Part shown: piece after piece, positions 1 through 64,000 of the stretch
Numbering within the stretch: position 1 is the first letter of the stretch
How the letters are laid out: every line of letters starts with the position of its first letter
DNA from: Gammaproteobacteria bacterium
GTDB taxonomy: Bacteria; Pseudomonadota; Gammaproteobacteria; Pseudomonadales; Azotimanducaceae
Assembly (NCBI GenBank): GCA_009846005.1
Contig: VXYL01000007.1
Span: 1 to 64,000, forward strand
Reading direction: 5' to 3'
Length of the DNA: 64,000 nt
Notes under the pieces: model-generated
What the model saw: only the letters and a program-made list of their open reading frames with translations
Databases searched by the model: none
What the model was told of the DNA's origin: nothing
Position numbers and translations under genes: made by a program

Positions 1-456
1 GCGCCTGCTGCAGTACGAACGCACGTCCATCGGCGGTGGCGGGGGCGGCGGGGGCGGAAACCCCATGCCGACCTCGCCAGGCGCTACGTCGGCCAGAATG
101 GCGGCCAGGTCGCCGATCCGGAGTTGCGCAAGCGGCTGATCGCGCACCGCATCACCGACCGGGCATTCGGACTGACGGTCCGCCGCAACGGCGAGGAACT
201 GCGCTCTGGCGGCGCGCCGACGTTCCTGTCGTCCATGTTCAAGCTCTACGGCACCGAGCAGAACAAGGCCCGCTACGACCTGATGCTCGACATGATGGGC
301 AGCCAGATGCTCGGCTGGGAGGGCGACGGCTTCGACGGCCGCGAACTGTCCGCGACCCGGGAGTGGTTGCGCTCGCTCGCCAATTCCATCGAGGGCGGGA
401 CGTCGGAGGTCCAGTTGAACATCATCGCGAAACGGATTCTGGGGTTGCCTGACTGA
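1..456 (+). CDS. Acyl-CoA dehydrogenase, C-terminal part (5' end outside window, apparent frameshift)
   Basis: C-terminal domain of an acyl-CoA dehydrogenase, the FAD enzyme that introduces the alpha-beta double bond into acyl-CoA thioesters. The last part (from about base 61) reads ADLARRYVGQ, then YGTEQNKARYDLMLDMMG and ends with the family-typical EGGTSEVQLNIIAKRILGLP before TGA. The first 20 codons make sense only in another frame (base 2 onward: RLLQYERTSI followed by a run of glycines), while the rest is in frame 1. The switch falls in a G-rich tract around 38-60 and fits one missing base. This may be a sequencing or assembly error, or a true frameshift. The signal peptide of the next gene starts 30 bases downstream, so co-transcription is plausible. 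Family assignment is firm; intactness is not. Confidence 0.8.
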   Translation, partial: APAAVRTHVHRRWRGRRGRKPHADLARRYVGQNGGQVADPELRKRLIAHRITDRAFGLTVRRNGEELRSGGAPTFLSSMFKLYGTEQNKARYDLMLDMMGSQMLGWEGDGFDGRELSATREWLRSLANSIEGGTSEVQLNIIAKRILGLPD

Positions 457-485
457 TCGGAACAGGCGGAAAACGGAGGGGGGAC

Positions 486-1433
486 ATGAAAAATCTCCTT
501 GCTCTTGCGGTCTTGACCACCGCGTCGGTGGGCGCGGAAGAAGCGGAAGAACTGACGCTCAGCGAACTCCTGGCCCGCTTCAACTGGGACTTCGATGCCA
601 CGGAGATCATCACGGAAGAGGTCGGCGACGGCCTATACGTGCTGTTCGGCGTTGGCGGCAACATCGCCGCGTCGGTGGGCGAGCAGGGGGTGCTCATCGT
701 CGACAACATGTTTCCGGAGATGATTCCCAAGGTGCAAGCGGCGATCAAAGCGGTGGGCGGCGACGGCATCGACTTCGCCGTCAACACGCACTGGCACTTC
801 GATCACGCCGAGGGCAACTTGGCGGTGGGTCCGGCCGGCACGTGGATCGTCGCGCACGAGCAGTCGGCGCAGATGATGGCGTCGTCCAACCCCATCAACC
901 TCGTCATCACCACGTACCGGCAGCAGGCCTACCCGCCCGACGCCCGGCCCGTGATCACGTACGAGGACCGCATGCGGTTCCATTTCAATGGTGCCCCGAT
1001 CGACCTGATCCACGCCGGCCCGGCGCACACGGCCGGCGACACCGCGGTGATATTCCGCGAGCACAATGCCGTTCACTTCGGGGACGTGTTCAACAACGCC
1101 GGCTACCCCTTCATCGACGTCGACAGCGGTGGCGGCGTGAACGGCATGATCCGCTTCTGCGAGACGATTCTCGCCGAGATTGGCGACGACGGCATCGTGA
1201 TTCCGGGGCATGGCCCGGTCACGGACGCCGCTGCCTTGAAAGCCTACATCGATATGTTGAAGACCGTTCGGGGACGCGTATTGGCGATGATGGAGGAAGG
1301 CAAGAGCCTGCTTGAGATCGTTTCGGCCCGGCCGACCACCGATTTCGATGCGACCTATGGCCCGGAAATGAACTCTCTCGGTTTTGTCGACCGGGTGTAC
1401 ACCAGCCTCAAGCGGGACGCCGCCTCGCAGTGA
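486..1433 (+). CDS. Secreted metallo-beta-lactamase-fold hydrolase
   Basis: A 315-residue MBL-fold protein. An N-terminal signal peptide (MKNLLALAVLTTASVGA) points to the periplasm. The zinc motif THWHFDH is at residues 101-107 (H102, H104, D106, H107). Further ligands are visible as HTAGD (His), HFGDVF (Asp) and PGHGPV (His), so the binuclear site looks complete. The overall pattern resembles the B3-like/SoxH-type hydrolases often annotated 'MBL fold metallo-hydrolase' rather than a resistance enzyme; the substrate is unknown. The start is supported by a GGAGGGG tract just upstream. The stop overlaps the start of the next gene (GTGA), so translation is probably coupled to the TauD-like dioxygenase. 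Confidence 0.85.
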   Translation: MKNLLALAVLTTASVGAEEAEELTLSELLARFNWDFDATEIITEEVGDGLYVLFGVGGNIAASVGEQGVLIVDNMFPEMIPKVQAAIKAVGGDGIDFAVNTHWHFDHAEGNLAVGPAGTWIVAHEQSAQMMASSNPINLVITTYRQQAYPPDARPVITYEDRMRFHFNGAPIDLIHAGPAHTAGDTAVIFREHNAVHFGDVFNNAGYPFIDVDSGGGVNGMIRFCETILAEIGDDGIVIPGHGPVTDAAALKAYIDMLKTVRGRVLAMMEEGKSLLEIVSARPTTDFDATYGPEMNSLGFVDRVYTSLKRDAASQ

Positions 1434-2302
1434 GGGTCACGCCAAGCGACGTCACGCTGGGAGCGACGGTTACGGAAGTCGGCTTGGCTGCGCTCTCCGA
1501 CGACGAGTGGCGGGCCATCGAGGATGCCTTCCACCAATACGCGGTGCTCGTCTTCCCCAAGGCGGATCTGACCGAGGAGGAGCACATCGCCTTCAGCCGT
1601 CGCTTCGGGCCGCTGGAACGGACCCTCTCGAGGCGCACGGAACGCCAGGAGATTTCGCCGCTCTCGAACGTCGCCAAGGACGGCCGCATCGCCAAACGGG
1701 ACGACGCCTTGGGTCTCTTCCTCAAGGGCAACCGTTACTGGCATACGGACTCCTCGTTCAAGAGGGTCGCCGCCAAGGCTTCCCTGCTGCGCGCGTTGGA
1801 GGTCCCGGAGACCGGCGGTGACACGGAGTGGGCGGACATGCGGGCCGCGTGGGATGCGCTGGACGAGGTAACCCAGGCGCGCCTCGAAGGATGGGTGGCG
1901 GTGCACTCCTACGCCTATTCCCAGGGCAAGGTCGGCGGCATCGCGCTGCTCACCGAGAAGGAGCGGGACGCACTGCCGCCCGTGCGGCATCCGCTCGTTC
2001 GCACCCACCCGGCGACGGGCCGGAAGAGCCTCTACGTCGGACGTCACGCCTCACACATCATAGGAATGGAAGAAGAAGAGGGCAGGGCACTGTTGGCCGA
2101 ACTCACCGAGGCCGCCTGCCAGCCGCCGCGGATCTTCCGCCACCAATGGCACGCCGGCGATATCGTCGCCTGGGACAACCGCTGCGTGCTGCACCGGGGA
2201 CACCCGTGGGCCTTCGAGCAGCCGAGGGTCATGCGGCGGACCACGGTGGCCGGGGACGGCGAGAACTCGTGGGCCATCGAACGGGAGGCGGCAAACCCGT
2301 AG
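1430..2302 (+). CDS. TauD/TfdA-family Fe(II)/2-oxoglutarate dioxygenase
   Basis: A 290-residue dioxygenase of the TauD/TfdA type, which couples 2-oxoglutarate decarboxylation to oxidation of a small organic substrate. The iron facial triad is visible as H105-T-D107 (WHTDSSF) and H255 (NRCVLHRG), with the 2-oxoglutarate-binding arginine in RVMRRTTV near 269-270. The W-D-N-R-C-V-L-H-R-G block is typical of TfdA-like members. Substrate (sulfonate, aryloxyacetate, other) cannot be told. GTG start overlaps the stop of the upstream MBL gene by four bases. The TAG stop lies inside the intergenic hairpin repeat (GTAGGGG) that follows. Confidence 0.88.
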   Translation: MRVTPSDVTLGATVTEVGLAALSDDEWRAIEDAFHQYAVLVFPKADLTEEEHIAFSRRFGPLERTLSRRTERQEISPLSNVAKDGRIAKRDDALGLFLKGNRYWHTDSSFKRVAAKASLLRALEVPETGGDTEWADMRAAWDALDEVTQARLEGWVAVHSYAYSQGKVGGIALLTEKERDALPPVRHPLVRTHPATGRKSLYVGRHASHIIGMEEEEGRALLAELTEAACQPPRIFRHQWHAGDIVAWDNRCVLHRGHPWAFEQPRVMRRTTVAGDGENSWAIEREAANP

Positions 2303-2392
2303 GGGCGACCGCGCGCCCTTCGGGCGCGTTGTGGTCGCCCGCAGCTGGTTACGGCTGTTCGACGCGGGACGGGACAAGCCCGTCCCCTACGG
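2299..2392. repeat. Intergenic hairpin repeat pair (locus 1)
   Basis: Two members of the dispersed repeat described in the findings. The left unit begins GTAGGGG at 2299 and folds as GGGCGACC (2303-2310) against GGTCGCCC (2333-2340). Inside it is a second stem, CGCGCCC/GGGCGCG, closed by TTC. The right unit (2366-2392) is in the opposite orientation and ends CCCCTACGG. The TAG of the left unit is the stop codon of the TauD-like gene. Confidence 0.85.
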
Positions 2393-2542
2393 CCGCTCCG
2401 AGCGTCGGGATGGTGTTATGGCAGAATCGTCGGCTTGCATTCCGGACGAAGCAAGTCGTGAAAACTGCACCAATGGTCGCGACGATAGTCGGCGGTGGCA
2501 CCATTCTGTCGGCCATCGACCAACTTCCTCGCGGGGCCGCCC

Positions 2543-3379
2543 ATGCTTAGGCGTGTCGGCGGCTACCTCCTGCCGCGCGAAGACGAAGCGCCGGAAGCCA
2601 GCCGGCAGTTGGAGCGGGAAGGCTACGCGGTGCTGCGGGGAGTGCTATCCCCGAGGCAACTTGGGCCGATCCGCAACGAGATTGCCGGCATCTACGCCAA
2701 CCGGCCCCGGGACGGTCGGGCCGGCATCCAGGACGAGGACTTCCGCTACGAGATGTTCAACAAGAGTCCGCGCGCCCAGAAGCTCGCGGGCCGGCGGGAA
2801 ATCCTAGACGTGATCGAGCCGCTCCTGGGCGAGGACTGCCACATCATCGCCAATACCTGCTGGCGCAACCCGGCCGGCACCGAGCACCGTCACGGCGGGG
2901 GCGGCTGGCATATCGACGCGGGACCCCATATTCCGCGCCCTCCGGGTACGCCATGGCCCGCCGAGGTTCCCTATCCCGTGTTCGCCATCGGCACGCACAT
3001 CTTCCTCGAGGACTGCCCCATCGAATGCGGTCCGACCGCGGTCATACCGGGCAGCCATACTACGGGACAGCCACCGCCCTTCGACCGGCGCATGGACGAA
3101 ACGCTAACCTGCCAGGGGCGCGGTGCCGTACCGTTGACGGCGGCGGCCGGGGATGTCGCGTTGTTCGCCTCCGACGTCTGGCACCGGCGGCTACCGGCTC
3201 GCGAGGGCGACAAGGGCCGGTTCTTCCTGCAGGTGCACTACGCGAGACGGGACATCGCCCAGCGCATCAAGCGCACCGCCACCGTCAACCACGTCGATCT
3301 CGCCGCGTTGGAGCGGATCCGTTCGAAGCGCGAGCGACGTCTGCTGGGGCTGCATCCGCCCGGCTTCTACGACGGCTGA
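2543..3379 (+). CDS. Phytanoyl-CoA dioxygenase (PhyH) family protein
   Basis: A 278-residue PhyH-family non-heme iron dioxygenase. The triad is H123-I-D125 (GWHIDAG) with distal H214 (DVWHRRLP), and an arginine follows in the last strand (KGRFFLQVHYARRD). The start at MLRRVGGYLL was preferred over an upstream in-frame ATG (2495) because the homologous part begins there; neither has a strong ribosome binding site. It sits between a TauD-like dioxygenase and an MFS transporter, with only seven bases to the latter, suggesting a joint uptake and oxidation function. Substrate unknown: bacterial PhyH proteins act on very diverse molecules. Confidence 0.85.
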   Translation: MLRRVGGYLLPREDEAPEASRQLEREGYAVLRGVLSPRQLGPIRNEIAGIYANRPRDGRAGIQDEDFRYEMFNKSPRAQKLAGRREILDVIEPLLGEDCHIIANTCWRNPAGTEHRHGGGGWHIDAGPHIPRPPGTPWPAEVPYPVFAIGTHIFLEDCPIECGPTAVIPGSHTTGQPPPFDRRMDETLTCQGRGAVPLTAAAGDVALFASDVWHRRLPAREGDKGRFFLQVHYARRDIAQRIKRTATVNHVDLAALERIRSKRERRLLGLHPPGFYDG

Positions 3380-3386
3380 CGTCGCT

Positions 3387-4583
3387 GTGATTCCCGAACG
3401 TTGGCGTACGCCCGTCGCCTTCCTGGTGCTTGCGAGCATCGCGATGCCGCTAGGGTTCGCCGCGTGGCGGGCGCTTCTCGACAACTTCGCCATCGAGGAA
3501 GCCGCGTTCACCGGGCGGGAAATCGGCATCCTCCAGAGCCTTCGGGAAATCCCCGGCTTCCTCGCTTTCACCGCCGTGTTCGTGATCCTCGTGCTGCGCG
3601 AACAGACCTTCGCCGTGGTCTCCGTGGCGGTTTTCGGCATAGGCGTCGCACTGACCGGTTACTTCCCGAGCGAGTACGGCCTCTACTTCACCGCGGTCCT
3701 GATGTCCATCGGCTTCCACTACTTCGAGACCATCCGCCAGTCGCTGTCGCTGCAGTGGCTCTCGAAGGACGAAGCGCCGCGCATCCTCGGCCGCCTCATC
3801 GGCGTCGGCTCGGCGACTTCGCTGGTCGCCTTCGGGGCGATGTTCATCGCGCTCAAGGTGTTCGAGTTGGAGTATCGCTGGATCTACCTGGCGGCGGGCG
3901 GGGGTGCGTTCCTGATCGCCATCCTCCTCATGGGCTACCCCCACTTCGAAGGCGCGACGCCCCAACGCAAGGAAATCGTGCTTCGTGGCCGCTACTGGCT
4001 GTACTACGGCCTGACGTTTCTTTCCGGGGCGCGACGGCAGATCTTCGTCGTCTTCGCCGGTTTCCTGATGGTCGAGAAGTTCGGCTATTCGGCGGACAAC
4101 ATCGTCGCGCTGATGCTTGCCAACCACCTATTCAACTGGCTCTTCGCTGAGCGGATCGGCGCCTGGATCGGCCGCATCGGCGAACGCCACGCGCTGACCC
4201 TCGAGTACTGCGGCCTGATCCTGGTGTTTACCGCCTACGCCTTCGTCGAGAACGCCTACATGGCCGCCGGGCTCTACATCCTCGACCACATGTTCTTCGC
4301 GCTGGCCATCGCCATCAAGACGTACTTCCAGAAGATCGCCGATCCGGCGGACATCGCCTCCACGGCGGGCGTCTCATTCACGATAAACCACATCGCCGCC
4401 GTGGTGATCCCGGCGCTGCTCGGCCTCGTCTGGCTGGAATCCCGCGCGCTGGTGTTCCTCATCGGCGCGGGCTTCGCGCTGCTGTCGCTGGCGATGGCTC
4501 AGAACGTACCGCGCCATCCCCGGGAGGGGAACGAAACGGTCACCGGTTGGCAGCGAATCGAAACGAGTAAGACGACCCCGTAG
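3387..4583 (+). CDS. MFS transporter
   Basis: A roughly 398-residue integral membrane protein with about 12 hydrophobic segments, of major facilitator type. Examples are VAFLVLASIAMPLGFAAW near the N-terminus and LIGAGFALLSLAMAQ near the C-terminus. A cytoplasmic loop between the two halves carries the FEGATPQRKEIVLRGRYW stretch. The GTG start at 3387 (MIPERWRTPV) was chosen because it is seven bases after the PhyH stop and gives a short pre-helix leader. Substrate unknown; the linkage to two dioxygenases suggests it moves their substrate or product. The stop TAG is embedded in the downstream hairpin repeat. Confidence 0.8.
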   Translation: MIPERWRTPVAFLVLASIAMPLGFAAWRALLDNFAIEEAAFTGREIGILQSLREIPGFLAFTAVFVILVLREQTFAVVSVAVFGIGVALTGYFPSEYGLYFTAVLMSIGFHYFETIRQSLSLQWLSKDEAPRILGRLIGVGSATSLVAFGAMFIALKVFELEYRWIYLAAGGGAFLIAILLMGYPHFEGATPQRKEIVLRGRYWLYYGLTFLSGARRQIFVVFAGFLMVEKFGYSADNIVALMLANHLFNWLFAERIGAWIGRIGERHALTLEYCGLILVFTAYAFVENAYMAAGLYILDHMFFALAIAIKTYFQKIADPADIASTAGVSFTINHIAAVVIPALLGLVWLESRALVFLIGAGFALLSLAMAQNVPRHPREGNETVTGWQRIETSKTTP

Positions 4584-4661
4584 GGGCGGGGCTTGTCCCC
4601 GCCCGCGCCGGGACGTTGCCGTTGCCGTGGGCACGGGACGGGACAAGCCCGTCCCCTACGG
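4580..4661. repeat. Intergenic hairpin repeat pair (locus 2)
   Basis: The forward unit 4580-4604 has stem GGGCGGGG/CCCCGCCC with loop CTTGT. The inverted unit is at 4635-4661 (GGGACGGG, ACAAG, CCCGTCCCCTACGG). The TAG of the forward unit (4581-4583) is the stop codon of the MFS gene. The remaining bases up to the regulator promoter show nothing else recognisable. Confidence 0.85.
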
Positions 4662-4719
4662 ACGATTCCCAGCATCGCGCATTGGCCGGCGGCGACGGCG
4701 TCGATCCGGACAAGAACAC

Positions 4720-4747
4720 TTGACGCAGATTCTGTATGGTCTATTAT
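4720..4747 (+). promoter_or_regulatory. Predicted sigma70-type promoter of the GbsR-like operon
   Basis: TTGACG at 4720-4725 and TATTAT at 4742-4747 are separated by 16 bases, a good match to -35 and -10 boxes. Transcription would start at about 4754-4756, that is, at or right before the ATG at 4755, and no purine-rich ribosome binding site precedes that ATG. A leaderless mRNA is therefore predicted. Confidence 0.55.
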
Positions 4748-4766
4748 TTCTGTCATGACAGAAATA
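4745..4766. promoter_or_regulatory. Perfect 22-bp palindrome, predicted autoregulatory operator
   Basis: Left half TATTTCTGTCA (4745-4755) and right half TGACAGAAATA (4756-4766) are exact reverse complements. The site overlaps the predicted -10 box, the transcription start and the first four codons of the GbsR/MarR-like regulator. Dimeric winged-helix repressors of this family bind such palindromes, so autorepression is the simplest reading. Confidence 0.7.
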
Positions 4767-5306
4767 CAAGAACACGCACATCCGGCCGTTGTCGAGGACT
4801 TCATCCTGCACTGGGGCGATCTCGGCAATCACTGGGGCGTCAATCGATCGATTGCCCAGATGCATGCGCTGTTGTACTTGGCGGATCGTCCCATGACCGC
4901 CGAGGCGATCGCCGCCGAGCTGGGGATTGCCCGCTCCAACGTCAGCAACTCGCTGAAGGAACTCCTGGCGTGGAAGCTCGTCCGACGAGTGCCGGTACGC
5001 GGCGACCGGCGAGACCACTACGAGGCGGAGACGGATCCCTGGGAGATCGCCAGACGCATCGCCGAGGGCCGCAAGGCCCGGGAGGTCGATCCTGCCCTGG
5101 TCGCGCTGCAGGCGTGTGCATCAGCAGCCCAAGACGATCCCACGGTCAGTGGCGTCGCACGTCAGCGGCTCGCCGACATGGCCGCCTTCGTGGAAGCGTT
5201 GGACACCTGGTACGACGAGATGCTCGCGTTGTCCAATGCCACCTTACTCGCGTTGATTCGCATGGGTGCCAGGGTGATCCGCATCCTCGGCCGGTCGAAG
5301 GGGTGA
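4755..5306 (+). CDS. GbsR/MarR-family transcriptional regulator
   Basis: A 183-residue winged-helix regulator of the GbsR type. The HTH is at about residues 43-75 (MTAEAIAAELGIARSNVSNSLKEL) followed by a wing (RRVPVRGDRRDHYEAE). A C-terminal helical region contains LDTWYDEML, likely for dimerisation. The ATG at 4755 is the start because the homologous part (VEDFILHWGDLGNHWGVNRS) lies just after it and the operator palindrome is centred on it. It heads an operon with DUF4166, SDR and DCC genes that overlap end to end, and probably represses it. The effector is unknown. Confidence 0.88.
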   Translation: MTEIQEHAHPAVVEDFILHWGDLGNHWGVNRSIAQMHALLYLADRPMTAEAIAAELGIARSNVSNSLKELLAWKLVRRVPVRGDRRDHYEAETDPWEIARRIAEGRKAREVDPALVALQACASAAQDDPTVSGVARQRLADMAAFVEALDTWYDEMLALSNATLLALIRMGARVIRILGRSKG

Positions 5307-5311
5307 TCGAC

Positions 5312-5941
5312 ATGTCCTGGGCGAGTCTCCTCCCGGTCGCTGGGCGTTCCGTCCCGATGACTTCGCCGAGCTACGCATCGTTGTTGGGTTCGTCCTGGGG
5401 CGAGTTGCCCATGCGCACACGGGTGCGCTTCGGCGTCGAGCGCGAGATGGTCTGCTACCACGGACGCGTCGTCGTTTCCGAATGCACGCGGCTTGGCCGG
5501 GTGTTTCGGCAACTCGCGCGCCTTGTCGGCAGCCCGCTGCCGTTCGACGACACCATCGGTCCCGCCACCGTCGTGGTCATGGCGACCGGTCGGGGAAGTT
5601 CGTCATGGACGCGGGTCTATCGCCGGAACGGCCGCGCCCAGGCGATCCGCTCGGTGAAGCGGTTCGATGGTCCCACGGGACTCGAAGAGTATCTCGGCTT
5701 CGGGCTCTGCATGGCGTTGCGGGTGCGTGCGGAAAACGCCTCCCTCCTGTTCGAGAGCGCGGGCTACTCCTGGGCGCTCGGGAAGGTGCGGATTCCGCTG
5801 CCGAGCTGGCTGACGCCCGGCAGATTGCTGGTTCGTAGTACCGAACTCGCGGCACCCTGCTTCCGGTTCTGCCTCACCCTGAGCCACCCCCGTTTCGGCG
5901 TGATGCTTCGCCAGGAAGCCGTATTCGAGGACCCGTCATGA
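5312..5941 (+). CDS. DUF4166 domain-containing protein
   Basis: A 209-residue protein matching my memory of DUF4166: an N-terminal MTSPSYASLLGSSWGELP, then RVRFGVER, and a C-terminal pattern ending HPRFGVMLRQEAVFED. It looks soluble, rich in beta strands, with no signal peptide. The ATG at 5312 is chosen because GAAGGGG sits about seven bases upstream; a GTG at 5303 overlapping the regulator's stop is the alternative. The stop overlaps the next gene's start (ATGA). The biochemical role is unknown. This protein is commonly found beside SDR and DCC genes, as here. Confidence 0.75.
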   Translation: MSWASLLPVAGRSVPMTSPSYASLLGSSWGELPMRTRVRFGVEREMVCYHGRVVVSECTRLGRVFRQLARLVGSPLPFDDTIGPATVVVMATGRGSSSWTRVYRRNGRAQAIRSVKRFDGPTGLEEYLGFGLCMALRVRAENASLLFESAGYSWALGKVRIPLPSWLTPGRLLVRSTELAAPCFRFCLTLSHPRFGVMLRQEAVFEDPS

Positions 5942-7371
5942 TTCCGCTGGAAGTCTGGTTGGTGGTCTCCCTCCAGGTCGTGCTCGGCTTCGCCGATGTC
6001 GCCGTGCACCACGAACTGATCGCGCGGCTGCCCTGGCGGTCTGGCGCCGCGCCGGAACTCCGCCTGCACGGCGCGCGCAACCTCGTCTACGCGGTGATAT
6101 TCCTGACGCTCGCCTGGATCATGCCGCTCGGTTGGACCGCCTGGATCCTGGTGGCACTTCTCCTGGCCGAAGCCACCATCACCTTCATCGACTGGATCGT
6201 CGAGGACTCTTCGCGACCGCTGCCGGCATCGGAACGGGCTCTCCACGGCCTGTTGGCGATCAACTTCGGCGTGCTGCTGGCACTGTTGGCGCCCATCGTC
6301 TGGCAATGGCTGCGTGAGCCGGCTTCCGTCGAGTTCGTCGTGCGCGGCGTGTGGTCGTGGCTGGCGACGGCAGCCGGGGCAGGCTTGCTGGGCATGGCGT
6401 TCCGAGACTTCGCCGCATCCCGACGCGTGGACCGATTCCGAACCAGACCGCTGCCCTTGGACTTGCCGGACCGCCAACGCTGGCTCGTGACCGGTGGCAC
6501 CGGGTTCGTGGGCCGACGATTGACCGAGGCACTGGCGGGCGATGGGCACGAGGTCACGGTTCTCACCCGGGACACCCAACGCGCTCGGAATCTCAGCGCC
6601 CCGTTTCGCGTGGTGACGAGTCTCGACCAGATCGATTCCAGCGAACACATCGACATCGTCGTTCACTTGGCCGGGGAACCCGTGGCGGGAGGACCTTGGA
6701 CCCCGGCGAGACGCGAGCGCATCGAGCGTTCCCGCCCGGAAATGGCGAAGCGGTTGATCGAACTCATTCGCCGCCTCAAAACCAAGCCGGAGGTCTTGAT
6801 CGGCGCGTCTGCGGTTGGCTGGTACGGCGACTGTGGCGAAGCGGTGCTCAACGAGGGCGCCGACTACCAGGACTGCTTTGCGCATCGCAGTTGCGAGGCA
6901 GCGGAAGCCGCGGCAGCCGAAGCCGAACGCCTCGGCGTCCGCGTCGTCATGTTGCGGATCGGACTGGTCCTCGGGCGCGAGGACGGGCTCCTGGCCAAGC
7001 TGCTGACCCCTTTCGACTTGGGGCTTGGCGCAAGGCTCGGCTCGGGCAGGCAGTGGATGTCCTGGATCGAACGGGACGACCTCGTTCGGCTGATCGTCTT
7101 CGCCTCGACCCATGAAGCGCTCCGAGGCCCCGTGAACGCCGTCGCGCCCCACGCGGTCGCCAACAGGGTGTTCACCAAGGCGCTGGCCCGGGCCCTACGT
7201 CGGCCGGCATGGTTCGTGCTGCCTCGAGTCCTGCTAGTGGGTGCGCTGGGCGACATGGCACGAGAACTCATGTTGGCGAGCCAGCGGGCCGTTCCGGCCA
7301 AGGCGCTCGACAACGGTTTCGAGTTCCGATTCCCCGAGATCGATGCCGCCCTCGCTAGGGCGCTGTCCTGA
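5938..7371 (+). CDS. TIGR01777-family NAD(P)-binding epimerase/SDR fused to an N-terminal membrane domain
   Basis: A 477-residue two-part protein. Residues 1 to about 160 hold four to five hydrophobic segments (for example VWLVVSLQVVLGFADVAV and LLAINFGVLLALLAPIVW). From about 180 a Rossmann domain begins with WLVTGGTGFVGRRL. It continues with IVVHLAGEPVAGGPW, the family-typical ERSRPEMAKRLIE and SAVGWYGDCGE, and a C-terminal region close to YfcH/TIGR01777 proteins. The stand-alone form is about 300 residues, so the membrane domain is an extra. The gene overlaps its neighbours at both ends (ATGA upstream, TGATG downstream), so it is in the same operon. Catalytic activity of the family is not well defined. 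Confidence 0.85.
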   Translation: MIPLEVWLVVSLQVVLGFADVAVHHELIARLPWRSGAAPELRLHGARNLVYAVIFLTLAWIMPLGWTAWILVALLLAEATITFIDWIVEDSSRPLPASERALHGLLAINFGVLLALLAPIVWQWLREPASVEFVVRGVWSWLATAAGAGLLGMAFRDFAASRRVDRFRTRPLPLDLPDRQRWLVTGGTGFVGRRLTEALAGDGHEVTVLTRDTQRARNLSAPFRVVTSLDQIDSSEHIDIVVHLAGEPVAGGPWTPARRERIERSRPEMAKRLIELIRRLKTKPEVLIGASAVGWYGDCGEAVLNEGADYQDCFAHRSCEAAEAAAAEAERLGVRVVMLRIGLVLGREDGLLAKLLTPFDLGLGARLGSGRQWMSWIERDDLVRLIVFASTHEALRGPVNAVAPHAVANRVFTKALARALRRPAWFVLPRVLLVGALGDMARELMLASQRAVPAKALDNGFEFRFPEIDAALARALS

Positions 7372-7736
7372 TGGTCACCAAGGTCTACTACAACAGCGCC
7401 TGTCCCGTCTGTGACGCCGGAATCCGGTGCCAGCGCGTCAAACTCGACGCCGGCGATGCGTCGGTGGAGTGGATCGACGTCCATACGGAGAACCACGCGG
7501 TTGCCGAGATCGGCGCGGATTTGGAATTCGTCCGCGAGCGGCTCCACGTCGTCGATGCCCAGGGCAAGCTGCACGTGGGTGCCGACGCGATCACCGAGTT
7601 GATGGTGGCAACGCCTCGACGGCACTGGGCCGCCCGCCTGGTTCGGCTTCCAGTGGTCCGGCAAGTCGCTCGTCTCGCGTACAACGCCTTCGCCGCCCTG
7701 CTCTACCGCTGGAATCGTTGGAGGAAGCGCTGTTAG
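7371..7736 (+). CDS. DCC-family thiol-disulfide protein (DUF393)
   Basis: A 121-residue small protein with the DCC-family N-terminus YYNSACPVCDAGIR, giving a C11-x-x-C14 redox motif, and the later LHVVDAQGKLHVGADAI and LPVVRQVARLAYNAFA blocks. These are assigned to the thioredoxin-like DUF393 family. Last gene of the GbsR-led operon; its ATG shares one base with the SDR stop codon. Probably works in redox or membrane-associated maintenance together with the SDR, but no experimental role can be assigned. Confidence 0.85.
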   Translation: MVTKVYYNSACPVCDAGIRCQRVKLDAGDASVEWIDVHTENHAVAEIGADLEFVRERLHVVDAQGKLHVGADAITELMVATPRRHWAARLVRLPVVRQVARLAYNAFAALLYRWNRWRKRC

Positions 7737-7837
7737 CGCACACTCCCGCAGACGGAAGTCGCCCATCGAGCGGTCTTGACGCCCCCAGTGCCTTCTGCAA
7801 CTCTCCCGTCTGAGTCGAGGCAGTAGACGACGCCACA

Positions 7838-8072
7838 GTGAACTTCCGCATCCTCGGGCGGATTTCGCACGTTGAGACCATCGCGCAGGGTGCCGGCATC
7901 CGTGAGCTTCCGAGGCTACGGCGGACCTATGGTCCCGGCAACTGGCGGAAGCGAAAAGGGGACGGCCCGCATACAACTGGACGACGGCGATGTTCGCCTA
8001 GCCGAAGTGCACTGGTATGAAGCGCATGGCCTCGGTCGCCGGGAGATGAAACGGAAGCGCTACCTGGATTGA
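7838..8072 (+). pseudogene. Small conserved protein of HWYEAHG type, frameshifted
   Basis: Two overlapping frames together give one small protein. From GTG at 7838 comes MNFRILGRISHVETIAQG, then RRTYGPGNWRKRKG. From the frame +1 comes TARIQLDDGDVRLAEVHWYEAHG and GRREMKRKRYLD, ending at 8072. The join falls at AAAAGGGG (about 7955-7962) and needs removal of one G. I recall this ~75-residue protein as a widespread, uncharacterised family normally read in one frame and paired with a protein like the next gene. The break could be sequencing error, real decay or slippage on the A/G run. Confidence 0.6.
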
Positions 8073-8075
8073 CGA

Positions 8076-8321
8076 ATGACCACATCGACACGCGCACAAT
8101 GGAACGAATACGTCGTCTGCGTCGACAATGCCGCGTACCCGGTTTCGCTGGAACTGCACAAGATATACCGGACGCTGCCCGACACGGACGCGGCGGCTTC
8201 CGGAGACGTCCGTGTCGTCGACGAGAGCGGCGAGGACTACTTGTTCCCAGCCGATGCCTTCGTCGTGATCAGTCTGCCCGAACGGGTCCGCTCCTCCCTT
8301 CGCCGGGCCGCATCTACATAG
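8076..8321 (+). CDS. Small conserved protein of unknown function (partner of the preceding gene)
   Basis: An 81-residue acidic protein with pattern VVCVDNAAYPVSLELHKIYRTLPD, then DVRVVDESGEDYLFPADAFVVISLP. I recognise this as a recurring small family, usually directly downstream of the HWYEAHG protein, as here with a three-base gap. The pairing of two tiny proteins is reminiscent of toxin-antitoxin modules, but no toxic fold is recognisable and this is only inference. After it, bases 8322-8426 hold nothing I can identify. Confidence 0.6.
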   Translation: MTTSTRAQWNEYVVCVDNAAYPVSLELHKIYRTLPDTDAAASGDVRVVDESGEDYLFPADAFVVISLPERVRSSLRRAAST

Positions 8322-8426
8322 TCGGGTGGCGATGGCGAAAATGCGGCCGCCGAAAGCTCAAGCAGGTTGGCCTGTCGAACATGCTGTTAGGCTAACGCTT
8401 CCTCTGAGCAACTGCGAAGCCGCACC

Positions 8427-9608
8427 ATGAACGGCCCCCTTGCCGGGTACACCGTCCTGGATCTCACCATCGCCCGCGCCGGCCCGACCGCCGTGCGGCT
8501 TCTTGCGGATTGGGGTGCCGACGTGATCAAGATCGAAGCGCCACCGGCGGTGGGCGGCGCGATGACCGGTGCGCGGCGGGGACCGGACGAGCAAAACCTT
8601 CACCGCAACAAGCGCAGCCTGTGCGTCAACCTGAAGGACCCTGCGGGTCACGCGCTGTTCATGACGCTGGCGGCGAAGGCGGATGTCATCGTCGAGAACT
8701 TCCGGGCAGAGGTGAAGCATCGGCTCAAGGTCGACTACGAGTCGGTCAAGGCCGTGAACGAGTCGATCGTCTACGCGAGCATCTCCGGTTTCGGCCAGGA
8801 CGGTCCGTACAGCAAACGCCCCGGTGTCGACCAGATTGTCCAGGGCATGAGCGGTTTGATGTCCATCACCGGCGAACCAGGCCGGGGGCCGATGCGGGTC
8901 GGTATCGCGATCAGCGACACCGCTGCCGGCATGTTCCTGGGCCAGGGCATCCTGCTGGCGCTTTTGCACCGGGAGAAGACCGGGGAAGGGCAGTGGGTGC
9001 ACACGTCGCTTCTCGAAGCGATGCTGAACAAGCTCGACTTCCAAGGCGCTCGCTACACGATGCTGGGCGACGTTCCCGGCCAGCAGGGCAACGACCATCC
9101 CACCGCGACGCCCATGGGCGCGTTCCGCTGCAAGGACGGCCACGTCAACATCGCCGCGCCGTCGGATCGGATGTGGAAGAGCTTCTGCGAAGCCGTCGGC
9201 GCTGATTCGCTGCTTGCCGACGAGCGTTACGACTCGGTGCGCAAGCGCCGCGCGGCGAAAGCCGCGTTGAACATGGAGATCGAAAAAGCCATCGCCGACT
9301 GTCCCGTGGAGGAGGTCGTTGAGAAGCTGAACGCTGCGGGCGTCCCTTGCGGCGCCATCGGCGACGTTCGAGGCGGGTTCGAAAATCCACAGGCCAAACA
9401 TCTTGGAATGGCGAAGTCCGCCCCGCACGCCGAACTCGGCGAAGTGAATCTCATCCGCTCGCCGATCAATCTGTCGCGCTTCGCCCACCCGGAATCCTTC
9501 GACCACGCCGCGCCGGACCCGGGGGCAGACAGTGACCGCGTGCTGATCGAATTCGGCTTTGCGCCGGACGAGATCGAGGAACTACGCGCCAGCGGCGCGG
9601 TGTACTAG
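8427..9608 (+). CDS. CaiB/BaiF (class III) CoA-transferase
   Basis: A 393-residue family III CoA-transferase, which moves CoA between an acyl-CoA and a free acid. Clear blocks: TVLDLTIARAGPTAVRLLADWGADVIKIE (N-terminal Rossmann half), NKRSLCVNLKDPAG, ISGFGQDGPYSKRPGVD and the putative catalytic aspartate D164 in AISDTAAGMF. The C-terminal part contains GVPCGAIGDV, typical for the family. The start ATG has no strong ribosome binding site but agrees with the usual N-terminus. Substrate unknown; it is consistent with carnitine-, formyl- or racemase-type members. A hairpin repeat lies 12 bases after the stop. Confidence 0.9.
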   Translation: MNGPLAGYTVLDLTIARAGPTAVRLLADWGADVIKIEAPPAVGGAMTGARRGPDEQNLHRNKRSLCVNLKDPAGHALFMTLAAKADVIVENFRAEVKHRLKVDYESVKAVNESIVYASISGFGQDGPYSKRPGVDQIVQGMSGLMSITGEPGRGPMRVGIAISDTAAGMFLGQGILLALLHREKTGEGQWVHTSLLEAMLNKLDFQGARYTMLGDVPGQQGNDHPTATPMGAFRCKDGHVNIAAPSDRMWKSFCEAVGADSLLADERYDSVRKRRAAKAALNMEIEKAIADCPVEEVVEKLNAAGVPCGAIGDVRGGFENPQAKHLGMAKSAPHAELGEVNLIRSPINLSRFAHPESFDHAAPDPGADSDRVLIEFGFAPDEIEELRASGAVY

Positions 9609-9620
9609 AAGCCTGACCTC

Positions 9621-9699
9621 GTAGGGGACGGGCTTGCCCCGTCCCGTGCGAAAGGCCCCGTTGTTGCCAATGCGGGCCGGGACAAGCCCGGCCCCTACG
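9621..9699. repeat. Intergenic hairpin repeat pair (locus 3)
   Basis: Forward unit 9621-9645 (stem GGGACGGG/CCCGTCCC, loop CTTGC). Inverted unit 9674-9699 with stem GGGCCGGG/CCCGGCCC and loop ACAAG, a compensated change. The inverted unit's TAG (complement of 9695-9697) is the stop codon of the UGSC-family gene on the minus strand. Confidence 0.85.
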
Positions 9700-10213
9700 C
9701 GGTCAACGCTGCCACTACCGCGTCAACGCACTCGTCCGCCTTGGCGCGCATTTCGTCGTCCGTCGCGTCTTGGATGGGATGCGCGACGAACACGCGGCGC
9801 GCGTCGTTCATGCCGAGCGCCTCGGCCTGGGCCGTGGCCGCGTCGACGAACTCCGAAGAAGCGATGCTGACCGAGGGAACTCCCTGGATCTCGAACCATA
9901 CCGTGTCATGCAAACTGCACGTGGTACAGGAGCCTCAGTCGGCTAGCGCCTCGATCACGAAGTCGTTGGCGTCGCGGATGTCGCGCCGCAGCGCGTCCGG
10001 CGCCGGCTTGGTGAACGTCGGCTTCGCATAGCGGTTGACGGTGACATCGGGCAAGCGCTCGGCAAGCTGCGTCTCGAGCCGGTCGAGCAGGATGTTGCCG
10101 CGCGGCTTGGAGATGTCGAGCAGGGCAACGTTGCCGTGGACGGCGCCCGTGCGCGGCGTCACGGTACGCGCCACCGGCACCCGCTCGTCCGTGGGGTCAA
10201 GGATGGTGGTCAT
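9695..10213 (-). CDS. UGSC-family selenoprotein (in-frame UGA read as selenocysteine)
   Basis: A 172-residue protein if the UGA at complement(9935..9937) is decoded as selenocysteine. Residues 1-92 run from MTTILDPTDERVPVARTV to DANDFVIEALAD. Then UGA-GGC-TCC-TGT gives U93-G-S-C96, followed without frame change by TTCSLHDTVWFEIQGVPSVS and a complete C-terminus ending at TAG. This reproduces the motif after which I recall the 'UGSC family (seleno)protein' being named. The start has a strong AAGGAGG ribosome binding site. A bulged hairpin follows the UGA. It is the last gene of an RraA-like/thioredoxin-like/UGSC operon. The U-x-x-C motif and partner suggest a redox or detoxification role. If UGA were a stop, two unrelated fragments would have to be invoked. 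Confidence 0.85.
9899..9926 (-). promoter_or_regulatory. Candidate SECIS-like hairpin of the UGSC gene
   Basis: In the mRNA, starting nine bases after the UGA: UACC (9926-9923) can pair with GGUA (9902-9899). A two-base bulge, GUG/CAC and two more pairs lie above, closed by a loop containing GUUUGCA about 20-26 bases from the UGA. The position suits a bacterial SECIS, but the stem is bulged and weak. Confidence 0.35.
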
Positions 10214-10262
10214 GGTTCCTCCTTCTTTCCTCCGTCTAATCTCTCGCGTGTGAGTCCGAAAT

Positions 10263-11822
10263 TCAATCTTCGATTTTCGCTGATACCGGCATCGAGCCGA
10301 TCTCGCCGCCCGCCCAGCCGTGGAAGACCCCCGAGAACTTGCCGGCCTCGGCACCCGCCACGACGATGTGGATGTTGCCCTTGGAGGCGAACTTCGGCGT
10401 CGGTCGGTTGCGGCGCTCTTCCGGCAAGTCCGCGAGGCGCTCCGGCGACAATCCGCCGCCCGCGTCCTCGGTCGACGCCAGGTCGGCAAGCGGTCGGGCG
10501 GTCACTTTCTGGATCTGTTCGCGGATGTCGTCCTTGGTGAAGCCGTCGCGCTGCAAGGTGTCGACATGCTCGGGGGAAATCACCAGCAAGACGTCTCCTG
10601 CATTGTGGGCGCGAACATGGTGCGCGGCTTCCATGGACAGGCCGAAACTACCCGCTAGCTGCTTTGCGGTGCGCGACGATTGATCGACGCACAAGGCAGG
10701 TCCGCTGGTCATCGCGAACACCGTGACCACGGAATCCTCCGGCGCGAAGCCCCGTTCGACGTGCAGCGGCTCCCAGGGACTGCGCTCCTCCCACTCGGGG
10801 AAGCACATCGTGAACTTCATGGGATTGCCCAACGTGGAGCGCTCGGTTCCCCCCGGCTTGGCGCCGCCGATGTTGCGCACCGCCAAACGGACGGCGCGCC
10901 CGATGGCGGCGTTCGCCCGGCTGCCTTGTCCAAGCACACCGAGACCCATGTTCATCCCGATCCGCTCGCGAATGGGGCCGTTGACGATCATCACCGGCGA
11001 CGCCCCCATGGTCGTCGCGTTCACGCCGTGAATGTTGAAGGTCTTGTTGCAGATCGCCTCGATCGTGGCGACTACCACCGGCAGGTACTCGGCTTTGCAG
11101 CCCGCCAGCACGGCGTTGATGGCGATCTTCTCGACCGTAGCGGGCGCGTAGTTCGGAGGAATCTCCGCGACCACCTCCTGGCTGTCCCGAGCGGTGCCGC
11201 CGAGCATCCTCAACACCCGCTCGGGTGTCGGGGGCACGACCGGCAGCCCATCGGTGAAACCCTGGTCGAACAGGAACTCGTGGATGTCGTCCGCCGGTGC
11301 GATCTCGATCTTGCGGGCGCGCAACGGGTTGTTCTCCGACTCGGCCCGCAGCCGCTCGGCGATCACCGGGTCCTGGGTCAGCGAACCGCAGCCGGGTCGC
11401 CACTTGGGAAGCGACTCCCAGTCCACGTCCGCGTTCGGCAGATGGCTCTCGAAGAATGCCCGCCATTCCGCGCGGTCGAAGCCGACCAGCCGGTCGACCT
11501 CTTCGCCATCCGCGTTCGCGGCGAGCACGAGGGGCACGGTCTCGACGTCGTAGGCGAACGACACCTTGAGCGTCGAGTCGTCCAGAAGGGGCATCGACAG
11601 CCCATGTCGGTCGATCAACGTGCGGTTGCCCTCCGCGGTCTGGCCCGCCGCGAGAACCGGCACGTCGCCGACATCGTGGGCCGCCTGCAGAAGCGGCATG
11701 ACCAGGTTGCAGGTGGGACAGTCCTCCTTGACGAAGCACACCAGCGACGGCGAACCGGTTGGAAACGCCCGGTCCTCGCCCGCCATGTCGGCGAGCGAGA
11801 AGGGAGGCAGAACATTTGCCAT
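10263..11822 (-). CDS. Thioredoxin-like two-domain protein of the UGSC operon
   Basis: A 519-residue protein. The N-terminal ~130 residues form a thioredoxin/TlpA-like domain with CPTC (KEDCPTCNLVMPLL). A long C-terminal domain follows with FTDGLPVVPPTPERVLRML, INAVLAGCKAEYLPVV, NATTMGASPVMIVNGP and GQGSRANAAIGRAVRL. I recall the second domain as accompanying UGSC-family proteins, with no known chemistry. No signal peptide is visible. The ATG at complement(11820..11822) is 14 bases after the stop of the RraA-like gene; the UGSC gene starts 49 bases downstream, so the three are probably one transcript. The CPTC motif is a natural electron donor or acceptor for the U-x-x-C of its partner. Confidence 0.7.
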   Translation of the reverse strand: MANVLPPFSLADMAGEDRAFPTGSPSLVCFVKEDCPTCNLVMPLLQAAHDVGDVPVLAAGQTAEGNRTLIDRHGLSMPLLDDSTLKVSFAYDVETVPLVLAANADGEEVDRLVGFDRAEWRAFFESHLPNADVDWESLPKWRPGCGSLTQDPVIAERLRAESENNPLRARKIEIAPADDIHEFLFDQGFTDGLPVVPPTPERVLRMLGGTARDSQEVVAEIPPNYAPATVEKIAINAVLAGCKAEYLPVVVATIEAICNKTFNIHGVNATTMGASPVMIVNGPIRERIGMNMGLGVLGQGSRANAAIGRAVRLAVRNIGGAKPGGTERSTLGNPMKFTMCFPEWEERSPWEPLHVERGFAPEDSVVTVFAMTSGPALCVDQSSRTAKQLAGSFGLSMEAAHHVRAHNAGDVLLVISPEHVDTLQRDGFTKDDIREQIQKVTARPLADLASTEDAGGGLSPERLADLPEERRNRPTPKFASKGNIHIVVAGAEAGKFSGVFHGWAGGEIGSMPVSAKIED

Positions 11823-11836
11823 GACGAGCGCGTCGG

Positions 11837-12529
11837 TCAGTGGATCTCGGCGGACTTGCCTTGCGCCTCGCGCAGCTTCTCGATGTTGAAGCCCGGCTGC
11901 TTCGCCGCGTTGATGATGACGCCTTCGCGCCGAGCGATGCCGGCGGCCGCATCCATCACCTTGTCGGCGACGTCGTGGGGAATCACCACGGCGCCGTGCT
12001 GGTCGGCGTGCACGAGGTCGCCGTCCATGACGGTCATGCCGCAGACGTTGATCTGGGCGGCGAAGGAAACCACGTGCACGAAGGCATGGGACGGCCCCAC
12101 CCGGTCGGCGAGCATCTGGAACCCGTCCGCCACGTCGGGCAGGTCCCGGACACTGCCGTCGGTGATGACGCCGAGGCACCCCAGCCCTTTGTGGATGTTG
12201 CTGTTCACCTCGCCCCAGAACGAGCCGTAGCCGCGCGAATCACCGTCCAGATCCTGGATCACGGATATGGCCGGCTTCGGCCCGCCGTTGTCGATGTAGG
12301 CGTAGTAGTCGCCGGGCGTATTCCGACGATCGGCCGGATGCCGCGCGCGAATCGTGGCGGTGCGCGCATAGCCGACCATGACCCCGAGTTCGGGACGCGT
12401 GCAGACCAACGGTTCGACGGTATAGCCGAAGCCACGCCGGTGCGATGCGACGACCTCCAGCGCGTTGCATACGGTCGGCGTATCGATGGTGGCAAGCTGC
12501 TCGAGCAACTCGGCGGGATGTTCGGACAT
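11837..12529 (-). CDS. RraA-like protein (4-hydroxy-4-methyl-2-oxoglutarate aldolase / demethylmenaquinone-methyltransferase-like fold)
   Basis: A 230-residue member of the RraA-like family. Typical blocks: IDTPTVCNALEV near the N-terminus, GCLGVITDGSVRDLPDV in the middle (catalytic Arg/Asp region of the aldolases) and GDLVHADQHGAVVIPHDVADKV. Members are either class II aldolases for HMG/oxaloacetate-type acids or inhibitors of RNase E; in metabolic operons such as this one an enzymatic role is more likely. GGAG precedes the ATG. First gene of the operon with the thioredoxin-like and UGSC genes. Confidence 0.85.
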   Translation of the reverse strand: MSEHPAELLEQLATIDTPTVCNALEVVASHRRGFGYTVEPLVCTRPELGVMVGYARTATIRARHPADRRNTPGDYYAYIDNGGPKPAISVIQDLDGDSRGYGSFWGEVNSNIHKGLGCLGVITDGSVRDLPDVADGFQMLADRVGPSHAFVHVVSFAAQINVCGMTVMDGDLVHADQHGAVVIPHDVADKVMDAAAGIARREGVIINAAKQPGFNIEKLREAQGKSAEIH

Positions 12530-12631
12530 GTGAGCTCCTTAAGCGCTCGGAGAAGAGCGTGCAGTGTAAACCCACAGTCCGCGTAGCGGGAAACCCCGGT
12601 ACCTTGGTAGACGATGACCTCGATTGAGACG

Positions 12632-12683
12632 ACGTAGGGCGACGGTTGTGACAACGAGGCGGGACAAGCCCGCCCCCTGCGAT
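12632..12683. repeat. Degenerate hairpin repeat (locus 4)
   Basis: The inverted unit at about 12657-12681 reads GGCGGGACAAGCCCGCCCC followed by CTGC instead of CTAC. A poorly conserved forward partner (GTAGGGCGACGG) begins near 12634. It lies in the 250-base gap between divergent genes (RraA-like and P1 peptidase); nothing else in that gap is recognised except the ribosome binding site of the peptidase gene. Confidence 0.6.
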
Positions 12684-12780
12684 CCGTTGTTCCCTGCACG
12701 TCTGCAGGCCGGTCCGGGCCATTCCGCAACCGCAAAGTGAAGTTTGCTATGGTCGGGCGTCGAACTTGAGGAGAACGTGC

Positions 12781-13803
12781 TTGACGCACCGTGACATCGC
12801 GCGCGCCGTCTTGGCGGTCGTGCTCGCCAGCAGCATCCAGGCACAGACGCCCGTGAAGACCAACGACGATCCCGATCTTGTCATCAGCACTGACCCCGGA
12901 CGGCGTGTCCTTGCCTACGATTTCCCGGCATTCCACGTCGGCATTGCGGAGTATCCGGATGGTCCGACCGGCGTGACCGTCCTGCATTTCCCGAACGGCG
13001 CCGGCATGGCGTTGGACGTACGGGGCGGTTCGCCGGGCGTGGTGGGGGACTACGGCTACGTCCACGCGATCAGCCTCGCCGGTGGGTCTTTGCCTGGACT
13101 CGAAGCCGCGAGCGGTGTGGCGGCGGAACTCCTTGCGAGGGGCGGCGACAAGGCCGAATGGAGCTCCATCCCGTTGGTCAGCGGCGGCATCGTCTTCGAC
13201 TTCGGTACTCGAAACAACCGCATCTACCCGGACAAGCGCCTCGGTCGGGCGGCGTTGAAGAACGCGCTGCCGAATCGGTTTCCGCTCGGTGCTCGCGGCG
13301 CGGGAATCTCGGTAACGGTCGGCAATGGGTTCAGTTTCGACCGTGGCGAGCCGGCCGGTCAGGGTGCCGCGTACCGCGAGATCGGTGGTGTCAAGTTCTT
13401 TGCCTGCGTGGTGCTGAATGCAATCGGTGCGGTGTTCGACCGCAATGGCAACATCGTGCGTGGCCATGTGGATCCCGAAAGCGGCGCACGGATGACATAC
13501 ATGGCGGAGATCGAGCGTCAGGCCGCCGCCGCACGTGCGGCGCAGGCGCCGCAGCCTGGCAACACGACGATCACTGTGGTAGTCGTCAACCAGACCGTCC
13601 GCGGCCACGACTTGATTCAGTTGGGACGCCAGGTCCATAGCTCGATGGCGCGGGCGATCCAGCCGTTCCATACCCGGGATGACGGCGATGCACTGTGGAT
13701 GGTATCGACAGGCGAAGTCGAGGTGCCCCAATGGTCCACGACCGGTCTGGGGGTCGTCGCCTCGGAAGTGGTTTGGGACGCGGTGCTCGTGGCGCACCCC
13801 TGA
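12781..13803 (+). CDS. P1 family peptidase (DmpA/BapA-type, Ntn-hydrolase fold)
   Basis: A 340-residue secreted peptidase of family S58, which activates itself by autocleavage and removes N-terminal residues (D-amino or beta-peptides in characterised members). TTG start with AGGAG six to eight bases upstream; signal peptide MTHRDIARAVLAVVLASSIQA. The autocleavage site is visible as PGN261-T262-TITVVVVNQ, so the new N-terminal nucleophile would be threonine; DmpA and BapA use serine in this place. The GGxRNN-type block appears as VFDFGTRNNRIYPD. Stand-alone gene, 17 bases from the convergent ABC-F gene. Confidence 0.85.
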   Translation: MTHRDIARAVLAVVLASSIQAQTPVKTNDDPDLVISTDPGRRVLAYDFPAFHVGIAEYPDGPTGVTVLHFPNGAGMALDVRGGSPGVVGDYGYVHAISLAGGSLPGLEAASGVAAELLARGGDKAEWSSIPLVSGGIVFDFGTRNNRIYPDKRLGRAALKNALPNRFPLGARGAGISVTVGNGFSFDRGEPAGQGAAYREIGGVKFFACVVLNAIGAVFDRNGNIVRGHVDPESGARMTYMAEIERQAAAARAAQAPQPGNTTITVVVVNQTVRGHDLIQLGRQVHSSMARAIQPFHTRDDGDALWMVSTGEVEVPQWSTTGLGVVASEVVWDAVLVAHP

Positions 13804-13820
13804 CCGGGGTCGGGAGCAAT

Positions 13821-15431
13821 CTAGGTCGACACCCGGATCACCTGCGTCGCGACCCGTTCCATGAACGCGGCGTCGTGTTCGACGAAGACCACCGTGGGCT
13901 TGTCCCGGAGCAACACGTCCTCGATCTGTTCACGGGCGTCGATGTCGATGAAGTTCAGGGGTTCGTCCCAGAGCAGTAGGTCTGCTTCGGTGAGAAACGT
14001 GCGGGCAAGATCGACCTTCTTCTGTTGGCCGTGACTGAAGTCCTCGATCCGCCCGTCGAGTACGCGGCCGCGTACGCCCAGAGAGGCCATGATCTGGCGG
14101 AGGCGAGACTCGTCGATCCCCGCATCGCGCAGCCGATCGCGCAATAGACCCGATGTCCACTCGGGATGCTGAAATGTCCTCGCTACGCTGACATAGCCCG
14201 GTCGCGAGAGCGTGCCTGCGTGGCGAAAGGATGCCCCGCCGATCATGTCGAGCAGGGTTGTTTTGCCGCTGCCGTTGGGCCCGACGACGGCGACTCGATC
14301 GCCCCGTGCGATGGTGAACGACAGCTTGGCGAACACCCCCTTGTCGCCGCGCCAAACACTGAGGTCGTTGGCGACCACGAGCGATCCGGCGCCTCGAGGC
14401 GAGTCGGGCAGTTTCAAGTGCCGTTCCTTCTCCACGTCGACGAGCGTCCGCCGCCGTTCATCGGCAGCATGGTCGGCCCGGCGTTCGGCGACCAGCGCCC
14501 GTTTCATCTGGCGCTTGGCGCGTCTCGAGATGAAACCCTTGTCCGTGTGCGCGGCTTTTTCGCTCTCGCGCTTCAATGCGCCGGCTCGCCGGTCCGCGGC
14601 GACTCGCCCGAGTCGTACGATGTCCTGTTTCAAGGCCACGTTCTTGGCCCGCTGCCGCTCAAGACGCCCCCGGAAACGCCGGCGCCAGTCCGAGAACGAA
14701 GCTCGCTCGACTTCGACGGTGTCGCGGTTCAGCGCCACGACGTGGTCGCAACAGGTATCCAGAAACGCCCGGTCGTGGGACACCAGCAGAAAGCCGGGTT
14801 TGGAGCGCAGGTATTCCGCAACGCGCTGCCGACCGTTCGCATCCAGGTGATTGGTTGGCTCGTCGATCAGAACGAAGGGCCGGTTCATGCCCGTCGATCC
14901 GGCGGTTGAAGACCCGTCCGATACGAAGAGGCTGGCCAGAAGGCATCGGGTCTGCTCACCGCCTGAGAGACTCGAAAACGGTCTGTCCCAGGATCTCTCG
15001 TCGATGCAAAGGGCCGAAAGTTCGGCTTCGATACCCGCATCGACGGTGTAGCCACCCGCCTCCTCGTACTCGTGGAGAGTCTGACCGTAGCGTGCAAGTG
15101 CGTCCTCGCCGCCGTCGGCGAGCGCATCGGCCATTGCCGATTCCCATTGACGGAACGGGCCGGCCGCGTCCTTGACGACATCACGAACCCGCTGCTCGGA
15201 ATCCGCCACCCGAGGCGGGAAGTAGGCGGTGGGGCTCGCGCGCTCGATACCGCCCTTGTCCGGGACGAGTTCACCGTGAAGGAGGCGGAGAAGCGTGGTT
15301 TTGCCCCGACCATTGCGGCCCGCCAGGGCACACCGCCAGCGGGTATCGATGACGAGGTCGAAGTCTTCGAAGATGTTCCCTTCGGAGCCGGGATAGCCGA
15401 AGGTCAGTCTCCGGCAAATGATGGTGGACAT
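13821..15431 (-). CDS. ABC-F ATPase, ribosome-protection (ARE) subtype
   Basis: A 536-residue protein with two ABC domains and no membrane segments. Domain 1: GRNGRGKTTLL Walker A, SSLSGGEQTRCLLASL signature, FVLIDEPTNHLD Walker B. A charged ~80-residue interdomain linker follows (RLERQRAKNVALKQD through EKERHLKL). Domain 2: GPNGSGKTTLL, DFSHGQQKKVDLARTF and a modified Walker B LLLWDEPLNFIDIDAREQIE, then FVEHDAAFM. The non-canonical P-L-N-x-x-D second Walker B is what I know from Lsa/Vga/Msr-like antibiotic-resistance ABC-F proteins rather than from EttA or Uup, so protection of the ribosome from a peptidyl-transferase-centre drug is likely. The ATG at 15431 has GAGG about ten bases upstream, inside a possible attenuator. 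Confidence 0.82.
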   Translation of the reverse strand: MSTIICRRLTFGYPGSEGNIFEDFDLVIDTRWRCALAGRNGRGKTTLLRLLHGELVPDKGGIERASPTAYFPPRVADSEQRVRDVVKDAAGPFRQWESAMADALADGGEDALARYGQTLHEYEEAGGYTVDAGIEAELSALCIDERSWDRPFSSLSGGEQTRCLLASLFVSDGSSTAGSTGMNRPFVLIDEPTNHLDANGRQRVAEYLRSKPGFLLVSHDRAFLDTCCDHVVALNRDTVEVERASFSDWRRRFRGRLERQRAKNVALKQDIVRLGRVAADRRAGALKRESEKAAHTDKGFISRRAKRQMKRALVAERRADHAADERRRTLVDVEKERHLKLPDSPRGAGSLVVANDLSVWRGDKGVFAKLSFTIARGDRVAVVGPNGSGKTTLLDMIGGASFRHAGTLSRPGYVSVARTFQHPEWTSGLLRDRLRDAGIDESRLRQIMASLGVRGRVLDGRIEDFSHGQQKKVDLARTFLTEADLLLWDEPLNFIDIDAREQIEDVLLRDKPTVVFVEHDAAFMERVATQVIRVST

Positions 15432-15436
15432 GGGCA

Positions 15437-15491
15437 ATAGGCCTCGTTTTGCAGGGGGCGTGAAACGCTCGGGCTGCTCGGCCTATCGCAT
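15437..15491 (-). promoter_or_regulatory. Possible translational attenuator leader of the ABC-F gene
   Basis: In the ABC-F mRNA leader, AUAGGCC (complement of 15480-15486) can pair with GGCCUAU (complement of 15437-15443). The second arm overlaps the GAGG ribosome binding site. A two-codon reading frame AUG-CGA-UAG (complement of 15483-15491) ends within the first arm, so a ribosome stalled there would open the hairpin. This is the logic of drug-inducible ABC-F and erm genes. A TATAAT box is at complement(15534..15539), giving a leader of about 95 bases. Confidence 0.4.
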
Positions 15492-15533
15492 TGGGCTCTC
15501 GCTTTAGCTCTCGAAGGGTTGAGGCAGGGGTCG

Positions 15534-15539
15534 ATTATA
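15534..15539 (-). promoter_or_regulatory. Predicted -10 box of the ABC-F gene
   Basis: Perfect TATAAT on the minus strand, about 100 bases before the ABC-F start codon; no good TTGACA-like box at the right distance was found. Confidence 0.35.
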
Positions 15540-15590
15540 GCGCCGTTGTGTCGTTGCCTCGGAAGCGGGATGCCATACTGGTCCTCATCC

Positions 15591-16664
15591 ATGACAAGGC
15601 CAACGTCCACGGGGCACTTTCTCGCCAAGCCCATACGGAGCGGCGCATCGCCCGGGTTGATCGCGGCGATCGTCGACCGCCGGGGTGTTCGGGCGATCGC
15701 TGCGGCAGGCGTGCGCAAGGCGGGACATTCGCAGCCGCTCCTGACCACGGACTCAGTACATATCGGTTCGAACACCAAGGCCATGACGGCAACCCTGTTG
15801 GCCGTCCTGGTCCGCGACGGGGTGTTTGCGGACGGCTGGAACACGGCCATCGCCGACGTCTTCCCGGAGGCTCGCGAGGACATCCTCCCGGAGTACCGCG
15901 AGGTGACGCTATGGCAGCTTGTCACCATGACCGGCGGCGTCAAGTGCGACGCGGCCGATTGGCATGCACATGGAGACGCCGACCCACTCAAGAGTCGCTA
16001 CAGGATCCTGCGCGACAACCTCGCTGATCCGCCTGCCGCACCGGCCGGCGACTACGTCTATTCGAACCTGGCCTATGTCGTTGCAGGCGCAATCGCGGAG
16101 AGGGTCACCGGCAAGACCTGGGAAACGTTGATGCAGGACCGGCTCTTCGAGCCGCTCGGCATGGCAAGCGCCGGCTTCGGGCCTCCGGGCACGCCGGGTG
16201 AGGTCGACCAGCCCTGGGGGCACCAACGCGATCCGCAATGTCAGGACTGGGTACCCAATCAGCTCGACAATCCAGCCGTGCTCGGCCCGGCGGGTACCGT
16301 GCATGTCGCGATCGACGACTGGGCGAAGTTCATGTCCCTGTGGCTGGCCGAGGGACCGCCGGCCATCCTTGACCGCGAAGTGCTGGACCGGTTGATTGCG
16401 CCGGTGTCCGGGCGCTATGCAGCTGGCTGGCGCGTCGCGACGCGGTTCTGGGCGAAAGGCGAGGCAATCACGCACGGCGGATCCAACACTTCCTGGTTCG
16501 CGCTGCTGTGGATCGCTCCGAGAATCGGCCATGCCTACGTCGTGGCGTCAAACTCGGCCGAAGCGGATGACCGTCGCACCTTTCGTCTGCTTGACGGCAT
16601 CGTCTCGAAACTGATTCGGGCCACAGGCCGACCGGGCCGGCTCGCCCGTCTGTTCGACCAGTAG
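15591..16664 (+). CDS. Serine hydrolase, beta-lactamase/PBP class C-like
   Basis: A roughly 357-residue serine hydrolase. The catalytic motifs are all present: S60-N-T-K63 (HIGSNTKAMTA), Y158-S-N160 (DYVYSNLAYVVAG) and a late H-G-G (AITHGGSN). These fit class C beta-lactamase-like esterases and peptidases. The start is uncertain: MTRPTSTGHF at 15591 is preferred, others lie upstream. No clear signal peptide. Stand-alone gene; the stop TAG belongs to the following hairpin repeat. Substrate unknown. Confidence 0.82.
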   Translation: MTRPTSTGHFLAKPIRSGASPGLIAAIVDRRGVRAIAAAGVRKAGHSQPLLTTDSVHIGSNTKAMTATLLAVLVRDGVFADGWNTAIADVFPEAREDILPEYREVTLWQLVTMTGGVKCDAADWHAHGDADPLKSRYRILRDNLADPPAAPAGDYVYSNLAYVVAGAIAERVTGKTWETLMQDRLFEPLGMASAGFGPPGTPGEVDQPWGHQRDPQCQDWVPNQLDNPAVLGPAGTVHVAIDDWAKFMSLWLAEGPPAILDREVLDRLIAPVSGRYAAGWRVATRFWAKGEAITHGGSNTSWFALLWIAPRIGHAYVVASNSAEADDRRTFRLLDGIVSKLIRATGRPGRLARLFDQ

Positions 16665-16719
16665 GGGACGCCCTTGTGGCGTCCCGAACCACGGGACGGG
16701 ACAAGCCCGTCCCCTACGG
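16661..16719. repeat. Intergenic hairpin repeat pair (locus 5)
   Basis: Forward unit 16661-16685 with stem GGGACGCC/GGCGTCCC and loop CTTGT: both arms have changed together relative to the common form. Inverted unit 16693-16719 is the common form. TAG at 16662-16664 is the stop of the serine hydrolase gene. Confidence 0.85.
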
Positions 16720-16766
16720 TCCCGTTGTTCCTCGCACGTTCGCGACCCGGCCCCGGGGCGGTGCGA

Positions 16767-17651
16767 TCAAGCGAAAGGGTCCGTTCCGGCCCGCATCATC
16801 TGACCGACGCGGCTGTAGTCGGGTTGGTGCGGATTCTCGTAGGGATACAACGCTTTGCCGACAACGCGCTCGAGTTCCGGGTATTTCTGCAGCAATTGCG
16901 GCGAGGTGGTCTCGTAGTTGTGCTGGACGCGCATGTAGGCGCGCATGTAGTTCTGCACCAACGTCACGCGTAGCCCCGGGTTCTTTCTACCAGCCGACGC
17001 GTGCCACGTCGCGCCGTTCCAGATCGCAAGTGACCCCGCCTTGGCGATCAACGGGACGAACTTGAAAGGCGTGTCCTTGAGATTCGCTTCGTGGGGCAAC
17101 GTGGCCCGACCGTAGTGATGGCTGCCGGGCACGAACAGGGTGGGGCCGTCGTCCTGGCTGCCGTAGTCCGTGCACAACCACGACGCGTTGCACATGTGGG
17201 CGATCTGACCCGCGCCGGGCGGAATCCCGTGGGAGTCGCTGTGCAGGCTGAGGCCGGTCGCGCCTTCGCCCTTGATGATCCACGTCTGACCGGAGAACAC
17301 CGCGCTTTGGCCGAGCAACCACCGCACCAGCGCGAGTACCACCGGGTTGATCGCCGCCTCGACGAAGACCTCGTCCTCCTCGAGCAGGTGCCAGCCCTTG
17401 CTGGTCTGGCGCGCCTCCACCGACGCCGTGCGGTAGTCGCCGATCTCGATGCCGTTGCGCTTCTCGCAGGTGCGGATGATGGCGGTGCGCAGCCGGTCGA
17501 CGAAGCCTTCCTTGGATTGCATCTTCTCCGTCGGCACCACGGTCATCCCGTAGGCTTCGAGTTCGACGACATGCTCGTGCAGATCGTACTTGTCGATCTC
17601 GGCCATGAGATTGTCGACGTTCGGATACGCTTCGTAGCTGGCCAGACTCAT
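16767..17651 (-). CDS. Phytanoyl-CoA dioxygenase (PhyH) family protein
   Basis: A 294-residue PhyH dioxygenase. Iron ligands H137-S-D139 (LHSDSHGIPPG) and H217 (GATWHASAG), with the 2-oxoglutarate-type arginine in PGLRVTLVQNYMRAYMRVQ. It also has TLFVPGSHHYGR, the family's pre-distal loop. The ATG at 17651 gives MSLASYEAYPNVDNL. Convergent with the serine hydrolase and divergent from surE; monocistronic as far as visible. Substrate unknown. Confidence 0.85.
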   Translation of the reverse strand: MSLASYEAYPNVDNLMAEIDKYDLHEHVVELEAYGMTVVPTEKMQSKEGFVDRLRTAIIRTCEKRNGIEIGDYRTASVEARQTSKGWHLLEEDEVFVEAAINPVVLALVRWLLGQSAVFSGQTWIIKGEGATGLSLHSDSHGIPPGAGQIAHMCNASWLCTDYGSQDDGPTLFVPGSHHYGRATLPHEANLKDTPFKFVPLIAKAGSLAIWNGATWHASAGRKNPGLRVTLVQNYMRAYMRVQHNYETTSPQLLQKYPELERVVGKALYPYENPHQPDYSRVGQMMRAGTDPFA

Positions 17652-17762
17652 CTGTTTTCCCCGTCACCCCATTGGCCGGTCGGTAAGGTTGCGCGAAAAT
17701 GTGGTTCATTGCCAGAGGCCGCTGTCCGGTTCGGGTGGTGCACGTCCCGTAAGGCACGGTCA

Positions 17763-17780
17763 CGCGCCCGACAGGGCGCG
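17763..17780. promoter_or_regulatory. GC-rich inverted repeat between divergent genes
   Basis: CGCGCCC-GACA-GGGCGCG, a perfect 7-bp stem in the 205-base gap between PhyH and surE. It lacks a T-tract on either side. Role unknown: operator or short structured leader. A TATACT box (17821-17826) downstream could serve surE. Confidence 0.3.
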
Positions 17781-17856
17781 CCGTTGCTGTATCGAACGAT
17801 GCACGATGCCACTCTCGTCCTATACTGGTTCGCTTGTGTCGACGACGAGGCCGCAC

Positions 17857-18690
17857 GTGCGCATTCTGGTTACCAACGACGACGGGATCGATGCCCCCGG
17901 GATTCAAGAACTCGCTCGACAGATCGAAGACGCCGGTCATGAGGTCGTGGTGGTGGCACCTGACCACAATGCCTCCGGGACGGGCGCTTCATTGGGCGGC
18001 CTAAGTCCGGGCAATCCGGTGCTGGTCTCGAAGAGGCGCATCGATGGGTTAAGAGGCGAGGGGTACGCCTTGTCCGGTCCGCCGGCATTGTGCGTAATGG
18101 CGGGGAACCTTAAAGCGTTCGGCCCTCCGCCGGACGCGGTCGTGTCGGGCATCAATGCAGGGCTCAACACGGGCCGGTCGGCCTTGCACAGCGGCACCGT
18201 GGGCGGCGCGCTGGCCGGTCAGAACTTCGGCTATCGATCCATGGCCGTCAGCCTCGACAAGGACCGGGAGACGGACCGTTGGCATTGGGAAACCGCCGCC
18301 GAGATTGCCGTGACGTTGCTCCCGCATGTGCTCGAAGGCCCGTCGAGGCTCGCGCTCGGCCTGAATGTCCCGGGGGTGCCGCGCGAGCAGGTCCGCGGCA
18401 TCCGCTGGACTCGCCTAGCCACCTTCGGTTCCGTCCGTGCCGCGCTCGCGAATGCCGAGGAGGATCGGCTCCACTTCGAGTTGCAGCGAACCGGGTACGT
18501 GCCGGAAGAAGGCACCGATCTCGCGGCGGTGCGGGCGGGCTACGCGGCCATCACTTCGCTGCAGGGCGCGGTGGAGGTCTGGGGCTCGGAGGGGCAGGTG
18601 GGTGATCCTTTCGACCCGAGACAAGGATTGCCGGGCGCTTCCGCCGGCGACGAACTGCGCCCTGCCCAAGCCGTGTTCGACGGGCGGTAG
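17857..18690 (+). CDS. surE: 5'/3'-nucleotidase SurE
   Basis: A 277-residue SurE-type metal-dependent survival nucleotidase (NMP phosphatase). It starts RILVTNDDGIDAPGI, the metal-binding DD motif. Then come VVVVAPDHNASGTGASL, YALSGPPALCV, DAVVSGINAGLNTGRSALHSGTVGGALAG and GLNVPGVP, which cover the active-site loop (S/G-rich, N). GTG at 17857 is preferred because GAGG lies six bases upstream and it aligns with the family N-terminus. Unlike many proteobacteria the gene is not next to pcm, nlpD or rpoS. Confidence 0.93.
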   Translation: MRILVTNDDGIDAPGIQELARQIEDAGHEVVVVAPDHNASGTGASLGGLSPGNPVLVSKRRIDGLRGEGYALSGPPALCVMAGNLKAFGPPPDAVVSGINAGLNTGRSALHSGTVGGALAGQNFGYRSMAVSLDKDRETDRWHWETAAEIAVTLLPHVLEGPSRLALGLNVPGVPREQVRGIRWTRLATFGSVRAALANAEEDRLHFELQRTGYVPEEGTDLAAVRAGYAAITSLQGAVEVWGSEGQVGDPFDPRQGLPGASAGDELRPAQAVFDGR

Positions 18691-18732
18691 GCGCGGTTTG
18701 ACATACTATCCACAGTCCACGGGGGAGATTCC

Positions 18733-19713
18733 ATGTTGCGCGTCGCCATGCTGAGTCGCTGGCACGTCCACGCCAACCAGTACGCCGGCGAGACCCGCGC
18801 TAATCCGGATGCCGAGGTGGTCGCGGTCTGGGACGAGGACGGGCAACGCGGGGCAGCCTGGGCGGAAGAGCTGGGCGTTCCGTTTGCGGCGGACCTCGGC
18901 GTGTTGCTTGCAAGCGACATCGACGCGGTCTGTGTCGTAACCCCCACGAATCTGCATCGCGACGTGATGGTCCGTGCCGCCAACGCGGGCAAGCACATCT
19001 TCACCGAGAAGGTGCTGGCGACGACGGTGGCCGACTGCGAAGCCATCGCAGACGCCGTCCGGGCCAGCGGCGTCACGTTCTGCATCTCGTTTCCGCGCCG
19101 GACGATCCCCCAGATCCTCTATGCCAAGCAGGCGATGGACGAAGGATTGTTCGGCCAAGTGACAGCGCTCCGGATCCGCATCGCCCACGACGGCGCGGTG
19201 CGCGACTGGCTGCCGGCCCACTTCTACGACGCGCAAGCCTGCGGCGGCGGCGCGATGATGGACTTGGGCGCCCACGGCATGTATCTGAGCCGCTGGCTGC
19301 TGGGTCCGCCGAAACGGATCGTTTCGGTGTTCAATACCGTCACGGGTCGGGCCGTGGACGACAACACCGTGTCGGTGATCGAGTTCGAAAACGGGGCTAT
19401 TGCGGTCAACGAAACCTCGTTCACCGGATTCGGCGGCTGCTATTCCCTGGAGATCGACGGCACGGAAGGCGGCTACCGCATGCTCTCGCCCGGCGAGGGC
19501 GTGCAGATCCGGTCCAAACATCTCGGCGGTAGCGGCTGGCGGCAACCCGAGAAGCTACCCGAAGCCCGCGCCAAGCCCATCGACCAGTGGATCGCGGGCT
19601 GCGTCCACGGCACGCCCATCGAGTTCGGCTTGGAGGACGCCATCCAGCTCACAGAGCTCATGGAGGCCGCCTACGTGGCGGACGGCGAAAACCGGAGCGT
19701 GAACTTTGGCTGA
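18733..19713 (+). CDS. Gfo/Idh/MocA-family oxidoreductase
   Basis: A 326-residue NAD(P)-dependent dehydrogenase of the inositol/glucose-fructose type. Rossmann half with VAMLSRWHVHANQYAGE (the usual GxGxxG is degenerate), IDAVCVVTPTNLHRDVMVRAANAGKHIFTEK (family E-K-P-like motif as TEK). C-terminal half with GGGAMMDLGAHGMYLSRWLLG. GGGGGAG precedes the ATG. It overlaps the following PhyH gene by eight bases, and a nucleotidyltransferase gene follows, forming a three-gene operon. Probable sugar or cyclitol substrate, not determinable. Confidence 0.88.
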   Translation: MLRVAMLSRWHVHANQYAGETRANPDAEVVAVWDEDGQRGAAWAEELGVPFAADLGVLLASDIDAVCVVTPTNLHRDVMVRAANAGKHIFTEKVLATTVADCEAIADAVRASGVTFCISFPRRTIPQILYAKQAMDEGLFGQVTALRIRIAHDGAVRDWLPAHFYDAQACGGGAMMDLGAHGMYLSRWLLGPPKRIVSVFNTVTGRAVDDNTVSVIEFENGAIAVNETSFTGFGGCYSLEIDGTEGGYRMLSPGEGVQIRSKHLGGSGWRQPEKLPEARAKPIDQWIAGCVHGTPIEFGLEDAIQLTELMEAAYVADGENRSVNFG

Positions 19714-20572
19714 CGGCGTTGTTCGCGTCTTGCCGGATGAAACGGAACGCGCTGTCCTGGCGATCGAGGAAGATGGCTGCGTCATCCTGAAAGGTGCGAT
19801 CCCGACCCAACCGTTGGCCGCCCTGCGCCGTCGCATGGACCGGGATACCCACGACCTGCTGCGATTCTGCGAGACCATCGGCGGCAATCCCCGCCAGGCC
19901 GGCCACCTTCAGCAGGGGCCGCCGCCGTTCGCCGACTACGTGTTTCCGGAAGTCGCCATGAACCCGGCCGTGAATGCGGTGGCGCGCGCCGTCTACGGCG
20001 AACGTCCCCGGCTGACGTTCTACAACGGCAACACCAACTGTCCGGGCAGCGTGCGCCAGCACCTGCATATGGACGGGCGCCATTCGACGAAACCGGATGA
20101 ACCGGTGGCCCCGACCACGGGCATGGTCGTCAACGTTCCACCGGGTCCGGCGGACGAGAGCAACGGGGCCATCGAGCTTTGGCCCGGAAGCCATCGAGTC
20201 GGCGTCTACGAAAACCACAATGGCGTACCGTCGCGCATGGAAGAGCAGCGCCGCGCCGTTCGGGTGCCGGTCAACCCTCATACGGAACCCGGCGATGTCC
20301 TGCTCCGCGACGTGCGCGTCTGGCACCGGGGTGTTCCGAATCCTTCCGACCGCCCACGCCACATGATCGCGCTCATCCTGTCGAAACCGTCGGGCGAGTC
20401 GCGCTACCGGCTGAAGTTCGGCAAGGGCTGCGAAGAGGCATTGGAGGGGCGCGACGCGGATGCCAACGCCGAGTACGTCGACGGGCCCATCGACTACCTG
20501 TTCGACCCGTCGCGGCGCATATTCCTCGGTCGGTTCCGCGCTCGCCTCGCCCGAGAACGGGAGGCAGCCTGA
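19706..20572 (+). CDS. Phytanoyl-CoA dioxygenase (PhyH) family protein
   Basis: A 288-residue PhyH member. Ligands H121-M-D123 (RQHLHMDGRH), distal His in RVWHRGVPN, and arginine in DRPRHMIALIL. ELWPGSHRVGVYE is the conserved loop. Proposed TTG start overlaps the stop of the Gfo/Idh/MocA gene; a later ATG cannot be excluded. Two bases separate its stop from the nucleotidyltransferase ATG. The dehydrogenase-dioxygenase pairing suggests sequential oxidation of one substrate. Confidence 0.85.
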   Translation: MADGVVRVLPDETERAVLAIEEDGCVILKGAIPTQPLAALRRRMDRDTHDLLRFCETIGGNPRQAGHLQQGPPPFADYVFPEVAMNPAVNAVARAVYGERPRLTFYNGNTNCPGSVRQHLHMDGRHSTKPDEPVAPTTGMVVNVPPGPADESNGAIELWPGSHRVGVYENHNGVPSRMEEQRRAVRVPVNPHTEPGDVLLRDVRVWHRGVPNPSDRPRHMIALILSKPSGESRYRLKFGKGCEEALEGRDADANAEYVDGPIDYLFDPSRRIFLGRFRARLAREREAA

Positions 20573-20574
20573 CC

Positions 20575-21495
20575 ATGCCGTCCGTCGCCCGCCAGCGCTT
20601 CGAGGCCGCCCTCGATTCCCTCGTCGAGGAGATCCGGGAAGACAATCACATCCTGGCCGCAATCCTGTGCGGCAGCCTTTCCCACGACGAGGTCTGGGAC
20701 AAGTCGGACATCGACCTGGTGCTGGTCTGCACCGATGACAAGAAGACCAAGACCCACGACGTCGCGCTCGTTGCGGACGACATCAACATCCATACCACGG
20801 TGCAACCACGGGCCGAGTTCCGTCAGCGTCTGGAGTCGTCGGTGCGCAACCTGTTCGGCCATTCGGTGTTCGCCAAGGCCCGGCTCATCTACAGCCGCGA
20901 CCCGTCCATCGACGCGATCTTCGCCGAGCTCGGCAAGGTGGGTGCCCGGGACAGCCAGGTCCAAGCCATGCACGCCGCCCAGCACGCCCTAGCTTCGCTC
21001 TACAAGGCGCGCAAGTGGTACGAGATCAAGGACGACGACGCCTACACCGCGTTGTGGATCCTGACGACGGCACGGTCGCTAGCCGAAGTCGAGGTGGGTC
21101 TCCACGGCGAAATCGTGGATCGCGAGGCCCTAGTCGACGCGCTTCGATTGAACCCCGGCCTGTTCAAGTTGATCTACTCCGATCTGTTGGAACGCGAAGT
21201 CAGCCGGGAAGCACTCACCTTGGCGCTCGACGCCATCGACGCCTATCTCGAGCCCCGCGCCGAAGACCTGTTCGCGCCCGTGCTCGAGTATTTGGACGAG
21301 GCGGGCGGCGACCCGCGCGCCGCACGGGACATCGCGCACTACTTCCGGCGCAACTACGACATGGAGCACATCATCATCGCCTGCGAGTGGCTGTCCGACA
21401 TCGGCGTCATCGAGAAGGCGTCCACACCCGTCAAGCTGACCACCCGCAGCCAGATCGACGTGGAGGAATTGGCGTTCTTCCGCGTGAAGTGGTGA
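20575..21495 (+). CDS. Nucleotidyltransferase-fold domain protein
   Basis: A 306-residue protein with a Pol-beta-type nucleotidyltransferase signature at residues 30-53: AAILCGSLSHDEVWDKSDIDLVLV, giving the G-S and D-x-D metal ligands. The rest is helical (SLYKARKWYEIKDDDAYTALWIL) with a C-terminal segment MEHIIIACEWLSDIGVIEKASTPVKLT that looks like a winged helix. Third gene of the Gfo/Idh/MocA-PhyH operon. It may adenylylate a small molecule or a protein; the partner is unknown. Confidence 0.75.
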   Translation: MPSVARQRFEAALDSLVEEIREDNHILAAILCGSLSHDEVWDKSDIDLVLVCTDDKKTKTHDVALVADDINIHTTVQPRAEFRQRLESSVRNLFGHSVFAKARLIYSRDPSIDAIFAELGKVGARDSQVQAMHAAQHALASLYKARKWYEIKDDDAYTALWILTTARSLAEVEVGLHGEIVDREALVDALRLNPGLFKLIYSDLLEREVSREALTLALDAIDAYLEPRAEDLFAPVLEYLDEAGGDPRAARDIAHYFRRNYDMEHIIIACEWLSDIGVIEKASTPVKLTTRSQIDVEELAFFRVKW

Positions 21496-21613
21496 TACGG
21501 CTTTAGGCCGTCCGCTAGTTCGGCCTCGTGTTTCCGACGATAGCCACGATGGGGTACACCTCGGCAAGCCGATGCCCGACCGGGGTCGTGGCTTCGCTCG
21601 ATGGACTGTTGCT

Positions 21614-22054
21614 TTAGCCACGTGCAGGTTCGATTCGGAAACGACCGCGATGGCCGATCCGGTAGGTTTCGAAGTCGTCGTGGTCGATGGTGAACACCGT
21701 CGACAATTGGTCCTTCTCGGCGACGTGGACGAGGGTCGCATCCGCGAAATCCATCGGTCGGTCCGCGTACCGGCCCATCAGCCTCTCGAGATCCGGCAAA
21801 TCCTCGTCGGTGATGGGACGCACCGTGAGGGCACCCGTGCGAACTAGCCGCCATGCTTCGACTACCTCGGCCGGATGGTCCAGCAGATGAAACAGTTCGG
21901 TGAGAACAGCAGCCGTCGTTGCCAGCGGTAGACGCAGTTTTCCGAACGCCGCAACGCATTGGTCATGCCAGCGGTCGTCGCGATCCAGCATGGCGAGTAG
22001 TGCCCCGGTATCCGCAAGCCCGTAGGCGGTCGGCTGGTCCGATGAGGTGCTCAA
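21614..22054 (-). CDS. VapC-like PIN-domain toxin
   Basis: A 146-residue PIN-domain RNase. Acidic residues of the active site are visible: LADTGALLAMLD (first Asp), VLTELFHLL (Glu), PMDFADATLVH (Asp) and FTIDHDDFETY (last Asp). TTG start overlaps the antitoxin stop (TTGA), typical coupling for vapBC pairs. Expected target is tRNA or rRNA cleavage. All catalytic acids are present, so it is probably active. Confidence 0.85.
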   Translation of the reverse strand: MSTSSDQPTAYGLADTGALLAMLDRDDRWHDQCVAAFGKLRLPLATTAAVLTELFHLLDHPAEVVEAWRLVRTGALTVRPITDEDLPDLERLMGRYADRPMDFADATLVHVAEKDQLSTVFTIDHDDFETYRIGHRGRFRIEPARG

Positions 22055-22350
22055 CGCGCGTGTTGTGCCGAACGTCGCTTGCCCTCGAGCACTTCACGTA
22101 CGCGTGTTCTTGCTTGTTCAGCCCGATGCCGGTCGCCGCCGCGTATGCTGCCCGCGCACTCGAGCGCCGCAGTGCGCAGGGCGTCTTGGCGCGCCGAGTC
22201 GAAATCGGTCCGGGTGTTGTCGCGTAGCCAGTCGGTCACGATCTGGTCGAGCAGTCCCGCCATACTTGCATTGTGCGCCAACGCTGCCACTTCGAGCGCG
22301 TACTTGAGATCCGGTCGAAGGCGCCAGCTATAGACTTCGGTCTTGTTCAT
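22051..22350 (-). CDS. Antitoxin of the PIN-toxin pair (ribbon-helix-helix type)
   Basis: A 99-residue protein beginning MNKTEVYSWRLRPDLKYALEVAALAHNAS, consistent with a short strand and two helices of an RHH DNA-binding domain. A charged C-terminal tail (ARTRVREVLEGKRRSAQHAR) probably wraps the toxin. ATG at complement(22348..22350) is chosen over an upstream in-frame ATG because the DNA-binding domain starts there. An inverted repeat overlaps the start codon. Confidence 0.75.
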   Translation of the reverse strand: MNKTEVYSWRLRPDLKYALEVAALAHNASMAGLLDQIVTDWLRDNTRTDFDSARQDALRTAALECAGSIRGGDRHRAEQARTRVREVLEGKRRSAQHAR

Positions 22351-22368
22351 GCACTGCAACGTAGTGCA
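22350..22368. promoter_or_regulatory. Inverted repeat at the antitoxin start, predicted operator
   Basis: TGCACT (22350-22355) and AGTGCA (22363-22368) are exact complements around a 7-base spacer, immediately at the antitoxin ATG. RHH antitoxins usually autorepress through such sites. Confidence 0.5.
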
Positions 22369-22558
22369 CCGGTGTCGCGATTGCAAGTCCTACTGGCGGT
22401 TGCCGGGCGAGCGCGTCGAGTTCTTTCGGGTGAAGTACGCGAACCCTCCGGCGTCGAGGCGTCGTCGCCAAGCTACAAGGACGTTGTTCGTGGAAGAGAC
22501 CCGACCAATTGCTTACGATGAACCCGACTCCGCGTGAAGCAGCGACCGACCAGAGACC

Positions 22559-25495
22559 ATGCCCGAGCCGAAACAAGCCCGTCGCGCTGCCGCGAAACCG
22601 ACAGTCGTATTGCGCACGCCGAAGCGTCCGGCCATCCGCACGACCATCGACGTGCAGGGCGCACGAGTCCACAACCTGAAGAACATCTCGGTTGAACTGC
22701 CCCGGGATCAACTCACCGTGGTCACCGGCCTGTCCGGCTCCGGCAAGTCCTCGCTGGCTTTCGACACCATCTACGCCGAAGGCCAACGGCGCTACATGGA
22801 GTCGCTCTCGACGTACGCCAAGCGCTTTATCGCCCAGGTCGAAAAGCCGGACGTCGACTTCGTCTACGGCCTGTCGCCGGTGGTGTCCATCGAGCAGAAG
22901 ACCATTGCCCGCAACCCGCGCTCGACCGTTGGGACGCTTACCGACGTATCGAGCTACCTGAACCTGCTGTTTGCCACCATCGGCGAGGCACACTGCCCGT
23001 ACACCGGCGAACCGACCCCGGTGAAGACGGCTTCGCAGATCCTCGAGTCGATTCTGGCGTTGCCGGAGAACGCCGAAGTCGAGTTGCGGGCACCGATCTT
23101 CCAGGTGTACGGCGAGGATCCCGAATTCATCTTCAACGAGGTGCGAAAGCTAGGCTGCCGCTACGTGGAGGTCGACGACGAACGCATCGATCTCACGGAG
23201 ACCGTCCCCGAGGCGTTGCCTGGCGACCCGCAGTTGACCGCCGTGGTCGACCGCCTGGTCTTGGTGCCGGGCGTCGAAAAACAACTGAAGGCCGCCATCG
23301 AACACGCCTTGCGCGTGGGGGACAGCCTGATGACTGCGGCGGTCGTCGGGGGAACGAAGAAGACGGTGGCGCGCGAGTTCGCGAAGATGTTCGGCAGTCC
23401 TACCCATGCCCTCGTCTACGGCGACGTCATCCCGGACTTCTTCATGTTCAACAATCCGGAGAGCGCCTGTCGCACGTGCGGTGGCATCGGCACGGACAAA
23501 CGCACCCACCCGGAGCTACTCATTACGAATCCCGAACGCAGCATCCGCGACGGCTGCTTCCTGCGCGACGCCTTCAACTACCGGCCGGACAACCACCGCG
23601 GCTACACGATCTACTCCTTGGGCGAGAAGTACGGGTTCGATCTCGACACCCCGTGGCAGGACTTGGGCGAGGAGGCTAGGGACATCATTCTCTACGGCAC
23701 CCGCGGCGAGCCCCTGCAGCTTCAGATACCGCCGGATGCCAAGACGCGCAAGGAGGGCTGGCTGCGTCGCCCCTGGCCGTTCCCGGGCATCGCCGGGGGC
23801 ATCGAGCGCAACTACCGATGGTACCGGCAGCGCGACGTCGCGAACTCCGGCATGGAGGCTTGGCTCGACCGCGTGATGGTCGAGCATGTCTGTCCGGACT
23901 GCCACGGTTCCCGTCTGCGCGCCACGAGACTTTTGTTCCAGATCGCCGGGCGCAACATCGACGAGTTGGGCGGGATGAACTTCGACGAACTGCGGCCCTT
24001 TCTGGACACCATCGAACCCACCGGGCCACGGGCGGAGGCGGGTCGGCAGATCGTCCGCGAGATCGCGCGGCGCATCGACCTGCTGCTCGGCATCGGCCTC
24101 GACTACCTGAACTTCAACCGCGCTTCGGGAACGCTCTCCGGTGGCGAAGCCCAGCGCATCCGGCTGTCGACCCAGATCGGCTCCGGGTTGATGGGGATGC
24201 TCTACGTGCTCGACGAGCCCTCCATCGGGCTGCACCCGAAGGACAACGTCAAGATGATCGACACGCTGCGTTCGCTTAGGGATCTCGGCAACACGGTGAT
24301 CGTCGTCGAGCACGACGAGGACACCATCCGCGCCGCCGACCACGTGCTGGAACTCGGGCCCGGACCCGGAATCCACGGTGGCGAAGTCGTGGTCGCGGGC
24401 ACGCTCGACGAGATTCTCCGGTCTCCGGAGTCCCCCACGGGCCAGTACCTGTCGGGCGAGCGACGGATCGAGACACCGTCGGAGCGGCGAGAGGTCAACG
24501 GCAAGTCGTTGCTCATCCGGGGTGCCCGCCAGAACAACCTCAAGCGCGTCGACGTGGAGATTCCGCTGGGCCAGTTCATCTGCGTCAGCGGCGCGTCGGG
24601 ATCCGGCAAGTCCACGCTGATCAACGAGATCCTCTACAAGGAACTGTGGAAGCGGCTGGTGGACTCGCGTTCGCTTTCAGGTGCCCACGACGCGCTGGAA
24701 GGGGTCGACCACCTGACCCGGGTGTTCAACATCGACCAATCGCCCATCGGTCGCAACAGCCGTTCGAACCCTTCCACGTATGTCGGCTTCTACGACCAGA
24801 TCCGCAACCTATTCGCCAATACGCCGATTGCGAAAGAGCGCGGTTACAAGCCGGGACGTTTCAGCTTCAACGTCAAGGGCGGCCGCTGCGAGGAGTGCCA
24901 GGGGGAGGGCGTGATCGCGACGAAGCTCTATTTCATGCCCGATGTGGAGGTGGTCTGCGGCGCATGCAAGGGTCAGCGCTTCAATCCCGAGACCCTGGAG
25001 GTCACCCACAACGGCAAAACCATCGCCGACGTGCTCGACATGTCGATCGAGGAAGGCGTCGGCTTCTTCGAGGATCGCCCGGGGATCGGCCGCAAGGTCA
25101 AGGTGCTGGACGATCTCGGCCTCGGGTACCTGACCCTCGGGCAGTCGGCGACGACGCTCTCGGGTGGCGAGGCCCAGCGGATCAAGCTGGCGACGGAGCT
25201 ATCGAAACTCCAGCGTCGCGGCCATGTCCTCTACATCCTGGACGAGCCGACAACCGGACTCCATCTAGCCGATATCTCGAAGCTCCTCGACTGCCTGCAC
25301 CGGTTGGTGGATGCCGGCCACACGGTGCTCGTGATCGAACACCACCTGGACGTGATCAAGACTGCGGACCACGTCATCGACTTGGGACCGGAGGGCGGGC
25401 GCGGTGGCGGCGAGGTCGTTGCCGTGGGCACGCCGGAGGCCATCGCGGCATGCCCCGAGTCGCACACGGGTCGGTATTTGCGGGCGCACTTGTAG
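22559..25495 (+). CDS. uvrA: Excinuclease ABC subunit A
   Basis: A 978-residue UvrA, the damage-recognition ATPase of nucleotide excision repair. Walker [15 protein letters not shown] and [13 protein letters not shown]; signature [19 protein letters not shown] and [17 protein letters not shown]. Zinc modules: CRTCGGIG with CPDCHG, and CEECQGEG with CGACKGQ. The length is slightly above the common ~940, due to an N-terminal tail of about 30 basic residues ([15 protein letters not shown]). No LexA-like box (CTGT-N8-ACAG) was seen upstream. The stop TAG lies in the next hairpin repeat. Confidence 0.97.
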
Positions 25496-25616
25496 GGGAG
25501 ACCCTTGTGGTCTCCCGCGGTTGGCTTGGTGAGGTGCCGTAGAGGCTACCCCCTTTGGTCGCCCGCCCGCATGCGCGAAGCCGTTTGACGGGACGGGACA
25601 AGCCCGTCCCCTACGG
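25492..25616. repeat. Intergenic hairpin repeat cluster (locus 6)
   Basis: Forward unit 25492-25516 has stem GGGAGACC/GGTCTCCC with loop CTTGT, a fully compensated variant. A degenerate unit is near 25538-25565, and the inverted unit is at 25590-25616. The locus lies between convergent genes. Its left TAG (25493-25495) stops uvrA and its right TAG (complement of 25611-25613) stops the PhyH gene on the other strand. Confidence 0.85.
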
Positions 25617-26396
25617 TGGCACCACCTCTCGATCGCGTGTGATCGGAATGTTGTCCGCCTTAAAGGTACTGCGCTGTTCGATGTCGATGCAGTCCACCGA
25701 GCGATAGGCATTGATCAGGCCGATCTTGCTCGTTTCGGTGTAGTTGGAGTTCGCCCGGTGCATCACGCACGGATGGAAGATCAGCAAATCGCCCGGATGG
25801 AACTGCGGGGTCACGATACGCGGTTCGTACTTCTCGAAGCCCACAATGATGCGTTTCCTGACGGGCCAGCCGGGCATCTCGACGTAGCCGCGCTCGAACA
25901 ACCCGTCGCGGTGACTGCCCGGGACCAGCGACGTACCGCCCGTGTCGGGGCCCATGTCGCCGAGGTAGGTCAGCGCGGACGACAGCTTGTAGTTCGACAG
26001 CGGGATGTAGTCGGGCGCGTCCTGGTGCCAGCCCTGGAAGTCGAAGTTCATCATCGCGGGCTTCACGACCGTCGCCGACTGGAACGCGTCGATGTCGTTG
26101 TCGTACAGCTCGCAGAAAACCGTTGCGAGCCGCGGGTTGCGCATGTGGGCGTCGAGACGGGGGTGCCGAAGGAAGATGTCGTTGTAGTAGTAGACCCGCT
26201 TGGGGTTCAGCGCGTCGCCGGCCGCCGTGGTCCACGGATCGAAACCGACGCCGCGCATGCCGCGCTTCGCACTACGAAGGATCCGGGAGGTCGCGTCCCG
26301 GAGCTCGGTGACTTCGGTGACGTCGAAGAAACCCCGAAGGATCAGGAAGCCGTCGCGCTCAAAACTCCCGATTTCGCTTTGGTCAAGCAAACCCAT
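25611..26396 (-). CDS. Phytanoyl-CoA dioxygenase (PhyH) family protein
   Basis: A 261-residue PhyH dioxygenase. Ligands H124-Q-D126 (QGWHQDAPDY), distal His in HPCVMHRANSN, conserved loop GGTSLVPGSHRDGL. N-terminus MGLLDQSEIGSFERDGFLILRGFF is typical (E-x-D-G-F-x-x-x-R-G-x-x). It starts 19 bases after the end of another PhyH gene, so the two form a tandem pair. The stop codon is supplied by the hairpin repeat. Confidence 0.87.
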   Translation of the reverse strand: MGLLDQSEIGSFERDGFLILRGFFDVTEVTELRDATSRILRSAKRGMRGVGFDPWTTAAGDALNPKRVYYYNDIFLRHPRLDAHMRNPRLATVFCELYDNDIDAFQSATVVKPAMMNFDFQGWHQDAPDYIPLSNYKLSSALTYLGDMGPDTGGTSLVPGSHRDGLFERGYVEMPGWPVRKRIIVGFEKYEPRIVTPQFHPGDLLIFHPCVMHRANSNYTETSKIGLINAYRSVDCIDIEQRSTFKADNIPITRDREVVPP

Positions 26397-26415
26397 GCTG
26401 TGGGGGTTGGACGCT

Positions 26416-27651
26416 CTAGCCGCCGGGACTGCCGTGCCGCCGTTCGCCGCTGCCGCCCATTCGCTTGGCGGCCGCCCGGCGCTCGGCACCCAGTGGATGC
26501 ATGACGCCGGCGCCCGGTGGCCAGACACCGGGTTCCGCCTTGATGTGCCGGCACAGATGCTTGCCGTGGGGCGTGAGCGTCTCCCATATCGCGTGGGGCA
26601 TCGTTTTCTTGTGCTGCGAACCGAGCCACGGTGCACCGTATTCGACGTTCGGAAGCGAGCGGATTTCGCGACTTAGGTTCGGTGTCGCGCCATGCCACGC
26701 ACGGTTGTCCCGGATGACGCCGGCGCCGGCAGGCGCACCGACGAGCGTCGACAGCCGCATCCAATCGGGTTCGTCCTCGGGTGGGGGTGGGCGCATCTGC
26801 CAGGTGTGGGAGCCGAGTATCTGGCGGATCGGTCCGTTCTCCCAGGTGAGATCGCACATCGCGAAGTTGATGGTCACCACGGCCGGGCAGAAGTCGATGA
26901 TCCGGCGCCGGGTGGCGAGATCGGGTTCGTCCGAGCCTTCCTCGGTGCGGATCTCGATGCCGATGTTCTTCGCCGTCTCAAGTCGGCGTTCGGAGATCTG
27001 GTTGGCCTCCTGGACGTCGACGTGCAGGTGCTGGTACTCCACCGCGCCGGGCAGGCACAGGTCGCCACCGGCCCCGAGCACCATGTAGTCCATCGAACCG
27101 AAAATCTCGGCGAGGATCGGCGTCGTGGTGGGCAGGTCCACCATGGCCGCCCACTCCGCTTCGTGGAGCATCTGCCGTGAGGCGGACGCGGTGCCGTAGC
27201 TGTAGCGGTGGGGGAGGCGGCCGCTTTCGGTCACGTACTTGCGCTTGCCGAGACCCGGTACTTCGAGGATCTGGCGCAGGGCCTTGGCGCTGCCCCGCCG
27301 AAACGTCGCCAGGTGCTCTTCGTCGAGCAGGTCGCGAACCACCACGAAACCGTCGCGGCGGAAGATCCGGGCGGCACGTTCCACTTCGTCGGGATTGCAG
27401 ATTTCGATTCCCTGGATGCCGTTGTTGCGCCTCAGATGGTCGCGGAGTCTCTCTACGTCAGGGTGGTCGTAGACGCGCTGGCTAGGTGCGCGTAGATCGG
27501 GGACTCCGAATCCGGGCCGGCGGTCGGAAGCGGGATTGCCCTCTTCGTCAACCGTCTCGTTTACGGGCGTGTGTGCGTCCCAGCCGACGGTCGTGTCGCC
27601 GTAGACCTCGAGCGTTTCGAGTTCCTCCAGCACCCGGGATGATTCGGCCAT
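26416..27651 (-). CDS. Long PhyH-like dioxygenase
   Basis: A roughly 411-residue protein, longer than its neighbours. It has a ~90-residue N-terminal extension before the PhyH start AARIFRRDGFVVVRDLLDEEHL. Ligands H210-V-D212 (YQHLHVDVQEAN), distal His in DNRAWHGATPN, arginine in SREIRSLPNVEYGAP. GGGGGAGAG precedes ATG at 27651. First gene of a two-gene PhyH operon. Substrate unknown. Confidence 0.8.
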   Translation of the reverse strand: MAESSRVLEELETLEVYGDTTVGWDAHTPVNETVDEEGNPASDRRPGFGVPDLRAPSQRVYDHPDVERLRDHLRRNNGIQGIEICNPDEVERAARIFRRDGFVVVRDLLDEEHLATFRRGSAKALRQILEVPGLGKRKYVTESGRLPHRYSYGTASASRQMLHEAEWAAMVDLPTTTPILAEIFGSMDYMVLGAGGDLCLPGAVEYQHLHVDVQEANQISERRLETAKNIGIEIRTEEGSDEPDLATRRRIIDFCPAVVTINFAMCDLTWENGPIRQILGSHTWQMRPPPPEDEPDWMRLSTLVGAPAGAGVIRDNRAWHGATPNLSREIRSLPNVEYGAPWLGSQHKKTMPHAIWETLTPHGKHLCRHIKAEPGVWPPGAGVMHPLGAERRAAAKRMGGSGERRHGSPGG

Positions 27652-27807
27652 CTCTCCCCCGCCGACCGCAGATTGGCGACCGATGATATTGGAATCAGGC
27701 GCAGCGCGCACAGAACCGGCGGCTCATGGTTCTTTCGTAGCGGCGTGCACGACACGAGTCCCGTCGCGGCGTAGTATCGAAAGGATCGGCATTTACGGGG
27801 ATCGACG

Positions 27808-29337
27808 ATGAATCGCGATTCACGCACCTGGAAACGGTTGGATCGCCGCCTGTTCAGCCTGCCTGTGGCGGCTACCGTGCTGGCGATGTTCGGATGTGAC
27901 GCGTCCAGAGATTCCGAGAACGCGCAAGCGACCTCCGCCGACGACCATTGGAAGATTGTCCAGGCCTACATCGATACGGACACGGCGTGGCATGCAAAGA
28001 CCGACGAGATATTCCGGGCGGACTATCCGGATGAAGAGAGGGAGCGTCGGCTCATGGAGGAACGCGGGGAGCATCCCGACATCATGCTGGCGGTCACCGC
28101 CGCTAGGGCCATTGTCGACGCGGGGGGCGACCGCGTGCTCGATGCCGCCAAGTTCCTGGTGGAGCACCCGCGCAACCTGTCTTCCACGGAGGATCAGGAC
28201 ATCGAATTCGGCATCGTGGCGCTCAAGTCGCTGGTCGGGCCCGATTGGTCACGGGTGGAAAGGCTAAGGAACGATCAAGACGAATGGCTGCTGCGGTACA
28301 ACGAGATCAATGACGCCGACCTCCCCGACGAGGAAAAGCGGGCGCGCAGGGATGAGTTGGGAGACGTTCCCGAAGATACGGCTGCCGTTGCCGCGGCGCT
28401 TGCGATCGTGGAACTCGGCGCCGAGCACGAGCATGGGGCAGAAGCTGCGGAGTTCCTGATCAAACCGGGGGCGGGGCCACCGTCCCCGGAGACTGCGCTG
28501 ATGGCGGCGAAGGCCGCGTTGGATCACTTGCCGGACTACGACAACTGGACGCACGTTTTCTCTTGGCTGGACGGCGTGCGCCCGTGGGACACAACCGGCG
28601 GTGTCTACGAGTTCATCGCCGAGATGGCGGCGAACGCAAGCGACCCGGTTGATCGCGCCACCGCACGCTATTTCGCGGCGGCGGCCTTGATGGACAACTT
28701 GGGCAGGGGTTCCGTTACGCCGGATAAGCGCGATGACCTGCGTCGACGGGCATTGGGGCATGCAATTGGGTTGAGCCACGGGGTCGAGGAGGAGTCGTTC
28801 GTCAGGGAGCTCACCGTAGGTGGCGAATCGGTGACCAAGACGCTTGCCGAGACGGAGGCGATGCTCGTTCACGGCATCCGACATGCAACGACGGGCGGAA
28901 CGTTGGCGGACGAGATTGGGCGGCGTTTGGACGGCAGCGAAGAGAAGCTCTCCGCCTACGCCGGCAAGGTCGTGCTGTTGGATTTCTGGGCGACTTGGTG
29001 CGGACCGTGCATAGGCGCCCTCCCGCAACTCCGCGAGTTGGCGGCAGCGTATCCCACCGATCACTTCGAGATCCTCGCGATCAGCGTCGACGAAGAGGTC
29101 GAGACGGTTGTCGAGTTCTTGGAAGAAGAGCCCATGCCCTGGGCGCATTGGCACATCGGCGTCGGTAGCGAACTCGGCAGGAGCTGGCAGATCCGCAGGT
29201 ATCCGACGTACATGGTTGTCGACGTCGATGGCACGATTCTCAGCCGCGGCGCGACGCTCGAGGAATCCACGACGCTGATCGAAGGGGCGCTCAGTGAGTT
29301 GCCTCCGGCTGCATCGCCTCCGACGTCGGAGGCGTAG
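27808..29337 (+). CDS. Lipoprotein with C-terminal TlpA-like thioredoxin domain
   Basis: A 509-residue protein. N-terminal [13 protein letters not shown] gives a lipobox, so it is a lipoprotein facing the periplasm. Residues ~40-370 are acidic and helical with two copies of a similar block: [27 protein letters not shown] mirrors [23 protein letters not shown], suggesting an internal duplication. The last ~140 residues form a TlpA/ResA domain with FWATWCGPC near residue 397 and cis-proline [12 protein letters not shown] thiol-disulfide exchange role in the envelope is likely. It is followed by a serine hydrolase. Confidence 0.82.
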
Positions 29338-29483
29338 CGTGGCCGCCGTTGCCGCAAACATCGCCGAAGACGACGTCCATGCCGAACTGCTGACAGGGCA
29401 TGCCGGCGTACGGATCTCGGCGTTCCGGTGGCACCGGGTCATGTGCGAAGGCGAACGACCATCCGAGTAGGCGCGACACCTTG

Positions 29484-30725
29484 ATGCGCCTTGGCGCATC
29501 GGCGGTCCTCGGGGCCGTCTCGGCAATCTCGGTCTGCGGCGGTGAGCTTCCGGTTGCCGAGGCCGAATCAGTGGGCATGTTCACGGAGCGGCTCCAGCGA
29601 ATCGACGTGGCGATGCAACGGCATATCGACGCCGGCAAGATTCAAGGCGCGGTGACCGCCGTGGCTCGCAGGGGCAAGGTGGTCCACTTCGAGGCGCACG
29701 GGTTGATGGACGTCGAGGCCGAACGCCCGATGGCCAAGGACGCGATCTTCATCATGATGTCGTCGACAAAGGCGGTTCTCGGCGTTGCGGCGATGATGAT
29801 GATCGAGGAGGGACTCATTCGTCCGAGCGATCCCGTGGGCAATTACATTCCCGAATTGGCCGACATGCAGGTGGCGGCGCTGAAGGAGCCCGCAGATGTG
29901 GACATCGGCCCGCTGCAAGTCAAGGGCAAGAACCCGCCCGCACATCGGTTGGTTCCCGCCAAGACGCCGATCACGATCCACCACCTGTTGACCCACACGT
30001 CCGGGCTCATGAGCGGCGGGTTGGGAGCGGTCGTTTCCGGTCGGGGCAAGGAAGAGCGCGGGACGCTGGCCAGCTACATTCCGACGCTTGCCGAGGTGCC
30101 CTTGGACTTCCAGCCCGGGTCTCGCAGGGCCTACAGCGGCACCACCGGGCTAGATGTCGTCGCCAGGATCATCGAGATCGTCTCCGGCATGCCGTTCAAC
30201 GAGTTCGTCCAGACGCGGATTTTGGATCCCCTGGAAATGAACGACACCCACTACAACGTGCCGCCCTCGAAGGCAGCGCGACGGGTCGTCATCCACGGTC
30301 GCGACATGTCGGGCGCAGGAGGCGTGACCACCTATTTCTCGGGCTCCTTTGGCCTCTCGAGTACAGCGAAGGACTATCTCCACTTTCAGCAGATGCTCAC
30401 CAACGGCGGCGAACTCTTCGGTCGTCGTCTGCTGAGCCCCCGTACCGTGGCGCTGATGACAAGCAACCACGTGGCCAATGTACCCGTCGCCGGGAGGAAA
30501 GGGGGACCCGGGAGGGGCGCCGGCTATGCCGTCGGGATCGTTACCGATCCGATTGCCGCGGACAGCCGGCGCAGTGCCGGGGCATTCGGCTCGGGCGGTG
30601 CGTTCGGCACCATATCCTGGTCCGACCCGGTCGAGGAAATCGCTGCGGTCATCATGTTGCAGCAACCCTACGGGCTGGCGATCTACGATTTCGAGAACGC
30701 CGTGCGGCAAGCGATCATCGATTGA
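29484..30725 (+). CDS. Serine hydrolase, beta-lactamase/PBP class C-like
   Basis: A roughly 413-residue enzyme with motifs S93-S-T-K96 (MMSSTKAVLG), Y-S-G-T-T in RRAYSGTTGLDVVA and a late GSGGAFGTISW that occupies the KTG/HxG position. It has HHLLTHTSGL, typical of EstB/6-aminohexanoate-dimer-hydrolase-like members. The start is uncertain; ATG at 29484 gives a hydrophobic leader (MRLGASAVLGAVSAISVCGG) that may be a signal or lipoprotein peptide. Substrate unknown. Confidence 0.8.
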   Translation: MRLGASAVLGAVSAISVCGGELPVAEAESVGMFTERLQRIDVAMQRHIDAGKIQGAVTAVARRGKVVHFEAHGLMDVEAERPMAKDAIFIMMSSTKAVLGVAAMMMIEEGLIRPSDPVGNYIPELADMQVAALKEPADVDIGPLQVKGKNPPAHRLVPAKTPITIHHLLTHTSGLMSGGLGAVVSGRGKEERGTLASYIPTLAEVPLDFQPGSRRAYSGTTGLDVVARIIEIVSGMPFNEFVQTRILDPLEMNDTHYNVPPSKAARRVVIHGRDMSGAGGVTTYFSGSFGLSSTAKDYLHFQQMLTNGGELFGRRLLSPRTVALMTSNHVANVPVAGRKGGPGRGAGYAVGIVTDPIAADSRRSAGAFGSGGAFGTISWSDPVEEIAAVIMLQQPYGLAIYDFENAVRQAIID

Positions 30726-30766
30726 TCGATCGCGCGGGGCAGTCGTATTCCTCGTACTAGGCAGCC

Positions 30767-31696
30767 CTATCGAAGCAGAAGCACAAGCACGATTCCCACG
30801 ACGATCAGGGTGGAACCGGCGACCTCGGCGATGCGCACGTGTTCCCGGAACACCAGCAGCGAGACGACCAAAGCGAACAGCAACTCCACCTGGCCAAGGG
30901 CGCGTACCAGGGGAGCGCTTTGCAGCGTCATGGCCGTGAACCATCCTGCCGAGGCGGTCATTCCGGTGAGGCCGACCCAGATGCTCGTGCGCCACGTTGT
31001 CGCGATGCGGCGGAGCGCTCCCGACCGTCGGCCGATCCATCCTCCCATGACGACGGTTTGTGCCGCTGTCGCGGCCAGTAGCGTGAGGGCCGCGGTGAGG
31101 ATGTAGTTGCCGTCGAGCGACAATGACGCGGCGCGATAGCACACGGCTGAAAAGGCGAAGCCTGCGCCCGCACCCATGCCGAACCAGCCGCCGGCACCGA
31201 TCCATAACGAACGTTGCGCCGCTGCAGCAGCGCGTGGCGTCCGGGGCGAAAGGAGAAGCACGCCCGCCAGGCTGATGCCGATGCCGGCAACGACTCCCCA
31301 GCTCACGCCTTCTCCGATTAGGAGAAGACTGAACGGCACCGTCTGCACGGCCTCGGTCTTGGAATAGGCCGTGCCGACCGCGAAGTTGCGGTAGCCGAAC
31401 GATCGGATCAGCGCCACCGTCCCGGCAATCTGCGCCATGCCGCCGGCCACGGCGAACGCGAGAAAACGACCGTTCAGCGGCGGCAGCTCCACGCCGGCCG
31501 CAACGAGGATCAGAACGTACGCCAGGGCGAAAGGCAGCGCGAAGCAGAAGCGCACGTAGCTGGCCTCGGTGGCGTCGAGCTGTTCGGTGAGTTTCTTCTG
31601 CAAGGCCGAACGCGCATTCTGCAGGCCAGCCGCCAGCAGCGTAATCGCGATCCACGGCTCCACGGCTACCTGCGCGACCGAGATGAGGGCGGACAT
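30767..31696 (-). CDS. EamA/DMT-family transporter
   Basis: A 309-residue protein with about ten hydrophobic segments and two EamA repeats. Recognisable parts are VALIRSFGYRNFAVGTAYSKTEAVQ in the first and APLVRALGQVELLFALVVSLLVFREHV in the second. It follows a TonB-dependent receptor gene after 24 bases on the same strand and is likely co-transcribed. That placement suggests inner-membrane transport of what the receptor brings in, or export of a related metabolite. Confidence 0.85.
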   Translation of the reverse strand: MSALISVAQVAVEPWIAITLLAAGLQNARSALQKKLTEQLDATEASYVRFCFALPFALAYVLILVAAGVELPPLNGRFLAFAVAGGMAQIAGTVALIRSFGYRNFAVGTAYSKTEAVQTVPFSLLLIGEGVSWGVVAGIGISLAGVLLLSPRTPRAAAAAQRSLWIGAGGWFGMGAGAGFAFSAVCYRAASLSLDGNYILTAALTLLAATAAQTVVMGGWIGRRSGALRRIATTWRTSIWVGLTGMTASAGWFTAMTLQSAPLVRALGQVELLFALVVSLLVFREHVRIAEVAGSTLIVVGIVLVLLLR

Positions 31697-31720
31697 CCAT
31701 AGGGGCTTGAGAGCCGGCCG

Positions 31721-34462
31721 TCAGCCAGAGGACCAACTCGCCTGCAAATAGACCAACGCGCCCTGCCACGGGGTGACGGAGTCGCTGCGGTAGATTCGCC
31801 CGCAGCAGACCTCGAATTCCCCTCGGTCCGGGTAGTTGTCGAAGACGTTCTGCACGCCCGCTTTGAGGGCGAACTTCTCACGCCAGGTTCGGGTCAGTTC
31901 GACATCCACCATGACTTCCCGACCGAACGTCTGGATTGTCTCGAGCGATGCGTTGAGGGTGTTCTTGTACTCGCCGTAGTAGCGGGCGCGCAGCAGCAGG
32001 TCGAAGCGAGAGACCCCATGGACCGCCGTGACCACGCCGCGGGTTACGGGGACGCCCTTCTCGACATCGTGCTCGGCTTCGGCGTCCACGAACCGACCGC
32101 GGTCGAGGATGCGGGTGCGGTTGACGTTGAACGCGGCGTTCAGTGTCGTGCTGCCGAGGGACGAGTCGAACGTCCAACTGGCGACGAGGTCGACACCGCT
32201 GGTCGCGGTCTGCACGTCGTTGGTGAAGAAGCGGACCTGGGCGATGTCGTTGGCACCCGGCACGCCTAGGCGCATGAGTTCTGCGGCTTCGTCCGGCCCG
32301 ACGGCGAACTGCGACGACAGCACGATGCGGTCGTCGAGCCGTATCCGATACAGGTCAGCGGTCAGCGTGAACCGTTCAAAGGGCGTGGTCGCGAATCCCA
32401 GAGTCCAGGACCGCGACCGCTCGGGGTCCAGCGGCTGCCCGCCGAAGAGCGCCGCCGCCGGGTGCGTTGACGGAAACACGCCCTCCGCCCTTGGGAAGCC
32501 GTTGGGGTCGATGCGGGTGGAGACGTTCGTGGTGGCGAGTTGACCGGGCGTCGGGGCACGGAACCCGGTGCCGAGGGAGGCGCGCAGGTTGATGTTGTCG
32601 GTCGCCTTATAGCGGGTCGCCAGCTTCCAGATGCCGACATCGCCGAAGTCGGAGAACTTCTCGTAGCGGACGGCGACGTTGGCCAGCCAGCGCAGCGTGA
32701 GGTCGCCTTCAAGATCGACGTAGACCGCTTGGCTGTGCCGGTGGAGTTCGGAACTGAAGGCGGGCGGATAGCCGGGGAAACCGTTCGAGCCGATGGGGAG
32801 CGTGTTGTTGATCGGGTCGCCCTCGGGGCAGAGTGAACCTACAGACTCGAAACCGGGAATCCGGCACTCGATGACCGCGATGTCGTCGTCGGGATCGGCA
32901 TCGACTTCCGCTTGGGTTATCTCGAAGTTGAACGGGTCGGGTCGCCCGAACGGGCCCACTTCGTAGGATGGTCGGTCGCCGGCTTCTATGCGGTAGGTCT
33001 CGTCGCGGTACTCCATTCCGAAGGCGATGTTGACGGGGCTCGACAGTCCGAACTCCCAGGGCCAGGCGAAGTCGGCGTTCACCGCCGTTTCGCTGTTCAC
33101 CAGGTTGCCGGGGCGGAATCGTGTTGGCGTCTCGGGCCCCATCGACGGATTCATGGTGTTCGCGATGCTGTAGCGGATCTCGTCGGCGCCTCGGCTTGCG
33201 GAGAAGTCGAACATGAAGCCGTTCGCGCGTTCCGCCCGGATGCCGCTGCGGATCGCTTGGTCGACGACATCTCCCGAGAACTGCGGTGTGAAGCCCGACG
33301 GGTACAGGCTCGTCCGGGGATCGTAGATGGAACCGTCGGCGAGCCTTACCGGCAGCAGCTGGCTGACGCCGGGACGCCGGTAGAAGAACCCGCCGGTCTG
33401 GTCCTTCATCGCGAAGGTGGCGAAGCCGTAGAGTTCGACCGCCGCCAGCGGCAACGCGGCGTTGACGACCAGATTGGCTTGGCGCCGGTCCGGTTGTCCC
33501 CAGATCTGGGCAGGACTCGCCAAATCCCGGTCGCCGCCGACACGGCGGAAGTTGTCGGCGAAGCGCGTGTCGAGGTCGTCCGGAATGCCGTCGCTGCCCG
33601 GCAGCACTTGGACGATTCCGCCGCTTGGCGAGTAGGTGAACGTGAACGCATCGGGGCCGTAGTAGGTGACACCGTTCACCGTCGCTTGGCTAGCGGTCGC
33701 ATTGAGCGGCGTGATGCCGGAGGCGCCGATGGCGATGTCGTAGGGCTCGGAGCGGCTCGTCGGGGTGGAATCAGAGGCCTGGGCACCAACGTTCAGGTAG
33801 CCCGCGTCACCCAGCGGGAGGCCGATCCCCACCTCGACGGTGGCCTCTTCGCCGTCGCCCTCGGCATAGCCGCCGAGGCGGGTTCGGACGTGCAAGCCCG
33901 AGGCGTCGGTCTTCAGCTTGAAGTTGATCACGCCCGCGATGGCGTCGGAACCGTATTGCGCTGCGGCGCCGTCGCGCAGAACCTCCACGCTGTCGATGGC
34001 GATCACCGGTATGCTGCCCACGTCCGGGCCGTGGGCACCGAACCCGCCGAGTCGCATCAGCGCTGCCCGATGCCAGCGCTTGCCGTCCACCAGCACCAGC
34101 GTGTGGTGGGTGTCCAATCCGCGCAGGTGGGTTGGCCGTATGAACGACGCACCGTCCGAGATGGGCTCCCGGCGGACGCTGAACGAGGGCACGATGGCGT
34201 TCAGCACTTCGACCAGGTCGGAAGAGTTGATGCTCTCCACCTGCTCGCGGTTGAACACGTCCACGGGTACGGCCGTGTCGGCAGCGGTACGGGTGCGGAC
34301 CCGGGTGCCGACACTGACGACCACTTCCACGAGTTGGTCGGCGTTGTCTTCGTCGTCATTCGGCTCGGCAAGGACAGCGACGGCACTGGCGATCGACGCT
34401 GCTACCAGCCACCCGTGAAGATGACGGTGGTTCGAGCAGCGTACCTTGGAGCGGTCAACCAT
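31721..34462 (-). CDS. TonB-dependent outer membrane receptor
   Basis: A 913-residue receptor. After a basic N-terminus and a hydrophobic segment (LVAASIASAVAVLA) comes an acidic linker. The plug domain follows with VDVFNREQVESINSSDLVEVLNAIVPSF, VLVDGKRWHRAAL and VEVLRDGAAAQYGSDAIAGVINF. The barrel ends in a short aromatic strand (LVYLQASWSSG). The TonB box-like VVEVVVSVGTR lies near residues 46-55. It overlaps the upstream DUF169 gene by eight bases and precedes an EamA transporter. Ligand unknown. Confidence 0.92.
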   Translation of the reverse strand: MVDRSKVRCSNHRHLHGWLVAASIASAVAVLAEPNDDEDNADQLVEVVVSVGTRVRTRTAADTAVPVDVFNREQVESINSSDLVEVLNAIVPSFSVRREPISDGASFIRPTHLRGLDTHHTLVLVDGKRWHRAALMRLGGFGAHGPDVGSIPVIAIDSVEVLRDGAAAQYGSDAIAGVINFKLKTDASGLHVRTRLGGYAEGDGEEATVEVGIGLPLGDAGYLNVGAQASDSTPTSRSEPYDIAIGASGITPLNATASQATVNGVTYYGPDAFTFTYSPSGGIVQVLPGSDGIPDDLDTRFADNFRRVGGDRDLASPAQIWGQPDRRQANLVVNAALPLAAVELYGFATFAMKDQTGGFFYRRPGVSQLLPVRLADGSIYDPRTSLYPSGFTPQFSGDVVDQAIRSGIRAERANGFMFDFSASRGADEIRYSIANTMNPSMGPETPTRFRPGNLVNSETAVNADFAWPWEFGLSSPVNIAFGMEYRDETYRIEAGDRPSYEVGPFGRPDPFNFEITQAEVDADPDDDIAVIECRIPGFESVGSLCPEGDPINNTLPIGSNGFPGYPPAFSSELHRHSQAVYVDLEGDLTLRWLANVAVRYEKFSDFGDVGIWKLATRYKATDNINLRASLGTGFRAPTPGQLATTNVSTRIDPNGFPRAEGVFPSTHPAAALFGGQPLDPERSRSWTLGFATTPFERFTLTADLYRIRLDDRIVLSSQFAVGPDEAAELMRLGVPGANDIAQVRFFTNDVQTATSGVDLVASWTFDSSLGSTTLNAAFNVNRTRILDRGRFVDAEAEHDVEKGVPVTRGVVTAVHGVSRFDLLLRARYYGEYKNTLNASLETIQTFGREVMVDVELTRTWREKFALKAGVQNVFDNYPDRGEFEVCCGRIYRSDSVTPWQGALVYLQASWSSG

Positions 34463-35240
34463 AGCTCACGCTCATCCCGGCCCGCACGTCGTTGTTGATT
34501 CCGTACTGCGGAATGGGATAGCGCAAGCCGTTGCGCGACAGGCGATCGAGCCCTTCGATGATCTTGGGGAGAAAGGCGGGCGGAATCGCCATCAGGAGTT
34601 CGTCCTCCATCACGCCACCGTAGCGGCGTTCGGCGAAGCAGGGGATCGACAGGCTCGGCTCGCCGGTCGCCAACGCCCGGCCCCAGGAGTCGGCACACGC
34701 GGACTCTCCCACGCAGCCCCATTCGAGTTTCTTGTAGCCCGTCCACTGCAGGCCGTTGATGAACAGGATCATCTGCGCGGGCGTGGCGTAGATGAGCGCG
34801 ATATCGGGCGGATTGAGCCAGCCGCTCGCCAGCGGACTCACGGCTAGGGCGACATGTGCGCCAAAGGGTGCGAGATCCATCGCCTGCTGGTGCTTGGTGG
34901 CTTCGACGTCGTTCTCGTACCAAACGCCTGCCATGTTCTTGCCCGCGAGCCAATCTTCGCTTCGGGGTGCGAGCCCAACCACGGTACGGCATTGATCACC
35001 CACGAGGTCTTCCGCCGTGATGCCCACGGTCCAGCCGTTGCGGCTCGCCTGGCCGACGATTTGATCCGTGGTGTGTATGTTCTTGGGTCGCCGGATGCGT
35101 GGCACCGCTTCCATTTCCTCGACGGTCTTGAAGAGCTTCATGCCGATGGCCGTAGTGCGCAGGCGCAGATAACGGTTGAGTTGATTGACTAGGTCCTGCC
35201 AGTCGATGTTCGTAAGATCGGTGGCGATAACGTCGCTCAT
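34455..35240 (-). CDS. DUF169 domain-containing protein
   Basis: A 261-residue protein recognised as DUF169: WQDLVNQLNRYLRLRTTAIGMKLF at the start, then VGQASRNGWTVGITAEDLVGD, SPLASGWLNPPDIALIYATPAQMILFINGLQ and a Cys-containing region (WGCVGESACADS, PCFAERRYGG). No signal peptide, so cytoplasmic. Function of the family is unknown. GGAG nine bases before the ATG at 35240 fixes the start. First gene of a DUF169-TonB receptor-EamA operon, which hints at handling of an imported cofactor, metal complex or organic ligand. Confidence 0.8.
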   Translation of the reverse strand: MSDVIATDLTNIDWQDLVNQLNRYLRLRTTAIGMKLFKTVEEMEAVPRIRRPKNIHTTDQIVGQASRNGWTVGITAEDLVGDQCRTVVGLAPRSEDWLAGKNMAGVWYENDVEATKHQQAMDLAPFGAHVALAVSPLASGWLNPPDIALIYATPAQMILFINGLQWTGYKKLEWGCVGESACADSWGRALATGEPSLSIPCFAERRYGGVMEDELLMAIPPAFLPKIIEGLDRLSRNGLRYPIPQYGINNDVRAGMSVSYG

Positions 35241-35360
35241 TGGTTTTGCTCCGCTCTTGGGCGGCCCCAATCTACTTTGATTGGAGACGGCTAAGGGAGC
35301 TTGTGCGGCGATTTCGCGATTGCTATTTTGTTAGCAGGGCGGTTGGCCTTGGGAAACCCG

Positions 35361-37256
35361 ATGCGGCGAGCTGATTGGCGCGTCTCGAGTTGGGTATGTC
35401 TGCTGTTACTGGTTTGCACGGAAATCGCCCGTGCGGCCGGCAACGTCCCGGCGGTCGCTATCAGCGGCGAGGTTGTTGACGCGAACGGCTCGCCCCTCGA
35501 GGCCTTTACGCTGACCGTCTATGGCCGGGGCCGAAAGCCGGAAGTCCATGCGTTCGATGGCACCTCCGGCCGTCTCGAGGTCAACCTGGGAACCGGAGGG
35601 ATGGGGATCGCGCTCGATGCCCCCGGCCATGCAACTTGGTTCGACGTCGTGGCGTTCAACTCGTCGGGCAACCACGACATCGGGACGGTCCGCCTCGGCC
35701 GCGAACGCGTCGTCGGCGGACGGGTCAAGGATGCCCGAACCGGATTGCCGGTTCCGGGTGTAGGCATCAGGTACGCTGCCAGTCTCGCGCAAACGCTGAA
35801 CATGCCCGCAGGAGACGACTACCCCGTCGGCTGGTGGGTCACAACGGACGCGAACGGCGAATTCGCGTTGCGTCGCCTTCCCCGGGGGCGTGTCCATCTC
35901 GAGGTATCTGCGGCTGGACACATGACCCACCTAGTCGAACTGCCGGCCGACCGGAACCAACTCGACATCGCCCTTGGCGGAGGTGCAACGCTCAAGGGGT
36001 CGCTGTTGTTCGGCGATGGCACGCCCGCCGACGGTACGGTGATGCTCCGACCTCAATCCGACAACCACTGGGTGGATAGAAACGGCTGGCGCGCGTTGGA
36101 GCGGCACGTCGACCCGGAGGGTCGGTTCCAGTTCGAAGGTCTGGCGGCCGGTTCGTACTATCTGTCCGCACGATCTGCCGCCGGGGTCGTCGAAAGTCGC
36201 GACATTGCCCTCGCGAAAGACGAAATCGCGTCGGTCGAGCTCATAGCCGAACCACTCGGTCGCTTGTCCGGGCGGATTTCCGGCTTGGCCGAGTCCGAGT
36301 GGGCGTCGGTCTTCATTCGCGACGAATGGGACAGTCGCCTTGGTCCGAACCCGGCGAGGTTCGGCAACGGCCGCTTCGTCGTGAATGGCATTCCTGACGG
36401 TGAACTCGTTGTGCAAGCCACCGCAAACGTGCAGCGGCATTCCCGCTCGATCACGAGGAAAGTCATGATGGTGGGGCGCGAAGCGACCATCGACTTCGAC
36501 TTCTCGGGTCGGTCTCGAATCGCCGGGAGGGTTCTTGCAGGCACCCGCCCTGTGCACGCGATCATGGTGCGCGCCGTTCCCAAAGACCCCCGCATGCTGT
36601 CCGCAGTCGACATGTCGGACATTGACGGCCGATACGAGATCCCGGGTCTCGACATCGGCGAGTACGAGTTTCGCGTCCAGCTTGGCCTGCGCGGAACCCA
36701 TCGGTCCTTTGACGTCGACGTCGTATCCGATGCCATTGTCGACATCCACCTCGGCCCATTCGCGCTATCGGGCGCGGTCACCTTGGAAGCTGGTCAGCCG
36801 TTCCGGTTGGCCAACTGGGTAGTGCAGGCCAGGTTAGTTTCTGCAAGCGGCGAACCGGTGATCTTCCGCGGCTTCACCGACAGCCGTGGCGTGTATCGTT
36901 TCGACGGCTTGGAGAAGGGCACGTACCGAGTGTCTTTCGCCTCCCCCTATATCGGCGGCGTCCGCAACGTGGTTGTCGATGCGCCATCGGTTCAGAACGT
37001 CGACATCCAGCCCACGATCAGCGAGGTACGGGAGGTTCGAGTGGTCGATGCCAATTCGAAGGAAGCTCTCAATGACGTGTCGTGCGTGGTTCAAGACGGC
37101 GTGTGGGCGGACAGTCCCGTGTACGATCTGGGAGACGGACTCCCGACTACGTTGATCGATGCCGGCCTGACGTGTTCGCGCCGGGGCTACGAAACCGTCC
37201 AAATCCGATGGGACGGCGACCCGCTCGAGATCGATCTCGCGCCGCGCCATCCCTGA
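35361..37256 (+). CDS. Secreted protein with repeated carboxypeptidase-regulatory-like (beta-sandwich) domains
   Basis: A 631-residue exported protein. Signal peptide MRRADWRVSSWVCLLLLVCTEIARA. The mature part consists of about six beta-sandwich units of the CarboxypepD_reg type, each with a G-x-V-x-D start and a D-x-x-G-x-F/Y-x-F/I-x-x-L turn. Examples: ISGEVVDANGSPLEAF, TTDANGEFALRRLPRG, DPEGRFQFEGLAAGSYYL, DIDGRYEIPGLDIGEY, DSRGVYRFDGLEKGTY. No enzyme motif seen. Probably an envelope or surface structural or binding protein. Divergent from the DUF169-TonB receptor operon, 120 bases away. Confidence 0.8.
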   Translation: MRRADWRVSSWVCLLLLVCTEIARAAGNVPAVAISGEVVDANGSPLEAFTLTVYGRGRKPEVHAFDGTSGRLEVNLGTGGMGIALDAPGHATWFDVVAFNSSGNHDIGTVRLGRERVVGGRVKDARTGLPVPGVGIRYAASLAQTLNMPAGDDYPVGWWVTTDANGEFALRRLPRGRVHLEVSAAGHMTHLVELPADRNQLDIALGGGATLKGSLLFGDGTPADGTVMLRPQSDNHWVDRNGWRALERHVDPEGRFQFEGLAAGSYYLSARSAAGVVESRDIALAKDEIASVELIAEPLGRLSGRISGLAESEWASVFIRDEWDSRLGPNPARFGNGRFVVNGIPDGELVVQATANVQRHSRSITRKVMMVGREATIDFDFSGRSRIAGRVLAGTRPVHAIMVRAVPKDPRMLSAVDMSDIDGRYEIPGLDIGEYEFRVQLGLRGTHRSFDVDVVSDAIVDIHLGPFALSGAVTLEAGQPFRLANWVVQARLVSASGEPVIFRGFTDSRGVYRFDGLEKGTYRVSFASPYIGGVRNVVVDAPSVQNVDIQPTISEVREVRVVDANSKEALNDVSCVVQDGVWADSPVYDLGDGLPTTLIDAGLTCSRRGYETVQIRWDGDPLEIDLAPRHP

Positions 37257-37318
37257 CGACTCGTGGCGCCGTCGCGCACTTGTCGCAGCGGGCTTCCCGC
37301 TGAGCGGATCCCTGGTCG

Positions 37319-37930
37319 TCAGGTTCGTCGCCGGTCGATCTCCTCTTCCACGTCCCGCAGCTTGTCCTTGCCGAAGTAGAGCTCGTCGCCGACGAAGAAA
37401 CTCGGCGAACCGAACACCCCGCGTTCGACGGCGGATTCGGTGTTGGCGATCAGTTGCTGCTTGACGGCGGGATCCTTGACGCCGTCGAGCAACGTCTTCA
37501 CGGGCAGACCGGACTCGGTGAGCGCTTCGGCCATGACCGAGGGATCATCCATCTTCCTTTGCTTCGCCCACATGTGCTGGTAGACCTCGTCGACGTAGCG
37601 CTCGAAGAATCCCTCCCGCTCGGCGACGATGGCGCCGCGCATGATGGTCAACGTGTTGACGGGAAAATGGGGATTGGGCACGTAGGGCGGTACGTCGTAT
37701 TGCCTGAGGAACCGTTCGGTCTCGAGGCGCTGATACTCGGGCTTGTTGCGGATGCCTCGGAGCGAAACCGCAGGCGAGACGTTGTTCGTGGCCTTGAACA
37801 CGCCGCCGAGGAGAACCGGCACGTACGTGAACTCGATGCCGGTGCGGCGCACCACGCCGGGAATCGCCAGATGCGCGAGGTAGGCATTCGGGCTGCCGAA
37901 GTCGAAGTGGAACTCGACGCTCAACTCCAT
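37319..37930 (-). CDS. 2-hydroxychromene-2-carboxylate isomerase-like DsbA-family protein
   Basis: A 203-residue kappa-GST/DsbA-fold protein. N-terminal FHFDFGSPNAYLAHLAIPGVVRRTG carries the Ser of the glutathione-binding S-P-N-A-Y motif. Later come VPNPHFPVNTLTIMRGAI and the cis-proline region VFGSPSFFVGDELYFGKDKL. Characterised relatives isomerise 2-hydroxychromene-2-carboxylate in naphthalene degradation; no other aromatic genes are near, so the true substrate is open. Divergent from the methyltransferase gene. Confidence 0.88.
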   Translation of the reverse strand: MELSVEFHFDFGSPNAYLAHLAIPGVVRRTGIEFTYVPVLLGGVFKATNNVSPAVSLRGIRNKPEYQRLETERFLRQYDVPPYVPNPHFPVNTLTIMRGAIVAEREGFFERYVDEVYQHMWAKQRKMDDPSVMAEALTESGLPVKTLLDGVKDPAVKQQLIANTESAVERGVFGSPSFFVGDELYFGKDKLRDVEEEIDRRRT

Positions 37931-37990
37931 TTGTCATCTCCTTGGATTCCAATAACCTTGGCCAGGCTGTGCCTGGCGTAGGAGACCACC

Positions 37991-38620
37991 ATGCAACAGC
38001 GTCGAGATCGCGTGCAATGGGTGTACGCGGCGAAGAGCAACCGCGAACTCGAGGAACGCTACGACGAGTGGGCGGGCGAGTACGATCGGGATCTTCGCGA
38101 GGAATTCGAGTGGGTCGCGCCGCGGGTAACCGTAGAGCTGTTCGCCAAGTACGTCGCGCCAGACGCCAGGATACTCGATGCGGGCGTTGGCACCGGCCTC
38201 GTCGGCGAGTGTCTGATCGAGGCTGGCTACCAGGACCTCCACGGGATCGATCTGTCGGTGGGGATGCTTGATGCGGCCCGGCGCAAGTCCATCTATCGCG
38301 AGTTGCGCCAGATGACCCTGGGCGAGCCCTTGGATTTTGCCGACGACACCTTCGATGCGGTGATCAGCGTCGGGGTGTTCACCACCGGTCATGCCCCGGC
38401 GCGCGCCTTCGACGAGCTGGTCCGCATCACGAGAAACGACGGTTTCATCCTCTTTTCGCTGAAGACCGAACTCCATGCGCAGGGGTTTGGTCGGTACCTC
38501 GATGACTTGGAAACCGCCGGCAGATGGAGCTTGGTCGAGCGCTCGGGACGCTACCGCCCGATGCCCAAGGGCGAACCGGAAGTCGAGCACCAGGTTTGGA
38601 CCTATCGGGTACGGTCGTAG
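37991..38620 (+). CDS. Class I SAM-dependent methyltransferase
   Basis: A 209-residue methyltransferase. Motif I is ILDAGVGTGLVGECL, followed by LHGIDLSVGMLDAARRK, and a motif IV/post-I region with FDAVISVGVFTTGHAP. The N-terminal RELEERYDEWAGEYDRDL resembles the WBSCR27/UbiE-like small-molecule group. GGAGACCACC precedes the ATG. Substrate unknown. The 100 bases after the stop hold nothing recognisable before the convergent Zur gene ends. Confidence 0.85.
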   Translation: MQQRRDRVQWVYAAKSNRELEERYDEWAGEYDRDLREEFEWVAPRVTVELFAKYVAPDARILDAGVGTGLVGECLIEAGYQDLHGIDLSVGMLDAARRKSIYRELRQMTLGEPLDFADDTFDAVISVGVFTTGHAPARAFDELVRITRNDGFILFSLKTELHAQGFGRYLDDLETAGRWSLVERSGRYRPMPKGEPEVEHQVWTYRVRS

Positions 38621-38720
38621 GCGTCGGCCTCGTTACGGTAGGCGCACCTCAAAGCGCCCACGCCAAGGTGGCGCCGCAGCGGTGCGCGGCCATGACCGCT
38701 CTACGCCGATGCGTAGCGCT

Positions 38721-39224
38721 TCAGTCTTGCACGCCGACGGCGCATTCCCCGCACAATCCCTTGACCTCCACAACCGCGTTGTCCGGCCGGAATCCGTGCT
38801 CGTCCGCGATCTGGGCCAAGAGCGTCTCAAGCCCGCTCGACTCCACCTCGTCCACGTGGCCACACGAGGAACAGAGCAGGAACTGGCTCTCGTGTGCGTG
38901 GTCGGGATGGTCGCACGGGAAGTAGGTCTGGGCGGATTGCAGCCGGTGGACGAGGCCGGTTCGCATGAGAAAGTCGAGGTGTCGGTAGACGGTCAACGGT
39001 GCAATCTTGCGTTCCTGCCGCTGCTCCAGAAGCGCAATGAGTTCGTAGGCGGAAAGCGGTCGACCGCGAGCCTGCATTTCCGCGTAGACCGCCAATCGCG
39101 CCGGGGTCAGCCGTTCGCCCTTCTCCGCGCAGCGCCCTTCGGCGAGTTTTCGCCATTTCGCCGCGAGCGGTGCCGTTGTTGCCGACCGTTTAGCCAATTC
39201 GAAGCTCCCTTGGTTCGCAGTCAC
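38721..39224 (-). CDS. zur: Fur-family zinc regulator (Zur-like)
   Basis: A 167-residue Fur-family repressor. Winged helix RLTPARLAVYAEMQARGRPLSAYELIALLEQ, recognition region KIAPLTVYRHLDFLM, regulatory site HPDHAHESQFLLCSSCGHVDEVE and structural site C-G-E-C near the C-terminus. The TVYRHLDFL helix and HAHESQFLLC pattern are closer to Zur than to Fur or PerR. GTG start is five bases after the MerC-like gene; both are probably transcribed together from the divergent region with the ZnuD-like receptor, where a Zur-box-like sequence lies. Confidence 0.82.
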   Translation of the reverse strand: MTANQGSFELAKRSATTAPLAAKWRKLAEGRCAEKGERLTPARLAVYAEMQARGRPLSAYELIALLEQRQERKIAPLTVYRHLDFLMRTGLVHRLQSAQTYFPCDHPDHAHESQFLLCSSCGHVDEVESSGLETLLAQIADEHGFRPDNAVVEVKGLCGECAVGVQD

Positions 39225-39229
39225 TCCCG

Positions 39230-39673
39230 CTACCGACGATCAAGATCCATCGGGCTCGACCGGGAGGCGTGGACGCCACCACTACCACATTTTCGCACCC
39301 AGTGCCAAAGATGCGCCGAGCCCAGCAGCACCGCGCCGGCAACGGTAATCGGCTCCTCGTACGGCGATACCGCGTCGATGAACGCGGCCAGCAGTAGCAG
39401 CCCCAGGCCAGTCAATGCCGCGCCGACGAACAGCCTGTTGGCGTTCACCGGCCGTGTCTTCCAGATCACCCGGAGACTCACGGGAACCGCGGCGACCACC
39501 AGGACCTTATGCACAAGCTCGTTCTCGGCGGCCTGGGCGACCGCCGGCAACAGCGCGACGAGTAGTGGCAGGGCGACACAGTGGAGCAGGCACAGCGTCG
39601 AGAGTCCGATCGCGTACAGATCCAAGCGCCCCGCAGGACTCCACCGGACGCCGCTTGCGTTAAGCCGGTTCAT
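39230..39673 (-). CDS. MerC-domain small membrane protein of the Zur operon
   Basis: A ~147-residue protein with four hydrophobic segments. The first contains the MerC-like pair in LSTLCLLHCVALPLLVALLP, followed by LVVAAVPVSLRVIW, LFVGAALTGLGLLLLAAFI and VAGAVLLGSAHLWHW. MerC proteins move Hg(II) through the inner membrane. Next to zur and a zinc receptor, a zinc-related role is more likely here (inference). The start is uncertain: ATG at 39673 matches the hydrophobic domain, while an in-frame TTG at 39769 would add 32 residues. Confidence 0.75.
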   Translation of the reverse strand: MNRLNASGVRWSPAGRLDLYAIGLSTLCLLHCVALPLLVALLPAVAQAAENELVHKVLVVAAVPVSLRVIWKTRPVNANRLFVGAALTGLGLLLLAAFIDAVSPYEEPITVAGAVLLGSAHLWHWVRKCGSGGVHASRSSPMDLDRR

Positions 39674-39826
39674 GGGAGTCAGCCTGTGGCCGTCGCGCTC
39701 CACGCAAAGGCGATCGAATGCCGTGTTGGGTCCTGCGACGGGCCTGTCGCCGTTCGCCGTCATGGACAAGCGATTGGACCGGCGATTTCGATTCCGGGGT
39801 CATGTGCAGTTTCCTGTCGCTGAAAA

Positions 39827-39845
39827 GATATGTTATAACGTACTC
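39827..39845. promoter_or_regulatory. Zur-box-like operator in the zinc module
   Basis: GATATGTTATAACGTACTC with the palindromic core GTTATAAC (39832-39839), close to the gammaproteobacterial Zur consensus as I remember it (GAAATGTTATA and its inverse). It lies between the divergent MerC-zur and receptor genes. TATAAC at 39834-39839 may double as the -10 box for the receptor, with TTCCTG 17 bases upstream. Confidence 0.65.
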
Positions 39846-39897
39846 TTCTGGATGCCACAACGGTGTCCTGCGCTTAGGTTCCCCAACCCCAATGGCT

Positions 39898-42069
39898 ATG
39901 AAACGCAAGCAACTATCTCTGCTGGCCGTGGCAACGTGGCTGGCGGCAGCCGCCTTCGCCGCACAAGGTCCCGAGGAGGAAGACCCGGGCATCGAGGAGG
40001 TCATCGTCTTGGCACACCCGCTCGCGGGCGAAGGGCTCGCACAGGCCAGCGACGTGCTCGACGTCGACGAGCTCGAACGCAAGGCGGTGGACAACATCGG
40101 CGCGACCGTGGGCAGCGAGCCGGGGATCCACAACAGCGCCTACGGCGTTGGCGCGGGGCGTCCCGTCATCCATGGCCTCGGCGGCGCGCGTGTGCGCGTC
40201 ATGGAGGAACAGATCGACACGCTTGACGTCTCCGTCAGCAGCGGCGACCACGCCGTCACGGTCGACCCCTTCGTCGCGGAGCGCGTGGAAGTCCTGAAGG
40301 GGTCAGCGACCCTGCTCTACGGCTCCGGCGCAATCGGCGGGGTGGTCGATGTCCACACGGGACGCATTCCCGACGAAGTGCCGGAGCGCATCCGCGGCAC
40401 CCTCGACCTGCGCGCCACCGACAACGGCAACGGCAGCAACGGGACCCTCCGGCTCGACGGCGGTGGCGGCAACGTGGCGTGGCACGTCGACGCCTTCGCC
40501 CGCAAGGCGGACGACTACGACATCCCCGGGTACGCCGAGTCCGCGGCCCTGCACGCCCTCGAGGAAGAGGAAGAGCACCACGACGAGGACGAGCACGGGG
40601 ACCACGACCACGAGGAAGACCACCACGATGAGGAGGAAGGGCACGAGGACGAGGAGGAGGTCCACGGCCACCTGCCCGGCAGCGGCATCGACGTCCGCGG
40701 CGGCTCAGTCGGTTTCTCCTTCGTCGGAGACCGCGGATTCGCCGGCCTCTCCGTCAGCAGTCTCGACTCCGAGTACGGCATCCCCGGTCACAGCCATGCT
40801 CACCACGAACACGGGCACGACGACCACGAGGAGCACGACGACCACGAGGAGCACGACGACCACGAGGAGCACGACGACCACGCCGATGAAGTCGAGGGCA
40901 CCCCCGTTGTCGTTCTCGAGCAGACGCGTGTCGACTTGGAGGCTGGCCTAGCCGATCCTCTTGACGGCTTTGAAGGCCTAAACCTCCGGCTCGGCATCAA
41001 CGACTACGAACACGTGGAGAACGAAGCCGGTGAAGCGGGAACGGTCTTCACGAACGAGGCCTGGGAAGCACGCGCGGAGTTGACGCACGCGCCGTTCGCC
41101 GGTTGGCGCGGTGCCCTCGGCATTCAGCTCGGCGACCGCGGATTCTCCGTGGCCGGCGAGGAAGCCTTCACGCCCCCCGTCGACACGTCGTCGTTCGGCC
41201 TGTTCTGGGTCGGTGAGCGCTCTCTCGGTGAGCTCGGGGTCGAGGCGGGTGTGCGCTACGACCGGGTCGAGCACGCACCTCGGGACGGCACGAGCCGCGA
41301 CTTCAGCGGCGGCAGCGCATCGCTTGGCCTCATCGTTCCGCTCGGCGAGGACTGGGAAGGCACGTTGCTCGCCGACTACTCGTCCCGTGCGCCGGTGGGC
41401 GAGGAACTCTTCTCGGACAGCCCGCATCCCGGCACGGGGGTCTTCGAGATCGGGGATCCCGGACTCGACCATGAGCAGGCGCGCAACCTGTCGGCAACCC
41501 TCACCGGCGGTGGCGACGGCTGGTCCACGCGGGGAACCTTCTACTACACGAACTTCGCCGACTTCATCTACCAGGCTGCGACGGGTGAGGAAATGGACGG
41601 CTTCGACGTGCGCCGATACGCGCAGGCCGACGCGACCTTTGCCGGCTTCGAGGTGGAGGGCCGCGCGAGGGTCGCCGAGTGGGGTGGGGGACGTCTCGAA
41701 ATCGGGGCTTTCTTCGACACGGTATCGCCGGAACTCGACGTCTCCGGGAACGACAACCTGCCCCTGATCCCGCCCAACCGGGTCGGGGTGTCCTTCGCCT
41801 TCACGAGCGACCGCCTGCGGGCCACCGTGGACTACGTACGGGCTTCGGAGCAGGACGACGTCGCCGAGTTCGAGTTGCCGTCCGACGCATACGACGACCT
41901 GCGCGCGCGCGTCGCGTGGCGTATTCGCCCGGGTGGCATGGCGGTCGACCTGTATGTGGCCGGGCGCAACCTCACCGACGACGAGCAGCGGCTGCACACG
42001 TCCGTCGTCAAGGACTTGGCACCCCAGCCGGGACGGACGATCGAAGCGGGAATGCGCGTGCGCTTCTAG
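39898..42069 (+). CDS. znuD: ZnuD-like TonB-dependent zinc receptor with His/Asp-rich loops
   Basis: A 723-residue receptor. Signal peptide MKRKQLSLLAVATWLAAAAFA, TonB-box-like IEEVIVLAHPL, then a plug with GARVRVMEEQID, SSGDHAVTVDPFVAERVEVLKGSATLLYGSGAIGGVVDVHTG. This strongly resembles ZnuD-type zinc receptors. Two extracellular stretches are extreme in His/Asp/Glu: about residues 222-260 (EEEEHHDEDEHGDHDHEED and on) and 300-330 (repeats of DDHEEH). The barrel ends with GRTIEAGMRVRF. The Zur-box-like site upstream and zur next door make zinc uptake under zinc starvation the best assignment. An ATG six bases earlier (39892) is an alternative start. Confidence 0.88.
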   Translation: MKRKQLSLLAVATWLAAAAFAAQGPEEEDPGIEEVIVLAHPLAGEGLAQASDVLDVDELERKAVDNIGATVGSEPGIHNSAYGVGAGRPVIHGLGGARVRVMEEQIDTLDVSVSSGDHAVTVDPFVAERVEVLKGSATLLYGSGAIGGVVDVHTGRIPDEVPERIRGTLDLRATDNGNGSNGTLRLDGGGGNVAWHVDAFARKADDYDIPGYAESAALHALEEEEEHHDEDEHGDHDHEEDHHDEEEGHEDEEEVHGHLPGSGIDVRGGSVGFSFVGDRGFAGLSVSSLDSEYGIPGHSHAHHEHGHDDHEEHDDHEEHDDHEEHDDHADEVEGTPVVVLEQTRVDLEAGLADPLDGFEGLNLRLGINDYEHVENEAGEAGTVFTNEAWEARAELTHAPFAGWRGALGIQLGDRGFSVAGEEAFTPPVDTSSFGLFWVGERSLGELGVEAGVRYDRVEHAPRDGTSRDFSGGSASLGLIVPLGEDWEGTLLADYSSRAPVGEELFSDSPHPGTGVFEIGDPGLDHEQARNLSATLTGGGDGWSTRGTFYYTNFADFIYQAATGEEMDGFDVRRYAQADATFAGFEVEGRARVAEWGGGRLEIGAFFDTVSPELDVSGNDNLPLIPPNRVGVSFAFTSDRLRATVDYVRASEQDDVAEFELPSDAYDDLRARVAWRIRPGGMAVDLYVAGRNLTDDEQRLHTSVVKDLAPQPGRTIEAGMRVRF
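40819..40881 (+). repeat. 18-bp tandem repeat coding DDHEEH in the zinc receptor
   Basis: Three identical 18-base units (GACGACCACGAGGAGCAC) at 40819-40836, 40837-40854 and 40855-40872, plus half a unit to 40881. Perfect identity suggests recent slippage expansion; copy number may vary between strains, changing the length of a metal-binding loop. Confidence 0.9.
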
Positions 42070-42086
42070 CCGGTTTCGCCAAACGG

Positions 42087-42219
42087 GGGACGGGACAAGC
42101 CCGTCCCCTACGGCACGCCCCGCACGCGGCGGAACCTCGTAGGGGCGGGCTTGTCCCCGCCCGCGCCGGCCATTGTCGTTTGCCGCGGGAACGGGACGGG
42201 ACCAGCCCGTCCCCGTCGG
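42087..42219. repeat. Intergenic hairpin repeat cluster (locus 7)
   Basis: Three units: inverted at 42087-42113, forward at 42139-42162 (GGGCGGG, CTTGT, CCCCGCCC) and inverted at about 42193-42219. They fill the 161-base gap between the convergent receptor and DUF3604 genes. Here neither stop codon comes from a unit. Confidence 0.85.
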
Positions 42220-42230
42220 GGAGGTTGCCG

Positions 42231-44156
42231 TCAGTTCGAACTTGGCGTGTACCAGATGGGCGACGTATAGGCCCGCTCTTGCGTGACCATGGGTATCTCA
42301 TCCGGCAGATCGTTCAAACCATGGAACTTCGCGTCGTAGGCCGTCCAGCGAGGCGTCGGAATCTCCAGTACGCGTAGGTAGTAGAAGGCGAGTTCGGCGC
42401 GGTTGAAATCTGGGTCGGGCCACACCACGGCGATCTCCGGGTCGCCGATGTCATTGGTGTAGGAAGCATTGCGAACGTCCACCGTACTGCCCACCGCGCG
42501 AACCTCGCCCTCGGGGTTCTCCGTGCGGCCGTCGGACAAGGCAACGTTGTAGATCCGCTCGTGCAATTCGCCGTCTTCGTCACGCCAGCCCTTTACCACC
42601 TGCACGCGGTCCAGATTGGCGCCATCGGGATCCTTTACGGCCCGGATGAGAAAACGCGGCGCTTTGCCCATTGGTGCCTCCGTGAGATCGCCGCCCATGG
42701 GCACGCCTTTGGCGTAACCCACTCGGGCCAGGTCTGGCCTTGCGGCGTCGGCATCGGAGTAGCTCCAGCCGCCGAAAAATCGGACGGTCATCCGCGGGCC
42801 GGTGGAAGCGTAGACCTCCTTGCGCCGCATAGCGGCGAAGAGCGCTTCCCGCGTGTTTTCCATCGCCCACACTGCCGCATAGCCGGACGCGTTGTAGTTC
42901 CATCCGGTCGTTACACGGTTCCGGCCCGGTTCATTGCCCGGCATCTTGCCCCAGAAGTTGCTCTGGTCGGCGGTCGCGAGGGCGGTGTGGGAGTCGGTGC
43001 TCCCGATCATGCCGAACTTGAAGGGATTGACACCCAGTTCGGCCTTTTGGCCCAGGCCCAGCATCAGGGCGGAACGGGCATAGGAATTGACGGGCCTCGG
43101 CCGCGGTCCGACCGGACCCTCGGCTCGTTTTGTCTCATCTGCCGGACCCTTGCCTTGCTTCTTCGAGTCGGGTTGGCTTTTCGTGATCCCCCACTTGAAG
43201 ATCTCGTCACCGGCAAACTCGTCGTTCGGCGAGATCAACGGATGCGTTTCGCCGTGTCCCTTGATCTGCGTGACCTCGTAGAGCGGCTCCCAGCGCGAAC
43301 GGTTCCTCGCGTACGTTTCCGTAAGCGGCTCGCCTTGGCGGGTAGTGAGCGCGAACATGCGGTTGCCGCTTAGATTGCCATTGTGAGGAATCGCCAACGC
43401 ATCTCCCCCCGAGCGTTTCTCATAGTCGTTGAGGTATGCCCACAGGTCCTCCGGGTCGCTGCTGTCGAAGGCGGAGAATGGCACGACCTGGCTGGTCCGT
43501 TCGGGCCCGTCGGCAAAAACGACGTTTCGGTGGCCGCCGGCAGCCACGGTCCACTCATAGCCGGAGAACGTGGTAAACGTGCCCGGGTCGTTGTGCCTTT
43601 CGGCGTTGCGGATGACCTCCTCCCAGACCGACCGGATGAACCGCGCGTCGGTCCCGTAGTCGGCATGACCCAGACCCTTGGCCGGACCTTGGTCCGCCTT
43701 GATAGCCATCAGCGTAGCGGCGTTGAAAGCGTTCAGCAGATCGTCGGTGTCCGCATTGAGGGCTTCCACCAAGGAAACGGGATAGTTGAGCGCTTCGGCG
43801 GTCCGCTTGCCGGCCTCGGTCGCCAACAGCGCTTCGTCTCCGGCGGCGATCCGGGCGATGACGCCCATGTTCTCGGCATGGTCCGACACCATGAGGAAAT
43901 CCAACGGTCGGCGCAGACGAACGTCCTCGCCACTCGCGGCGCGGACCCTCTCGCCCTTGGCGAATCGATAGGCATCGTCGGGCATGAGCCGGGTGCCGAA
44001 AATGAAGGCGTCGGACGACAGGGCGGTATGCACGTGGGTATCACCCCAATAGACGTTGGTCGTATGGGAAGGATCGACGTGGGGGGAATACGACTCTTGA
44101 GCGAACGCACTGAGCGTCACGGCAGTCAGGACAAGAACGAGCCAAGTTTCCTTCAC
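42231..44156 (-). CDS. DUF3604 domain-containing secreted protein (PHP-like fold)
   Basis: A 641-residue exported protein. The GTG start at 44156 gives signal peptide MKETWLVLVLTAVTLSAFAQ and has AGGA about ten bases upstream. DUF3604 features resembling PHP metallo-hydrolases: YWGDTHVHTALSSDAF (H-x-H metal motif), DFLMVSDHAENMG, LAIPHNGNLSG and FGMIGSTDSHTALA. The metal-ligand set looks complete. Substrate unknown. Divergent from the aldo/keto reductase gene, 69 bases apart. Confidence 0.85.
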   Translation of the reverse strand: MKETWLVLVLTAVTLSAFAQESYSPHVDPSHTTNVYWGDTHVHTALSSDAFIFGTRLMPDDAYRFAKGERVRAASGEDVRLRRPLDFLMVSDHAENMGVIARIAAGDEALLATEAGKRTAEALNYPVSLVEALNADTDDLLNAFNAATLMAIKADQGPAKGLGHADYGTDARFIRSVWEEVIRNAERHNDPGTFTTFSGYEWTVAAGGHRNVVFADGPERTSQVVPFSAFDSSDPEDLWAYLNDYEKRSGGDALAIPHNGNLSGNRMFALTTRQGEPLTETYARNRSRWEPLYEVTQIKGHGETHPLISPNDEFAGDEIFKWGITKSQPDSKKQGKGPADETKRAEGPVGPRPRPVNSYARSALMLGLGQKAELGVNPFKFGMIGSTDSHTALATADQSNFWGKMPGNEPGRNRVTTGWNYNASGYAAVWAMENTREALFAAMRRKEVYASTGPRMTVRFFGGWSYSDADAARPDLARVGYAKGVPMGGDLTEAPMGKAPRFLIRAVKDPDGANLDRVQVVKGWRDEDGELHERIYNVALSDGRTENPEGEVRAVGSTVDVRNASYTNDIGDPEIAVVWPDPDFNRAELAFYYLRVLEIPTPRWTAYDAKFHGLNDLPDEIPMVTQERAYTSPIWYTPSSN

Positions 44157-44225
44157 ACTGTTTCCTGCACCGCCTTCCAACACGATTGTATGCTTGCGTG
44201 TGGCAGTTGAGCCAACGAGAAGGCG

Positions 44226-45215
44226 ATGCGCTATAGGCCTTTGGGAACATCGGGAATCGACGCCTCCGTCATCGGACTCGGTACGGCGGCAATCAGGGCA
44301 GGCGCCGCCGCCGACGATGAGTTCGTCAAGGCCATACGCGCAGCCATCGACCATGGTGTCACGCTCATCGACACCGCGCCCTCCTACGGTTGGGGCCACA
44401 GCGAGGCGGTGGTCGGCAGGGCCATCGAAGGCCGGCGCGATCAGGTGGTCCTAGCCACCAAGTGTGGCGTGTGGTGGGAGGACGAGCGAGGCTCGTACAA
44501 CGGTGTCAAAGACGGCAAGGTAAACCATGTCAGCCTACGTCCCGACACGATCACGATTGAGGTCGAAAACAGCCTCAGGCGGCTCGGCGTGGACACCATC
44601 GATCTTCTGCAATGCCACAAACCCGCCATCCCACCCGAGGAGACGCCCATTCCCGAGACCATGGGCTGCCTCATGGATCTGAAGGACCAGGGGAAGATCC
44701 GCGCCATCGGCGTGTCCAACGTCTCGCTCGAGCAACTCGACGCGTACCGCAAGGCCGGCGATCTCGCCAGCGATCAGTTTCGCTACAGCATGATCTCTCG
44801 TGATCGCGAAGCAGACATCCTGCCCTACTGCGCGGCGCACGACATCGCGACGCTAACCTACTTGTCACTCGAGCAAGGTCTGCTCACGGGCAAGGTGGGC
44901 TTGGACCGTGTGTTCCGCGAGGACGACTTCCGCAACAATGCGGGCGAATGGCTCCCTTGGTTCAAGCTCGAGAACCGGCAACGCCTGCTCGACATGTTTG
45001 CCGGCTGGTCCGACCTGACCGAGAAGTACGACTGTACGATCGCGCAACTAACAATCGCGTGGACGGCGGCCCAACACGGCGCAACCCACGTGCTCTGCGG
45101 TATTCGAACTGTTGAGCAGGGCATCCAGAATGCGGGCGCGGGCGCCCTCGAACTGGAAGCAAGCGACGGTGAGCGCATTCGGGACGACCTGGTCGCCCTG
45201 GGCGATCCAGTCTAA
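44226..45215 (+). CDS. Aldo/keto reductase
   Basis: A 329-residue AKR. It starts MRYRPLGTSGIDASVIGLGT. Catalytic tetrad: Asp and Tyr in TLIDTAPSYGWGHSE, Lys in VVLATKCGVWW, His in IDLLQCHKP. NADPH-site blocks IRAIGVSNVSLEQL and AQLTIAWTAAQHGATHVLCGIRTVEQ follow. Two bases separate its stop from the next gene, so it is probably in an operon with the esterase. Physiological substrate unknown. Confidence 0.92.
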   Translation: MRYRPLGTSGIDASVIGLGTAAIRAGAAADDEFVKAIRAAIDHGVTLIDTAPSYGWGHSEAVVGRAIEGRRDQVVLATKCGVWWEDERGSYNGVKDGKVNHVSLRPDTITIEVENSLRRLGVDTIDLLQCHKPAIPPEETPIPETMGCLMDLKDQGKIRAIGVSNVSLEQLDAYRKAGDLASDQFRYSMISRDREADILPYCAAHDIATLTYLSLEQGLLTGKVGLDRVFREDDFRNNAGEWLPWFKLENRQRLLDMFAGWSDLTEKYDCTIAQLTIAWTAAQHGATHVLCGIRTVEQGIQNAGAGALELEASDGERIRDDLVALGDPV

Positions 45216-45217
45216 CG

Positions 45218-46267
45218 ATGGAGAGGTTAGTGAGATTCCGAGGATTTTGTTTGGGCTTCGCCTTGTCGGTGGGAGTCGTTGGCTGCAGCTCTCAATACGA
45301 CACAAGACAAGGAATTCCTCCCGCAGATCCGCAAGTGTCCCAGACGCTTCCCAAGAAGGAAAAGGAAATGGCCAAGAAGGAATACGAAAAGGTGGTCGTA
45401 AGAAGAGCCAACCGATCGCCAATCGAAGGCACCATCGTCCACTACGAGGAGTTTCCGTCCGAACTCATACGGGTTCGCCCGGTGAACGTCTGGTTGCCCG
45501 AGGGCTATGACCCGGCATCGAGCGACCGATATCCGGTGATCTACATGCACGATGGCCAGATGATGTTTGACCATGACACCTCGCCATATGCCGGAATGGA
45601 CGTGTTCTGGGATGTAGACAAGGCGATCACGAAGCTCGTCCGCAATGGCGAGATCCGCCCCCCCATTGTCGTTGCGGTCTGGATGGCAAGCTGGGCAAAA
45701 GGCGCGCGAGGCGCCGAATACATGCCCCAGAAGGTCGTGACCGACGAGGTCTGGCAGTTGCTGAGGGAGCAGGAATTGGGATTTGCCGTAGAGGAAGGAG
45801 GACAGAAGTTGTCCGCGGACAACTATCTGAAGTTCATCGTCCATGAACTCAAACCATTCATCGACGCGACCTACCGCACGGAATCGGACCGCGGCAACAC
45901 CCTTGTGATGGGATCCAGCATGGGTGGACTGATCTCCGCCTACGCGGTCGCAGAGTACCCCGGTGTCTTCGGCGGCGCGGCCTGCCTGTCGACCGACTGG
46001 AGGCACGGAGATGGTGCCGTTGTTCGATGGCTTGGGCGCAACTTGCCCTCGGCCGGAACGCACAGGATCTATTTCGATCACGGCACCGAGACCTACGATG
46101 CCCACTATGGGCCGTTTCAACAGCAAATGGACGAGGTGATGCGTCGCCGCGGCTACACACCCGGCGAGGACTGGATCACGCTTCGTTTCGAGGGTGCCGA
46201 CCACTCGCCGAGAGCCTGGCGCGAGCGGCTGCACATCCCATTGAAGTTCCTCTTGGGGACGCCGTAG
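45218..46267 (+). CDS. Lipoprotein esterase (alpha/beta hydrolase, putative-esterase family)
   Basis: A 349-residue protein. Lipobox LSVGVVGC near residue 23 indicates a lipoprotein. The alpha/beta hydrolase part has VIYMHDGQMMFD, nucleophile elbow GSSMGGLIS, acid in FDHGTETYDAHY and histidine in GADHSPRAW, similar to IroE/feruloyl-esterase-like enzymes. It could hydrolyse siderophores or sugar esters in the periplasm. It follows the aldo/keto reductase with a two-base gap. Confidence 0.85.
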   Translation: MERLVRFRGFCLGFALSVGVVGCSSQYDTRQGIPPADPQVSQTLPKKEKEMAKKEYEKVVVRRANRSPIEGTIVHYEEFPSELIRVRPVNVWLPEGYDPASSDRYPVIYMHDGQMMFDHDTSPYAGMDVFWDVDKAITKLVRNGEIRPPIVVAVWMASWAKGARGAEYMPQKVVTDEVWQLLREQELGFAVEEGGQKLSADNYLKFIVHELKPFIDATYRTESDRGNTLVMGSSMGGLISAYAVAEYPGVFGGAACLSTDWRHGDGAVVRWLGRNLPSAGTHRIYFDHGTETYDAHYGPFQQQMDEVMRRRGYTPGEDWITLRFEGADHSPRAWRERLHIPLKFLLGTP

Positions 46268-46420
46268 GAGATCGTACGGCGACGCTCCTCGCCCAAGGGA
46301 CGCGCCGTCACCCGTGGCGGAGACGACGAGTGATCCGGCGCGTGCGCCGAGTTTTGCGTGCCCCGCTTCATTTGGGTCACAATCGGCGTTCAGGCCTTAA
46401 GGTGCGGCGCGGCATAACCG

Positions 46421-49400
46421 ATGAGTAAACCCGACGCCGCGCACCTACCGGCATCCGGAATGTGGACCGCGTTTGAATACATGGCGGGCAACCGCATCGC
46501 CGTCATGTTGGCCACCGTTGCACTGCTGGCACTCGGGATCGTCGGGCTCCTGCACGTTAGCGTGGAGCGGTATCCCGCCATCGACCTACGCACCGTTTCG
46601 ATTGGCGTTCCCTATGACGGCGCCACCCCGCGCGAGGTCGAAGAGGACATCAATCGCCGCATCGAGGAAAGCCTGACCGAAATCGACAGTGTGGACCGCA
46701 TCACTTCGAATGCCTTTGAAGGTAGGGGTGAAGTTCTCGTCGAGTTCGATCAGTGGGTGGACATGGTCGAGAAACTCGAACTCGTGCGTACCGCCATCGA
46801 CGGGATCGAGGCTTTTCCGCCCGAAAACGCCGATGAACCCGAGATCGTTTTGCACGAAGTCCTGCGTAGCGTGGTGTCGCTGGTGATCACCTCTTCGACC
46901 GCTGGCGAGGACGAGCTCAGGAGCGGCGCCGAGGCATTGCGCGAGAGACTGCTGTTGCTGCCCAATGTCAGCGTTGTCGACCTGTTGGGTGCCCGGAACC
47001 GGGAGATACAGATCGACCTCGACGAAACACAGCTGCGCCGGCACCAGTTGACCATCGAAGAGGTGGTCGGGCGAATTCGAGGGTCTTCGATCAACCTGAC
47101 CGGCGGGCCCATTGCCACGGAGTCTGGAACGGTTGTCCTCAGCACATTGGAGAAACGCCTCTACGGTGATCAATTCAACGAATTGGTCGTTTTGGCGCGT
47201 CCGGACGGCTCCATTGTCCGGCTGCAGGATATCGCCGTCGTGCGCGACAGTTTCGTGGACGATCCACTGATCAACACCGTCAACAACTCCCCCGCGGTGT
47301 TCATCGAAGTCAGCGCGCCCACGACCGCCAACCCCCAGGATGTAGTCGAGCAGGTTCACGAATTCCTGTCGACCTACAAACCGCCGCCGGGGCTCGAAAT
47401 CGACTTGTGGGTGGACCGGATCTACTCTGTTCAGAAACCCTTGGTGTCCGTGGCGAACAGCGGGTTGGTCGGCGTGGCCCTGGTGTTTGGGCTACTGATT
47501 CTGTTGTTCGACCTGCGTGTCGGGGTGTGGATCGCAGTCGGCATTCCAACCGCCATCGTCGGCTCATTCATCGTGCTCTACGCGCTGGACGTCACCATGA
47601 GCATCATGGCGGTGATCGGTTTCGTCATCGCGACCGGGATCGTGGTCGACGATGCGATCATCGTGGGGGAGAACATAGCGCGTCACCGGGAAAGCGGCCT
47701 GCCGGCTCTCGAAGCCTCCAAGAGGGGCGCCCGAGAGGTCGTGGCGCCTGTGACGGTCGGCGTTCTGACCACGATGGCGGCATTCGCGGCGCTGCTCCCG
47801 CTCGACGGCGTCCTCGGTCAGATATTCGCCAGCATGGCCGGCATCGTCATCGTCGTACTGCTGTTCTCTTTGCTCGATGCGTTCTTTCTCCTGCCGTCCC
47901 ATCTTTCCGGCGGCGGCTTGGTCAGCCGTTGGCCGCTCGGCCTGATGCAGAGCAGAGCCAAGAGGAGCTTTCAACGCATCATCGACCAACGCATCGTGCC
48001 GTTGATCGGACTTTCGGTGCGGAGGCCGCTCGTAGCCATCGTGGTTGTCACCGGTCTGGTGGCGGTGGCCTACGGCCTGTTCACCAGCGGTGTCCTGAGC
48101 TTCAACGCCACCGGCAACCGGCTGGACGAACAGCAGTTGCAGCTCGACCTGACTCTGGCGGCGGGTTCGACGTTCGCGGACAGCGTGAGGGCGTCCGAGC
48201 AGATCGTGGCGGCGGCGCATGCAGCCAACCTGAGAACGGGGGGTACGGCGTTGCGTGCGGTCAACACCATGGTCGGGCGGCACCGGACGGTCGAGACCAC
48301 GATGGGCGCCGAACCGGAAGTCCCCGCGCCGAATCATGCCAGCGTGCAGCTCAGGTTGAACACGCCGCCTCAACGGGAGGTATCCGTCGCCGAGTTGAAA
48401 CAGGCCTGGATCGATGCCATCGGCGAAGTTCGGGGGGCCGAAAAGCTCAGCTTTCCGACGACTACCCAGTACGCGTCCGCCGGCGTGGGCCTCGTTCTTC
48501 TGCATGCCGACGACGCCGCCGTAACGGCGGCGGCCGCCCGGTTGAAGGATCTCATGATGTCGCACCCGGCGATCTACGAAGTCGACGACACGCTCGAGCT
48601 GGGCAGCCGCCGCTACGAGATCCATCTCACCCCCGCAGGACGAGCGTCCGGCTTGACGCCGGCCTATGTTGCCGCGCAATTGCGTCACCGGTTCTTCGGG
48701 GCCGAAGTGCAACGCGTCGTGCGGAATCAGGAGGAACTGCAGGTGATGACCCGCTATCCGTTGGCGAAGCGCGCGAGCCTCCGCGACCTGCAGGACGAGT
48801 TCCTCGACTTGCCGAACGGCAGGGTGACCGCGCTGTCGAGCGTCGTCGAAATCGAGGAATCTCACGACTACGCACAACGCCAGCGCATCAACGGCTTGCC
48901 GGCTGCGACCCTGACCGCCTACTACAACGTGGAGCAGACCAGTTCCGGTGAACTCGGCGGCCTGGTTCGGGGCGAGTGGCTCCCCGCGCTTGTCCGCGAG
49001 TATCCGGGGCTAGGCTATCTCCCGCACGGTACTTCGCGGGATACCGCAAAGGCCCTCGGGATACTGTCCATCACGTTTCCCGTAGCGCTCTTGGTGATGT
49101 TCGTGATCGTGACGATTCAGTTGCGTAGTGTTCTGCAGACCTTTTTTGTGCTGGCATCGGTTCCCCTCGCGGTCGCCGGCGCGGTGTACCTGCACGTCAT
49201 TCTGGGTTATGACTTCGGTCTCGTTTCGCTTTGGGGAGTGGTGGCAGCGACCGGCGTGGTCGTAAACGATGCGCTGGTGCTGCTCGACATGTACAACCGC
49301 ATCTGCCGAGCCAATCCCGACGCGAGCGGGGGCAGCGCCGTCCTGCAGGCGGCGCGGCTGCGCGCAAGGCCGATTCTCCTCACAACGATCACGACCGTCG

Positions 49401-49597
49401 TCGGTCTGCTGCCGCTGCTCTACAACCGTGCCGAGTCCGTGGAACCCTTCCTGTCCCTGGTCGTTAGCCTGATCGGCGGCCTTGCATTCGCCGGCGTCGG
49501 ACTGCTGGTGGTATTGCCGGCGATCGTCGTGCTGGCCGAACGGCTGAAGTCGCGGCTTGCGCCGGCCGTCGACTACCTATGGGTGGGTGGCCGGTGA
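46421..49597 (+). CDS. RND-family efflux permease
   Basis: A 1058-residue AcrB-like permease with the usual 12 transmembrane helices. TM1 NRIAVMLATVALLALGIVGLL; porter start YDGATPREVEEDINRRIEESL; TM4 with the proton-relay pair in IVVDDAIIVGENI; second-half TM10-12 as VVATGVVVNDALVLLDMYN and TTVVGLLPLLYN. No adaptor gene lies next to it on its strand. The only adaptor nearby belongs to the convergent RND operon, so the two permeases may share it or form a two-permease system. Gap 46268-46420 shows nothing recognisable. Confidence 0.93.
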   Translation: MSKPDAAHLPASGMWTAFEYMAGNRIAVMLATVALLALGIVGLLHVSVERYPAIDLRTVSIGVPYDGATPREVEEDINRRIEESLTEIDSVDRITSNAFEGRGEVLVEFDQWVDMVEKLELVRTAIDGIEAFPPENADEPEIVLHEVLRSVVSLVITSSTAGEDELRSGAEALRERLLLLPNVSVVDLLGARNREIQIDLDETQLRRHQLTIEEVVGRIRGSSINLTGGPIATESGTVVLSTLEKRLYGDQFNELVVLARPDGSIVRLQDIAVVRDSFVDDPLINTVNNSPAVFIEVSAPTTANPQDVVEQVHEFLSTYKPPPGLEIDLWVDRIYSVQKPLVSVANSGLVGVALVFGLLILLFDLRVGVWIAVGIPTAIVGSFIVLYALDVTMSIMAVIGFVIATGIVVDDAIIVGENIARHRESGLPALEASKRGAREVVAPVTVGVLTTMAAFAALLPLDGVLGQIFASMAGIVIVVLLFSLLDAFFLLPSHLSGGGLVSRWPLGLMQSRAKRSFQRIIDQRIVPLIGLSVRRPLVAIVVVTGLVAVAYGLFTSGVLSFNATGNRLDEQQLQLDLTLAAGSTFADSVRASEQIVAAAHAANLRTGGTALRAVNTMVGRHRTVETTMGAEPEVPAPNHASVQLRLNTPPQREVSVAELKQAWIDAIGEVRGAEKLSFPTTTQYASAGVGLVLLHADDAAVTAAAARLKDLMMSHPAIYEVDDTLELGSRRYEIHLTPAGRASGLTPAYVAAQLRHRFFGAEVQRVVRNQEELQVMTRYPLAKRASLRDLQDEFLDLPNGRVTALSSVVEIEESHDYAQRQRINGLPAATLTAYYNVEQTSSGELGGLVRGEWLPALVREYPGLGYLPHGTSRDTAKALGILSITFPVALLVMFVIVTIQLRSVLQTFFVLASVPLAVAGAVYLHVILGYDFGLVSLWGVVAATGVVVNDALVLLDMYNRICRANPDASGGSAVLQAARLRARPILLTTITTVVGLLPLLYNRAESVEPFLSLVVSLIGGLAFAGVGLLVVLPAIVVLAERLKSRLAPAVDYLWVGGR

Positions 49598-49645
49598 GCT
49601 GTGACCCGGAGTCGGTAGCAGGAGCGCCGGTCGCACACGCTCGGA

Positions 49646-52600
49646 TCACCGGCGCTGGCGTCTGGCCCGCCCCTTGGCCAGCTCGACGATCATGATGACC
49701 GATGGCAAAAAGAACACGAGCCCGATGCCCGCGAATACCAGGCCGAAGGCGATGCTCACCACCAGCGGAATCAGGAACCGGATGGCCTCGTCGCCGCTGA
49801 ACAGGATCGGCAGAAGGCCGAGGACGGTGGTCACGCTGGTAAGCAAGATCGCCCGCGCGCGTTGCCGAGTGGCTGCGGAAATGGCCGCGATCTCGGGTAT
49901 GTCCGATACTCGAACCATCTGGTTGTACCGGTACATCAGTAGAATCGTGTCGTTGACGACGACGCCGGAGACTGCGATCAGGCCGAAGGTCGATGTGATG
50001 CTGAACTCGTAGCCCAGCGCCAAGTGACCCACGACCGCGCCCACGAACGCCATGGGAATGCCTGCCAAGGCCAAGAGCGGCTGCACGAAACTGCGCAGGA
50101 AAGAGGCGATCAGGCAATACACGACGAGCAGCACAACGGGTACCGACAGCGTCAGGATGGCGGCGATACGCGCCATGTCCCGATTCACCCCGTGCTTGCG
50201 GATCTGGATCTCCGGATAGCGGCTCTCCAGATCCGGAAGGATTCGCTCCTCGACGCTATCGGCAAGAACGCCTGCGAAGAGGCGGGCCGTGTCGTAGTCG
50301 GCGGTGACCACCGCAGCGCTGCGGCCGTCTATGCGTAGGCGGTTCGAGATACTGCGGGTCTCGGCAATCTCGGCCACCGTGTATAGCGGAACCTGCTGCC
50401 GGCTGGCAGGCAGGTTGATGCGCTCGTTCAGCAACTCCGTGTAGCTGGTGCGCCGGTTCTCGGGGTACCTGACCATTACCAGCACCTCTTCCCGGCCCCG
50501 CTGGATGCGCTGCGCCTCGGCGCCGTAGAAGCCGTTGCGCAGCTGCGTGGCGACCGATGCTGCAGTCAGGCCGGCGGCGTGACCGGCGGCGTTCAGGCGC
50601 ACGTCGAAACGCCGCTTGCCCCGCTCGATCGAGTCGTTGACACGGGCGATACCGTCTAGGTGGCCGAGTGCCTCGCGCAGTTCCCCGGCGGCATCGGCGA
50701 CAACTTGAGGATCAGGATGAATGAGCGCGTAGGACAGGCTATTCGATGTCTGCGTCTGGCGGGACGGAAAGCTCAACGACTCGACGCCGGGCGTATCGGC
50801 CAAGCTCCGTCGCCACCGGTACTGCAGTTCTTCGATGGTCACGCCACGCATATCGGGCGGATTAAGCCGTAGCTGCACCGAGGCCAGATTCCCACGATAG
50901 GGGTGCGCATCCGCCCCGCGATAGGACTCCAGCGGGAAGTGATGGCCGATTGCCACAGCCGTCGCATCGATCGCCCGGTCGCCGAGTTCTGCGTTCAAGC
51001 GCTCCGCGGCCGCTACCACGTGGTCTGCGGCGGCCTGCAGGTCGTCGAGCTGCGCGTCCTGCGGGAGAACCAGGTCGACCTGAACGTTTTTTTCGTCCAC
51101 CACCCGCAAGCTCGGGTCGAAACGGACGACGCCGAATACCAGTAGGCAGGCGGCGACGAGCACGCTGCCCGCGACGATGACCGGCGGCCATTGCAGGCGC
51201 CTGACCGACCAGGAGATCAGGGGCACGATCCTGGTTTCGATCATTTCCTGGACGGCGGCGTGGCACCGCTGCTGTACCGCGGACAGGGGCCAGGCGCTCC
51301 AGGAACCCCCTTTCGCCAGATGGCCGGGCAGAACCATGGCCGCTTCGAACAGGGACAACAGCAGTACGACGGCGACCACTATCGGTATAACGGCGAACAT
51401 CTGGCCGATCACGCCGTCGAGCGGCAGCAGCGCGGCAAACGCCGCCATGGTCGTCAAGGCACCGACCGCGATGGGGGCGATGACTTCCCGAGTGCCGGCG
51501 ATGGCCGTTTCGGGGCCCGGTTCGACGCGGACCCTGTGTGTGGCTATGTTCTCGCCGACCACGATCGAGTCGTCCACGACGATGCCGATCAGAATGAAGA
51601 ATGCGAACAGCGTAATGACGTTCAGTGTGAGGCCCAGGAAAGGAAAGACGATCAGGGAGGCCACGAACACCACCGGAACGCCGAGCGCCACCCAGATGGC
51701 AATGCGCAGGTCGAAGAGAAACATGAGAGCGGCGAACACGAGGATCAGGCCGAATATCCCGTTCTTGATGATCAGGTACATGCGGTCCTCGACGGCCCAG
51801 GTCTCGTCTTCCCAGACCACGACCGCGACGGTTTCGGGAGCCTCAAAGCCTGCCAGGTACTCGCGCACCTGGACGCTCGCTTCCTGGGGGGACGTGTCCG
51901 AGGAGACCTTGACCTGCAGAAAAACGGTGGGAACGCCGTTGACGGTGGTAACGGCGTCGTGCTCCAACAGGCTGTCCTTGAGTTGGGCGATGTCGCCTAA
52001 ACGGACCAGCGATCCGTCAGGGCGCGCAATGACAACCACATCGGCGAACTGCTCGGCGTAGTCGCGCTTGGCCAAGGTGCTCATGATGATGTCCCCGGAC
52101 CCGGTGCGCAGTTCGCCGCCGGTGACATTCACCGAGGTGCGCCGGATGACGCTCACCACGTCTTCCAGGGTGATGCCGTATTGGCGCAGCGTCTCCTCGC
52201 TGAGTTCCACCTGGATCTCCTGATCCTTCGTTCCGAACAGCTCGATGATCGATATGTTTGGCAGTAGGAGCAGACGGTCGCGCAGCGACTCCGCAGCGCC
52301 GCGCAGTGCGTAGGAATCAAGCGCGCCGGAACTCACCGCCACGGTCATCACGTTACGGCTGACCTCCACCTTGGTGACTTCCGGTTCATCGGCGTTGTCG
52401 GGCGGAAAGTCCTCGATGCGATCGATGGCCGTGCGCACGAAATTCAGCGTGTCAATGTCGTCGGCGAAGGGCTCCATCTCCACGTCGACGACGGCCAGTT
52501 CCTCCCTGGAACTGGATATCGTGCGGGCAACGCCAATGGTGCCCACTAGGCTCTCCTCGATGCGCTTGACGACGTCTTCCTCGACCTCTGCGGGAGTCGC

Positions 52601-52800
52601 GGCCGGGGCACTTCGACCCGGATGATGCGCGGGTCGTATTCGGGAAATGTCTCGAGCGTAATCAGGTCGGAGGCGATCAGTCCGCCCACGAAGAGCAGGA
52701 ACAGGAGCACGTTGGCGGCAACGGGATTCCGGGCGAAGTAGGGGATGACGCCGCGTTGGGTGCCCGCATCCGGTACCTCGATGGGTGCAGTTTCGGCCAT
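49646..52800 (-). pseudogene. Second RND-family efflux permease, frameshifted near the N-terminus
   Basis: N-terminal frame: MAETAPIEVPDAGTQRGVIPYF, TM1 VAANVLLFLLFVGGLIASDL, then FPEYDPRIIRVEV to residue ~65. The natural continuation ATPAEVEEDVVKRIEESLVGTIG is in another frame, which stays open to 49646 (966 codons from GTG 52546). Comparison with the sister permease suggests four bases are missing at GTGCC|CCGGCC (52603-52608). The remainder is complete, with IVVDDSIVVGENI and SGVVVNDTILLMY. Either a real inactivating deletion or an assembly error. Forms an operon with the adaptor upstream. Confidence 0.8.
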
Positions 52801-52842
52801 GGCGGATTCCCTGCCGGCGCGGTATGGCGGCTACGCGGGTGC

Positions 52843-54024
52843 TTACTGCGCCGTGCCGGCGGCCACGGCGTTCACGCCCAGGCCTTCGCGCGCTCCCGGG
52901 ACGCGGCCCACCACGATGCCGTCCCGGGAATCGAATGCCCGGACCAGCCAGCCGTCGTCGCTGTAGCCCACCGAAACCGGCGTATGGGCGGTGAGCCTGC
53001 CGTCATCGACCAGCCAAACGCTGCCGCTGATCTGCAGCGCCGATTCGGGCAGCACGAACAGGCCGTCCTGCATTGGCCCTTCCACTGTCACGTCCGCGAA
53101 TGTGCCGGGCGGCGGCAGCATCGGTGCGGTTTCCTGGTCGAGCACCTCGAGGTACAGGCTCGCCAGCCGCGTTTCGATATCGACTTCCTTGGAGACCCGT
53201 TCGACCACCGTCTCGTAGGTCCGGCCGTCGGCGACGGCGACGGCCCTGCGGCCGATGACCGGTTGCAGCGAATCCAGGTCGTAGGCGGAGATCCGGGCGC
53301 GCACCCGCAACTGGTGCTTCGCATAGACCTCGCCGACACGGGTGACCCACCGCTCGACCACCTGCCCCGGGGACAGCTTGGTAGTCCGCACGTAGCCGTC
53401 GAAGGGCATCCGGATCCGCGTCTCAGCCAGCGTGATCTCTGCCAGTGCGATCTTGTTGCGGGCGACCTCCACCAGTGCTTCGGCCTTCTCGACGGTTCCC
53501 TCCGTACCGAGGAACCCCTCCGTGCCGAGGAAGGACTGCACGTCGCGGGTCGGGTACTTCTCCATGAACTCCGCCGCCCGCGCTGCCTCGTCCTGTTTCT
53601 GTCTGAGGTTCTCCTGGGCGGCAACCAGGGCGAGCCGTGCGTTGGCCAAAAATAGCTCGAATTCACGCGCATCGACCCTGGCGAGCGTCTCGTCGGCCCG
53701 GAATTCCGTACCGCTGCGGTAGTTTTTCGACACCCAGACCACTTCGCCGGAAACCTCCGGCACCACCGTCACATTGCCGAGCGTGGTTACCGTGCCGGTG
53801 AGCACCACCTTGTGCGAAGCCCGGGTGGCAACCGGCGCGATGACTGCCGCGGTAGGCACGACGCGGGCCTCGGCGAGTTCAGGGTCGATTTCAAGGAATT
53901 CGCGGCTAGGTGCGCGAGCGAATAAGATCGCTGCCGCGATCGCCGCGACGATGATCGCCAACTGCAGGATCCCGCGCCATCGCGGCTGCTGTCCCCCATC
54001 ACCAGACAGATCCGACTCCGACAT
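52843..54024 (-). CDS. RND efflux periplasmic adaptor (HlyD/MFP family)
   Basis: A 393-residue membrane-fusion protein. One N-terminal membrane anchor (ILQLAIIVAAIAAAILFA), lipoyl half TVVPEVSGEVVWV with second half IRMPFDGYVRTTKLSPGQVV, a short coiled-coil hairpin between, and beta-barrel/MP domains ending in VLPESALQISGSVWLVDDG. It contains a duplicated FLGTEG in the hairpin. Its stop is 42 bases before the frameshifted permease. No outer-membrane TolC-like gene is in the window. Confidence 0.9.
   Translation of the reverse strand: MSESDLSGDGGQQPRWRGILQLAIIVAAIAAAILFARAPSREFLEIDPELAEARVVPTAAVIAPVATRASHKVVLTGTVTTLGNVTVVPEVSGEVVWVSKNYRSGTEFRADETLARVDAREFELFLANARLALVAAQENLRQKQDEAARAAEFMEKYPTRDVQSFLGTEGFLGTEGTVEKAEALVEVARNKIALAEITLAETRIRMPFDGYVRTTKLSPGQVVERWVTRVGEVYAKHQLRVRARISAYDLDSLQPVIGRRAVAVADGRTYETVVERVSKEVDIETRLASLYLEVLDQETAPMLPPPGTFADVTVEGPMQDGLFVLPESALQISGSVWLVDDGRLTAHTPVSVGYSDDGWLVRAFDSRDGIVVGRVPGAREGLGVNAVAAGTAQ
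53498..53533 (-). repeat. 18-bp tandem duplication in the adaptor gene
   Basis: Two 18-base units (53498-53515 and 53516-53533) differing at two positions, producing FLGTEG twice in a row in the adaptor's helical hairpin. Confidence 0.8.
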
Positions 54025-54100
54025 CTGCGAATAGCTCCTTTAAGGACACGCAAGCTCGGCATGGCCAACTGCTACCCTCCGGTCAGGCCGTCATCAATCA

Positions 54101-54128
54101 AGTATAGACAAGGGTGTGTTCTGGGCAA
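54101..54128 (-). promoter_or_regulatory. Possible promoter of the adaptor-RND operon
   Basis: On the minus strand, TTGCCC (complement of 54123-54128) and TATACT (complement of 54101-54106) are 16 bases apart, about 77 bases before the adaptor ATG. Confidence 0.35.
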
Positions 54129-54137
54129 TGGCCGGAT

Positions 54138-56387
54138 TCAGCGTGCATGCCCGAAACGCATGCCGAACTCGGCCCACAACAGCCTGGGCAGACCCCAACG
54201 CGCCGTGGTCCAGCCCAGGGTCGTGAGGTCAATACCGAAATCGATGTACTTCTTGTCGGTGATGTTCTGACCCACGAACGCGAACCACGTGCCTTCGCGG
54301 CCAAAGGCATCATCGAGCTGTACGCGGAGATCCCACACCGTATGGGAGTTCGGCGAATACGAGCGGATGGCCGGCGCGTTCGGATTGACGTTGCTGTATT
54401 GGGCACCGACGTAGCGAGAGTTCAACGTCGCCCAGAGTTCACCCGCAGTGGCCAAGGGGAAACTGTAGCGCACGCTGCCGGAAACCATATGTCGCGGCGA
54501 GCGGAGGTGCACACGCTCCTCCGAGACATCGACATCCCGGCCGGTCGCCGGGTCGGTCTGGGTGTACTCCAGGAACTTGCCGTTGTTCCAGGCAGCGTTG
54601 AGTATCAAGTCCAGTCTGTCGGTGGGCGTCGCGCGCAGTTCGAATTCGATGCCGCGTATGCGGGATTTTCCCGCGTTGTCGATCGTGAAGCCGTTGGCCT
54701 CCGCGATGTAGTTGCTGATCTGCTGATCCTTGTAGTCGTAGTAGTAGCCGGCAACGTTGAGTTGCACGCGGCGTTGGAGGAACTGCGCCTTGATGCCGGC
54801 ATCCCACGCACTCAGAATCTCCTCATCGTAGGGCACTAGGAAAGCCCGGCTGGTTGCGGGCGGCCGGGCCGGAAAGCCGCCGGCCTGGTAGCCCTTGGAC
54901 CAGCTCACGTAGGCCATTGCGCTTTCTCTCCAGTCCCAGTTGACACGGAACATGGGCGAGAAATTGTCGAAGTCCGCCGTGAAGTCGGCCGAGTCTCTGT
55001 TGGTGAACAGTTCCACAAACTGCTTTTTGGTCTCTTCGGTGTAGCGTGCGCCGACGGTCAGCGCAAGCTTGGCCGACACATGAATGCTCGCCTGTCCGTA
55101 GACGCCCGAGGCATCGTTGTCCCCGTCGACTTGGCGACCGAGGTTGACCGGTCTGCCGAAAAAGAAATTGTTCTGCGCGGTTTCGAACTTTTCGTTGAAA
55201 AAACTGGCTCCTGCCGCGTAGTCCACGGCCCCGCCGATTGCCGTTCCGACGGCCTGGAGCTCCTGGTAGATCTGCTCGTGTGTCACCACGCTGCCTGCCG
55301 AAAAAGCAAGCACGTCGGTGCCGTCGACATCGTTCATGTTGCGCAGTTCCATGTCGCGCCAGCCGGTTATCGATTTCAATTCGAGGTCCGGTGTGACGCC
55401 CCAGCCGACGCTTAGCGCGTGGAAGTCGAGCGTCATGTCGGCGCCGAAGCGGCTGCCATCCGGCGCACGGTCGCTGTTGAAGAATGGATCGCCCGGTCGG
55501 CTCGGCCCGAGTTCGACCGTCCGCGGCAGGCGTCCGAGACGCACCCAGCCCCTGTCGACTACCGCACCGAGACGGTCCGCCGAGTCGCCCTCGTCGAATT
55601 CGCTGCGCTCGAAGACATAGTCCGCCACCAGTCCCGAGTCGGGCGGCAGCCAACGCAGCGCCGCGCGCATCGACCATCGGTCCAGATCCTCCGCGTCGTC
55701 GCCCGCCGCCAGCTCGTTTTCGACCAGACCGTCACGGATCGCGTGCTGGAAGACCAGCCGTCCGGCCAGCGCCTCGCCGGCAATCGGTCCGTTGAGGTGA
55801 CCGCGGGCTTCGAAATAGCCCTGCTCGCCGCCGCGAACCTCGAGGGATGATCCCGGTTCGCCGCTGGGTTTCTTGCTGATCACGTTGATGGCGCCGCCGA
55901 TCGTGTTGCGTCCATAGAGCGTCCCCTGCGGTCCGCGAAGTACCTCTACACGTTCGATGTCGTACAGGGTGCCGGCCATGCCGGTCTGGTTGCCGAGGTA
56001 GATGCCGTCGATATACATCGCTACCCGACCCGAGTTGGCCGGATGGGAGTCCCACTGACCGATCCCGCGGATGAACGAAACGCCCCGATTGTTGCCGCCC
56101 GTCGTGTTGTAGAACACCATCCCCGGTACGTACTTGCCAATGTCGACGGTCTCGTTGACGACCAGGCGCTGCAGGTCTTCCGTTGCGAACGATGAAACGG
56201 CCAGCGGCACGTCCTGCAACGGTTGTTCGCGCTTCTCCGCAGTGACGATCACCAGTTCGATTTGCCCCTCGTATTCGTCTACGGAATCTTCGGCAGCCAC
56301 CGCCATTGGGCCCAGGATCGTTCCTAGGAAAACCGTTCGCACCAGTTGGTTCCACCTGGGTGTCGACAGGAACATCAGACGCTCCAC
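54138..56387 (-). CDS. TonB-dependent outer membrane receptor
   Basis: A 749-residue receptor. Signal peptide (VRTVFLGTILGPMAVAA), TonB box region IELVIVTAEKREQPLQDVPLAVS, plug with NNRGVSFIRGIGQ, MYIDGIYLGNQTGM, VEVLRGPQGTLYGRNTIGGAINV. The barrel has a C-terminal strand LLWAEFGMRFGHAR. The EKR-x-E-x-x-Q-D-V-P pattern is that of the large proteobacterial family linked to uptake of varied organic molecules. Divergent from the acyl-CoA dehydrogenase gene. Ligand unknown. Confidence 0.93.
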   Translation of the reverse strand: MERLMFLSTPRWNQLVRTVFLGTILGPMAVAAEDSVDEYEGQIELVIVTAEKREQPLQDVPLAVSSFATEDLQRLVVNETVDIGKYVPGMVFYNTTGGNNRGVSFIRGIGQWDSHPANSGRVAMYIDGIYLGNQTGMAGTLYDIERVEVLRGPQGTLYGRNTIGGAINVISKKPSGEPGSSLEVRGGEQGYFEARGHLNGPIAGEALAGRLVFQHAIRDGLVENELAAGDDAEDLDRWSMRAALRWLPPDSGLVADYVFERSEFDEGDSADRLGAVVDRGWVRLGRLPRTVELGPSRPGDPFFNSDRAPDGSRFGADMTLDFHALSVGWGVTPDLELKSITGWRDMELRNMNDVDGTDVLAFSAGSVVTHEQIYQELQAVGTAIGGAVDYAAGASFFNEKFETAQNNFFFGRPVNLGRQVDGDNDASGVYGQASIHVSAKLALTVGARYTEETKKQFVELFTNRDSADFTADFDNFSPMFRVNWDWRESAMAYVSWSKGYQAGGFPARPPATSRAFLVPYDEEILSAWDAGIKAQFLQRRVQLNVAGYYYDYKDQQISNYIAEANGFTIDNAGKSRIRGIEFELRATPTDRLDLILNAAWNNGKFLEYTQTDPATGRDVDVSEERVHLRSPRHMVSGSVRYSFPLATAGELWATLNSRYVGAQYSNVNPNAPAIRSYSPNSHTVWDLRVQLDDAFGREGTWFAFVGQNITDKKYIDFGIDLTTLGWTTARWGLPRLLWAEFGMRFGHAR

Positions 56388-56438
56388 CGCTCCTTACAAA
56401 TCCAACCGATACTGAAGCGAATCGGACGCCCATTCAAG

Positions 56439-56455
56439 AACGCTGCATCAGCGTT
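56439..56455. promoter_or_regulatory. Perfect inverted repeat between divergent receptor and acyl-CoA dehydrogenase genes
   Basis: AACGCTG (56439-56445), CAT, CAGCGTT (56449-56455): a 7-bp perfect inverted repeat with 3-base centre in the 154-base divergent promoter region. Possible operator for a regulator encoded elsewhere. Confidence 0.4.
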
Positions 56456-56541
56456 TCGTCTCAGCCGGCGGTATCCGAGGGCTTTCTACCGCCCGCGCGC
56501 CTGACATATCATCGCCGGTTCGTCTTGAGGGGGAACCGCCG

Positions 56542-57687
56542 ATGCCGATGATTCTCAACGAAGAGCAGAACATGCTGAAGGACAGCGCGAAGGACTTCTG
56601 CTCCAACAGCGCGCCGATCGAGGCGCTGCGCAAGCTGCGCGACGACGACAACGCCGACGGCTTCGATCGCGACACCTGGTCGCAGATGGTGGAACTCGGC
56701 TGGGCCGGCATTCCGTTCCCGGAGGAACACGGCGGTTTGGCGTTCGGCTACAAGGGTCTTGGCGTCGTCACCGAAGAGACCGGGCGAACGTTGACCGCGA
56801 GCCCCCTCTACGCGACGGTCTGGCTAGGCGGCACGGTGTTAAACATCGGCGGCAGCGATGCCCAGAAGGCCGAACTCCTGCCCAAGGTCGCGGCGGGGGA
56901 ACTGCTGCTGGCCCTGGCGTTGGAGGAATCCCATAAGCACAACCCCTACGGGATCGCGGCCACGGCCACGAAGACCGACGACGGCTACGCGATCACGGGC
57001 TCGAAGAAGTTTGTCCTCGACGGCCATGTCGCCGACAAGCTGATCGTCGCGGCACGCACATCGGGATCGGCGGGCGACCGCCATGGCATCTCGCTGTTCC
57101 TGGTCGATCGCAACGCCGACGGCGTGTCCGTGACGCGCACCCGGATGGTCGACAGCCGCAATGCGGCGAACATCGAGCTGGCCGACGTTGCCGTGAGTGC
57201 AGACGCCCTCGTCGGCGACGAAGGGCAGGGCGCGGACGTGCTCGACCCGGCTCTGGACATCGCCCGCATCGGCATCTGCGCCGAAATGCTCGGCGCCACC
57301 CAGGAGTGTTTCGACCGCACCGTCCAGTACCTGAAGGACCGCGAGCAGTTCGGTGTGCCGATCGGTTCCTTCCAGGCCCTGAAACACCGGGCGGCGAACA
57401 TGTTCTGCGAGATCGAACTGTCGAAGTCGTGTGTGCTCGAGGCGCTGACGGCCCTCGACGAGGAGCGAGATGCTACGGAGATCGCCAAGCTCGCGAGCCT
57501 CACCAAGGCCAAGGTCGGGGAGACCTTCCACACCGTCTCCCGGGAGGGCATCCAGATGCACGGCGGCATCGGCATGACCGACGAGTTCGATATCGGCTTC
57601 TTCATCAAGCGCGCCGCGGTGACCGAGCAGACGTTCGGGGACGTGAACTTCCACCGCAACCGCTACGGCGAACTCGAGGGGTATTGA
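56542..57687 (+). CDS. Acyl-CoA dehydrogenase
   Basis: A 381-residue flavoenzyme. N-terminal helical domain MILNEEQNMLKDSAKDF and WSQMVELGWAGIPFPEEHGGLAFG; central domain LALALEESHKHNPYGI and GSKKFVLDGHVADKLIVAAR; C-terminal domain YLKDREQFGVPIGSFQALKHRAANM and GIQMHGGIGMTDEFDIGFFIKRA. AGGGGG lies 8-10 bases before ATG. Its stop is 34 bases before the selenoprotein-type gene, so they may form an operon. Acyl chain preference is not evident. Confidence 0.92.
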   Translation: MPMILNEEQNMLKDSAKDFCSNSAPIEALRKLRDDDNADGFDRDTWSQMVELGWAGIPFPEEHGGLAFGYKGLGVVTEETGRTLTASPLYATVWLGGTVLNIGGSDAQKAELLPKVAAGELLLALALEESHKHNPYGIAATATKTDDGYAITGSKKFVLDGHVADKLIVAARTSGSAGDRHGISLFLVDRNADGVSVTRTRMVDSRNAANIELADVAVSADALVGDEGQGADVLDPALDIARIGICAEMLGATQECFDRTVQYLKDREQFGVPIGSFQALKHRAANMFCEIELSKSCVLEALTALDEERDATEIAKLASLTKAKVGETFHTVSREGIQMHGGIGMTDEFDIGFFIKRAAVTEQTFGDVNFHRNRYGELEGY

Positions 57688-57721
57688 TCTCGAGGTGCTT
57701 GGGGAGGTGGCGACGGGCGCG

Positions 57722-58585
57722 ATGGCGGAACCCATCGGCTACATGGAGCGCACCCGGCGCTACTACGAGGCCCAGGGCTTCGAGAAGGCGTACGCCTGGG
57801 CCAATTTCGACGACATACCGTTCACGCCGCTACGGCGACCCGCCTCGGAATCGACATTGGTCCTCATCACGACCATGGCGCTCTACGACCGCGGTGCGTC
57901 GGATGTGCGCCACGTGGCGTCCTGTTCGACCCTCGAGCCGCCGGCCCGGCTATACGGTGACGACCTGTCCTGGGACCGGACCGCCACCCACCTCAATGAC
58001 CGCGAATCGTACTTCCCGATCAACATGCTCCATGAACTCGTGCGCCGGAGACGCATCGGCGCGTTAGCGGAACGGTTCCATTGCGCACCGACGGAGTACA
58101 GCCAACGCCGGACCCGGCGGACCGATGCGCCCGAGATCCTCAAACGCTGCCGCGAGGATGGCGCCGACATCGCCTTGCTGGTGCCGATCTGACCGGTGTG
58201 CCACCAGACCGTGAGTCTGGTAGCCAGGCACTTGGAGTCCAACGGCATCCCGACGGTGATCCTCGGGGCCGCCCGCGACATCGTGACGCACTGCGGGGTG
58301 CCTCGGTTCGCGTTCGTCGACTTTCCCCTGGGCAATCCCAGCGGCAAACCGTACGACCGCGACATGCAGGCGGCCATCGCGACCGCTGCCGTCGATCTCT
58401 TCGAGACGGCCTCCGAACCAGGCACCGTCGTCAACCTGCCCTACCGATGGAGCGACGACGAGTCGTGGCGGGACGGCTACTTCCAGGTGAGCGAGGCGAA
58501 CATCGACGCCTTGCGCCGGGCGGGCGAGGAACGCCGGGCCAACCGGGCACACCTACGGGCAACGGGGCAGGTTCGTACGGAATAG
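57722..58585 (+). CDS. Glycine/sarcosine/betaine reductase selenoprotein B (GrdB/PrdB)-like protein with in-frame UGA
   Basis: A 287-residue protein if UGA at 58190-58192 is read as selenocysteine. Residues 1-156 run from MAEPIGYMERTRRYYEAQGF to GADIALLVPI. Then U157-P-V-C160-H-Q-T follows in the same frame, continuing VARHLESNGIPTVILGAARD and FPLGNPSGKPYDRDMQ to a normal stop at 58585. U-P-V-C-H-Q-T is the redox motif I associate with the GrdB/PrdB-like (seleno)protein family. A strong hairpin follows the UGA. Aerobic organisms carry distant homologues whose reaction is not known; the acyl-CoA dehydrogenase upstream is a likely functional neighbour. Start uncertain (57695 GTG also possible). 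Confidence 0.83.
58198..58231 (+). promoter_or_regulatory. Predicted bacterial SECIS hairpin of the UPVC selenoprotein gene
   Basis: Beginning six bases after the UGA: outer stem GTGCC/GGCAC (58198-58202 with 58227-58231), a five-base 3' bulge, inner perfect 7-bp stem ACCAGAC/GTCTGGT (58203-58209 with 58215-58221), and apical loop CGTGA (58210-58214). The loop lies 17 bases after the UGA and contains GU, as in known bacterial SECIS elements bound by SelB. Confidence 0.65.
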
Positions 58586-58629
58586 CCACCGTCTGCACCA
58601 CGGCGTGTTGGATGGACATGTGGTTCTGA

Positions 58630-58645
58630 TACCATTTTTCTGGTA
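58630..58645. promoter_or_regulatory. HipB-type operator 1
   Basis: TACCA-N6-TGGTA inverted repeat, centre 40 bases upstream of operator 2. Confidence 0.6.
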
Positions 58646-58668
58646 GTACGACTCTGTTTGGCAACTCT

Positions 58669-58686
58669 ATACCGTTTTGACGGTAT
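58669..58686. promoter_or_regulatory. HipB-type operator 2
   Basis: ATACCG-TTTTGA-CGGTAT, a perfect 6+6+6 inverted repeat ending eight bases before the hipB ATG. It shares the TACC(A/G)-N6-(T/C)GGTA pattern with operator 1 at four helical turns distance. Confidence 0.7.
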
Positions 58687-58694
58687 TTCATTCT

Positions 58695-58949
58695 ATGACT
58701 GACTACTTGGGAGAGCTAGGTGACAATCTGCGCCGGGCTCGGAAGCGGCGTTTTTCCAACGATGATCTGGCGGCCTTCGCCTTGCGCATCGGCGTAAGCC
58801 GGTCGACCTTGCAGAAGATGGAGAAGGGCGACCTCACCGTCGCGATGGGAAGGTACTACCGGGCGGCGGAGATCCTTGGCCTCGCCGAAACGTTCGGCGC
58901 CCTCCTGCGCCAAGAGGAGAGCCTGTTCGATGACCCGCGCCCGCTTTGA
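58695..58949 (+). CDS. hipB: HipB-like XRE-family antitoxin/repressor
   Basis: An 84-residue helix-turn-helix protein: LGELGDNLRRARKRR, then ALRIGVSRSTLQKMEKGDLTVAMGRYYRAAEILGL. ATG at 58695 is chosen because an upstream TTG (58677) lies inside the operator. It overlaps hipA by 20 bases, as usual for hipBA. Predicted to repress the operon through the two inverted repeats upstream and to neutralise HipA. Confidence 0.85.
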   Translation: MTDYLGELGDNLRRARKRRFSNDDLAAFALRIGVSRSTLQKMEKGDLTVAMGRYYRAAEILGLAETFGALLRQEESLFDDPRPL

Positions 58950-60171
58950 CATCCACCTGGACAGTACCGTCACGGAGGTTTTGCAGGCGGCCGAGTGCGT
59001 GATCGAGGAAGAAGAGGGCTTGGTCCGCCGAGTGGACTTTCGGTACACGCCCGGCTACGTCGAGAATCCAAGCGCATTCCCCTTGGACCCGAAGCGTCTG
59101 ACCCTTGGCCACGGTGAGACTCGGTTTGCCTGCGCGGGCGGCCTCCCGGGATTCGTCGACGACTACTTGCCGGATGCCTGGGGTCGCAAGGTCCTTACCG
59201 CGCTGGCCTGGCATCGCCATGGAAAGCGACTCAACCTCAACAGTGCGATCGACCTTCTCGCCCTGATTCCGCCTGGCAGTCGCATCGGCGCACTGTGCTT
59301 CACGCCCGTCGGCGACGCCGCCCGCTTCGAGCCCGGCGTGCCGATCTCGGCGCTGGCGGAAGCGGAGCGGGCAGCGGTCCAAGTGGATGCATTGGATTGG
59401 GAGTCGGTAGAACCCAACGAGGTCGGACTCACCCACCTCGCGGCGGCGGCAAGCAGCGTCGGAGGTGCCAGGCCCAAATCATTGGTTACGGACGGGGAGA
59501 CCCACTACCTGGCGAAGTTCAACCGACTGTCAGGCGACCCTTACAACAACGCGCGTGTGGAAATCGCCTGCCTGGAAATGGCACGGGCGGCTGGTCTTGA
59601 CGTGGCGCAGGGCAGGGTCGTCGAGGGCGTCAACGGTCGCGAGGTTCTGCTGCTCGAGCGTTTCGACATTGCCGCCGACGGGCATCGCCATCACTTGGTG
59701 ACCGTCAATGCACTCCTCAAGGAAAAATCTAGCCAACGCGACTCCGGGTTGCCCTTCCGCTACGACGATGTCGCCGAGTCGTTGTCGCGGTATTCGGTTG
59801 CCATCAAGACGGATCTCGAGCAACTGGTAAGGCTGGCGCTCTTCAACCGGGTCATAAACAACACCGACGACCATGCCCGGAACTTCAGCCTGATCCACCG
59901 GGGCGACGGCTATCGCCTGTCGCCGGCGTACGACTTGGTACCGAGCCTGGCCGTCGGCGAGTACCACGCCGCGGCTTTCGGCTACGATCCCCGGCCACCC
60001 CGGCCCAGCGAAGTACCGCGAATCGGCAAGGTTTTCGGCTTGAGCAAACCGAGAATACATGCATGCGCTGAAGAGGTTCTGACCGCCCTCGACGGCTGGC
60101 CCCGGTTCGCCGACGAAGCGGGGCTAGGCGAGTCCGAGAGCAAACGAATCGCGGATCGATTCAACCCGTAG
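58930..60171 (+). CDS. hipA: HipA-like serine/threonine kinase toxin
   Basis: A 413-residue HipA-family kinase. N-terminal FRYTPGYVENPSAFPLDPKRL; GGLPGFVDDYLPDAWGRKVL (family F-x-x-L-L-P-D-x-W-G motif). ATP site SVGGARPKSLVTDGETHYLAKF (P-loop and Lys); catalytic NNTDDHARNFSLI (D and N) and metal aspartate in YRLSPAYDLVPS. The usual catalytic residues are present. The E. coli enzyme phosphorylates GltX; the target here is unknown. The stop TAG comes from the next hairpin repeat. Confidence 0.9.
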   Translation: MTRARFDIHLDSTVTEVLQAAECVIEEEEGLVRRVDFRYTPGYVENPSAFPLDPKRLTLGHGETRFACAGGLPGFVDDYLPDAWGRKVLTALAWHRHGKRLNLNSAIDLLALIPPGSRIGALCFTPVGDAARFEPGVPISALAEAERAAVQVDALDWESVEPNEVGLTHLAAAASSVGGARPKSLVTDGETHYLAKFNRLSGDPYNNARVEIACLEMARAAGLDVAQGRVVEGVNGREVLLLERFDIAADGHRHHLVTVNALLKEKSSQRDSGLPFRYDDVAESLSRYSVAIKTDLEQLVRLALFNRVINNTDDHARNFSLIHRGDGYRLSPAYDLVPSLAVGEYHAAAFGYDPRPPRPSEVPRIGKVFGLSKPRIHACAEEVLTALDGWPRFADEAGLGESESKRIADRFNP

Positions 60172-60244
60172 GGGACGGGCTTGTCCCGTCCCGTTGCCAC
60201 GGGAGCTCCGACACGGGATGGGGCAACGGCATATCCCCTACGAC
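60168..60244. repeat. Intergenic hairpin repeat (locus 8)
   Basis: Forward unit 60168-60192, common form with loop CTTGT; a decayed inverted partner near 60214-60244 (CGGGATGGGGCAAC then ATCCCCTACG). TAG at 60169-60171 is the hipA stop codon. The remaining bases to 60352 show nothing else. Confidence 0.8.
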
Positions 60245-60352
60245 ACCTTCGCGTTGGGTGGCGTTCATAGCACCGATGACCCGTACACCACTTGCCGCTC
60301 AAGCGCCAAATCGACAGACTCCTTGAACCACGCAGCGACCTAGGGACACGGT

Positions 60353-61423
60353 TTGAGCAAGACCATCGCCGTAATCGAGGGCGACGACGCTGCGCCGGAG
60401 GCGGTGCGTCCGGTGGTCGGGTTGTTGGACTCGCTTCAACTGGGTTTGACATGGGTCTATCCGGAGGTGGGCGAGGCCGCCGAGGCGGCGCGTCCTTCGG
60501 ACGCGGCCGGTTCGACGTTTCCCGACTCGGCCCGGGCCGTCATCGACGCTGCCGACACGACGCTATTCGGCTCGACGAGCGGGAAATCCGGCGCTGCACT
60601 CGGCTATCTCCGCTGGGGCAAGGAGACCTTCGCCAACGTACGTCCCTGCCGATACCTGCCGGGGTGTGCGAGCCCGTTGCGGCATCCGGAAGGCATCGAC
60701 TTCGTGATCGTGCGCGAGAACCTCGAGGATCTCTACGTCGGCGCCGAGGGACCGCTCGCGGACTTGGCCGCGTTGAACCTCGTTGGCCGCACGATCCGCA
60801 AGCCGGTGCACGAACTCGGCGACGGTCGCTACGCCATCAAGGCGATCACCCGGGAAGGCACGGAACGGGTCGTCTCCTTCGCCTTCGATCTGGCGGCCAA
60901 GCGCGACGGCAAACGCAAACTGACCTGTGCGACCAAGCACAACATGTTGCGCGGAACCGATGGCCTTTTCCTAAACGTGGCGCGCGAGATCGCGGCCGAC
61001 TATCCGGACATCGAATTCGAGTCGTTCATCGTCGACGACTTCGCCTGCCGGATGATCCGCGAGCCCGAGCGGTTCGACGTGGTGGTGATGCCGAACCAGT
61101 ACGGCGACATCCTGTCCGACGCGGCCGGCGGTCTGCTCGGTAGCCTCGGCCTCGCGGCAAGCGGCTGTTTTGGCTCGGATTACGCCTACTTCGAACCGGC
61201 CCACGGCACCGCGCCCGACATCGCCGGCAGTAATATCATCAATCCGACGGCGACTATACTGTCGGCCACGATGATGCTCGACTATCTCGGTCTCGAGACT
61301 GCGGCGGCCCGGATCGAGGACGCGCTGGCCCGGGTCTACGCCGACGGCTCAGCGCTGACGCCGGATCAGGGCGGCACAGCGACGACCACGGAGTTCTGCG
61401 CGGCCCTTGCCCAGGCGTTGTGA
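60353..61423 (+). CDS. Isocitrate/isopropylmalate-family dehydrogenase
   Basis: A 356-residue NAD(P)-dependent beta-decarboxylating dehydrogenase. Substrate-binding region VIVRENLEDLYVGAEG (with R-E-N-x-E-D-x-Y) and KLTCATKHNMLRGTDGLF (catalytic Lys). Metal aspartates in FIVDDFACRMI and NQYGDILSDAAGGLLGSLG; cofactor loop FEPAHGTAPDIAGSNIINPTATILSATMML. The short N-terminal substrate helix (GKSGAALGYLRWGKETFANVRP) is unlike standard LeuB or Icd, so tartrate, homoisocitrate or related acids are possible. TTG start with AGGGA eight bases upstream. Confidence 0.88.
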   Translation: MSKTIAVIEGDDAAPEAVRPVVGLLDSLQLGLTWVYPEVGEAAEAARPSDAAGSTFPDSARAVIDAADTTLFGSTSGKSGAALGYLRWGKETFANVRPCRYLPGCASPLRHPEGIDFVIVRENLEDLYVGAEGPLADLAALNLVGRTIRKPVHELGDGRYAIKAITREGTERVVSFAFDLAAKRDGKRKLTCATKHNMLRGTDGLFLNVAREIAADYPDIEFESFIVDDFACRMIREPERFDVVVMPNQYGDILSDAAGGLLGSLGLAASGCFGSDYAYFEPAHGTAPDIAGSNIINPTATILSATMMLDYLGLETAAARIEDALARVYADGSALTPDQGGTATTTEFCAALAQAL

Positions 61424-61436
61424 GGCGGACCCATCG

Positions 61437-62318
61437 ATGGCCCACATCATCGACACGTTGATCGAAGAGCGTGCGACTCGGCTGATGCGCCACCCCGCGT
61501 TGTGGTCGTTCCTTCGGCGCGGGCTCGACCCGCTGCTTCTCTACGACACGGCCAGGTCGATGGCGGACATCATCGCGCCGATGTCCGGGGATGACGCGAT
61601 GGAATACCTCCGCGCGACCCTTGACATGGAGGTCGCAGCGACCGGACTCGAGAACATTCCGCGAACGGGTAGCGCGGTCGTGACGCCGAACCATCCTGCA
61701 GGCATCGCCGACGGCATTGCCGTCCACGAGGCCCTGAAGCGGGTGCGGATGGACATCACCTTCCTGGCCAACCGCGACGCTATCCGGATCTGTCCCGGAT
61801 TTGCGGAGATGATTGTGCCGGTGGAGTGGCGGGACGAGGCGCGGACGATGGCCAAGACCCGTGAGACGCTACGGGAGGCGCAGCGCGCCTTTGATCAGCA
61901 ACGGCTGGTGGTGATCTTTCCGTCGGGACGTCTGGCCCGTCCGACGCCGTTGGGCCTCTGGGAGCGCCCTTGGCAGGCGACGGCGTTCGCACTGGCCATC
62001 AAACGCGGCGTTCCGATCGTGCCGATGCATGTCGACGGGCACAACTCGTTGCTCTACTACCTTGCCTGGTTCGTCAATCGCGAGATCAAGGACATGACCT
62101 TGTTCCGCGAGATCATCAACAAACGCGGCGGCAGATACCGGATCGATGTCGGCGAATCGTTCGAGCCAAGCGGCGATCCGGCGGAACTCGCCAAGACGCT
62201 GCGCCGTTTCGTGGTCTACGGCATGCGCCAGGGTCTCAGGCGGTTTCCCGGCGTGGACGCCCCACCGGCTGCAGCGGGAATACCGCTTCTGGTTCCGTTC
62301 TACCGCAGCTCGCGATGA
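61437..62318 (+). CDS. PlsC-like acyltransferase
   Basis: A 293-residue glycerolipid acyltransferase-like protein. Motif I is VTPNHPAGIADG (N-H-x4-D), a motif III-like VVIFPSGRLARP, and IVPMHVDGHNS. No membrane helix is obvious apart from LYYLAWFVN. ATG at 61437 is 13 bases after the dehydrogenase stop. Acyl acceptor unknown. Its last 83 bases overlap the convergent gene on the other strand. Confidence 0.8.
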   Translation: MAHIIDTLIEERATRLMRHPALWSFLRRGLDPLLLYDTARSMADIIAPMSGDDAMEYLRATLDMEVAATGLENIPRTGSAVVTPNHPAGIADGIAVHEALKRVRMDITFLANRDAIRICPGFAEMIVPVEWRDEARTMAKTRETLREAQRAFDQQRLVVIFPSGRLARPTPLGLWERPWQATAFALAIKRGVPIVPMHVDGHNSLLYYLAWFVNREIKDMTLFREIINKRGGRYRIDVGESFEPSGDPAELAKTLRRFVVYGMRQGLRRFPGVDAPPAAAGIPLLVPFYRSSR

Positions 62319-63087
62319 CCTCGAGGGGCGTCGCCGCTGGCTGAATGTCCACGGCGGCGATCCCGGCCTCAGTCTCGAAGGTGACCGTGCCGCCGTCAAC
62401 GGAGCGGAGTCGCCGGGCGCCATCGAGGAGCGCCTCGGCGACCTGCGCCTCGGGCAAGTAGGCCGAGCGGCCGCGGAGATGATTCCTCGACAACGCGCCC
62501 GTTTCGATGGTCTCGACGAAATCTGCGACCTCGTCGGGAAAGACTCGACCGTAGATTGCACCCTGGGGCAAGACGAGGACGTTGGGCGCGAAACGGTGTC
62601 CACCCAAGTGCGTCGTTTGCCAAGCGCGGTTTCCTGCTAGCGCGCGCAATTGTGCGTAGGCCGGAAGTCCGTAGCGCGCACAGCATAGGTCGCGCTGGCC
62701 GTTGGTGCACACAAAGTAGTGCGGTTTGGGAACCTCTTCGAAATCGGGCGAGTCGAGGCTGAGACCCTGGACATCTTCGTAGCCGCGGCTGCGGAAGCGC
62801 TTCAACGTGCCTTCCTCGGCGATGAACAGGGTCGTCTCGTCGGTGTCGAGTTCGGGCCGCCGAATGAACTGTGCTCGGACTTTGCGTCCACTTTCGGCGA
62901 CGGCAGCCAGTGTGTGGTCCAGCCAATCGCGGGTCCGAGCCGCAAGGTCGTTGTCCTCGAGCGCCTTGGGTTTCCACGCGGGCGTGTACTCGAGCAGCAA
63001 CCAGACGTCGACCTCGACCGCGGTGCCTAGCATCGGCTCGCCGGATGCCAGACAAAGGTCGGCGCAGTAGACGCGGTCGTCGCTCAT
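62236..63087 (-). CDS. Sucrase/ferredoxin-like protein (thioredoxin-like ferredoxin domain)
   Basis: A 283-residue protein of the Suc_Fer-like family. YFVCTNGQRDLCCARYGLPAYAQLR, then TTHLGGHRFAPNVLVLPQGAIYGRV give the cysteine cluster and the H-x-G-G-H-R-F-A motif that define the family, which binds a [2Fe-2S]-type centre in related proteins. N-terminus MSDDRVYCADLCLASGEPM. Role unknown. The C-terminal 27 codons overlap the acyltransferase gene tail to tail. Confidence 0.8.
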   Translation of the reverse strand: MSDDRVYCADLCLASGEPMLGTAVEVDVWLLLEYTPAWKPKALEDNDLAARTRDWLDHTLAAVAESGRKVRAQFIRRPELDTDETTLFIAEEGTLKRFRSRGYEDVQGLSLDSPDFEEVPKPHYFVCTNGQRDLCCARYGLPAYAQLRALAGNRAWQTTHLGGHRFAPNVLVLPQGAIYGRVFPDEVADFVETIETGALSRNHLRGRSAYLPEAQVAEALLDGARRLRSVDGGTVTFETEAGIAAVDIQPAATPLEVIASCGRTEPEAVFPLQPVGRPRRETA

Positions 63088-63123
63088 GGGTCCATCGCGA
63101 ACGGCACAGCATGCGATTGTATC

Positions 63124-63148
63124 GTAGGGGACGGGCTTGTCCCGTCCC
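63124..63148. repeat. Intergenic hairpin repeat, single unit (locus 9)
   Basis: Common form: GTA-G, stem GGGACGGG/CCCGTCCC, loop CTTGT. The only unit seen without a detectable partner and upstream rather than downstream of a gene. Confidence 0.85.
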
Positions 63149-63337
63149 GATTGGCGAGTAACGGGATTCTCCGCGCGGACTGCGTTGCAATGATCGTCCG
63201 GTGTAAACGGATTGGGTGTGATCGCTGACGCGGATTTCCGAGATTTCCTACGCAAATTCGAGAGAAAACCGACTATTCGCCCTGTCGAGAGGGGGCTACA
63301 GTCGGCGGACAAATACGCGCCCATTGAGCCCGTTTCT

Positions 63338-63367
63338 TTGACACTGCGCGGATTCGGGTGGTACAAG
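63338..63367 (+). promoter_or_regulatory. Possible promoter of the coiled-coil gene
   Basis: Perfect TTGACA (63338-63343) and TACAAG (63362-63367) with 18 bases between, about 57 bases before the ATG. Confidence 0.4.
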
Positions 63368-63423
63368 ACCGGCACGACACATGCCGTCAGACGCTCCGTT
63401 GTGCTGTTACCGGAGCCCGAGGA

Positions 63424-64000
63424 ATGATGGACATGACCGATGTATCCCCGGACACGCTTTCGACCGCGCGTCGCCTCGAGCACGACTTCGGGATGGATCG
63501 GCAGGCCTCCGAGGGTGTCGCCATTGCCATTTACGAACACACGACCGCCAACCTCGCCACGAAGGCGGACCTGCGGCAGGTCGAGGAGACACTGCGCGGC
63601 GAGCTCGCCGCGAAGGCGGACCTGCGGCAGCTCGAGGAGACATTGCGCGGCGAGCTCGCCGCGAAGGCGGACCTGCGGCAGCTCGAGGATACGCTGCGCG
63701 ACGAGCTCGCCGCGAAGGCGGATCTGCGGCAGGTCGAGGAAAAGCTGCGCGGCGAGATAAAGGAGCTCGGCGCCACGCTTCGCGGCGAAATGAACGGGTG
63801 GGGTGCCACACTTCGCGGCGAGATGAACGAGTTGGGTGCCACACTTCGCGGCGATATGCAGGAGCTCGGCACGTCACTTCGAGGACAGATTGAAGGGTCG
63901 CGGGGTTACACGGACGCCAAGTTGGCGGAACTTCGCGCCGAGATGCACGGGGAATTCAAGAACCTCTACCGGCACCTGTGGCTGCTGTTGCTGGGCTTCG
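63424..64000 (+). CDS. Repetitive coiled-coil protein with C-terminal hydrophobic end (cut by window end)
   Basis: Open from ATG at 63424 to the window end (192 codons seen). N-terminus MMDMTDVSPDTLSTARRLEHDFGM, then HTTANLATKADL. A coiled coil follows, built of four 17-residue units (L-A-A-K-A-D-L-R-Q-L-E-E-T-L-R-G-E) and four 11-residue units (such as MNELGATLRGE). After EGSRGYTDAKLAELRAEMHGEFKNLY a hydrophobic end HLWLLLLGF begins, probably a membrane anchor. It resembles DUF1640-like coiled-coil proteins ('TKADL' type). Function unknown. Long open frames on the other strands here are by-products of the repeats. Confidence 0.75.
   Translation, partial: MMDMTDVSPDTLSTARRLEHDFGMDRQASEGVAIAIYEHTTANLATKADLRQVEETLRGELAAKADLRQLEETLRGELAAKADLRQLEDTLRDELAAKADLRQVEEKLRGEIKELGATLRGEMNGWGATLRGEMNELGATLRGDMQELGTSLRGQIEGSRGYTDAKLAELRAEMHGEFKNLYRHLWLLLLGF
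63553..63756 (+). repeat. 51-bp tandem repeats in the coiled-coil gene
   Basis: Four units at 63553-63603, 63604-63654, 63655-63705 and 63706-63756, nearly identical in DNA, each coding 17 residues. Confidence 0.9.
63757..63888 (+). repeat. 33-bp tandem repeats in the coiled-coil gene
   Basis: Four units at 63757-63789, 63790-63822, 63823-63855 and 63856-63888 coding 11 residues each (x-x-E-L-G-A-T-L-R-G-E), directly after the 51-bp set. Confidence 0.9.

Follow-up and report, generated by a model that had tools for sequence, protein, structure and literature searches.

Comparative evidence for a selenoprotein gene encoding a probably stand-alone PrdB-like protein in a gammaproteobacterium

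The locus and its surroundings

The window, i.e. the whole 64-kb stretch of DNA that was analysed, holds a gene predicted to encode a PrdB-like selenoprotein (Table 1). Its UGA codon shares the frame of the ATG at 57722 and of the terminal TAG, with 156 codons before it and 130 after. The first-pass annotation had placed this UGA in frame with P-V-C-H-Q-T, as we find, and its count of 128 further codons was slightly off. Orthologues from five genomes of the same genus are 88-91% identical and align from residue 1 or 2.

Table 1. Coordinates of the features discussed, in positions of the window
Feature	Position	Strand	Remarks
Acyl-CoA dehydrogenase gene	56542..57687	+	ends 34 nt upstream of the selenoprotein gene
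GGAGGT, likely ribosome-binding site	57703..57708	+	13 nt 5′ of ATG 57722; sequence
PrdB-like selenoprotein gene	57722..58585	+	287 residues, Sec157, stop TAG 58583-58585
UGA codon predicted to be read as selenocysteine (U157, motif U-P-V-C-H-Q-T)	58190..58192	+	
Outer 5-bp stem, 58198-58202 with 58227-58231, predicted fold	58198..58231	+	not conserved among homologues
Core SECIS-type hairpin, ACCAGAC / loop CGUGA / GUCUGGU, loop 17 nt after the UGA	58203..58221	+	covariation, synonymous-codon constraint, decay in Cys homologues
Companion selenoprotein gene, UGSC family (NF041046, PF24696), UGA 9937-9935	9695..10213	-	172 residues

The acyl-CoA dehydrogenase gene preceding the selenoprotein gene is kept (>93% identical) in just five close relatives besides the window's genome; at another locus (L131), a distant acyl-CoA dehydrogenase (26% identical) ends 56 nt upstream of the PrdB-like gene. 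When neighbours were clustered by BLASTP across 80 named loci and the window, using a crude ORF picker that splits Sec genes, no conserved neighbour emerged, the commonest cluster being found in 12 loci, and an operon-based role was dropped for this reason. Just after the selenoprotein gene, a HipA-like protein is encoded at 58876-60171 (+), and the small ORF preceding it resembles by eye a HipB-type helix-turn-helix protein; the two are a possible toxin-antitoxin pair. The segment 46421-56387 holds in series two AcrB-type efflux pumps, a HlyD-type protein and a TonB-dependent receptor.

The companion gene of Table 1 belongs to the UGSC family, its product scoring 168.7 bits against an NF041046 cut-off of 125. 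It is the only other UxxC candidate of the window with family support, among that part of the candidates which was tested against families. In an order sample made of the window's genome and 57 relatives (58 genomes), the UGSC family gave 75 matches in 36 genomes, 74 of them with TGA; three, all with TGA, lie in the window's genome. The UGSC and the PrdB-like families occur together in 35 of the 58. The first-pass annotation had regarded two genes with the UGA "at the same place" as supporting each other. If its first gene is the UGSC one, the shared UxxC motif holds, but the two do not belong to the same family: both have UxxC followed by a G[IV]P stretch, Sec-coded in the window, while UGSC is a separate curated family. 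Alignment of the two profiles (hhalign probability 14.6%, E 0.0018) only hints at a common origin, and a search of UGSC against solved structures gave no sequence match.

Reading of the UGA codon and the hairpin that follows it

The window's genome is a draft of 4.96 Mb in 106 contigs, 97% complete. The Sec genes on which the first-pass reading depended are all present in it: SelA, SelB and SelD each score above their own cut-off, and tRNA-Sec is matched at 69.5 bits (cut-off 47), by a gene that ARAGORN names tRNA-SeC with anticodon tca (UCA). This machinery counts towards assigning the gene to the selenoproteins. Among seven weaker tRNA-Sec matches fetched as loci, six were other tRNAs and one was no tRNA. 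In a control set of 14 named genomes, the tRNA-Sec model passed its cut-off in 5, compared to 1 for SelA, 2 for SelB and 2 for SelD, meaning that the tRNA-Sec cut-off alone is not strict. Among the loci examined, selA and selB adjoin a PrdB-like Sec gene only at L158 (genome G057), and a selD-like match lies beside the gene at L079; we conclude that there is no general linkage of the PrdB-like gene to the SelA, SelB and SelD genes. At L158 (G057:C2:18000-24500), the Sec gene reads UPVCNQT and stands next to selA/selB as if the whole were one cassette.

Homologues were found in 37 of the 58 order genomes. Each of the 97 matches contains one TGA, two of them having a TAG in addition, and in those of the 97 that were fetched as loci, the TGA is at the Sec position. 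The window's genome has a second family member on contig C60, 36% identical and also with one TGA. Of 299 genomes drawn from the phylum, 12 have the gene: besides that of the window, one has TGA (G193) and ten lack an internal stop, all ten having a Cys codon at the Sec position. In the named collection, at least 571 relatives were confirmed and the best 80 were kept; 75 of these have TGA and 5 Cys at the aligned Sec position, and their record titles name Gamma-, Alpha-, Beta- and 'Delta'-proteobacteria, Myxococcales, Actinomycetes, Acidimicrobiia, Chloroflexota, SAR324 and Binatia. Thirty pattern matches in viral contigs included no relative. Taken over all fetched loci, 132 distinct places were counted: TGA stands at 113, a Cys codon at 18, and GTC at one, whose row is probably misaligned. 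Homologues that span the UGA in a single frame, the other point on which the first-pass reading hung, exist, some with Cys in place of Sec in the alignments, and conservation of the UGA at a single position with Cys in some homologues is a further mark of a selenoprotein.

The distribution of SelA followed that of the gene. SelA was found in 36 of the 37 order genomes with the gene, compared to 4 of the 21 without (Fisher test 5e-10, descent uncorrected); G031, 91% complete, has Sec genes, yet no SelA at E 1e-50. A second sample of 38 genomes comprised 15 Cys-bearing members and 23 Sec-bearing ones, the latter being G193 and the genomes of 22 of the 75 named loci with Sec. SelA was present in 22 of the Sec-bearing and 3 of the Cys-bearing genomes (2e-6, likewise uncorrected for descent), and the Sec-bearing genome of L112 had none at 1e-40. 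On a tree of 131 rows and a PrdB outgroup, built by a quick method (46 of the 129 inner branches are poorly supported, and two long branches are joined at the root), the Sec/Cys pattern needs at least 5 changes, 3 of which are forced by well-supported branches.

The hairpin contains an exact 7-bp stem (58203-58209 with 58215-58221) closing the loop 58210-58214. It had been described in the first pass as a two-part stem: the perfect 7 bp, the CGUGA loop and its distance from the UGA stand, and the outer 5 bp do fold in this sequence but are not conserved, outer pairing in the predicted folds differing among the 31 genes folded. Pair counts were made over 111 Sec genes, two TGA rows containing N being left out. 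The seven stem pairs were formed on average 6.66 times in these genes, versus 5.06 in the 18 Cys genes, and the outermost of the seven was the least kept (86 of 111). Pairing in the Sec genes amounted to 95%, and fell to 15-49% when one arm was slid by 1-4 bases; changes on both sides of a pair occupied 58 cells in the true register, versus at most 7 when slid. The three top covarying column pairs are all stem pairs. Codon choice shows a constraint as well: of the 91 Sec genes with serine at codon 8, 89 write it as AGT, against a background of about 6% in the same genes, versus 3 of 10 Cys genes. A full six-pair core was found in 99 of the 113 Sec genes, 14 lacking one or more core pairs, and in none of the 18 Cys genes; this comparison amounts to 3-5 independent Sec/Cys contrasts on the tree, none of them opposite, a number that falls short of significance when descent is taken into account. 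Finally, of the 14 genes with Ser six residues after Sec, 10 have Gly as the eighth residue, versus 4 of 97 with Thr at the sixth. Because the swap in the ten Ser/Gly genes turns an A-U pair into U-A, the hairpin RNA seems to couple these two amino acids. Selection on the RNA directly 3′ of the UGA again fits a selenoprotein, and these comparisons support the view that the hairpin behaves as a SECIS element.

Could the UGA nevertheless be an ordinary stop, belonging to a pseudogene, produced by a sequencing error, or separating two adjacent small ORFs, the second starting at GTG 58196? Looked at in this sequence alone, the question is a fair one. Long open frames separated by a TGA are frequent in this GC-rich window (16 frames have a TGA with >150 open codons before it and >128 after), and the 46-nt fold has a z score of just -2.1, 4 of 200 shuffles being equally good, so the single-sequence observation is only moderately improbable. 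It is the comparison of homologues that settles the Sec reading: an ordinary stop does not account for the TGA in every match from 37 genomes, nor for its alignment in several phyla with only Cys as replacement among the best 80 named loci, nor for invariant residues that flank it on either side in 45 aligned sequences. Codon-position GC is also similar before and after the UGA. We consider the probability of an ordinary stop practically negligible, and that UGA 58190-58192 is read as Sec virtually certain on this comparative evidence.

Relation to PrdB and GrdB

The best named model for the protein is TIGR04483 (PrdB), with an E value of 1e-25. It is matched by all 45 aligned family members, but the 90.4 bits obtained with the protein of the window lie below the equivalog cut-off of 300. 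At E 0.01, PF07355 is matched by 16 of the 45 members, though not by this protein, and the GrdB models TIGR01917 and TIGR01918 (cut-offs 602 and 65) gave 25 bits. Calling the protein GrdB/PrdB-like, as was done at first, was right as to relationship, and does not extend to membership of the PrdB or GrdB equivalogs.

With a PrdB encoded near prdA, homology covers residues 34-243 (28.7% identity, 216 aligned columns), and Sec in UxxC occupies the aligned position. The first 33 and the last 44 residues remain unaligned, whereas the unaligned ends of PrdB itself are 22 and 4 residues long; the N-terminus differs and the C-terminus is longer here. The motif differs too, being UGTCHR in two PrdB proteins and UP[VI]CHQ here. 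Likeness to GrdB (TIGR01918, PF07355) is a distant homology over residues 90-236 (E 3e-7 to 8e-6, four models), with about 435 residues in GrdB versus 287 here. Within the family, P158, V159, C160, H161 and Q162 are invariant in the 45 aligned sequences; residue 159 is V or I in a wider set of 17, and single rows outside the 45 vary at 161-162 (L158, L160). Other invariant residues of the 45 include Y7, Y15, W26, D93, R195, P202-L203-G204 and W249. Searched against solved structures, the family profile gave only chance-level sequence matches (best E 0.46). For the PrdB of Terrisporobacter (P0002; L184 2200-2925), residues 132-197 around UxxC gave weak L-asparaginase matches (best E 0.01), a possible lead to the fold.

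The pyruvoyl partner expected of a PrdB, the PrdA/GrdE subunit (PF09338), was not found in the window's genome, where a partner could be missing from the 106-contig draft. In the order sample, PF09338 was matched in 1 of the 58 genomes (G030), and it gave no match in 36 of the 37 genomes with a PrdB-like gene. In G030 (L185, G030:C195), the GrdE match adjoins a Sec-coded gene reading UGTCTRC, unlike UP[VI]CHQ; we call it GrdB-like from this motif and from 23% identity to the protein of the window. The UPVCHQ-type genes of G030 lie on a different contig from this pair. A search for GrdA (PF04723) in the window's genome gave two sub-cut-off matches at chance level (E 0.35 and 0.89).

That the gene encodes a genuine PrdB subunit of D-proline reductase is suggested by its best model, matched throughout the family, by the identity to a PrdB encoded near prdA, and by papers on marine metagenomes, which in the available excerpts class UxxC proteins as PrdB (PMC2398784, PMC1088965). 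Yet the score is far from the equivalog cut-off, PrdA/GrdE was not found in nearly all gene-bearing genomes searched, this one included, the motif is not that of the two PrdB proteins, and the unaligned ends contain invariant residues (Y7, Y15 and W26 in the first 33, W249 in the last 44), all of which makes a true PrdB very improbable. Were the product instead a generic redox protein of the thiol/selenol type, such as a peroxidase or a disulfide reductase, UxxC would serve as a thioredoxin-like redox pair. The motif is indeed present, and the GOS paper, in its available part, lists PrdB with thiol oxidoreductase and Trx-fold homologues (PMC2398784). One of the 45 members also weakly matches a thioredoxin model (E 0.008). 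The homology, however, is to PrdB and GrdB, whose Sec presumably attacks a carbon atom of the substrate, and the invariant Y7, W26, D93, R195 and P202-L203-G204, far from UxxC, suggest a specific substrate pocket; we hold a generic redox protein to be unlikely. That the product is a PrdB-like stand-alone protein is quite likely, and the whole explanation, a selenoprotein gene at 57722-58585 whose PrdB-like product stands alone and is of the UP[VI]CHQ type, very likely. As a selenoprotein gene it is well supported, and standard reading truncates genes of this kind at the UGA.

Possible chemistry and meaning of the finding

During translation, the ribosome would read UGA 58190 as Sec, the downstream hairpin recruiting SelB and tRNA-Sec. 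In glycine and D-proline reductase, the B-subunit Sec presumably attacks a substrate that a pyruvoyl group holds. In the present protein, Sec157 may be a selenolate nucleophile that attacks a small electrophilic substrate; Cys160 would resolve the Se adduct or a Se-S intermediate, and cellular thiols would reset the Sec157/Cys160 pair. The outcome would be reductive cleavage of a C-X bond with no need for the pyruvoyl activation on which D-proline and glycine reductase rely, and the stand-alone form could take substrates already electrophilic without activation. We propose this specific chemistry tentatively, as possible rather than probable.

The glycine and D-proline reductase complexes are described in the accessible part of PMC13188914. 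For a GrdB-like Sec protein of Synergistota, which comes with a GrdE-like partner, cleavage of the C-F bond of fluoroacetate has been proposed (excerpts of PMC10838667), and this proposal suggests that proteins of the GrdB-like type are not restricted to amino acids. A broader idea, which we regard as rather doubtful, is that stand-alone, pyruvoyl-free PrdB-type selenoenzymes are widespread, with as many as six copies in a genome, act by direct selenolate attack on electrophilic small molecules (e.g. in reductive dehalogenation or detoxification) and are misnamed 'proline reductase'. In the accessible portions of open-licence papers, no functional study of the stand-alone PrdB-like type was found.

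Selenoproteins of this sort have been counted before: 42 PrdB-type UxxC selenoproteins in the Sargasso Sea (PMC1088965, in the part available) and, in the GOS data, 235 Sec and 110 Cys forms of 'PrdB' and 255 UGSC proteins (PMC2398784, likewise). Judged from these descriptions, the present family, which shares UxxC, marine abundance and the occurrence of both Sec and Cys forms, is probably the 'PrdB' of those metagenomes, and the PrdB-like and UGSC genes most likely both belong to known kinds. What is new here is the comparative evidence for the gene at 57722-58585 and its failure to qualify for the proline reductase equivalog. A match to PrdB in genomes of this sort therefore does not necessarily imply proline reduction. 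If the stand-alone reading is true, the selenium chemistry of clostridial amino-acid reductases would have been reused in a family that occurs in proteobacteria, Myxococcota, Actinomycetota and Chloroflexota, and the natural Cys homologues, such as that of Bradyrhizobium pachyrhizi (L098), would allow the substrate to be sought by ordinary biochemistry.
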